A stretch of 34,666 bases of DNA from assembly GCF_000403135.1 (NCBI RefSeq), contig NZ_AQPN01000010.1:1-34666 (forward strand). Reading direction: 5' to 3'. The notes beneath the pieces were generated by a model that saw nothing but the letters and a program-made list of their open reading frames with translations, ran no database searches and was not told the DNA's origin. The first letter of the stretch is position 1. Each line of letters begins with the position of its first letter. Positions 1 through 34,666 of the stretch are shown one piece after another. Position numbers and translations under genes: made by a program. The DNA comes from Arcticibacter svalbardensis MN12-7 (GTDB taxonomy: Bacteria; Bacteroidota; Bacteroidia; Sphingobacteriales; Sphingobacteriaceae).

Positions 1-144
1 GTTATCATTTTCAGAGAAGATACAAAAGAGGACAAAGAGATTTTCGGCAGTTACTCTCAAGAACTGCAAACCGGGATAAACTGGGAAGAATATAGAGAGA
101 CCGTTAAAAGACACCCTAAGGAAAGGTTGAAGAAACTCATCTGA
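1..144 (+). CDS. C-terminal fragment of unidentified protein
   Basis: An open frame runs from the window edge to a TGA at 142-144 and encodes 47 residues; the start lies outside the window. The piece is highly charged, with many Glu, Lys and Arg residues, one Trp, and a basic end (KERLKKLI). A terminator-like hairpin follows at 272-295, which fits the end of a real plus-strand gene. I do not recognise the family. The fragment is on the opposite strand from the rest of the island and could belong to it or to a neighbouring unit. Confidence 0.5.
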   Translation, partial: VIIFREDTKEDKEIFGSYSQELQTGINWEEYRETVKRHPKERLKKLI

Positions 145-271
145 TTATGGAAGTCGTGTATCGTTCGATCTTTAGACGAGAGAAAATCACTGCTGCTACT
201 ACGACTAATTATTGTACCGATCGTAAGAAACTACGAAAAATCTCTTTTACATAATTTCTTACGCAAATGAA

Positions 272-295
272 AAAACCTTGCAACTGCAAGGTTTT
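272..295. terminator. Bidirectional intrinsic terminator
   Basis: A perfect 11-bp stem (AAAACCTTGCA pairing with TGCAAGGTTTT) has a two-base apparent loop and A and T runs at its outer ends, so it can work in both directions. It lies between the plus-strand fragment ending at 144 and the minus-strand gene ending at 326. The gap 145-325 also holds an inverted repeat (CGTAAGAAA at 222-230, TTTCTTACG at 255-263) but no gene that I can see. Confidence 0.7.
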
Positions 296-325
296 AATGA
301 ATGATATTTTTAAAAGAGTAATTCA

Positions 326-589
326 CTATTGAATAACAATGTCCATAAAAGGGTAAGTATTATCAAATGGTGTCAAATATATTTCTACTCTTTGCTGATA
401 AATTTCAGATGACAAGAAGATTATATTTATTCTTGATACATAGTATGGAATTTCCTCATGAGTATCGGATTCAATATGAATAACATCGTTTTGTTGCGGA
501 ATAGAAGGGAGGTATTCATAATCACTAGTCTTAAAAAGCTCACTCTTTGGTGATCTATCGTAGTAAAAATCAATTTTTGTTTTTTTCAT
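326..589 (-). CDS. Small hypothetical protein (87 aa)
   Basis: An 87-residue ORF with an ATG start at 589 and a basic N-terminus (MKKTKIDFYYDR). No signal peptide or membrane segment is evident; the second half alternates hydrophobic and polar residues as a beta-rich domain would. I do not recognise a family. It lies 132 bp downstream of the three-gene operon ending at 722, on the same strand, so it could be a fourth island gene, but the gap argues against tight coupling. Base composition is AT-rich like the rest of the island. Its reality is supported by the ATG start and the terminator hairpin just past its stop. Confidence 0.5.
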   Translation of the reverse strand: MKKTKIDFYYDRSPKSELFKTSDYEYLPSIPQQNDVIHIESDTHEEIPYYVSRINIIFLSSEIYQQRVEIYLTPFDNTYPFMDIVIQ

Positions 590-721
590 AATTGCAATCT
601 AGATATTTCGTTCGAAGTTAATACACTACTTATATAAGATTAACGCATCCTGAATGTTATTTTTATGAAAGAGAATTACTAAAAACTTCAGTCTTGTCAA
701 ACATCTAAGATAGATTATTGG

Positions 722-1213
722 TTAGTTAGCTGAATTTATTAGTATCAGTATCTCATTAAAACGGGATATATACTTTCCCTGAAATTTGATAAAATCCCTT
801 TTCGACCTTCCGGAAAAAACGATAGGCTGTTCGGATCTATAGTTTGTCTTAAAATCAGAATTCTCTGACATTAATTCATTTAGGTCTTTTTTAAACGGAT
901 CTAGCTGATATATATCTATTTTATGAACCGTTTTTACTACATCAAGCAGATCCTTGACTTTAATATTCATCAGCTTAAACCATGGAAGAATTTCATTTGG
1001 CAGCAATACTCCCTTATCAATATTTATAAAAAACAGTCTATAATCATTCCTGATTTCTTTTAAATCTTGAATAAAATGGTCCTTTAAAACCCTTTTATTG
1101 TTAATCTTGTTTTGGATAGCTATTACAATCCACCACGCAAATAGTAGATTAGCTATAATTCCTAGTAGGTCAATCCAGTTCGATGTATCTAGACACATTA
1201 GAAACTTTACCAT
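722..1213 (-). CDS. Single-pass membrane protein, third gene of STAS/GHKL operon
   Basis: This 163-residue protein has one clear hydrophobic segment near the N-terminus (about residues 12-36, rich in Leu, Ile, Ala and Trp), then a charged region of about 125 residues, probably cytoplasmic and helical. No lipobox or cleavable signal is evident, so the segment is probably a membrane anchor. The start codon overlaps the stop of the upstream STAS-like gene (shared ATGGTAA, 1207-1213), indicating translational coupling and probably fixed stoichiometry. I do not recognise the soluble domain. By position it may be the effector or membrane docking subunit of the module; that is inference from gene order and the anchor, not from a known motif. 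Confidence 0.75.
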   Translation of the reverse strand: MVKFLMCLDTSNWIDLLGIIANLLFAWWIVIAIQNKINNKRVLKDHFIQDLKEIRNDYRLFFINIDKGVLLPNEILPWFKLMNIKVKDLLDVVKTVHKIDIYQLDPFKKDLNELMSENSDFKTNYRSEQPIVFSGRSKRDFIKFQGKYISRFNEILILINSAN

Positions 1214-1617
1214 TGCTTTTTAATTGGTACCTGATTTACTAGTCTGTACCAAGGTTCATGATTTTTGGTCACTATGGGCTTTTCCTCTACTTGTCTTCTT
1301 TTTTCCCATTGCAAAAATGTCTTTTCCTCAATCATATCTTTCCAATGAGGTTCCTCGTCAGATATAATTTCTATGTTGCTTTTTACTACATTTAAAGTAA
1401 AATCATAAACTAAATTCCCGAAAGCTTCGTCTAAAAATGATGAAGCATATCCTCCGGTCCCATCAAGGTTAATTATTAATTTCTCCTTTTTATCATAAGA
1501 TTCCTTAAATCCGTTGTTTAAATGGTCATGATAAAATTCTTCACCAGAAAATTCACTTATTGAACAATTGCGCAATCCGGGATATTCCGTAAAATCATTT
1601 AATACACTAATTGTCAT
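1207..1617 (-). CDS. STAS-like domain protein (DUF4325)
   Basis: The 136-residue product contains a stretch resembling the DUF4325 STAS-like signature: LIINLDGTGGYASSFLDEAF around residues 47-66, that is, a hydrophobic strand, an acidic residue and Gly, then SSFLDEA. STAS folds commonly bind GHKL-type kinases in partner-switching systems (SpoIIAA/SpoIIAB, RsbV/RsbW). I chose the ATG at 1617 over an in-frame TTG at 1641 because the ATG lies in an 11-nt overlap with the stop of the upstream GHKL gene (ATGACAATTAG), a usual coupled arrangement. The stop overlaps the next gene too. Whether a Ser or Thr is phosphorylated is unknown; Ser and Thr residues are present near the conserved strand. The DUF4325 match is from recognition, without a profile search. 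Confidence 0.75.
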   Translation of the reverse strand: MTISVLNDFTEYPGLRNCSISEFSGEEFYHDHLNNGFKESYDKKEKLIINLDGTGGYASSFLDEAFGNLVYDFTLNVVKSNIEIISDEEPHWKDMIEEKTFLQWEKRRQVEEKPIVTKNHEPWYRLVNQVPIKKQW

Positions 1618-2680
1618 AGTTGTCTTTATAAGTCTTAACAATACATTCTTTAGTCATTTCCCAATGGTACATTGTGCCTTTAAATTTAGGAGAATTATTG
1701 TTAAATGCTCTAGAAATACTACTATTTTGAAAGTGTAAAAGTACATCATTTGTTAGCACAATCAAATTTAATATCGTTCCGTTGTCGGAGTATTCACGAA
1801 CAGCAGGTAGCCCTTTATTTCTATTCAACTCTTGAGTAGTTGACCCATACTTTTGCTTGAAAGCACCCCTCAAAACTTCTACATTATCGTTAAACATAAG
1901 TATGTCAGCAAACGCAACTTTAAATTTTTTGTGTAAGGTTTCTAATATTCCCTTTCCGATATCAGTGACTGTGAACACAACTTTATCTTTCTCATATTTG
2001 ACTCCCAATAGCCATTGTTTTTTTTCCGTACAAGCGTGTTCTATAGAGTTACCACAAATTTCAAGCAAAATAGTTTTGACTGGCTTAAAATGTTTCGATT
2101 CGCCAGTAAGATAATAAACCACATTTTTGATTAAATCACCTATACGCATATTATCATTTTTTGATAAAACTCCTGTTCCTTTTTCGAAGAATATCAGATT
2201 TGACTTTTGACTACTAGCAAATCGCTTTTTTTTCGTAGTAAACATGTGATCAAGAAAACCGGACTCTATCATAAACGCTTTACACTCTTCTTTTACTGGG
2301 AAATCTCCGTGTAATACTATCTGGTTTATTTTTAAACTGTCACTTATTGATAAAAATACACTTATTGTGGCATAGTCTATCTTTTGAACATTTCTTAGAG
2401 ATATCTTTACAATTTTAACATTACTAGTTATAACCGCATTATTTGGGTTTCTTATGCTCTTAAAAAAAGCAAGACAACCTTCTGGATTTTCAATCAATCT
2501 AAAATCTTCTGGCGCAAGAATTAAACCAGACTTGTCTCGAGTAGATTGTGTGTCTTGTTTTACTATACCGTTAATTATTCCATAATGACAATTTTTTCGT
2601 GCTTTTTTCTTTCTTGATAATTTAACAATTCGTCTTTTGTGCCATAATTTATACTTTGAGACTGTGTAAATTTTCTTCAT
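1607..2680 (-). CDS. GHKL-family ATPase with STAS-like N-terminal half
   Basis: A 357-residue protein whose C-terminal half carries the Bergerat ATP-binding motifs: N box E207-xxx-N211-xxx-H215 (EICGNSIEHA), G1 box D240-IGKG, and a G2-like NKGLPAV around 288-294. There is no dimerisation/H-box of a classical histidine kinase, so an RsbW/SpoIIAB-like or MORC-like ATPase is more likely. Residues about 85-145 (KIVKISLRNVQKIDYATI onward, ending near ESGFL) resemble a STAS fold. The N-terminus is very basic (about ten Lys/Arg in the first 30 residues), perhaps for nucleic-acid or membrane contact. It is the first gene of a three-gene overlapping operon with a DUF4325 protein and a membrane protein. 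Role unknown; regulation by partner switching is inference. Confidence 0.8.
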   Translation of the reverse strand: MKKIYTVSKYKLWHKRRIVKLSRKKKARKNCHYGIINGIVKQDTQSTRDKSGLILAPEDFRLIENPEGCLAFFKSIRNPNNAVITSNVKIVKISLRNVQKIDYATISVFLSISDSLKINQIVLHGDFPVKEECKAFMIESGFLDHMFTTKKKRFASSQKSNLIFFEKGTGVLSKNDNMRIGDLIKNVVYYLTGESKHFKPVKTILLEICGNSIEHACTEKKQWLLGVKYEKDKVVFTVTDIGKGILETLHKKFKVAFADILMFNDNVEVLRGAFKQKYGSTTQELNRNKGLPAVREYSDNGTILNLIVLTNDVLLHFQNSSISRAFNNNSPKFKGTMYHWEMTKECIVKTYKDNYDN

Positions 2681-3136
2681 CCAATAAGGCTTAAAGGCTA
2701 AATGTATATATTAAATAGTGATAATCTGATAAAGAAAATAATCCCTTCTAAAAAAAACTATATTAATACTCCAGCCATTAAGCTAATCAAATTATATAAA
2801 ACTACTATTCGTAGTAAATACGATATTCCATTTATAGCAATGTAACTTAGAATTCTCGTCTTTTTAACAGTCCGATTTTTAAGAAGGCTTACAATCCCCC
2901 TTGTATCATCCTTCCTTTGCAGCTCACAAAGCAGACGCTATGTCTACATCATAATCGACGGTAAAATGAAATACCAGAACATCCTAAACATCAAAAGCAT
3001 TGAATATCTTTATGGTAGATTATACCCATACCAAAAGATCAAATCAGCTACACTAATAGTTTAATCTTTTGCTCTAATTTAGTTCAGTATCTTCAAAAAG
3101 CAATTCCCTCGATACCTTTAGATTTTCGCAAGCCCA
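2681..3136. other. Intergenic stretch, mostly featureless, with a possible decayed ORF
   Basis: This 456-bp AT-rich gap lies between the start of the GHKL operon and the stop of the integrase gene. It must contain the promoter of the minus-strand operon near 2681-2800, but I see no convincing TAnnTTTG box at usual spacing. The second half holds the ORF remnant listed separately. No RNA gene or att-like repeat of the tRNA was found here. Confidence 0.5.
2849..3064 (+). pseudogene. Possible degraded gene fragment
   Basis: An uninterrupted plus-strand frame ends in TAA at 3062-3064. From about 2933 it reads like protein (RRYVYIIIDGKMKYQNILNI, then KSIEYLYGRLYPYQKIKSA), with Tyr-, Ile- and Lys-rich composition typical of the phylum. 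There is no plausible start: the only in-frame ATG is internal. I read it as the tail of a gene lost when the island was rearranged, but chance coding in AT-rich DNA is possible. Family not recognised. Confidence 0.25.
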
Positions 3137-4456
3137 TCATACTGTAATTTTAAGTCTAACAAGGCGCATACTTTTCCGTTGTTCGATTGGGTCAGTCAGT
3201 TTTTTTATTCTAGCCTCGTTAGACTCGTTTAATAGTGCAATGACCTTTGACTGTACCTCATCAACAATGCTCCAATCTTTTTCGATATAAATGTCTGTGG
3301 TTTTGTTGCCGTGATCTACGTGATTAAGCGCTAGTCCAACATCATCCTTGCTCATACGGCATTTGTTACGGCCAAGGTTGGCGAATGTATGTCGTGCCCA
3401 ATAGAAAGTTATACCAAATAACTCTGCCCTTTCACTAACAGCCTTAAGTCCCTCATTGATCGCTCTGTCTAGATTCTCAAAGCTGTTATACCTAATATGC
3501 AATTTTTCAAGATACTTATCCAAAAGTGGTTTCGCCTCTTTTACCAACTTAATACTAATAAAGGCCCGATCTGATCTTCGGATAGTTTTACTTCTGTTAT
3601 ACTCAACACGTCCCTTTATGATATTAGATGCTCGTAAATTGTACAGATCAACCGCGTTCATACCACATAGGTAAAAAGAAAGCATAAAAAGGTCTTGTGC
3701 TAACTCCGCCCTGCTGTCTTTTGGCACTTTACAATCACGGATCGCTTTCATCTGTTCAACCGTCAGGTTCCGTTTCCTTGTTTCCGGGGCATCAACAATT
3801 TTGTAATTATCGAAAGGACAATACGGTATCCTATTCTCGCCGATTTGCGGTTTGTTATAAAATTTCATTGCCGCTTTAAACAGTATGCGTAAATCCCTGA
3901 AATGATTATGCACGGCTGCGTCACTCATGCCCTTTACTGTCCGGGTGATCAATTTCCCCTGATTCAAGCGCGTTAATTTTCTTTCAGCCCGTAAATACTT
4001 TTCATAAGCGGTCAGCATCCACTCATTGATTTCCAAAGGTGATAAAGTATTCCCTTTGAAATAATCCTTCAGGCTTAGTAGAACTGTATTTAATGTTCCT
4101 GCTGATCCTTTTCTTCCCTGGTTCTTTAAGGCTTCGATATGGTCACTGCAAAACTTAAAGAAATCCATCGGCTCGTTCTTATCCCTTAAATGGTTCCTTA
4201 ACGTTTCCGCATTAAAGAGTTCCAGTTTAGGCCCCAGGTTACTGATTGTGATTCGGTAATCATCGAGAGTCTTGTTCAGGATCTGCCTTAGGGTTGCATC
4301 CTTGAGGGTACTTTTTGCAGTGAGCTGCTTGTCAACAACAAAGTGGGGAGTATCGATGTATTTCTTTTCCCCTTTGTGCGCAACCCTGATTTTTACATTG
4401 TAAGTTCCATCTGCTTTTTTGTGGTGTTTGTGAATTTTAATACCTACAGTAGCCAT
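3137..4456 (-). CDS. Tyrosine recombinase / island integrase
   Basis: The 439-residue protein has the layout of Bacteroidota phage-type integrases: an arm-binding N-terminal domain (about 1-95), a SAM-like core-binding domain (about 100-215) and a C-terminal catalytic domain (about 230-410). Visible catalytic positions are a beta-strand Lys in SKTIRR, the box II Arg in YWARHTFA, a His in LNHVDH and the nucleophile Tyr in TTDIYIEKDW. The first catalytic Arg (usual GLR) appears replaced by Asn (CGMNAVDL), and the box II His by Tyr; loss of the first Arg is known in the CTnDOT integrase. The gene lies about 195 bp from the 3' end of tRNA-Phe and reads in the same direction, the usual arrangement for an element using the tRNA as its attachment site. 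The ATG at 4456 is preceded by two TTTGTGCCCT direct repeats. Confidence 0.93.
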   Translation of the reverse strand: MATVGIKIHKHHKKADGTYNVKIRVAHKGEKKYIDTPHFVVDKQLTAKSTLKDATLRQILNKTLDDYRITISNLGPKLELFNAETLRNHLRDKNEPMDFFKFCSDHIEALKNQGRKGSAGTLNTVLLSLKDYFKGNTLSPLEINEWMLTAYEKYLRAERKLTRLNQGKLITRTVKGMSDAAVHNHFRDLRILFKAAMKFYNKPQIGENRIPYCPFDNYKIVDAPETRKRNLTVEQMKAIRDCKVPKDSRAELAQDLFMLSFYLCGMNAVDLYNLRASNIIKGRVEYNRSKTIRRSDRAFISIKLVKEAKPLLDKYLEKLHIRYNSFENLDRAINEGLKAVSERAELFGITFYWARHTFANLGRNKCRMSKDDVGLALNHVDHGNKTTDIYIEKDWSIVDEVQSKVIALLNESNEARIKKLTDPIEQRKSMRLVRLKITV

Positions 4457-4490
4457 GACATAATTTGTTGGGCGAAAAAGGTCAAATAGT

Positions 4491-4511
4491 TTTGTGCCCT
4501 ATTTGTGCCCT
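4491..4511. repeat. Direct repeat TTTGTGCCCT x2 upstream of integrase
   Basis: Two exact 10-nt copies (4491-4500 and 4502-4511) have an 11-bp period, so they lie on the same face of the helix, 35 bp upstream of the integrase start. They could be an operator or integrase arm sites. The function is inference. Confidence 0.5.
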
Positions 4512-4609
4512 TTTTTCGTGAAGTTTAACAAAAAGTTATGTAAAAGCTATCGGAACGGGACGTTCCTGACAGTTGGCTTAAATCCTAAAAAACTGCCTCT
4601 ATAAACGAG

Positions 4610-4642
4610 AAAAGGCCTTTTTCTAAGCGAAAAAGACCTTTT
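4610..4642 (-). terminator. Terminator of tRNA-Phe
   Basis: A 14-bp near-perfect stem (AAAAGGCCTTTTTC against GAAAAAGACCTTTT, one G-U pair in RNA) with a five-base loop follows the tRNA 3' end by eight bases on the minus strand and is flanked by T/A runs. It fits an intrinsic terminator of the tRNA transcript. It also lies between the tRNA and the integrase, so it may have been carried with the element end. Confidence 0.7.
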
Positions 4643-4650
4643 TTGTTTTG

Positions 4651-4723
4651 TGGTACCACCTGGATTCGAACCAGGGACACAAGGATTTTCAGTCCTTTGC
4701 TCTACCGACTGAGCTATGGTACC
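4651..4723 (-). tRNA. tRNA-Phe (anticodon GAA)
   Basis: The minus strand folds as a full cloverleaf: acceptor GGTACCA pairing with TGGTACC, discriminator A, D arm with AGCTCAGTCGGTAGAGC, anticodon loop CTGAAAA with GAA, and T arm with GGTTCGAATCC. The 73-nt gene does not encode the CCA end. The tRNA is intact although an integrase gene lies directly downstream, as expected when an element restores the 3' part of its target. No second copy of the 3' end appears elsewhere in the window. Confidence 0.97.
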
Positions 4724-5284
4724 CTATTCGTGTTTGGGTTTGCAAATATAGCATCTTTTTATTCTTATTATAGATAATTCTCACAATTGTCCTTTCAAAC
4801 TTTAAAATTCAATTGTTCCCTCCTGATTATTAGAAAATTAAGTTTTTATTATTTTTTTAATCTACCCCTCATTACGGAGCAAATTGATCCCTTAAAACCC
4901 TTAGAATACCAAATTCCCTCCAAAAAGACTACCTCAACCCCGTCAATCATCCCTACCAAACACCACAAATAAATCTCAAAAACATCCAATAAACCCGAAA
5001 CCAACCATGATCCAATTAACCACCTACATCCAATTGACAGACTCCCAACCTACAACCAACCTATAACCAGTTTACCCTTGACGCCACAGTGATGCCACGG
5101 TGAGGCCACGGTGAGGCCACCTTTTCCCGCTAAAACGTGGCGTCACTGTGGCCTCACTGTGGCGTCACACCTGCTTCAACGATAATCTGCCCTTAACCTA
5201 TCCTCTCTCAAACCCTTATTTCCTAATACACAATTTTACCTCTACCAAATAATTACATCAACCCAAATTATGTACATTTACATT
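4724..5284. other. G-poor intergenic region
   Basis: This 561-bp stretch has no convincing gene. On the plus strand it is strikingly poor in G and rich in A and C (clearest at 4880-5075 and 5170-5265), except for the GC-rich hairpin at 5079-5168. The tRNA promoter must lie at its left end and the promoter of the gene at 5285 at its right end. Confidence 0.6.
5079..5168. repeat. Hairpin built from 11-nt repeats
   Basis: The left arm (5079-5120) is about four head-to-tail 11-nt units of the type GCCACRGTGAN; the right arm (5137-5168) is about three units in inverse orientation. The last 32 nt of the left arm pair with the right arm at 28 Watson-Crick positions, three G-T(U) wobbles and one mismatch, around a 16-nt loop. 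It is GC-rich inside an AT-rich, G-poor gap. There is no T-run after the stem, so a simple terminator is unlikely. Its function is unknown. Confidence 0.85.
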
Positions 5285-5755
5285 ATGGAATTTTCACCAA
5301 ATTCAAGAGTATGGATCTATCAATCCAACAGACCTTTTGCTCAAGAGGAGCAGAATAAAATAGAACAAACATTAGCCGAATTTACAACCCAATGGCAGGC
5401 TCATGGCGCACAATTAAAAGCGAAAGCCGAAATCCGCTATAACCGCTTCATTATACTCATGGTGGATGAAGTTCAGGCAAATGCTTCTGGTTGCTCTATT
5501 GATCGCTCTGCGGGCCTTATAAGGAATCTGGAAGCCGAGTATAAGGTTAGTCTCTTTGATCGCTTTAATATGGCTTATAAAACGAATAAGGAAGTGGTTT
5601 CCTGCAACCGCGATGAATTTGAGGTTCTACTAAATAATGGGATCATTAAACCGGAAACAATTGTATTCAACAACATGGTTCATACCAAAGCTGAATTAGA
5701 TACAAATTGGGAAATTCCTTTTAATAAAAGCTGGCACGCACGCGTATTTGCCTAA
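5285..5755 (+). CDS. Conserved Bacteroidota protein (ABC-ATPase-like annotation), function unknown
   Basis: A 156-residue soluble protein beginning MEFSPNSRVWIYQSNRPF. It resembles a short protein conserved across Bacteroidota that is often labelled ABC-ATPase, although no Walker motif is visible. Family-like stretches are EIRYNRFIILMVDE, ASGCSIDRSAGLIRNLE, LFDRFNMAYK, and the end SWHARVFA. I chose the second in-frame ATG (5285) because homologues as I remember them start at this point; an ATG at 5270 would add five residues. The stop codon overlaps the stop of the convergent mtgA (shared bases 5753-5754). Its role is unknown. Confidence 0.75.
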   Translation: MEFSPNSRVWIYQSNRPFAQEEQNKIEQTLAEFTTQWQAHGAQLKAKAEIRYNRFIILMVDEVQANASGCSIDRSAGLIRNLEAEYKVSLFDRFNMAYKTNKEVVSCNRDEFEVLLNNGIIKPETIVFNNMVHTKAELDTNWEIPFNKSWHARVFA

Positions 5756-6474
5756 TCCGGCAATCGGATATACCTCATGTTCCGCATAATCACCCCTCTT
5801 TTATAATAAATATAATTTGTTGGATGCGCTGGCGTCCATTTTCTTGGATTGGGAAACACGGCTACTAAAAGTGCAGCCTGTCTTTTACTCATGCTTTCGG
5901 CAGACTTGGAATAATACTCCTGTGTTGCCGCTTCTGCCCCATAAATCCCATCACCCATCTCTATCACATTCAGATAAACTTCCAGGATCCGTTGCTTACT
6001 CCAGAATACTTCAATCAGCACCGTAAACCAGACTTCAAAGCCTTTACGTAACCAGGACCTACCTCCCCATAAAAATACATTCTTTGCTGTTTGCTGACTG
6101 ATGGTGCTTCCCCCGCGGATAGGCTTACCGGCACGGTTCTTTAAATAGGCTTTTTGAATCGCATCAGCATCAAAACCCCAGTGGTGTACAAATCCTGCGT
6201 CTTCACCGGCGATGGCGGCTTTCTTCAGGTTGGTGGACAGCTCATCGTAGTCACGCCACGTTTTGTCAACCTTCCAACTTTTACCATCAAACTTACGCTC
6301 GATGCCTCTTTGAATCATCAAAGAAGTAAAAGGTGGATTAATAAAGCGATATATCAACACCCACAGCATACTCAGAGCCAGAAACCAGAGAGAGGCTCTT
6401 TTTAAATACGTTAGAATGCTGATGAAAAGAGAACGACTCCCCTTTCCTGTTGATTTACTTTTTTTACGCGCCAT
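5752..6474 (-). CDS. mtgA: Monofunctional peptidoglycan transglycosylase
   Basis: A 240-residue GT51-family enzyme that polymerises lipid II into glycan strands at the outer face of the inner membrane. A basic N-terminus precedes one membrane segment (about 22-44). The catalytic Glu of the EDAGFVHHWG motif is E91, followed by RGGSTISQQTAKNVFLW, the RKGFEVWFTVLIEVFWSK stretch, and the second motif RILEVYLNVIEMGDGIYG. No transpeptidase domain follows, so it is the monofunctional type with normal length. It sits downstream of rplI on the same strand but behind a terminator hairpin (6483-6514), so it probably has its own promoter or is read through. Confidence 0.95.
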   Translation of the reverse strand: MARKKSKSTGKGSRSLFISILTYLKRASLWFLALSMLWVLIYRFINPPFTSLMIQRGIERKFDGKSWKVDKTWRDYDELSTNLKKAAIAGEDAGFVHHWGFDADAIQKAYLKNRAGKPIRGGSTISQQTAKNVFLWGGRSWLRKGFEVWFTVLIEVFWSKQRILEVYLNVIEMGDGIYGAEAATQEYYSKSAESMSKRQAALLVAVFPNPRKWTPAHPTNYIYYKRGVIMRNMRYIRLPD

Positions 6475-6482
6475 TATTTTAC

Positions 6483-6514
6483 AAAAAAAGGCGCCCTGTT
6501 ATGGAGCGCCCTTT
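6483..6514 (-). terminator. Terminator of the rpsF-rpsR-rplI operon
   Basis: A GGCGC/GCGCC stem, extended by CC/GG pairs with one bulge, is followed on the minus strand by seven Ts. It begins about 20 bp past the rplI stop and ends just before the mtgA start. Confidence 0.8.
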
Positions 6515-6533
6515 CATTATCTTTAAAATTAAC

Positions 6534-6977
6534 TTATTCAGCGATCACTTCAAAAGGAACCTGAACCTTCACTTCTTTATGAAGATTTAAGTTAGCAACA
6601 TATTCGCCAACAAATTTAGGTTCTGATTCGAATGTGATACGACGACGGTCTACTTCAAATCCTAGTTTTTTCAATGCTTCTGCTACCTGAATGGTATTTA
6701 CTGCACCAAAGATCTTTCCGCTTTCACCAGCCTTAGCGCCGATACTTAATTTAACTCCTTCTAACCGTTCGGCTACAGCAAGAGCGTCATTTTTGATCTT
6801 CTCTTGTTTGAACTGTGCTTGTTTCAGGTTTTCTGCAAGAACTTTCTTAGCAGATGAAGTAGCCATAATTCCGAATCCCTTAGGAATAAGGAAATTACGT
6901 CCGTAACCTGGCTTAACGCTTACAATATCGTCTTTCTCGCCTAGGTTCTTAATATCTTGTTTTAAAATGATTTCCAT
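6534..6977 (-). CDS. rplI: 50S ribosomal protein L9
   Basis: A 147-residue protein with the L9 N-terminal domain (MEIILKQDIKNLGEKDDIVSVKPGYGRNFL type pattern; GYGRNFLIPKG near residues 24-34), a long connecting helix (about 40-75) and the C-terminal domain (GKIFGAVNTIQVAEAL onward). It binds 23S rRNA near the L1 stalk. It is the last gene of the S6-S18-L9 operon, 15 bp after rpsR. Length is normal. Confidence 0.98.
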   Translation of the reverse strand: MEIILKQDIKNLGEKDDIVSVKPGYGRNFLIPKGFGIMATSSAKKVLAENLKQAQFKQEKIKNDALAVAERLEGVKLSIGAKAGESGKIFGAVNTIQVAEALKKLGFEVDRRRITFESEPKFVGEYVANLNLHKEVKVQVPFEVIAE

Positions 6978-6992
6978 GCTGATCTACCTCTC

Positions 6993-7256
6993 TTATTTTA
7001 TTGAATCAGTAACATAAGGTAATATACCAATATGGCGTGCACGTTTAACTGCTTGCGCAACTTTACGCTGAAACTTCAATGATGTTCCTGTTAAACGACG
7101 TGGTAATACTTTACCCTGGTCATTGATGAACTTCAAAAGAAAATTTCCGTCCTTATAATCAATATATTTGATACCGTTCTTTTTGAAACGGCAATATTTC
7201 TTACGTGTATCCTCTACTTTAGGGGCTGTTACGTATTGAATTTGTTCTCTTGCCAT
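6993..7256 (-). CDS. rpsR: 30S ribosomal protein S18
   Basis: An 87-residue protein with the S18 pattern: KYCRFKKNGIKYIDYKD, then LPRRLTGTSLKFQRKVAQAV, and RARHIGILPY. It pairs with S6 on the 30S platform. Its ATG shares one base with the stop of rpsF (TAATG), indicating translational coupling. In many bacteria ssb lies between rpsF and rpsR; here it does not. Confidence 0.98.
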   Translation of the reverse strand: MAREQIQYVTAPKVEDTRKKYCRFKKNGIKYIDYKDGNFLLKFINDQGKVLPRRLTGTSLKFQRKVAQAVKRARHIGILPYVTDSIK

Positions 7257-7630
7257 TATTTTGAAGCGTTCTCGGTTTGATTATCAGTTTTCGGTTTCTT
7301 CAGGAATGCTCCACTATGTTTCTTTAAATTGTACGCAATAGCATGTTTGTCTAAAGAAATCGTAAGGAAACGCATAACTCGTTCGTCACGTCTAAGCTCA
7401 ACCTCCAGTTTGTTAATTAAGTCACCCGGGGCCTTGTATTCAGTTAGGTGATAGTATCCTGTTGTTTTCTTTTCAATAGGATACGCAAGTTTCTTCAAAC
7501 CCCAATTATCCTCATGGATAATTTCGGCTCCGTTACCTGTTAGAAGACCACTGATTTTGGTTAAAACCTCTTTCACTGCCTCTTCTGATAACAACGGGGT
7601 AAGAATGATTACTGTTTCGTACTGTTGCAT
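7256..7630 (-). CDS. rpsF: 30S ribosomal protein S6
   Basis: A 124-residue S6 protein: it begins MQQYETVIILTPLL and contains EDNWGLKKLAYPIEKKTTGYYHL and the RDERVMRFLTI strand. The C-terminus is a short polar tail (KTDNQTENASK). It is the first gene of the operon, with a strong Bacteroidota promoter at 7673-7704. It is divergent from dnaX. Confidence 0.98.
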   Translation of the reverse strand: MQQYETVIILTPLLSEEAVKEVLTKISGLLTGNGAEIIHEDNWGLKKLAYPIEKKTTGYYHLTEYKAPGDLINKLEVELRRDERVMRFLTISLDKHAIAYNLKKHSGAFLKKPKTDNQTENASK

Positions 7631-7672
7631 TTTATTTAATTATCAATTATTTACCCTCTTTATAAGGGATTG

Positions 7673-7704
7673 CAAATGTAGCAGATTCAATTTAAAAAAA
7701 CAAA
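7673..7704 (-). promoter_or_regulatory. Promoter of rpsF operon
   Basis: On the minus strand TTTG (7704-7701), 20 bp spacing, then TACATTTG (7680-7673) matches the Bacteroidota housekeeping sigma consensus TTTG-N19-21-TAnnTTTG exactly. It leaves about 40 nt of leader before the rpsF ATG. Confidence 0.8.
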
Positions 7705-7763
7705 TTTCATGTACATTACTCTTATCCTTGCACATCAACTCCCTTCTGCTTATCTTAGTGGCG

Positions 7764-9605
7764 ATGGATAATTTCTTAGTATCGGCTAGAAAATATAGAC
7801 CAACAACGTTCGAAAGCGTTGTGGGTCAGTTACATATAACCAATACGCTTAAAAATGCCATTAAAAATAATCAGCTAGCACAGGCCTTTTTATTCTGTGG
7901 TCCACGTGGTGTAGGCAAAACTACCTGCGCCCGAATTCTTGCAAAGACCATTAATTGTGAAAATTTAAGTGCCGAAACTGAGGCTTGCGGGGTTTGTCCG
8001 TCTTGCCGGGCCTTCCTGAATGGTAATTCTTTTAATGTACATGAGCTGGATGCGGCATCGAATAACTCGGTGGATGATATCCGGAGTCTGACGGAACAGG
8101 TCAGGATTCCACCACAAGCTGGCCGGTACAAGATCTATATTATTGATGAGGTTCACATGTTATCTCAGGCGGCTTTTAATGCTTTTTTGAAAACACTGGA
8201 AGAACCTCCTTCCTACGCGATCTTTATTCTCGCCACTACAGAGAAACATAAAATCCTTCCTACTATATTATCAAGGTGTCAGATCTTTGACTTTAACCGG
8301 ATCAAGGTGGATGATATGGCTCATCACCTGGCGGGCATTGCGAAAAAGGAAAATGTGACTTATGATGCGGATGGACTGCATGTGATTGCGCAAAAGGCGG
8401 ATGGCGGACTGCGTGATGCCCTGTCTATGTTCGATCAGATTGTCAGCTTTTCTAACCGGAACATCACCTATAAGGCGGTTATTGATAACCTCAACATCCT
8501 TGATTACGACTATTATTTTAAAGTGACGGATCATTTACTGAATGAGGATATCGCTTCTACCCTGCTTGTTTTTGATGAGATCCTCGTGAATGGTTTTGAT
8601 GGTAATAATTTCATCACCGGACTGGCTTCTCATTTTAGAAATCTGTTGGTTGGAAAAGATACAGCTACTTTAAAACTTTTGGAAGTGAGTGAGGGAATCA
8701 GGAACCGGTATATGGAACAGTGTAAAAAAACATCTGCTTCTTTTCTGCTTACCGGTTTAAATATTGCCAATCAATGTGATCTGAATTATCGGAACAGTAA
8801 AAACCAGCGTTTGCAGGTGGAAATCTCACTGATTAAGATCTGTCATATTACTTCTGCTTTAAATCTGGCTAATACTGCTCCTGATGAGGTTGTAAAAAAA
8901 AAACCTAATCCCGTCATAGGTAATGCTGCTGCTCTTCCGGCTCAAACACCTGTAAAACAGCCTAATGCTGTCGTTCAGACACCTTCAACACCGACAATTC
9001 CAGCTTATCCAGCACCTGCTATACCAACAATACCGGTTATACAGATGCCTGTTGCAGCAGTACAGGTCCAGAATGATGCTGCACCTGCAACTTTTCAGGC
9101 TGCACCTCCTGCCAAGCCTAAAATTCTGATTAAAAAACTGCTGAACAATGGGTCGCTCATTCCAAATCTGAATGATCTGGCAAGCACTTCGGTGGCTGGG
9201 GAAGATAATGCACCTCAGTATGTTTCGGGCGACATGAAAGAGCATTTTAGCTCCGAAGATCTATTGCTGGCATGGAATAAATATGCTCAGGATATTCTGA
9301 AAGAGAATAAGATGAGCATATATACTTTAATGCATGCAAATGAACCCGTTTTAAAGGATAACTTCCAGGTGGAGGTGATTGTAGACAATCGGATCCAGGA
9401 AAACCTGCTCGTTCATGAAAAGGTTGATCTGCTTAACCGCTTAAGGGTTGAACTTCAAAATTTCAAAATTGACCTGATCGTCCGTTATGTAGAAAAAAAT
9501 GAGAAGAAACAGTTGTATACTTCTCATGATAAATACCAGCACCTGGTTGCTAAAAACCCAAATCTGGATGATCTCCGTAAACGATTCAACCTTGATCTGA
9601 GCTAA
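7764..9605 (+). CDS. dnaX: DNA polymerase III subunit gamma/tau
   Basis: A 613-residue clamp-loader ATPase. Walker A is GPRGVGKT (46-53), the zinc module uses C65, C75, C78 and C81, Walker B is IYIIDEVHML, sensor 1 is LATTEKHKI with SRC just after, and sensor 2 is GGLRDALSMFDQ. Domain III ends near residue 370. A Pro/Ala/Val/Gln-rich linker (about 380-480) joins a tau-like C-terminal domain. I start at ATG 7764 (MDNFLVSARKYRPTTF), the family start; the open frame upstream runs back across the rpsF promoter and into rpsF on the opposite strand. A run of ten As (8894-8903) encoding KKK sits at the boundary between domain III and the linker; both shifted frames stop within a few codons after it. 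Confidence 0.96.
   Translation: MDNFLVSARKYRPTTFESVVGQLHITNTLKNAIKNNQLAQAFLFCGPRGVGKTTCARILAKTINCENLSAETEACGVCPSCRAFLNGNSFNVHELDAASNNSVDDIRSLTEQVRIPPQAGRYKIYIIDEVHMLSQAAFNAFLKTLEEPPSYAIFILATTEKHKILPTILSRCQIFDFNRIKVDDMAHHLAGIAKKENVTYDADGLHVIAQKADGGLRDALSMFDQIVSFSNRNITYKAVIDNLNILDYDYYFKVTDHLLNEDIASTLLVFDEILVNGFDGNNFITGLASHFRNLLVGKDTATLKLLEVSEGIRNRYMEQCKKTSASFLLTGLNIANQCDLNYRNSKNQRLQVEISLIKICHITSALNLANTAPDEVVKKKPNPVIGNAAALPAQTPVKQPNAVVQTPSTPTIPAYPAPAIPTIPVIQMPVAAVQVQNDAAPATFQAAPPAKPKILIKKLLNNGSLIPNLNDLASTSVAGEDNAPQYVSGDMKEHFSSEDLLLAWNKYAQDILKENKMSIYTLMHANEPVLKDNFQVEVIVDNRIQENLLVHEKVDLLNRLRVELQNFKIDLIVRYVEKNEKKQLYTSHDKYQHLVAKNPNLDDLRKRFNLDLS
8894..8903 (+). other. A10 slippage-prone tract in dnaX
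   Basis: Ten consecutive As cover the last base of a GTA codon and three AAA codons (residues 378-380). With one A added the next codons are ACC TAA; with one removed they lead to TAG after a few codons. A shortened, gamma-like product of about 382-387 residues would contain domains I-III only. Confidence 0.6.
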
Positions 9606-9613
9606 TCTGCTGC

Positions 9614-10063
9614 TTATAAAAAGTTCCCGTCTTTACCTGGATCAACGTCATTCTTTGGGTATCCTTCTTCATCGAGGTCGCCTCTTCCGTCTTCCGGTGT
9701 TTCCGCCAGCTCTTCGTCTAATTTATCCAGTTCCACTATTTTGCCACTGTCTACGTGCATGCCATATTCATCTATTTCATCTGGTTCATCATCATTGGCA
9801 CGGTCGTATTCGTCATTCGCAGTAGGGTTGGCTTCATCAAAATCTGAATCCGAATCGCTTCCATTCTTTACAGCGGTGAAGTATGGATCGGGATGTACAT
9901 AATCAGGATCATCACTTTCCACATCTATTTCATAACTTCCTTCTTCCTCGTCATATTTAAGATCTTCCTTATCTACTGTAGACCCTAATTCGTCTTTTAT
10001 TTTCTTGTCCCTATTGCTGTTATCGTCGTTTAATTCCGGATAGGGTGTATTTTCGTTACTCAT
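9614..10063 (-). CDS. Acidic low-complexity hypothetical protein
   Basis: A 149-residue protein in which about one residue in three is Asp or Glu, with SDSDSDFDE-like runs, many Pro, Gly, Asn and Tyr, almost no long hydrophobic stretch and no Cys. It is probably largely disordered and cytoplasmic. I recognise no domain. It converges on dnaX with only eight bases between stops and no visible terminator between them. The start at 10063 is ATG (MSNENTPYPELNDD). Confidence 0.65.
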   Translation of the reverse strand: MSNENTPYPELNDDNSNRDKKIKDELGSTVDKEDLKYDEEEGSYEIDVESDDPDYVHPDPYFTAVKNGSDSDSDFDEANPTANDEYDRANDDEPDEIDEYGMHVDSGKIVELDKLDEELAETPEDGRGDLDEEGYPKNDVDPGKDGNFL

Positions 10064-10164
10064 GATCTGTAGGTTTTATACTTATTATAGCAATTGAAAA
10101 GGTTAAATGTTTGTCATCAAATACTTTTGAAGCTTCATACATCCGCCTCTTTATTCAATTTTTA

Positions 10165-10172
10165 TATATTTG
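10165..10172 (+). promoter_or_regulatory. -7 box of icd promoter
   Basis: TATATTTG matches the Bacteroidota TAnnTTTG element exactly and lies 34 bp before the icd ATG. The upstream -33 element is weak. It also argues against the in-frame ATG at 10111 as the start, since that would lie upstream of transcription. Confidence 0.55.
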
Positions 10173-10206
10173 TGTATCTGAACAAATTACTCAAACAAAC
10201 TCAAAT

Positions 10207-11439
10207 ATGTCAGTGCAGAAAATTAAAGTTGTTAATTCAATAGTAGAACTAGACGGGGACGAAATGACCCGCATCATATGGAAGTTTATTAAAGATAAAC
10301 TAATCCTTCCTTATCTTGATCTTGACATCAAATATTATGATCTGGGTATTGAACACCGTGATGAAACCAATGACCAGGTTACTATTGATGCTGCAAATGC
10401 AATCAAGGAACATGGTGTTGGAATTAAATGTGCTACGATCACTCCTGATGAACAACGCGTTGAAGAATTTAAACTGAAACAAATGTGGAGGTCTCCAAAC
10501 GGGACTGTACGTAATATTCTGGATGGTACCGTATTTCGTGAGCCTATTTTGATGAATAATGTACCACGTTTGGTTCCAAACTGGACCGCTCCTATTTGCA
10601 TTGGTCGTCATGCTTTTGGTGATCAATACCGTGCTACAGATTTCCGGACTAAGGGAAAAGGGAAGTTAACGATTACTTTTACTCCTGAAGATGGTTCTGA
10701 AGTGCAGTCTTACGATGTGTATAATTTTACAAGCGACGGTGTGGCCCTTGCCATGTACAATACAGATGAATCGATCACTGGTTTCGCCCGTGCTTGTTTC
10801 AATCAGGCTTTAATGAAGAAATGGCCTTTATATCTTTCTACAAAGAACACGATCCTGAAAAAATATGATGGTCGTTTTAAGGATATCTTCCAGGATATTT
10901 ACGAGCAGGAATTTAAAGCGGAATTTGCTGCAGCCGGTATCACTTATGAACACCGTCTGATTGACGATATGGTTGCTTCCGCTTTGAAATGGAATGGAAA
11001 TTTTGTTTGGGCATGTAAAAACTATGATGGCGACGTACAGTCGGATACGGTTGCTCAGGGATTCGGGTCGTTAGGTCTGATGACTTCTGTGCTGATCACT
11101 CCAGATGGAAAAACAATGGAAGCTGAGGCGGCACACGGTACAGTGACCCGTCATTTCCGCGAACATCAAAAGGGAAACCCTACTTCTACTAATCCTATTG
11201 CTTCTATCTTCGCATGGACAAGAGGTTTGGAATTCCGTGGTAAATTGGATGGTAACGACGAATTGATTAAATTCTGTCATGCTTTAGAGCAGGTTTGTAT
11301 CGAAACTGTTGAAAGTGGTAAGATGACCAAGGATTTGGCTATCACCATCAAACCTAAAGTAGAGCATGGAACAGATTACTTGTATACTGAGGAATTTTTG
11401 GATGCAATTGATCAGAATTTACAAGCTAAACTGGCATAA
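10207..11439 (+). CDS. icd: NADP-dependent isocitrate dehydrogenase
   Basis: A 410-residue enzyme oxidising isocitrate to 2-oxoglutarate with NADP in the TCA cycle. It is the eukaryote-like (type II) homodimeric form: [12 protein letters not shown] near residue 15, [50 protein letters not shown], and [25 protein letters not shown] start at ATG 10207 ([19 protein letters not shown]), the usual N-terminus; an upstream ATG at 10111 would add a non-homologous hydrophobic leader and precede the promoter. A terminator follows at 11480-11512. Confidence 0.97.
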
Positions 11440-11479
11440 GCTAAAGCAAGTTTAGGATATTTATTAATAATTGGTTAGG

Positions 11480-11512
11480 AAAAGGCTGGGTCGTAAAGAT
11501 TTAGCCTTTTTT
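11480..11512 (+). terminator. Terminator of icd
   Basis: A perfect eight-bp stem AAAAGGCT/AGCCTTTT around a loop of about 15 nt, ending in six Ts, about 40 bp after the icd stop. Confidence 0.85.
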
Positions 11513-11557
11513 ATGCCCTAATTTTCTTATCTTTGAAGTCCTAAATTATAAAAAAGC

Positions 11558-12133
11558 ATGCCTGAAAGTGTCCGTCATTATTTCTTTTCTGTTCTGGTCT
11601 TTATCTGCCTGATGGGCTCCGCTCCTGTATTTGCGCAAAGTATAGATGCTGTAATTTCATCAGAAATGAGTGATTTTAAAAACAGGACGATTCATTCGAA
11701 TTTAACGACTAAAGTAATCGATGCGACTCCGGATCAGGAATTGGTACAGGTAGTCAAGGACAATTTATTGTCGAAGATGAAGAAAAGCATGAAGAATGAA
11801 GACCAGGTTTTCAGTATGCTATCCGAACCCAGGCAAGCGATCTATACCATCTGGCAGGTAGAAGCAGAAGTCAACAATGGGGGCTTTAAACAATTGTTTT
11901 CTAGCCCTGCCCTCAAGTTTGCTGTTCATGCACAAAAGTCTTTTAACTCCATACGGGCTCCTCGTTTTGCTAAATTACTTGCTGAAGTGGTAGAAAAAGA
12001 GGAAAACGGACAAATTTCTGATCAATTTACCTCGTTTGATGAAGCATTTTTTGCTTTATACGACCAAGAGGATCTACAAAAACTCAAAATTGCCTATATT
12101 CGGCATAATAAAAATGAGTTTATTGACAATTAA
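11558..12133 (+). CDS. DUF4375 (DMP19-like) protein with signal peptide
   Basis: A 191-residue protein. Residues 1-26 look like a cleavable signal peptide (hydrophobic core FFSVLVFICLMGSAPVFA, then AQ at the cleavage site). The mature part contains a DUF4375-like core: AIYTIWQVEAEVNNGGFKQL near 97-116, then SSPALKFAVHAQKSF. This family is related to DMP19, and its biochemical role is unknown to me. It is followed after eight bases by an EamA transporter gene and is probably co-transcribed. An envelope location is inferred from the signal peptide. Confidence 0.75.
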   Translation: MPESVRHYFFSVLVFICLMGSAPVFAQSIDAVISSEMSDFKNRTIHSNLTTKVIDATPDQELVQVVKDNLLSKMKKSMKNEDQVFSMLSEPRQAIYTIWQVEAEVNNGGFKQLFSSPALKFAVHAQKSFNSIRAPRFAKLLAEVVEKEENGQISDQFTSFDEAFFALYDQEDLQKLKIAYIRHNKNEFIDN

Positions 12134-12141
12134 GTTACCTT

Positions 12142-13074
12142 TTGAAACAAGCTAAATCCTCAATCCTTCTTGTAATAATTGCTTTCGCTACTGTTTATAT
12201 AGTGTGGGGCTCTACTTATTTCTTTATTCAAAAAGCAGTACTTCATATCCCTCCTTTTATTATGGGCTCGATCCGGTTTATGATAGCCGGAGGAATCATG
12301 TTATCCTGGAGTGCCATGAAAGGGGAAAAGATTTTTCGCAAAGATTTGATTCGATCTGCCGGCATTAGTGGGTTATTGTTGCTCTTTGTTGGAAATGGCT
12401 GTGTGATCTGGGTGGAACAATATATTCCAAGTGGTATGGTGGCTATCATGGTTTCTTCTGCTCCACTTTGGTTTGTGCTCTTTGATAAGCCTAACTGGGG
12501 AGCTAATTTCAGAAGTCTGCATACTATCCTCGGTCTGGTAATCGGTTTCGCCGGAGTAATTCTTCTTTTTTGGAACCAGGTGGGTGAATTATTTAGTAAG
12601 CATGACCTGACTAATTTGCCAGCTCTAATTATGTTGCTCATTGGCTCAATGGCCTGGTCTGCCGGCTCCTTGTATTCCAAGTATTATTCGACCTCCGGAT
12701 CTGCAATTGTAAATACCGGCTGGCAGATGATGATTGCGGGTTTGGCTTTTGTTCCGGGAACATTCATTTTGCAGGAATGGAAGACGGTGGTTTGGGAAAG
12801 TATCCCAACTGAATCATGGCTATCGTTACTTTACCTGATTTTAATGGGTTCTATTGCGGCATTTAGTGCCTACATATGGCTGCTACAAGTGCGACCGGCT
12901 ACACAAGTGAGTACCTATGCGTATGTCAATCCTGTTATTGCTGTGTTACTGGGTGTGTTTTTTGCGCATGAAAAAGTTTCCTTTATCCAGATCTTAGGCT
13001 TGGCAATAATACTGGGAAGTGTGCTGCTCATTAATCTTTCCCGATACCGGCAGGGCAAAAAAAAACTGTCCTGA
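12142..13074 (+). CDS. EamA-family drug/metabolite transporter
   Basis: A 310-residue inner-membrane protein with ten hydrophobic segments in two repeated EamA halves. The first half starts with FATVYIVWGSTYFFIQKAV and contains PPFIMGSIRF; the second half includes GSMAWSAGSLYSKYY, ends in AYVNPVIAVLLGVFFAHE and a last helix, and has a basic tail. The substrate is unknown; relatives export amino acids or metabolites. The start appears to be TTG (12142): there is a stop upstream in frame and no ATG before the first membrane segment. It lies eight bases after the DUF4375 gene. Confidence 0.9.
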   Translation: MKQAKSSILLVIIAFATVYIVWGSTYFFIQKAVLHIPPFIMGSIRFMIAGGIMLSWSAMKGEKIFRKDLIRSAGISGLLLLFVGNGCVIWVEQYIPSGMVAIMVSSAPLWFVLFDKPNWGANFRSLHTILGLVIGFAGVILLFWNQVGELFSKHDLTNLPALIMLLIGSMAWSAGSLYSKYYSTSGSAIVNTGWQMMIAGLAFVPGTFILQEWKTVVWESIPTESWLSLLYLILMGSIAAFSAYIWLLQVRPATQVSTYAYVNPVIAVLLGVFFAHEKVSFIQILGLAIILGSVLLINLSRYRQGKKKLS

Positions 13075-13088
13075 TTAAATCAGAACAG
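13066..13088 (+). terminator. Hairpin overlapping the transporter stop codon
   Basis: CTGTC-CTGAT/ATCAG-A-ACAG forms a ten-position stem with one mismatch around a TAA(A) loop. A run of As precedes it and the downstream T-run is interrupted, so it is a weak intrinsic terminator, possibly stronger in the minus direction. Confidence 0.5.
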
Positions 13089-13112
13089 CCTTAAACTTTT
13101 TATAAAATGCTT

Positions 13113-13409
13113 TTACACGGATGCATCACGAATAGTTTGATCTTCTTGTAGTTTAACTACATTGTTGGAATCACCAAAGTTTTCTGTTTTGTCTGCAAAA
13201 TAATCCATTATACCTTTAATGGTATCCAGATTATCTGCTGTACGCTGGTGAACATCGGGTAAATCTTTTTCAAGTTTTTTATCACCTAATTCAATGTTGT
13301 CTACTTCGATCTTGGCGATCTTTTGAATAACTGCCTGCTGACTGTTTTTCAGATCTTCCAATTCTCTAACTATCTTCTCCATCAAATTGAACTTTTTCAA
13401 CTTATCCAT
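13113..13409 (-). CDS. Small coiled-coil hypothetical protein
   Basis: A 98-residue charged protein, mostly helical by appearance. Heptad-like Leu/Ile/Val spacing is visible over residues 8-45 (MEKIVRELEDLKNSQQAVIQ onward), with many Asp, Glu and Lys. It has no signal peptide or membrane segment, and I recognise no family. The start is ATG 13409 (MDKLKKFN). It lies downstream of the aminopeptidase gene on the same strand with a 134-bp gap that holds nothing I can identify. Confidence 0.6.
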   Translation of the reverse strand: MDKLKKFNLMEKIVRELEDLKNSQQAVIQKIAKIEVDNIELGDKKLEKDLPDVHQRTADNLDTIKGIMDYFADKTENFGDSNNVVKLQEDQTIRDASV

Positions 13410-13543
13410 AACTGTATTTTTTTATTGATTTGCTTCTATACATTAAAGCAATAACTCTGCCGAAATGATTTTGAAGCGCAATTACCCTTAACAAAGGATA
13501 AAACAGGTTAATTTACTAGACAATCGTATCGATAAGAATACAA

Positions 13544-15322
13544 TTAAATTGCTTGTGCCTTTTTCTGAAGCCATAATAAATCTTCGGCATCCAGGAATGG
13601 ACTTAATTTAGCTACTACCTTTTCATTGTAGGCATTTAACCATTTTACATGTTTTGCTTCGAGTAAGGATTGATCAACAAGGCTGGTATCGATAAGAAAC
13701 TGGGTCAGGGTTTCGAAGGTATAAAATTCACCAAACTCTGTTTCCTCATCTTTTACGGTCAGCACCAGGTTTTCAATCCTGATTCCGTATCGTAATGGAC
13801 GGTATAAACCGGGTTCCACAGAGGTGATCATACCAAGATCTATTTCTACTGTACTGTTAGATGCGTTGAATACTTGCGGACCTTCATGCACGTTGAGAAA
13901 ATAGCCAATTCCATGACCTGTACCATGTCCGTAATTCCGGGCAAAGTCCCATAACGGTTTACGGGTGATGGCATCAATCTGGTAACCTTTAGAGCCTTTT
14001 GGAAAACGGGCGGTTGATCCTTCAATCATTGCCCGAAGTACCAATGTGTAGTCGGTTTTTTCTTCCTGACTTAAATTACCTAATGAAATGACACGGGTAA
14101 TATCGGTTGTCCCGCGCAGGTATTGTCCACCAGAATCAAGTAAAAACAATCCTGTTTGCAACAAGGGAACATCGCTTTCGGGTGTAGCCTTGTAATGAGG
14201 CAGTGCACCATGTGCGGCATAACCGGCAATGGTATCAAAACTTTCGCCAACAAAACCTTCTTGTTCTGCCCGGAAAGCATAGAGCTTTTCTGCAACTGAT
14301 ATTTCTGTTAAGGTTGCCTGATCCGGATTAGTTTCCATCCACCGGAAGAAACGGGTGAGCGCTACACCATCCCGAACCATGGTCTGCCTGATATTAGCAA
14401 TTTCCACTTCATTCTTAACAGCCTTAAAATTGGTACTTGGATTGGTATCCTGTACAATTTTAACACCGGCGGGAATGATTTGGTAAAGGGCATTGCAGGT
14501 TTTCTTTGGATCGATGAGGATACTACTGGTCTTAGGGATGGATTGGATTTGTTCGTTTACATCGACATAGGGCCATACTTCTACTCCCCAGCTTTTCAAT
14601 GTAGACTGGTCTGCACTGGAAAGTTTGGCTGCATCAATATACAAGCGCGTTTCGTCCGGACTGATTAAAGCAAAGCCGAGCGTAACGGGATTGCATTTTA
14701 CATCTGCTCCACGGATATTAAATACCCAGGCTACATCGTCAAGAGAAGAAATGAGATGATAAGCGGAACGTTTCTTTTTTAGCACTTCGCGAATGCGCTG
14801 CAGTTTGGAAGGAACAGACTCTCCGGTAATTTCCTCGTTTAACAGGAACGCTGCTGATGCTGGAAGCTCGGGACGGTTTGTCCAGATATCTGTTAAATAA
14901 TCTTTATTTTCAGCTACGCCGATGTCCGCAAGATCTAATCCTTCGGCAATCATTTGGGCCAGCTGAACAGAGATGAGGTTAGAGTCGAAGCCAACAACTG
15001 CACCACTCTTGAGACATTCGGTCAGCCAGGTGATATATTCAGGAGTAGCTTGTGCTATTAGTTTCACTAATTCAAAACCACTATTTTCTAATTGTTCTGC
15101 GGCCTGAACGAAATACCGGGCATCTGTCCAGAGTCCTGCAAATTCTTGTGTGATCACTAAAGTTCCAGCCGAGCCGGTAAAACCTGAAGTAAAATAAATA
15201 CATTTATAGCGGTCCGGAAGATATTCGCTGATATGTGGGTCAGCGGATGGAATTATATAGGCGTCTACCCGGTCGTCGCGCATTTGGCGACGTATTCCTG
15301 AAAGTTTTTCCTGATATGTCAT
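13544..15322 (-). CDS. Xaa-Pro aminopeptidase (M24B, aminopeptidase P)
   Basis: A 592-residue three-domain aminopeptidase P like the eukaryotic cytosolic enzyme; it removes N-terminal residues preceding proline. The first creatinase-like domain (1-130) contains AYIIPSADPHISEYLPDRYK. The second spans about 135-310 and the catalytic pita-bread fold about 312-535. The dinuclear metal ligands can be placed at D396 (LLDSGGQY), D407 (TTDITR), the GHGTGHGIG His residues near 466-470, E503 (SVEPGLY) and E517 (GIRIENLV). A C-terminal extension ends in WLQKKAQAI. No signal peptide is seen, so it is probably cytoplasmic. Confidence 0.95.
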   Translation of the reverse strand: MTYQEKLSGIRRQMRDDRVDAYIIPSADPHISEYLPDRYKCIYFTSGFTGSAGTLVITQEFAGLWTDARYFVQAAEQLENSGFELVKLIAQATPEYITWLTECLKSGAVVGFDSNLISVQLAQMIAEGLDLADIGVAENKDYLTDIWTNRPELPASAAFLLNEEITGESVPSKLQRIREVLKKKRSAYHLISSLDDVAWVFNIRGADVKCNPVTLGFALISPDETRLYIDAAKLSSADQSTLKSWGVEVWPYVDVNEQIQSIPKTSSILIDPKKTCNALYQIIPAGVKIVQDTNPSTNFKAVKNEVEIANIRQTMVRDGVALTRFFRWMETNPDQATLTEISVAEKLYAFRAEQEGFVGESFDTIAGYAAHGALPHYKATPESDVPLLQTGLFLLDSGGQYLRGTTDITRVISLGNLSQEEKTDYTLVLRAMIEGSTARFPKGSKGYQIDAITRKPLWDFARNYGHGTGHGIGYFLNVHEGPQVFNASNSTVEIDLGMITSVEPGLYRPLRYGIRIENLVLTVKDEETEFGEFYTFETLTQFLIDTSLVDQSLLEAKHVKWLNAYNEKVVAKLSPFLDAEDLLWLQKKAQAI

Positions 15323-15440
15323 TTTGAAAAGATTAAAGTTTGCAATTTACAAACTCATTAGCTCTTTGAATGTATCAAAGAAGGAAAACTTTCATTTAAC
15401 GGTTAGCTGACGAAGTTATCAGACTTATAAAGAAAAGAAT

Positions 15441-16337
15441 ATGATTAAACAGTATGCGAATAAAGCAGAACATGGTTATGACTGGATCGATTTAACAGAT
15501 CCTGAAGATGCTGAATTACGTGATGTAGCAAAAAATTACAATTTACATGAAGCCTTGGTTCATGATTGTTTGCAGCCCGGACATTTGCCTAAGTACGAAT
15601 CGTTGGAAGCTTATGCCTTTATCATTTCCAGAGTTTATACTGATATTGATATGCTGGAGGCGGATACCGTTCAGGAGCTCACCAATAAAGTCGCTTTCTT
15701 TTATGCAGACAGCTTTTTTATTACCATCCACCGGAAAGATCAGCCATTTTTGAATAAATTGGCTTGTCTGGACCGCACAAAAGGTTTAAAAAACACCCAT
15801 CAGCTTTTGAATACCGTAGTTCGGGCTTGTTTGATGACGTATGAAGAGCCTTCTAATAAGCTGGCTAAGTCCATCGACTATTATGAAGAACAAGTATTTT
15901 TAAATACTAGAAAGATTCCGCTGCTAAAGGGACTCTATTATTTGAGGAGAAAGATTGATTTGCTCAGGCGAATGCTAATTCTTTCTTTAGATACGATAGA
16001 AAACATTGATGATGACAGAGGGAATGTAAACACACGGGACACACGAGATTTATATGTAAAGCTTACCACGATATATGATAGTTTGAATGATAATATCAAT
16101 CAGCTGCTGACTACTTATTTCTCTACTTCCTCTCAACGGACCAATGAGACCATGCGGGTACTGACTATTTTCTCCGTGTTCTTTATGCCGCTGACCTTTA
16201 TTGTGGGCATCTATGGTATGAACTTTAAGTTTATGCCTGAGCTGGAACATCCCCTTGGATATCCATTGGTTTTAGTTGTGATGGCGGTCATCACAATTGG
16301 CATTTATTTTTGGTTTAAACGAAAAGGCTGGTTATAA
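15441..16337 (+). CDS. corA: CorA-family magnesium/divalent cation transporter
   Basis: A 298-residue protein with a large soluble N-terminal funnel (about 1-235) and two C-terminal membrane segments. The first ends in the signature GIYGMNF (GMN motif near residue 260); the second is at about 270-292, followed by the basic end FKRKGWL. The helical coiled region about 140-235 is typical for the stalk. It forms a pentameric channel for Mg2+ in the inner membrane; related proteins can move Co2+, Ni2+ or Zn2+. Length is slightly short but normal for the family. Confidence 0.95.
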   Translation: MIKQYANKAEHGYDWIDLTDPEDAELRDVAKNYNLHEALVHDCLQPGHLPKYESLEAYAFIISRVYTDIDMLEADTVQELTNKVAFFYADSFFITIHRKDQPFLNKLACLDRTKGLKNTHQLLNTVVRACLMTYEEPSNKLAKSIDYYEEQVFLNTRKIPLLKGLYYLRRKIDLLRRMLILSLDTIENIDDDRGNVNTRDTRDLYVKLTTIYDSLNDNINQLLTTYFSTSSQRTNETMRVLTIFSVFFMPLTFIVGIYGMNFKFMPELEHPLGYPLVLVVMAVITIGIYFWFKRKGWL

Positions 16338-16356
16338 ACCGCTTATCGTTTAAACC
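16312..16356. terminator. Inverted repeat around the corA stop
   Basis: Perfect 11-bp arms (GGTTTAAACGA and TCGTTTAAACC) flank 23 nt that can itself pair partly (GGTT/AACC). The left arm is inside the corA coding end. It lies between convergent genes, so it may act as a terminator or 3'-end stabiliser, though a good T-run is missing. Confidence 0.5.
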
Positions 16357-16365
16357 TAATTTTAG

Positions 16366-16593
16366 CTAGACACTAAAGCCTTTAAGTTGCTCTGCAATTC
16401 TTGACTGAAGGTCTTCTTCAATATTAGTCGTATTGGTATCAATGGCAAATGATCCGTTCTTGTCATCTTTGAAAGTGGCAATCAAGGTCTCTTTATCATA
16501 TACTTCATAATATTGGGCTTTTCGATCTGTTTTAACATCATAGTCAGCAAATGTGCCATCCTTTAACATTACCTGCATATTAAACTGTTCCAT
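16366..16593 (-). CDS. Small hypothetical protein (75 aa)
   Basis: A 75-residue soluble protein starting MEQFNMQVMLKDGTFADYDV. Alternating strands up to about residue 45 suggest a small beta-rich fold, then an acidic helix ending in EDLQSRIAEQLKGFSV. No family recognised. The ATG at 16593 is preferred; an in-frame TTG at 16614 is immediately preceded by AAGGAGGT, which would be too close for normal use, while the spacing to the ATG (about 20 nt) is too long, so the start is uncertain. It converges on corA. Confidence 0.55.
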   Translation of the reverse strand: MEQFNMQVMLKDGTFADYDVKTDRKAQYYEVYDKETLIATFKDDKNGSFAIDTNTTNIEEDLQSRIAEQLKGFSV

Positions 16594-16859
16594 ATTTTCT
16601 TTTTTTAACAACAACCTCCTTATCGGATTAATGTTTGTTTTGAAATTTTTCTGATTGGTGTACCCCTAGTGGGTCGTATTGAAATAATGATGTACTGAAA
16701 AAACAACATGTGTTTTGAAGCTTTTAAAATTCATTCAAAGGATAAGGCTTTGGAGAAATTTAGTTATTCATTATCAGGAACTTAAATAGAATTTTTACAG
16801 CGTTTTATATTTTGGCATGTTTTTGGAATATAGTCTTGTATAAATTTAAACCAAACATC

Positions 16860-17009
16860 ATGAAAAAGATAACATCTACTACAAACATCAGCAAATTGAC
16901 ACAAGATTTTGATATTGAATTAATGGAGATCTTAAAATCAGAAGTTAGAAAATTCAAAACTATTAAAACATATAATAACCTGCGCAATTCTATAATTCAA
17001 GCAGCCTAA
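16860..17009 (+). CDS. Small basic hypothetical protein (49 aa)
   Basis: A 49-residue ORF beginning MKKITSTTNISKLTQDFDIE and ending in IIQAA. It looks like a short amphipathic helical protein rich in Lys, Ile, Thr and Asn. The start at ATG 16860 is preferred over upstream in-frame codons because the preceding sequence (TATATTTTGG at about 16806-16815) resembles a -7 box. A strong terminator follows at 17051-17086, so it forms a complete single-gene unit. I recognise no family; it might be a DNA-binding or toxin-related peptide, but nothing visible decides this. Confidence 0.5.
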   Translation: MKKITSTTNISKLTQDFDIELMEILKSEVRKFKTIKTYNNLRNSIIQAA

Positions 17010-17050
17010 TTTGACTATTGCATAAAAATTTCATGTACCTATGAAAAATG

Positions 17051-17086
17051 AAAAAAGGGAACTTCTTACGAAATTCCCTTTTTTTT
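17051..17086. terminator. Bidirectional terminator
   Basis: AAAAAAGGGAA pairs with TTCCCTTTTTT, extendable by an inner TTC/GAA stem, giving A/T runs on both sides. It serves the small plus-strand gene and the convergent DEAD-box helicase gene. Confidence 0.9.
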
Positions 17087-17104
17087 ATGTGCAATAAACC
17101 AGGT

Positions 17105-18370
17105 TTAAAGTGTCTTCCGATGGAAAGACTGCGGTTTTTCTCTTGGCTTAAAACTTCTTTTCTTTGCAGCTGCGGCTAAATTAATTTTTGTTTTCGCTCT
17201 TTTAACAGAAGAAGCATCCATTAGTTTATTAAAAAACATCGGGTAAGGATGATCTTCAACCAATGGAATATCCTGTTGAGTAAGTTTTAAGATATCATGC
17301 AGGAACGGGCGATCTTCTTCATCACAGAATGACCATGCTGTTCCGCTTGCTCCTGCTCTACCTGTACGTCCGATCCGGTGAACATAAGTTTCCGGAACAT
17401 TAGGAAGGTCGAAGTTGATTACATTTTTCAGTTCATCTACATCAATACCACGTGCTGCGATATCTGTTGCCACTAATACACGCAACGTTCCGGCTTTAAA
17501 ACTTGTTAATGCACGTTGACGGGCATTTTGAGATTTATTTCCATGAATAGCTTCAGCATTGATGCTTGCTCTTTCAAGTACTTTTACCAGTTTATCAGCT
17601 CCATGTTTGGTTTTGGTAAACACCAAAACGTTCTCGATGGATTTATCCTGTAAAAGATGGATGAGTAGATTGGGTTTGTTTTTCTTTTCCACAGAATAGA
17701 TTGCTTGCGTAATCTTTTCCACTGTAGAAGATACCGGGGATACCTCTACCCTTACCGGGTTTGATAAAATGGTATTCGCCAGGTTTGAGATCTCAGAAGG
17801 CATGGTAGCTGAAAAGAACAGGGTTTGTCTTTTAACCGGGATTTTAGAAATGATCTTTTTTACATCATTTACAAAACCCATATCCAACATGCGATCTGCC
17901 TCATCAAGGACAAATATTTGAATATGCTGCAAATTAACCAGACGTTGAGAAACAAGATCCAGAAGTCTTCCAGGTGTAGCAATTAAAACATCTACTCCTT
18001 TATTGATTTCTTCAACTTGTTTTCCTTGAGAAACACCACCGAATATAACAGCTTGTCTTAAAGCGGTAAATTTTCCGTAAGACTGAAAGCTTTCTTTAAT
18101 TTGTATAGCAAGCTCGCGGGTAGGTGTAAGAATAAGTGCCCTGATGTCTCTACGGGTACTTTTCTGAATAGGTTGTGCACTTAATAGCTGTAACATGGGC
18201 AATGCGAACGCTGCCGTTTTTCCTGTTCCTGTTTGTGCGCAACCCAAAAGATCTTTTTGTTGTAAAACGATGGGAATAGCCTTTTCCTGGATAGGAGTTG
18301 GATGTGTATAACCTTCTGCACTCAGAGCTTTTAGAAGTGGCTCTATGAGATTTAATTCTTTAAATGACAA
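17105..18370 (-). CDS. DEAD-box RNA helicase (RhlE-like)
   Basis: An ATP-dependent RNA helicase of about 421 residues with all DEAD-box motifs in order: Q motif (GYTHPTPIQEKAIP), motif I CAQTGTGKTAAF, Ia PTRELAIQI, Ib TPGRLLD, II LDEADRMLD, III FSATMP, V ATDIAARGIDVDEL, and VI HRIGRTGRAG. A basic C-terminal tail (KKRSFKPREKPQSFHRKTL) probably binds RNA. Likely roles are ribosome assembly or RNA turnover. I chose a TTG start at 18370 because relatives begin xSFKELNLIEPLLKAL; an ATG at 18463 would add 31 residues without obvious similarity (NHTIHSESSCNITKYSRAN onward). It is divergent from manA. Confidence 0.93.
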   Translation of the reverse strand: MSFKELNLIEPLLKALSAEGYTHPTPIQEKAIPIVLQQKDLLGCAQTGTGKTAAFALPMLQLLSAQPIQKSTRRDIRALILTPTRELAIQIKESFQSYGKFTALRQAVIFGGVSQGKQVEEINKGVDVLIATPGRLLDLVSQRLVNLQHIQIFVLDEADRMLDMGFVNDVKKIISKIPVKRQTLFFSATMPSEISNLANTILSNPVRVEVSPVSSTVEKITQAIYSVEKKNKPNLLIHLLQDKSIENVLVFTKTKHGADKLVKVLERASINAEAIHGNKSQNARQRALTSFKAGTLRVLVATDIAARGIDVDELKNVINFDLPNVPETYVHRIGRTGRAGASGTAWSFCDEEDRPFLHDILKLTQQDIPLVEDHPYPMFFNKLMDASSVKRAKTKINLAAAAKKRSFKPREKPQSFHRKTL

Positions 18371-18609
18371 AATTGTTGATTTTTTTTTAATATGATGTAT
18401 CGTATTTGCCCTCGAATACTTTGTTATATTACAGGAGCTTTCTGAATGAATAGTATGATTCAAAACAGTTTTTACGGTTCAAAGATACGAAATTATTACA
18501 TCTTAACGATTAGAACTAAGCAACACTCTGAAAATGAGTCAATTTTAACAAAAGTAAGACAACTAATCATTTTTAATTATACTTGCGTTCATAAACCGAC
18601 ATACATAAC

Positions 18610-19587
18610 ATGGCAACATTATATCCGCTAAAGTTTAAAACTATATTTAAAGACAAGATCTGGGGTGGCGAAAAGATTCGTACCTACCTTGGAAAAGACT
18701 TCAGTCCGCTTCCAAATTGTGGTGAGACCTGGGAAGTATCAGGTGTAAAAAGTGATGTCTCTGTGGTACAGAATGGACCGCTTGAGGGACAAACCCTGGC
18801 GGCCTTACTGGAAACCCATCAGGAAGAATTGGTAGGCAAAAAAGTATACGAACGATTTGGCAATGAATTCCCTTTACTGATTAAGTTTATCGATGCCAAT
18901 GAAGATCTCTCCATTCAGGTTCATCCGAATGATGAATTAGCTCGTAAAAGACATAATTCATTCGGAAAGACAGAGATGTGGTATATACTTCAGGCTGATG
19001 CTGGAGCTTCACTGATTGCCGGATTTAATCAGCCTTTGGATCAGGAGATCTATCTGGAAAAATTTAATAGTGGTCACCTGACAGACATCCTGAATAAGGA
19101 AGAAGCTAAAGCGGGCGATGTATTCTTTTTACCTGCAGGACGGGTTCATACTATCGGTAAAGGTTTACTGATTGCTGAGATCCAGCAGACTTCTGATATT
19201 ACTTACCGGATCTATGATTTTGACCGTGTAGATGATAAGGGCAACAAACGGGAACTGCATACCGAAGAGGCTTTGGCCGCTATCGATTATAACTTTTATC
19301 CGGAATATAAGTCGCTTTATAAAGAAAAGCTGAATGAACCGGTAGAAGTGGTTACTTGTCCCTATTTCACGACTAATATCCTGGAATATACCGAATCTGT
19401 TTCCCGCGATTATACTACAAAGGATTCATTTGTGATCCATGTATGTGTTGCAGGATCTTATACCTTATTATATGGGGAAGAAAGTTTGAAGGTAAGTATG
19501 GGCGATTGCATTCTTATTCCGGCTTCTATTAACCGCGTAACTTTACATGCACAGAAAGGATTTAAAATATTAGAGTCTTATATATAA
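18610..19587 (+). CDS. manA: Mannose-6-phosphate isomerase, class I
   Basis: A 325-residue zinc isomerase interconverting fructose-6-phosphate and mannose-6-phosphate, feeding GDP-mannose and cell-surface sugar synthesis. The cupin core shows the metal-site motif LSIQVHPNDELA (around residues 96-107), GKTEMWYIL, and FFLPAGRVHTIGKG, with the following EIQQTSDITYRIYDFDR stretch typical of the short bacterial form. The C-terminal beta domain ends at a palindrome that doubles as the terminator. A TATACTTG near 18575 could be its -7 box. It is divergent from the helicase. Confidence 0.95.
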   Translation: MATLYPLKFKTIFKDKIWGGEKIRTYLGKDFSPLPNCGETWEVSGVKSDVSVVQNGPLEGQTLAALLETHQEELVGKKVYERFGNEFPLLIKFIDANEDLSIQVHPNDELARKRHNSFGKTEMWYILQADAGASLIAGFNQPLDQEIYLEKFNSGHLTDILNKEEAKAGDVFFLPAGRVHTIGKGLLIAEIQQTSDITYRIYDFDRVDDKGNKRELHTEEALAAIDYNFYPEYKSLYKEKLNEPVEVVTCPYFTTNILEYTESVSRDYTTKDSFVIHVCVAGSYTLLYGEESLKVSMGDCILIPASINRVTLHAQKGFKILESYI

Positions 19588-19601
19588 GACTCTAATATTT
19601 T
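19564..19601 (+). terminator. Terminator overlapping the end of manA
   Basis: A perfect palindrome (AATATTAGAGTCTTA, then TATA, then TAAGACTCTAATATT) extends into A and T runs, with nine or more Ts on the plus side. The manA stop codon lies inside the stem. It also faces the convergent serine hydrolase gene. Confidence 0.85.
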
Positions 19602-19604
19602 TTT

Positions 19605-20872
19605 TTAGTTTTCTAAAGACTGGTAAACCAATGCTCTGAACTTATCGTGGACATCCCCTTTAAGCGGACTCTGTTGTGTAAAGATCAGGCATACCAGGTT
19701 TTTTACAGGATCTACCCAATAGGTCGTTCCAAAATATCCACCCCAGGCAAAGGATCCCTTAGATAACCCGAGCCTGGCTTGTCCACTTTCGGATGTAATT
19801 TGAAAGCCAAGGCCAAATTTATCGCCATTACGGAAACTGATGTCGTTGATTTGGTTACAGGTCATTAATTCGACTGTCCTTTTGGCCAGCAATTTCTTTC
19901 CATTATAGGAGCCGCCGTTCAGCAACATTTGCAAGAAGATGGCATAATCATTTATAGTGGAACTTAAACCTGCGCCACCGGAGAAGTAAGTACCGTTTGT
20001 TTTAGGATAATTGGCAGAGATTCCATTAGAATTTTCCCATTTTACTAATTTATTATCGGGAGAAAGTGTATAGATGGGTACAAGGCGCGCCTGTTTTCTT
20101 TAGGCAGGTAAAAATAGGTGTCATTCATCATTAGAGGGGTAAAGATCCTTTCCTTGAAAAATTCACTAAGGCTTTTTCCAGACACTACTTCGACAAGATA
20201 ACCTAATACATCAACACTCAAACCGTAAGTAAAACGCGCACCAGGCTCATGCGCCAGGGGAAGAGTGCCCAATTTAGGTATGGCGTCCTTTAACAACAAC
20301 CTGCCACTTTCAAATCCTACAGGAATTCCTGCTTTTGCATAGATCTGCTTCATATTGGCTGAACCTATAACGGCATAGTCAATTCCTGAAGTATGAGTGA
20401 GCAGATCTCTTATGGTAATTTCCCGTTTAGCCGGATGAGTAGTATAGTTGTCTACGGATATAAAGGTATCGAGTACGAGAGGTTTTGCAAAAGAAGGGAT
20501 ATATTTAGAAATGGGGTCATCCAGCAGGATCTTTCCTTCTTCAAAAAGCATCATTACTGCTACACTTGTTATGGCTTTGGTTTGGGAGGCAATCCGGAAG
20601 ATATCCGTTTTCGCTAAGATTTTTTTGGTTTCGAAGTCACTGTACCCATATGATGAATTATACACTATTTTGCCATTACGTGCAATCAGGGCTATGGCAC
20701 CATGCATATATTGTTTTTTGATACTGGTTTGTAATAAATTATCAATCCTTAGAAGTCGTTCTTTATCGACACCCTGGCTTGCCGGATCTGCAGTTGGTAA
20801 GGGTTGGGAAAAGGCTTGGAAAGAAATAAAGCTGAGCAATAATAATTTCCAAATAGTTTTTGATACTTTCAT
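19605..20872 (-). pseudogene. Secreted serine hydrolase (beta-lactamase family), frameshifted
   Basis: A beta-lactamase/class C-like hydrolase split over two frames. The N-terminal part (20872-20045) has a signal peptide (about 1-22, ending AFSQ), the catalytic SQTK (S96, K99), HTSG and FTYGLSVDVLGY (likely YxS motif). Near 20094-20097 the frame changes: a run of four Ts on the plus strand (As in the gene), where five would restore the frame so that KEKQARLVPIYTLSPDNKL continues into SGGAGLSSTINDYAIFLQML and the C-terminal part with FAWGGYFGTTYWVDP. So one base is missing. The remaining sequence is intact and well conserved, so the lesion is recent or a sequencing error. Substrate unknown; relatives include esterases and DD-peptidases. 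Confidence 0.85.
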
Positions 20873-20980
20873 ATTTACAAATACTGGTTTTGCATAATTG
20901 ATAATAATTCACAATTTATGTTAAAAAATCAAACATTTAAGCTTTTTAACAATTATTGATTTGAACTAAATTCATTTAAC

Positions 20981-23900
20981 TTGAGAAGATTCGGTACCCT
21001 CACCTTAAAAATTATTCTGTGGATCATTGGGATATTAATTTTTCTGGTCCTTTTAGTGTTCGTCCTGATTCGTGTTCCGGCTGTTCAAAATTTTGCAAAA
21101 AATAAAGCGGTAAGTTACCTGGAAGGTAAGATTGGGACGAAGGTCGAAATTAATAAGATCAGTCTGAACTTGCCTAAACTGATTGTACTGGAAGATATTT
21201 ATTTCGAAGATCAGAAGAAAGACACCTTGCTGGCGGGAGATACGCTGAAAGTAGACATTAGCTTATTAAAGTTGCTTAATAACAAACTTGAGATCAATGA
21301 AATTGACCTGAGGGGTATTACGGCAAATATTCAGCGGGGACCGGATAGTGTGTTCAATTTCGACTATATTATGAAGGCTTTTGTGAGCGAGCAAAAAAAG
21401 GAGCCTGAGCCGGTTGATACATCATCTACCATGAAGTTTTCGCTTGATAAAATTAACCTGGACCGAATTAAAGTAAGTTTTAAAGATGCTCCATCAGCAA
21501 ATGATGTTCAGTTTGCCATTGGTCACTTTGATACCCGGATAAAGGAATTTGATCTGGATAAGATGAAGTTCAGTATCCCTAAAATAGTACTTTCAGGAGT
21601 CAATGCAAGGGTAATTCAGAGTAAGCCTGCGGTAGTTGCAAAAACTGTTGTCGTGCATGAAGCGGAAAGCGCTGAACCTATGAACCTCGACCTTCAATTA
21701 GGTACCATTGATCTTTCTAAGATTAAAGTCTTCTATCAGAATGATGTGTCGGCGATGAAAGCAGATGTAAATCTGGGCTCTCTTGTTGTTGAATCTGATC
21801 AGATTGATATGAAGAACCAGCATATTATTTTGGATAAGCTGGATCTGAGTAACTCCTCGATCTTATTTCAACTTGGGAAAAGCCAGCAGGCAAAGCTAGT
21901 GGCTTCAGAAACTGAAAAAGCTACGGAGGCTACGTCAACTAACTGGAAGTTTGATGCCAAAGACCTGAATCTGGGTAATAACAATATCCGCTTTGATAAT
22001 TTCAACATGCCTGTGCAAAAAAAGGGGATGGATTTTGCTCATATGGATATTAAGGATTTGAATTTGAGTTTAAATGACCTGGCTTATTCTGTGGACACTA
22101 TTTCGGGGAAGATCAACTCAGGAACGTTTAAGGATAAAAGTGGATTTAACCTGTTGAAGTTTGAAACGGAATTCTTTTATGGCCCTAAGGAAGCATATCT
22201 GAAAGATTTATTAGTTCAGACCCCTTATACCAGCATCAGTAACAACATCAGGGTTACTTACCCTTCTATAGCTAGTATTTCTACTCATTTAGGTGAACTT
22301 GGGGTGGAAGCGAACTTGATTAAAACTAAGATTGGGTTTAAAGATATTTTAATTCTCGCTCCTGATCTGGTAAATACGGTTCCACTGAAAGGTAATCCGA
22401 ATGCGGTGCTGAATATAAATGGTAAGGTGAAGGGAAAGGTAAAGAATCTGGAGATTGAGAATCTTCAAATTTCTGGACTGGGAGGTACTATTATTAAAGC
22501 TTCTGCGAAAACCAGGGGTTTACCAGATATGAATAAGGCCTGGCTTGATATTAACATAGATGAGTTTAGCACCAGGAGGTCTGATATTCTTGCATTAGTT
22601 CCTAAAGGTACTATCCCGGCGAATGTCAGGATTCCTGAATCTATTAAGTTGACGGGTAAGTTTAAGGGTGGGATGACGAATTTTAGCACGGATTTAAACC
22701 TCTTTTCAAGTTTTGGAAGTGCGAAGGCTATTGCTACTTACAATGCTTCGGTTAAAGGTCGGGAATCTTACAAGGCTAATGTGCGGATTTTCAATTTTGA
22801 TGTCGGCAGGATGATCAAAAACGATAGTATCGGGCGAATTACACTGGCAGCGAATGTAGTGGGGAATGGATTGAATCCGAAGACGATGCGTGCCAGGGCG
22901 GTTGCTAAAGTGATCAAAGCGGAGTACAATCATTATACCTACAGGAATTTCTCCTTTGACGGATCGGCCAGCAGAGGCAACATGATGGTGAAGGCTGATA
23001 TGCCGGATCCTAACTTGAAGTTCAATTTAACTGCTTCGGCTAATATGTCGGGCACCTATCCTGCCATAAAGCTAAACCTGGATCTGGATAGTGCTAATCT
23101 GCAGAATCTGCATTTTGTGAAAGAGAACATGCGTTTCCATGGTAAATTGGTTGCCGATCTGCCTACTGCAGACCCTGACTATTTAAATGGGAGTATTTTG
23201 TTGACTGAAGCGCTGTTTACCAAGGCAGATGAACGGATTGGTTTGGATACCGTTAGTATCATTTCTACTGCTTCGGCAGATAGCAATACGCTTCGCCTGC
23301 GCTCGGAAGTGATGTCCGCTGACTTGAAAGGGAAATATAAGTTGACACAATTAGGCACTGCATTGCAGGATCTGATCGGTAAATATTATTTAACAGGTCC
23401 GAAGGTTAAACCGGCAATATATGGGCCGCAACAATTGGTCTTTAATGCAAAAATCGCCAATGGGCCTTTGATTCAAAAGTTTGTGCCAGATTTGAAAGAA
23501 CTTGCTACCATTGTTTTGGATGGAAATTTTGATAGTCAGAAAAGGCAACTGAATGTAAATGGATCGATACCGCGGATTTTATACGGCACAAATGACCTGA
23601 GTAATTTCCAGATGAAGATTAATACAGCGGATAGTGCGCTAAGTTATGCATTGACTTTGGATAAGATTACGACAGGTTCTATGCAGATTCTTAAGGCTAG
23701 TGTTGCTGGAAATGTGAGTAATAATACGATTACCACAGCGATCCAGACGCAGGACAATAAGGGTAGGGCTGATTATCGGATTGCGGGAGCGTTGAAGGCT
23801 TTGCAGGATGCTTTTCAGTTTAGTCTGAATCCAGATGGATTAGTTTTAAATCATACGCCATGGACGGTAAGTCAGAATAATGCCATTCACTTTGGAGCGA

Positions 23901-26026
23901 AAGGGATTGAGGCGACCAACTTCGTGCTATCCAACAATAATCAGCAATTAAGTATCAATAGCAGTCCACCGGGACTCAATAACCCTCTGGTGATTGACTT
24001 TAAAAATTTCCAGATTGAAACGTTAACCAACATTGCGAAACAAGATTCATTGCTGGCAGGTGGTACTATAAACGGGAATGCGCAGGTTCGTAATTTCAAC
24101 ACAACGCCAATATTTACATCAGATATGACGGTGAGTAATTTCAGCTTCATGGGTGATACGGTAGGGAATATTGCTTTAAAGGTTAATAATGAACAGGCTA
24201 ACACTTTTGCAGCAGATGTAAAGATCACAGGGCAAGGGAATCAGGTAAATCTGAACGGTTTATATTATACCAACAACAGCAGTTTCGACATGAAACTCGA
24301 CATTGCAAACCTCAACATGAAAAGCATTGAGGGATTTACGATGGGAAGCGTGAAACAAAGTAAAGGGTTTTTGCAGGGGAAACTCGATATTACTGGTACC
24401 ACTACTGCTCCTGCCATACGAGGGGGAATTGACTTTAAGGAGGTGGCTTTTAATGTGGCTATGCTGAACTCCTATTTTAAAATTCAGGACAATGCACGGA
24501 TTGGTTTTACAGAGGATGGGATTACATTTAACGACTTTGCCCTGATTGATTCGGCAAATAACAAAGCGCAGCTTTTAGGAACTGTTTATACTAAAACATA
24601 TACAGACTTCCGGTTTGACCTGAAATTAAATGCAAATAACTTTAAGCTTATTAACTCAGCAGCAAAAGATAATGACCTGTTTTATGGAAAGCTATTTATT
24701 GATACCCGTTTGGGAATTAAAGGAACAGTAGCTGCTCCTTCCGTGGATGGTTCTTTAAAAATCGATCCGGAAACAGATTTCACTTTAGTGCTTCCGGCTA
24801 GTGATCCGGGAATTCAGGACAGAGCAGGCATTGTTGAATTTGTGGACAAGGATAACCCACAGCTTGCAAAGGTTTTTAAAGACCCTGCTGATACTTTAAA
24901 CTCTTCCACGGTTACAGGAATGGATGTCTCAGTAAATATCGAGTTGGATAAAGAAGCGCAACTCAATGTTTTAGTGGATCCTGCTAATGGGGATATGCTG
25001 CGACTTAAAGGTGCGGCACAGTTAAACGGAGGTATTGACCCTAGCGGTAAGGTTAGTTTAACGGGAAATCTGACTGTAGAAGAGGGTTCTTATGATTTAA
25101 GTTTAAGCTTTCTGAAAAGAAAATTCTTACTTAAAAAAGGGAGCACACTAACCTGGAACGGAGAGCCGATGATGGCTGATGCGGATATTACGGCAACATA
25201 CGTGGCCAATACCGCCCCTATTGACCTGGTGGAACAGCAATTGGGATCTGTGGCACAGACTACCCTTAACACCTATAAACAGAAACTTCCTTTTAATGTG
25301 AACCTGATGCTAAAAGGTGAACTGATGAAACCAACGATTACTTTCGACATCATTCTTCCGGAAGAGAATTATAATGTTTCGACTGAAGTAATCACTACTG
25401 TGGATAATAGGTTAACGCAGCTGAGAACGGAACCTTCTGAGTTAAATAAACAGGTGTTTGCGGTCTTGTTATTGAACCGGTTTATTTCGGATAACCCCTT
25501 TGCAAGTAGCGCTGGTGGCGGTGGTTTGGAATCTTCTGCCAGACAAAGTGTAAGTCGCCTGTTATCGGATCAGCTGAATAACCTTGCCGGTGATATGATT
25601 GGTGGAGTACAGCTCGAATTTGATCTGCAGTCATCAGAAGATTATACAACCGGACAAATGGCCAATCGCACGGATTTAAATGTAGGTTTATCCAAGCGAC
25701 TGCTTAATGACCGTTTGAAGGTAACGGTGGGTAGTAATTTTGAGTTAGAGGGTCCGCAACAACAAAACCGAAAGACCAGTAATATAGCAGGTGATATTCA
25801 AGCGGAATACCAGCTCAGCAATAATGGCCGGTATATATTACGGGCCTATCAAAAAAATCAATACCAGGTGGCACTTCAGGGGCAAGTTATTGAAACAGGT
25901 GTAGGGTTTGTAATCAGTATGGATTATAATCAGTTTAAAGAAATATTCGGGGCAAAAACAAGAGAAGAAAAGAGACGTCAGCGCGCTCGGAAATCGGCTA
26001 ATGAAACTACTAAAGAGAATGACTAA
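20981..26026 (+). CDS. tamB: TamB-like translocation/assembly protein (DUF490)
   Basis: A 1681-residue AsmA/TamB-type protein. A single N-terminal membrane segment (about 10-30, LKIILWIIGILIFLVLLVFV) anchors it in the inner membrane. A very long periplasmic beta-rich region follows, and the C-terminal DUF490 domain (about 1330-1640) contains GSYDLSLSFLKRKFLLKKGS, TWNGEPMMADADITATYVA and the LNKQVFAVLLLNRFI segment. TamB-like proteins form a lipid-conducting groove across the periplasm and work with a BamA-type partner. The next gene is that partner and overlaps it. The start appears to be TTG (20981); no ATG precedes the membrane segment. The C-terminus is basic (REEKRRQRARKSANETTKEND). Confidence 0.94.
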   Translation: MRRFGTLTLKIILWIIGILIFLVLLVFVLIRVPAVQNFAKNKAVSYLEGKIGTKVEINKISLNLPKLIVLEDIYFEDQKKDTLLAGDTLKVDISLLKLLNNKLEINEIDLRGITANIQRGPDSVFNFDYIMKAFVSEQKKEPEPVDTSSTMKFSLDKINLDRIKVSFKDAPSANDVQFAIGHFDTRIKEFDLDKMKFSIPKIVLSGVNARVIQSKPAVVAKTVVVHEAESAEPMNLDLQLGTIDLSKIKVFYQNDVSAMKADVNLGSLVVESDQIDMKNQHIILDKLDLSNSSILFQLGKSQQAKLVASETEKATEATSTNWKFDAKDLNLGNNNIRFDNFNMPVQKKGMDFAHMDIKDLNLSLNDLAYSVDTISGKINSGTFKDKSGFNLLKFETEFFYGPKEAYLKDLLVQTPYTSISNNIRVTYPSIASISTHLGELGVEANLIKTKIGFKDILILAPDLVNTVPLKGNPNAVLNINGKVKGKVKNLEIENLQISGLGGTIIKASAKTRGLPDMNKAWLDINIDEFSTRRSDILALVPKGTIPANVRIPESIKLTGKFKGGMTNFSTDLNLFSSFGSAKAIATYNASVKGRESYKANVRIFNFDVGRMIKNDSIGRITLAANVVGNGLNPKTMRARAVAKVIKAEYNHYTYRNFSFDGSASRGNMMVKADMPDPNLKFNLTASANMSGTYPAIKLNLDLDSANLQNLHFVKENMRFHGKLVADLPTADPDYLNGSILLTEALFTKADERIGLDTVSIISTASADSNTLRLRSEVMSADLKGKYKLTQLGTALQDLIGKYYLTGPKVKPAIYGPQQLVFNAKIANGPLIQKFVPDLKELATIVLDGNFDSQKRQLNVNGSIPRILYGTNDLSNFQMKINTADSALSYALTLDKITTGSMQILKASVAGNVSNNTITTAIQTQDNKGRADYRIAGALKALQDAFQFSLNPDGLVLNHTPWTVSQNNAIHFGAKGIEATNFVLSNNNQQLSINSSPPGLNNPLVIDFKNFQIETLTNIAKQDSLLAGGTINGNAQVRNFNTTPIFTSDMTVSNFSFMGDTVGNIALKVNNEQANTFAADVKITGQGNQVNLNGLYYTNNSSFDMKLDIANLNMKSIEGFTMGSVKQSKGFLQGKLDITGTTTAPAIRGGIDFKEVAFNVAMLNSYFKIQDNARIGFTEDGITFNDFALIDSANNKAQLLGTVYTKTYTDFRFDLKLNANNFKLINSAAKDNDLFYGKLFIDTRLGIKGTVAAPSVDGSLKIDPETDFTLVLPASDPGIQDRAGIVEFVDKDNPQLAKVFKDPADTLNSSTVTGMDVSVNIELDKEAQLNVLVDPANGDMLRLKGAAQLNGGIDPSGKVSLTGNLTVEEGSYDLSLSFLKRKFLLKKGSTLTWNGEPMMADADITATYVANTAPIDLVEQQLGSVAQTTLNTYKQKLPFNVNLMLKGELMKPTITFDIILPEENYNVSTEVITTVDNRLTQLRTEPSELNKQVFAVLLLNRFISDNPFASSAGGGGLESSARQSVSRLLSDQLNNLAGDMIGGVQLEFDLQSSEDYTTGQMANRTDLNVGLSKRLLNDRLKVTVGSNFELEGPQQQNRKTSNIAGDIQAEYQLSNNGRYILRAYQKNQYQVALQGQVIETGVGFVISMDYNQFKEIFGAKTREEKRRQRARKSANETTKEND

Positions 26027-28301
26027 ACGATATATAAAATACTTTCTGATACTCTGTGTAGCGTTTCTTGCTGCATGTAATGTGACTAAAAATGTACCTG
26101 AAGGAGATTTTCTGTATACTGGTGCAAAGGTTAAAATTGAAGACAAGGACGTTAAGAAAAAAGACAAAAAGATTTTAGAGCCCGACCTGACTAGTTTATT
26201 AAGGCCTAAACCGAATATGTCTATTTTAGGAATCAGGCCTAAAATATGGATCTATAATATCACCCGAAACGCGAAGAAAGGACCGTTGAAATGGATTAAA
26301 AAGTACGGTGAACCTCCTGTACTATTTAGTTCGGTTAAGGTGGATTATAACAGGGATATCGTTTCTAACAGGCTGGAAAATAAAGGTTTTTTTGTAGCCA
26401 ATACTAGTGCTGACACCACTATTCACGGCAAAAAAGCATCGCTTACATATTTGGCTACAGCTGGACCAAGATATCTGATTAACACGGTCAATTTCACTAC
26501 TGATAGTTCGGACCTTGGAAAAGCGGTACATGCCACAGCCGAAGAAAGCCAGTTAAAGATTGGAGACAGTTATGACCTTGATGTAATTAAAGTGGAACGT
26601 GAGCGGATCGACTCCCGGCTGAAGGAACAGGGATTTTATTATTTTAGTCCGGAGAATCTTATTATTCAAGTTGACAGTACTACAGCCGATCACAAAGTTG
26701 ATTTGTATATGAACATCAAGGATGCTACTACTGAAAAAGCGAAAGACATTTACAAAATCAATAACATTTTCATCTATCCAAACTTTAAACTTAGAGACAC
26801 CGTACAGGGTAAGAGTCCGGCAGCGGTAAAGTATAAGGACTTTTATGTTATAGACAGGACCAATATGTTTAAACCTGCTGTTTTTGAACGGACAATGTTC
26901 TTTTACAAGGGGGACACTTATAACAGGGCTGATCATAATTTATCTTTAAGCAGGTTGACCAGTTTGGGTACTTTTAAGTTTGTTAAGAACCAGTTCATAG
27001 AATCGGACACCACTCAAAAGGCCTTAGACGCTTATTATTACCTCACGCCTATGGCTAAAAAGTCTATTCGTGCGGAGATCACAGGAAGAACGAATTCGGC
27101 TAATTTTACTGGGTCGGAATTTACATTGAGCTGGCGGAACAGGAATGCTTTCCGTGGTGCAGAGCTGCTTACTTTATCAGCTTATGTGGCCACTGATGTA
27201 CAGGTGTCAGGTAATAATAGTGGGGACGGGATTTTCAGATACGGTACAGAGGCAAACCTGAGTATTCCTCGTTTCCTTACTCCTTTTAAACTCAATACGA
27301 GCAGTGCCTATATTCCACGTACAAAAATTGTTTTGGGGTATGACCGCCTGGAAAGACAGAGTAGTTATAAATTAAATTCATTTCGTACCTCGTTGGGTTA
27401 CACCTGGAAAGAAAGTCTTGAAAAGGAACATCAGCTGACTGTTTTGGGAGTCACCTATGTGCATGCCCCAACAGTAACAGATGCTTATAAATTATTAGCA
27501 GCAACTAATTCTACTTATAGAAATGCCATTGAGGATCAGTTTATAATTGGACCCAACTATAATTTCAATTATACGAATACGGCTCGCGCTTATAAAAAGA
27601 ACACCTTTTATTTCAATGCAAATCTGGATATGTCGGCTAATCTGTTGGGCTTAATTCAAGGGGCAAAGGAAGAGAATGAGAAAAAATTATTTGGAACTCC
27701 ATATTCTCAATATGTAAGGGGTGAGTTAGACTTCAGGCATTATTACAAGCTAGGACTAAATTCGCAATGGGCATCGCGACTTATTATGGGTTATGGTGAG
27801 GCATATGGAAACTCACGATCACTTCCTTTTGTGAAGCAATTTTTTATTGGCGGTACCAACAGTCTTAGAGCATTCCGGGCTAGGTCACTGGGTCCGGGGA
27901 TTTATCGGGATCCAGCACAGGACTCCAATGATACCATATCAGCCGATCAGTCCGGAGATATTAAGTTGGAATTTAACACGGAATTCAGGCCTAAGTTATT
28001 CAGTATAGTGAGAGGAGCCTTATTCCTGGATGCGGGAAACATTTGGTTACTCAACAATGATACGAACCGGTCGGGTGCTAAGTTTACAAAAGATTTCATG
28101 AAAGAGCTAGCGGTAGGAACAGGAGCCGGAGTAAGGATTGATGCATCCATATTAATTTTGCGTCTTGACCTGGCATTTCCTCTGCGGAAGCCATGGTTGC
28201 CTGAAGGTGAACGCTGGGTATTTGATGAAATCAATTTTGGAAACAAGGAATGGAGAAAAGACAATCTAGTGTTAAATTTAGCAATCGGGTATCCTTTCTA
28301 A
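26019..28301 (+). CDS. tamL: TamL: TamA/BamA-like outer-membrane lipoprotein
   Basis: A 760-residue outer-membrane barrel protein. Unlike proteobacterial TamA it has a lipoprotein signal: MTKRYIKYFLILCVAFLAAC with the lipobox Cys at about residue 20. POTRA-like domains follow (about 25-330, for example YLINTVNFTTD), then a beta-barrel of the bacterial surface antigen family with the conserved FFIGGTNSLRAFRARSLGPG loop motif and the C-terminal LNLAIGYPF. This lipoprotein form is known from Bacteroidota as TamL. The ATG at 26019 overlaps the tamB stop by eight bases (ATGACTAA); an alternative ATG at 26001 adds six residues. Confidence 0.93.
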   Translation: MTKRYIKYFLILCVAFLAACNVTKNVPEGDFLYTGAKVKIEDKDVKKKDKKILEPDLTSLLRPKPNMSILGIRPKIWIYNITRNAKKGPLKWIKKYGEPPVLFSSVKVDYNRDIVSNRLENKGFFVANTSADTTIHGKKASLTYLATAGPRYLINTVNFTTDSSDLGKAVHATAEESQLKIGDSYDLDVIKVERERIDSRLKEQGFYYFSPENLIIQVDSTTADHKVDLYMNIKDATTEKAKDIYKINNIFIYPNFKLRDTVQGKSPAAVKYKDFYVIDRTNMFKPAVFERTMFFYKGDTYNRADHNLSLSRLTSLGTFKFVKNQFIESDTTQKALDAYYYLTPMAKKSIRAEITGRTNSANFTGSEFTLSWRNRNAFRGAELLTLSAYVATDVQVSGNNSGDGIFRYGTEANLSIPRFLTPFKLNTSSAYIPRTKIVLGYDRLERQSSYKLNSFRTSLGYTWKESLEKEHQLTVLGVTYVHAPTVTDAYKLLAATNSTYRNAIEDQFIIGPNYNFNYTNTARAYKKNTFYFNANLDMSANLLGLIQGAKEENEKKLFGTPYSQYVRGELDFRHYYKLGLNSQWASRLIMGYGEAYGNSRSLPFVKQFFIGGTNSLRAFRARSLGPGIYRDPAQDSNDTISADQSGDIKLEFNTEFRPKLFSIVRGALFLDAGNIWLLNNDTNRSGAKFTKDFMKELAVGTGAGVRIDASILILRLDLAFPLRKPWLPEGERWVFDEINFGNKEWRKDNLVLNLAIGYPF

Positions 28302-28403
28302 TATTTAAATAAAATTTGTGTTACATTTAATGAATTCTATCAAATAGGTTGGGGGATTTAATTAAATTGCTTGACTTTTGTTACATACTAAATTACCGAA
28401 ATC

Positions 28404-29330
28404 ATGAAAGTTACAGTAGTGGGAGCAGGTGCCGTTGGAGCAACCTGTACTGATAATATTGCTAGAAAAGAATTAGCAGAAGAACTTATATTGCTTGATA
28501 TTAAAGAGGGTTTTGCCGAAGGCAAGGCTATCGATATGATGCAAACCTCTGCTCTATTGGGTTTTGATACTAAAATTAAAGGCGTTACGAATGATTATGC
28601 AAGTACTGCTGATTCAAACGTAGTTGTTATTACATCCGGATTACCGCGTAAACCAGGAATGACTCGTGAAGAGCTGATTGGAACAAATGCAGGTATTGTA
28701 AAAGGTGTAGTAGAAAACATACTTAAATATTCACCGGAAGCAGTTATTATTATTGTTTCTAATCCGATGGATACGATGACTTACTTGTCTCTTAAAACAT
28801 CCGGAATACCTAAAAACCGTATTATTGGCATGGGTGGAGCACTTGACTCATCCAGATTTAAATATTACCTGAGTCAGGAACTAGGTTGTTCTCCTGCAGA
28901 TTTGAATGCGATGGTGATCGGCGGACATGGTGATACTACTATGATTCCTTTGATTAATCATGCAACCTGGAATAGTATTCCGGTTACTCAATTCTTAAGT
29001 AAGGAACAGCAGGATAATATAGTTGCGGCAACTATGGTTGGCGGTGCTACGTTGACCAAGCTGGTTGGTACATCTGCCTGGTATGCACCAGGTGCTGGAA
29101 CAGCTTCTATGGTTGAAAGCATTCTTAGAGATGAGAAAAAATTAATTCCTTGCTCTGTTGCTTTGGATGGTGAATATGGACTAACCGATATTGCTATTGG
29201 AGTTCCTGTGATTATCGGCAAGAATGGATGGGAAAAAATTATTGAGCTTCAGTTAAGTGATGAAGAAACTGCTACCTTCAACAAGAGTGCGGAAGCGGTA
29301 AGGGCCATGAACAGTGTTTTAACATTCTAA
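28404..29330 (+). CDS. mdh: Malate dehydrogenase
   Basis: A 308-residue NAD-dependent enzyme of the LDH-like MDH type (TCA cycle, malate to oxaloacetate). The Rossmann motif is VGAGAVGAT (residues 6-14), acidic D32 binds the NAD ribose, the substrate loop is SGLPRKPGMTREEL with Arg near 82 and 88, and Arg151 follows GGALDSSRF. The catalytic His is H175 in VIGGHGDTTM. The stop TAA overlaps the next ATG (TAATG). Confidence 0.97.
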   Translation: MKVTVVGAGAVGATCTDNIARKELAEELILLDIKEGFAEGKAIDMMQTSALLGFDTKIKGVTNDYASTADSNVVVITSGLPRKPGMTREELIGTNAGIVKGVVENILKYSPEAVIIIVSNPMDTMTYLSLKTSGIPKNRIIGMGGALDSSRFKYYLSQELGCSPADLNAMVIGGHGDTTMIPLINHATWNSIPVTQFLSKEQQDNIVAATMVGGATLTKLVGTSAWYAPGAGTASMVESILRDEKKLIPCSVALDGEYGLTDIAIGVPVIIGKNGWEKIIELQLSDEETATFNKSAEAVRAMNSVLTF

Positions 29331-29824
29331 TGATAGATGTAAAATTCAAACTTTTGAATCTACACAGCGACGGCTTCCACGCTTTAGTGGACGTCGTTGT
29401 ATTTGGGAAAAAGTTCAAAGCGGTTGTTGATACGGGAGCTTCAAGGACGGTTCTTGATAAGAGCATGGTGGAGAAATGCATCGGTCCGGATATGATCTCT
29501 CCCAGTGATCTACTTACAACAGGATTAGGTACTGAATCGATGGAAAGCTATACTTTAAATGTTGAAGAAATGAGTATAGGAGATTTGGTTATATCGGATA
29601 TGGAAGTTGCCATTCTTGACCTTTCATCTATTAACAATGCATTTAAGCGAGTATCAGTCAAACCTATAATAGGTGTTATTGGTGGTGATATTTTAGTAAA
29701 GTATAAGGCAATCATCAATTATCCATTGAAAAAGATTTCTTTTTCAATGGTTCGAAAAAATACATCTAAGGACTTGAAAGTCTCGTTTAAGGAAATATGT
29801 TCCGGACAAACGATGTTTAATTAA
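29330..29824 (+). CDS. Retropepsin-like aspartic protease
   Basis: A 164-residue protein with one aspartic-protease half: the catalytic D34-T-G-A motif (FKAVVDTGASRTVLDKS), later a hydrophobic-Gly region IIGVIGGDIL corresponding to the psi-loop element. Like retroviral proteases it would act as a dimer. No signal peptide or membrane segment is visible, so a cytoplasmic location is likely. Its ATG overlaps the mdh stop by one base, so translation is probably coupled to mdh. Its substrate is unknown. A strong bidirectional terminator follows. Confidence 0.85.
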   Translation: MIDVKFKLLNLHSDGFHALVDVVVFGKKFKAVVDTGASRTVLDKSMVEKCIGPDMISPSDLLTTGLGTESMESYTLNVEEMSIGDLVISDMEVAILDLSSINNAFKRVSVKPIIGVIGGDILVKYKAIINYPLKKISFSMVRKNTSKDLKVSFKEICSGQTMFN

Positions 29825-29840
29825 AGAATTTACTTTTTAT

Positions 29841-29896
29841 AAAAGCATAAAAAAAGAGGCTATCACTCTTGTGGCAGCCTCCTTTTTTATGCTTTT
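29841..29896. terminator. Strong bidirectional terminator
   Basis: AAAAGCATAAAAAA plus GAGGCT pairs with AGCCTC plus TTTTTTATGCTTTT, about 20 bp of stem around a 16-nt loop. It lies between the convergent protease and gyrB genes. Confidence 0.9.
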
Positions 29897-29901
29897 GATT
29901 A

Positions 29902-31932
<2,031 letters not shown>

Positions 31933-31961
31933 TTAGAGGAAGCTGATTTATAATTTCTAAA

Positions 31962-31991
31962 TTGTTTACATCAGACGAAAGATTATATTTG
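31962..31991 (+). promoter_or_regulatory. Promoter of ompH-like gene
   Basis: TTG (31962-31964), 19-bp spacing, and TATATTTG (31984-31991) match the Bacteroidota promoter. The start codon follows 19 bp later. Confidence 0.7.
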
Positions 31992-32010
31992 CCTCAAATT
32001 ATAAGTAAAA

Positions 32011-32610
32011 ATGACAATATCATTCGGAACATTCTCCAAACTTACAGCGGGATTCTTGTTTGCAGCCGTAGTTGTTTCATGTAACAATAAAGAACAGGCT
32101 AAAACAAATTCGCCATCGACTTCAGCTTCGGCATCTAAAGCTGCAGAACCAATTGTATTTGTTAATTCTGATTCTTTAGTTAATAATTACAATTACTTTA
32201 AAGACATTAAAGGCAAACTTCAATCAAAATCTAAAAAAGCTCAGGAAGACTTAAGTGCTAAAGGAACTGCTTTCCAGAGAGAAGTTGCTGAATATCAACA
32301 AAAGGCACAGACTTTGAGTGCGGATGAACGGGCATCAACAGAACAACGCCTTGCTCGTAAGCAACAGGAACTACAGGCTTTTAATCAAAATGCCAGTTCA
32401 GCTTTAGCGAATGAATCTGCTGGAGAAAATGAAAAGCTTTATGATAAGGTAGCGGAATATTTGAAAGTGTATGCCAAAGATAAAGGCTATAAAATGGTCC
32501 TGACTTACTCTAAAAGCAATCCTTCATTGTTATTCGCAGATGAGAGTCTGGATGTAACCAATGAAGTGGTTAAAGGCTTAAACGATCAATATACTAAGGA
32601 TAAGAAATAA
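32011..32610 (+). CDS. OmpH/Skp-family lipoprotein
   Basis: A 199-residue protein with a lipoprotein signal (hydrophobic LTAGFLFAAVVVSC, Cys at about residue 24), a Ser/Ala/Thr-rich linker, then the OmpH domain: IVFVNSDSLVNNYNYFKDIK and a long Lys/Gln/Glu/Ala-rich coiled coil (about 70-140), ending with YAKDKGYKMVLTYSKSNPSL and a terminal helix. Skp/OmpH proteins are periplasmic chaperones for outer-membrane proteins; here the protein is probably membrane-anchored. It has its own promoter and terminator. Confidence 0.92.
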   Translation: MTISFGTFSKLTAGFLFAAVVVSCNNKEQAKTNSPSTSASASKAAEPIVFVNSDSLVNNYNYFKDIKGKLQSKSKKAQEDLSAKGTAFQREVAEYQQKAQTLSADERASTEQRLARKQQELQAFNQNASSALANESAGENEKLYDKVAEYLKVYAKDKGYKMVLTYSKSNPSLLFADESLDVTNEVVKGLNDQYTKDKK

Positions 32611-32631
32611 GCATCACAGGTTAAACTAAAT

Positions 32632-32669
32632 AAAAAAGGTTGCATTCGGTTTGGTTTGCAACCTTTTTT
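32632..32669 (+). terminator. Terminator of ompH-like gene
   Basis: AAAAAAGGTTGCA/TGCAACCTTTTTT, a 13-bp stem with a 12-nt loop and a T-run, just past the stop. The next gene's start follows within 15 bp. Confidence 0.9.
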
Positions 32670-32682
32670 AATATCCCATTAT

Positions 32683-33162
32683 ATGGAAGAGAACGTTCAT
32701 CATCAATTTATGAGAATGGCCATCTCATATTCCAAGTCGAATATACTGGATGGCCTTGGAGGTCCTTTCGGAGCTGTAATTGTTAAAAATAACGTTATCA
32801 TTGCCGCTAGTCAGAATTTAGTACTTTCCACAAATGATCCTACAGCGCATGCTGAAATCTCTGCTATTCGGAAAGCATGTCAGATATTAAAGACTTACGA
32901 CCTGAGCAGTTGCATTATTTATACGAGCTGTGAGCCCTGCCCTATGTGCCTGGGTGCAATTTACTGGGCCAGGTTAGATAAAATTTACTATGCCAATACC
33001 AAACATGATGCAGCGGAAATTGGGTTTGATGACCATTTCATTTATGAAGAGCTTGAATTAGTTAAAGAACAAAGGCAGCTTCCATCTGAACAAATTCTGG
33101 GAGATGAAGCTAAGGTTGTATTCGATCTTTGGGTTCAATCTGAGAGAAAAATGCATTATTGA
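32683..33162 (+). CDS. guaD: Guanine deaminase-like nucleoside deaminase
   Basis: A 159-residue CDA-fold zinc enzyme. The zinc site is HAE (H56, with catalytic E58) and PCPMC (C86, C89); the flanking CEPCPMCLGAIYWARLDKIY and DAAEIGFDDHFIYEEL resemble Bacillus-type guanine deaminase, which converts guanine to xanthine, rather than tRNA adenosine deaminase. I start at ATG 32683 (MEENVHHQFMRMAIS); an upstream TTG at 32656 falls inside the terminator stem. Alternative: another purine or nucleoside deaminase of the family. Confidence 0.85.
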   Translation: MEENVHHQFMRMAISYSKSNILDGLGGPFGAVIVKNNVIIAASQNLVLSTNDPTAHAEISAIRKACQILKTYDLSSCIIYTSCEPCPMCLGAIYWARLDKIYYANTKHDAAEIGFDDHFIYEELELVKEQRQLPSEQILGDEAKVVFDLWVQSERKMHY

Positions 33163-33194
33163 TTGAAATAAACATTTAGGCATCCTATTATTTA

Positions 33195-33400
33195 CAGCTA
33201 TTACTATTCCTGAATTAACTATTCTTGAACAACTTCCGATCCCGACTTTAAACATTTCTGAACCATTAATAATCCTGACTTTGAGACATTCCTAAACCAT
33301 AACCATCCCCGACTTTACTATTCCTGACTTTTAAAGGATTTCTAACTTATAAATATTTCTAAAGCATTACTATCACTGAATTACTATTCCTGACTTTTAA
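33195..33400. repeat. Degenerate short repeats (ATTCCTGACTTT type)
   Basis: The stretch between guaD and the S4-domain gene is made of degenerate units containing TTACTATTCCTGACTTTTAA; that 20-mer is exact at 33315-33334 and 33381-33400, and near copies start at 33201 and elsewhere. The last copy runs into the 3' end of the S4-domain gene, giving its last residues (SQE) and stop. Confidence 0.8.
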
Positions 33401-33788
33401 CATCTTCATCACTAATCAGATCATCAATTTCTCTCCTATCTTTTTTAGTAGGCCTTCCCGTGCCCCTGTCTCTTTTCAATGTGGGAGCATGAAACATTGA
33501 TTTATAGCCGAGTGTTTCTTCTTCCGGAGTGATATCATCGTAAAAATTGATTACTGTTTTCGCATCTGCCCTACTGTGTAGAAGTCCGGTTACCCGTACC
33601 TGTTTACGTTCAATGCCCTTTGAGACATGAAATACATCGCCTATTTTCACCTCGTAGGAAGGTTTAATATTCTGTCCATTTAACTTTATACGACCGGCTT
33701 TGCATGCATCTGTTGCTAAAGTCCGCGTCTTAAAGAGCCGGATTGACCAAAGATATTTATCAATTCGTAGTTTTTCTTTCTCGTCCAT
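33384..33788 (-). CDS. S4-domain RNA-binding protein (Hsp15-like)
   Basis: A 134-residue protein with an N-terminal S4 RNA-binding domain (LRIDKYLWSIRLFKTRTLAT, then ACKAGRIKLNGQNIKPSYEV) as in HslR/Hsp15, which recycles stalled 50S subunits in E. coli. A basic middle part (RDRGTGRPTKKDRREIDDL) and a short acidic tail follow. The last residues SQE and the stop codon lie within a copy of an intergenic repeat, so the tail may be recently altered. The start is ATG 33788. Confidence 0.9.
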   Translation of the reverse strand: MDEKEKLRIDKYLWSIRLFKTRTLATDACKAGRIKLNGQNIKPSYEVKIGDVFHVSKGIERKQVRVTGLLHSRADAKTVINFYDDITPEEETLGYKSMFHAPTLKRDRGTGRPTKKDRREIDDLISDEDVKSQE

Positions 33789-34327
33789 GCCTTTACTTAA
33801 TTGGATATAAAATTACCAATTTTTAATAATTTATGAGAATGGTTGAATCTTAATATCATTCCGGTTGATTCCTGAATTAACCGGAATGGAACGTACCCGT
33901 TTTTTACTAGATGTTCAATTCTTTAATAAGTTGGTCTAAACCTGGCAATTTTTATTATTTCTGATAATGGTTGATTCTTTAATTGATTGAATTTAAATTT
34001 ACCAATTCTTAGTCTTTATAATAAACGGTTGATTCTAATTAATTGAGTATAATAAGCCATCCATTTTAGTTATTTCTGATAATGGGTTATTCTTATATTG
34101 ATCGGCTTTAAAATACCGATTCTTAGCCTTTATAATAATTGGTTGATTTGTAATTAATTGAGTATAATAAGCCATCCATTTTAGTTATTTCTGATAATGG
34201 GTTATTCTTATATTGATCGGCTTTAAAATACCGATTCTTAGCCTTTATAATAATTGGTTGATTTGTAATATTAAATCCTTAAACAAAAGTCCTTAAAAAA
34301 GCTTTATTTTGCTAGAAATATAATTAA
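33789..34327. repeat. Tandem repeat region upstream of dapD
   Basis: A 539-bp gene-free, very AT-rich gap. It contains compound units built from CTGATAATGGTTGATTCTT-like and CCAATTCTTAGTCTTTATAA-like halves. An older diverged copy covers about 33942-34035; 34036-34154 is repeated exactly at 34151-34269 (period 115 bp, 119 matching bases). A 10-bp inverted repeat (CATTCCGGTT at 33857-33866, AACCGGAATG at 33879-33888) lies in the left part. The dapD promoter must lie at the right end. Confidence 0.9.
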
Positions 34328-34666
34328 ATGATCTTTAAACTACAAAAACAGATTGAAGAGGCCTGGGAAGATAGAACTCTTTTAACTTATAGTGAATACA
34401 TTAAGGCTATTGAGCACGTTATCGACCTGCTTGATAAAGGAGAAATTAGAGTTGCTGAACCTATAGCTGGCGGATGGCATGTCAATGAGTGGATTAAAAA
34501 AGCAGTAATTTTATATTTCCCTATCCGCTCTATGGAAGAAATTGAAGTTGGTCCTTTTGTTTTTCATGATAAAATGAAATTAAAGACCAATTATAAAGAA
34601 CTTGGTGTACGTGTAGTGCCACATGGAATTGCCCGCTATGGTGCTTACCTGGCTAAAGGTGTAATT
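34328..34666 (+). CDS. dapD: Tetrahydrodipicolinate N-succinyltransferase, 5' part
   Basis: The first 113 residues of a protein cut off by the window end. It reads MIFKLQKQIEEAWEDRTLLT, then GGWHVNEWIKKAVILYFPIR, FHDKMKLKTNYKELGVRVVP, and GIARYGAYLAKGVI, which fits DapD. The enzyme succinylates tetrahydrodipicolinate in the succinylase branch of lysine/diaminopimelate synthesis. The left-handed beta-helix part with the CoA site would lie beyond the edge. The start ATG is 34328, just after the repeat region. Confidence 0.93.
   Translation, partial: MIFKLQKQIEEAWEDRTLLTYSEYIKAIEHVIDLLDKGEIRVAEPIAGGWHVNEWIKKAVILYFPIRSMEEIEVGPFVFHDKMKLKTNYKELGVRVVPHGIARYGAYLAKGVI

Follow-up and report, generated by a model that had tools for sequence, protein, structure and literature searches.

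That dnaX can be expressed through slippage is already known, from Thermus and from the survey of Antonov et al. (2013). In Thermus thermophilus the slippage takes place on a run of nine As (A9), which lies late in a gene that holds tau in one open reading frame (ORF) and has near stops in both of the other frames (PMC1088944, PMC5009743). Antonov et al. described 17 dnaX genes with two ORFs from 12 genera, 12 of them with poly-A and nine with ten As, Chlorobi being among those with shorter runs; gamma is the zero-frame product, tau is reached after a -1 shift at the DNA level, and transcriptional realignment was suggested (PMC3711429). In E. coli dnaX, the frameshift site A_AAA_AAG is flanked by a stimulator resembling a Shine-Dalgarno sequence on its upstream side and by a hairpin on its downstream side (PMC3711429), and gamma extends one codon beyond the shift (PMC5009743). 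Outside dnaX, the transposase gene of Roseiflexus IS630 carries a T5C5 motif which shows no detectable slippage without its context, slippage being stimulated by a nascent stem-loop adjacent to the motif on its 5' side (Penno, 2015; PMC5009743).

We have analysed dnaX in a 34,666-nucleotide stretch of the Arcticibacter svalbardensis MN12-7 genome (hereafter, the window), together with its counterparts across Bacteroidota. The features of the gene are collected in Table 1.

Table 1. Features of dnaX in the window, with the loci of a related lineage that carry an in-frame TAG.
Feature	Position	Strand	Remarks
dnaX, tau ORF (DNA polymerase III subunit gamma/tau)	7764..9605	+	613 aa, 68.4 kDa; NCBIfam NF011531, E 2.6e-260
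Domains I-III (AAA+ ATPase, lid, domain III), common to tau and predicted gamma	7764..8858	+	Pfam
26 nt directly 5' of A10, hairpin site in the group	8868..8893	+	own gene: weak 3-bp stems
A10, putative slippery tract	8894..8903	+	register GTA AAA AAA AAA CCT (V377 K K K P)
linker and C-terminal region confined to tau	8904..9602	+	predicted to be translated only from mRNAs with 10 As, or with 10 plus or minus a multiple of 3
TAA terminating +1A mRNAs	8906..8908	+	predicted gamma-like product, 381 aa
TAG terminating -1A or +2A mRNAs	8917..8919	+	predicted product, 384 aa
TAG loci (outside the window)	L238, L258 (= L339), L275, 62 further among L340-L408		

Pfam matches in DnaX of the window cover aa 22-180 (PF13177), aa 186-231 (PF22608) and aa 243-365 (PF12169), while the NCBIfam dnaX_nterm match stops at aa 360; over residues 1-369 or more, the protein is 78-80% identical to those of Pedobacter and Mucilaginibacter loci, which by itself would make membership of Sphingobacteriaceae probable. 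The first-pass annotation of this DNA had noticed the A10 in dnaX, placed it exactly at the end of domain III and proposed that slippage on it makes a gamma-like product. Reading of the sequence confirmed the run within the gene, beginning at the third base of codon 377. Its position is just past domain III but not exactly at the end, since it follows the ends of the Pfam and NCBIfam matches by 12-17 residues. Both shifted frames do stop within a few codons, as had been stated: by translation of the window gene, an mRNA with one additional A (+1A) would give a 42.5-kDa product ending in KKKT, while loss of one A (-1A) or gain of two (+2A) would give a 42.8-kDa product ending in KKNLIPS. The gene thus resembles Thermus dnaX in having at least nine As late in the gene, after the ATPase domains, in having tau in one ORF and in having stops soon after the run in both non-tau frames. 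In contrast to the Thermus A9 as it has been described, the Bacteroidota run is mostly exactly A10, is spread across much of the phylum and is often accompanied by a hairpin on its 5' side.

As a bare sequence, the run is unexceptional. One A/T run of ten or more is seen in the 34.7-kb window, as compared with 1.3 expected from first-order simulations, and the chance of such a run in a given 60-nt stretch on one strand is about 0.001. The whole genome (4.69 Mb) contains 15 exact A10 runs on its two strands, and only that of dnaX is flanked on either side by more than 100 open codons of a single sense-strand frame. Because the bare run is not unusual in the window, the case rests on its conservation at the dnaX site.

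Other parts of this genome yielded side observations. Outside the window, an exact A10 on the minus strand (L303; G000:C101:41113-41124) links two open frames that lie in different frames, about 391 codons before the run and 383 after it; possible explanations are another gene expressed through slippage, a pseudogene and an error of assembly. Three further A10 runs (L301, L302 and L305) are antisense within open frames of 268-448 codons, and would be T10 on the coding strand if those frames are genes. Divergent from dnaX, on the minus strand of the window at 6534-7630, lie ORFs that resemble ribosomal protein genes, presumably rpsF-rpsR-rplI.

With residues 1-375 as the query, dnaX was found in 6/6 genomes of the genus, 194/201 of the family, 61/61 of the order, 146/149 of the class and 146/148 of the phylum, in samples that overlap, the order sample consisting of members of the window's family only. 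Two sets of loci were read at the site. The first contained 189 distinct loci that were hand-picked to span families, with short-open-frame rows favoured (L052, a second copy of L046, was dropped); the second contained the best 80 named loci of a separate scan, none identical to a first-set locus over a 300-nt key. Together these are 269 loci, 268 of which are readable at the site, as L290 of the second set ends before it.

A run of A9-A13 is present at the site in 221 of the 268 readable loci and is exactly A10 in 170. All 49 loci read from the window's family carry it (41 A10, four A9 and four A11), as do 163/189 in the first set (122 A10, 27 A9, 13 A11 and one A12) and 58/80 in the second (48 A10, five A9, three A11, one A12 and one A13), L290 being scored here as without a run and the A9 and A11 cases being those mainly touched by the homopolymer sequencing errors that are possible in public genomes. 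Relatives thus hold nine or more As at this place, which had been suggested as a check. Between nt 1020 and 1310 of the gene, the longest A run in the 269 loci is of at least nine in 221, of eight in none and of seven in two, whereas in 1068 control stretches of equal length from the same genes it reached nine in two and never more. Elsewhere in the first-set genes there are only eight other runs of A9 or longer in 347 kb, as against 163 at the site. The run begins at codon position 1, 2 or 3 in 21, 76 and 66, respectively, of the 163 first-set loci. As it occupies all three registers and specifies different peptides, amino acids are not what is conserved, and an explanation in terms of lysine codons or of the protein was therefore rejected. 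Nevertheless, the run is not indispensable in the phylum, since 47/268 readable loci are without it. G+C content is 0.43 in loci with the run and 0.51 in those without, although 29 loci above 50% G+C still carry it.

Two arrangements occur at the run: the zero frame encodes tau in 148 loci over both sets ('tau-first') and gamma in 70 ('gamma-first'). The tau-first count includes L055, whose zero frame ends at 471 aa; L056, L083 and L146, which are cut off by contig ends, were given no state on the tree described below. In the first set, both non-tau frames are closed within six codons in 134/163 loci (median 5). Among its 114 tau-first members, 83% close both off-frames within six codons, as compared with 14% at control positions (control median 17), so that quick closure of the shifted frames is far commoner in relatives than at control positions. 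Over the whole tau-first group, the +1A frame stops within two codons in 128 loci, compared with 22% of controls.

In the gamma-first genes, tau is reached by +1A in 61 and by -1A or +2A in nine, four of which have exactly A10 (L092, L174, L256 and L291). An intact tau tail, judged by a match at E<=1e-5 to a profile from 147 tau-first loci, is present in the shifted frame in 68/70, the exceptions being L199 and L236. The gamma-first share is 21/58 in the second set; the 49/163 in the first set is not a frequency, because short-frame rows were favoured there, which was not so in the second. In the second set, the loci read from Flavobacterium and Chryseobacterium have the gamma-first arrangement and those from Pedobacter, Mucilaginibacter, Aquimarina and Hymenobacter the tau-first one. 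Gamma-first genes resemble those of Antonov et al. in having gamma in the zero frame and tau after a -1 shift at the DNA level (PMC3711429); unlike that set, the loci studied here show both arrangements at one site across a phylum, interconverting. Annotation of gamma-first genomes would be likely to show a truncated DnaX, so that tau may easily be missed.

A FastTree phylogeny of 268 proteins requires no fewer than 34 switches of arrangement. When only exact A10 loci are considered (115 tau-first and 52 gamma-first), at least 24 changes are needed, whereas 100 label shuffles gave a mean of 44 and a minimum of 35. The arrangement is inherited, yet it has been switched many times while the run persisted. 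That at least 24 changes fall among exact A10 loci means that one run serves both arrangements and, A10 being constant, that changes of arrangement arise outside run length. Sequencing error was rejected as a general source of gamma-first genes, since in 52 of them the run is an exact A10 and the arrangement is common to all members of several groups; it is possible for single A9 or A11 cases such as L046, L053 and L054. In a single genome (L239, dnaX nt 1099-1149), the zero frame is of gamma length (383 aa) and a different register holds a long open frame, but there is no A run.

Inverted repeats ending at the run were first spotted by eye in aligned first-set contexts and were then tested there; the second set was fetched after the hairpin had been seen in the first. 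In the first set (n=163), the 26-nt segment ending at the run start has a mean z of -1.96 relative to other segments of the same gene; it ranks among the best 5% of such segments in 44% of loci and among the best 10% in 59.5%. Segments ending 90 to 6 nt before the run have mean z of +0.14 to -0.33, those containing the run are less structured (z up to +0.86), and those lying wholly on its 3' side (ends +39 to +90) show no structure peak (mean z +0.06 to -0.25). When compared with synonymous recodings, 28.2% of loci are at p<=0.05 (mean z -1.06), as against 5.2% of 652 control sites (mean z -0.08); the 5' hairpin in the group exceeds what the protein requires. In the second set, the segment at the run start has a z of -1.49, with 34% of loci in the best 5%; other offsets give +0.78 to -0.75, the lowest being at +6, where most of the hairpin is included, with -0.68 at -36. 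Taking one mean per family or unassigned locus gives a z of -1.51 for 95 groups, 55 of them below -1 and 22 above 0. Folds of -5 kcal/mol or better are present in 118/221 loci and end 0-3 nt before the run in 100. Longer segments ending at the run (40 and 60 nt) have mean z of -1.07 and -1.01, whereas 3' segments of these lengths, starting 0-20 nt after it, have no signal (mean z -0.21 to -0.01).

The window's own gene differs in strength from this pattern. Its 5' stretch folds weakly (-2.7 kcal/mol, or -3.6 with 6-10 nt more), with z of +0.33 relative to shuffles and +0.35 relative to recodings. The genus mates L006 and L009 fold strongly, at -13.3 and -11.2 kcal/mol, but their z relative to recodings is only -0.73 and -1.78. 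Downstream of the window's A10, the 60-nt segment has a z of -0.73 and 49/200 shuffles are as good. An E. coli-type 3' stem-loop was looked for with 60-nt segments in the window gene and with 26-, 40- and 60-nt segments in the group, and was not found.

Pairing was also examined in an alignment of Flavobacteriaceae, made from 16 of 23 rows: L173, L281 and L261 were left out for their different geometry and L176, L178, L284 and L286 because each is identical to an included row, while L174, whose stem ends 1 nt before the run, was entered one base further upstream. In this alignment 78% of cells are paired, a value as high being reached by 1/500 shuffles, but counts of two-sided changes are within those of the shuffles. 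As covariation is modest, the case for the hairpin rests on the own-gene, recoding, second-set and per-group tests. The arrangement is like that of Roseiflexus IS630, where an RNA stem-loop likewise adjoins the slippery motif on its 5' side (PMC5009743), although here the motif is an A10 in a housekeeping gene and the hairpin is variable and sometimes weak. A hairpin at this position in dnaX is unmentioned in the main-text passages of PMC3711429 that we cite, and in no paper searched was a dnaX 5' hairpin abutting the run described. Among the titles and abstract openings of open-licence literature, we found nothing on a phylum-wide dnaX site, on interchange of arrangements or on a 5' hairpin in dnaX.

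We consider it likely that the A10 is a programmed transcriptional slippage site that yields tau and gamma from one gene; comparison among relatives supports, at the level of sequence, the earlier proposal of a gamma-like product arising by slippage. RNA polymerase, whose RNA-DNA hybrid of 9-10 bp (PMC5009743) is about as long as the run of ten A:T pairs, would realign on this run, and dnaX mRNAs with varying A counts would result. Those with 10 (or 13) As would encode tau; those with other counts would meet a stop codon shortly after the run and yield gamma, with ATPase domains I-III. In many relatives, slippage is probably promoted by a hairpin that forms in the nascent RNA next to the run on its upstream side, much as terminator hairpins weaken the hybrid; this structure would emerge from RNA polymerase at the moment when the hybrid comes to consist of A:T pairs only. 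The hairpin of the window gene is weak, and slippage there may depend mainly on the run itself. A run whose length is kept and whose register is not, together with structure on the 5' side, fits transcriptional slippage. That the slip is made by RNA polymerase and not by the ribosome, and that gamma is produced and used, we infer from the sequences.

The rival that survives best is -1 ribosomal frameshifting of the E. coli dnaX type, in which a slip on A_AAA_AAA would give gamma, or tau in gamma-first genes. Any A10 contains this heptamer, in whatever register, and the +1A frame, which is equivalent to a -1 frameshift, reaches a stop sooner in tau-first genes and carries tau in 61/70 gamma-first genes. 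AGGA or GGAG 4-mers are mildly enriched upstream, being found in the 16 nt before the run in 32/221 loci (14.5%), as compared with 5.9% at control sites; in Flavobacterium loci, GGAG is part of the 3' arm of the hairpin. Furthermore, E. coli reporters carrying poly-A cassettes of other genes yielded shifted product, and more of it with longer runs (PMC3711429). Nevertheless, ribosomal frameshifting appears unlikely to account for the site. The heptamer would suffice for it, but there are hardly any runs of 7-8 As and the commonest length is exactly 10. The outcome would be the same as in E. coli dnaX, but the Bacteroidota loci have a longer run and are without a 3' structure signal; a hairpin that lies directly 5' of the run, and not 3', is at odds with a frameshift of the E. 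coli type. Structure at that place would be covered by a ribosome that is reading the run. Finally, nine of the 70 gamma-first genes need -1A or +2A, four of them with exactly A10, and these point to transcription under the rule of Antonov et al., by which mixed shift directions do so (PMC3711429).

It is more improbable still that the run is a tolerated accident of a lysine-rich linker and A/T-rich DNA, the stops only limiting damage and gamma being functionless. The number of A/T runs of 9-10 in the window is indeed close to that expected by chance, and run-bearing loci are lower in G+C than the others. Against this stand the scarcity of A9 and longer runs elsewhere in the same genes, the persistence of the run in the 29 loci of high G+C, the need for a slip to make tau at all in gamma-first genes, and the presence in one run-less lineage of another in-frame stop signal at the same boundary. 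The least credible alternative is phase variation, in which replication slippage would alter run length and toggle tau between cells, for although lengths of 9-13 occur, with A9, A10 and A11 in one family, the length is 10 in 170/221 loci, dnaX encodes an essential replication subunit, and exact A10 loci still need their 24 or more changes of arrangement.

In the run-less lineage just mentioned, three of the 47 loci without the run, from gut Bacteroidales, have an in-frame TAG at the gamma boundary, with tau continuing in the same frame. In the family of one of these loci, dnaX was found in 144/149 genomes searched; 71 rows have exactly one in-frame stop, which is TAG, and three have TAA. We read 72 loci, comprising 30 returned by the search, 40 that were chosen from its table (six of them without TAG), L238 and L275; L339 and L258 are one gene. 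In 65 of the 72, the TAG lies at residues 363-389 (Table 1). Its context, counted from the T of TAG as 0, is near-invariant, TAG-AT(T/A)-GCA-AG(A/G): A3, T4, G6, C7 and A9 are the same in 65/65 loci, A8 in 89% and G10 in 97%, whereas linker columns outside this element are mostly 30-70% conserved. The frame is open for at least 62 codons past the TAG in 63/65 loci (median 137, limited by the stretch fetched). In L405 and L406, the zero frame ends at the TAG, and a tau-like ARSPQAEH, identified by eye, appears in another frame. No run of A8 or longer was found in nt 1020-1300 of the seven loci without such a TAG, and none was found in 32 loci inspected from this search.

Readthrough of the UAG to make tau is the best reading of this lineage and a candidate mechanism; translation reinitiation is a possible alternative. 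Reassignment of UAG is not supported: rpoB is without an in-frame stop in the two genomes, of three examined, in which it was found, and RF1 (prfA) is present in 6/6. Pyrrolysine was likewise set aside, there being no PylS match above the cut-off in 6/6 genomes and one sub-threshold hit. RNAalifold gave no consensus structure for the UAG region, where there is little sign of local structure (z about -0.7), and a literature search on UAG readthrough in dnaX returned no matching paper. Although it lies outside the window, this case bears on the A10, since it suggests that two DnaX products are under selection.

A broader reading, which we find as easy to doubt as to accept, is that dnaX of most Bacteroidota carries a terminator-like cassette of hairpin and A10 that would set the gamma:tau ratio and let lineages swap the zero-frame product without losing either; in the run-less gut Bacteroidales, a UAG in near-invariant context would have taken over, with tau made by readthrough. 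The many natural cassettes of hairpin plus A10 are offered for study of how RNA structure drives slippage by RNA polymerase. Gamma arises differently in E. coli, Thermus and Caulobacter, and its role in E. coli has been controversial (PMC5009743). In Bacteroidota, a run kept within a variable linker, tau that stays readable whichever frame it occupies and, in one lineage, another candidate recoding device at the same boundary are strong evolutionary evidence that both products are wanted.
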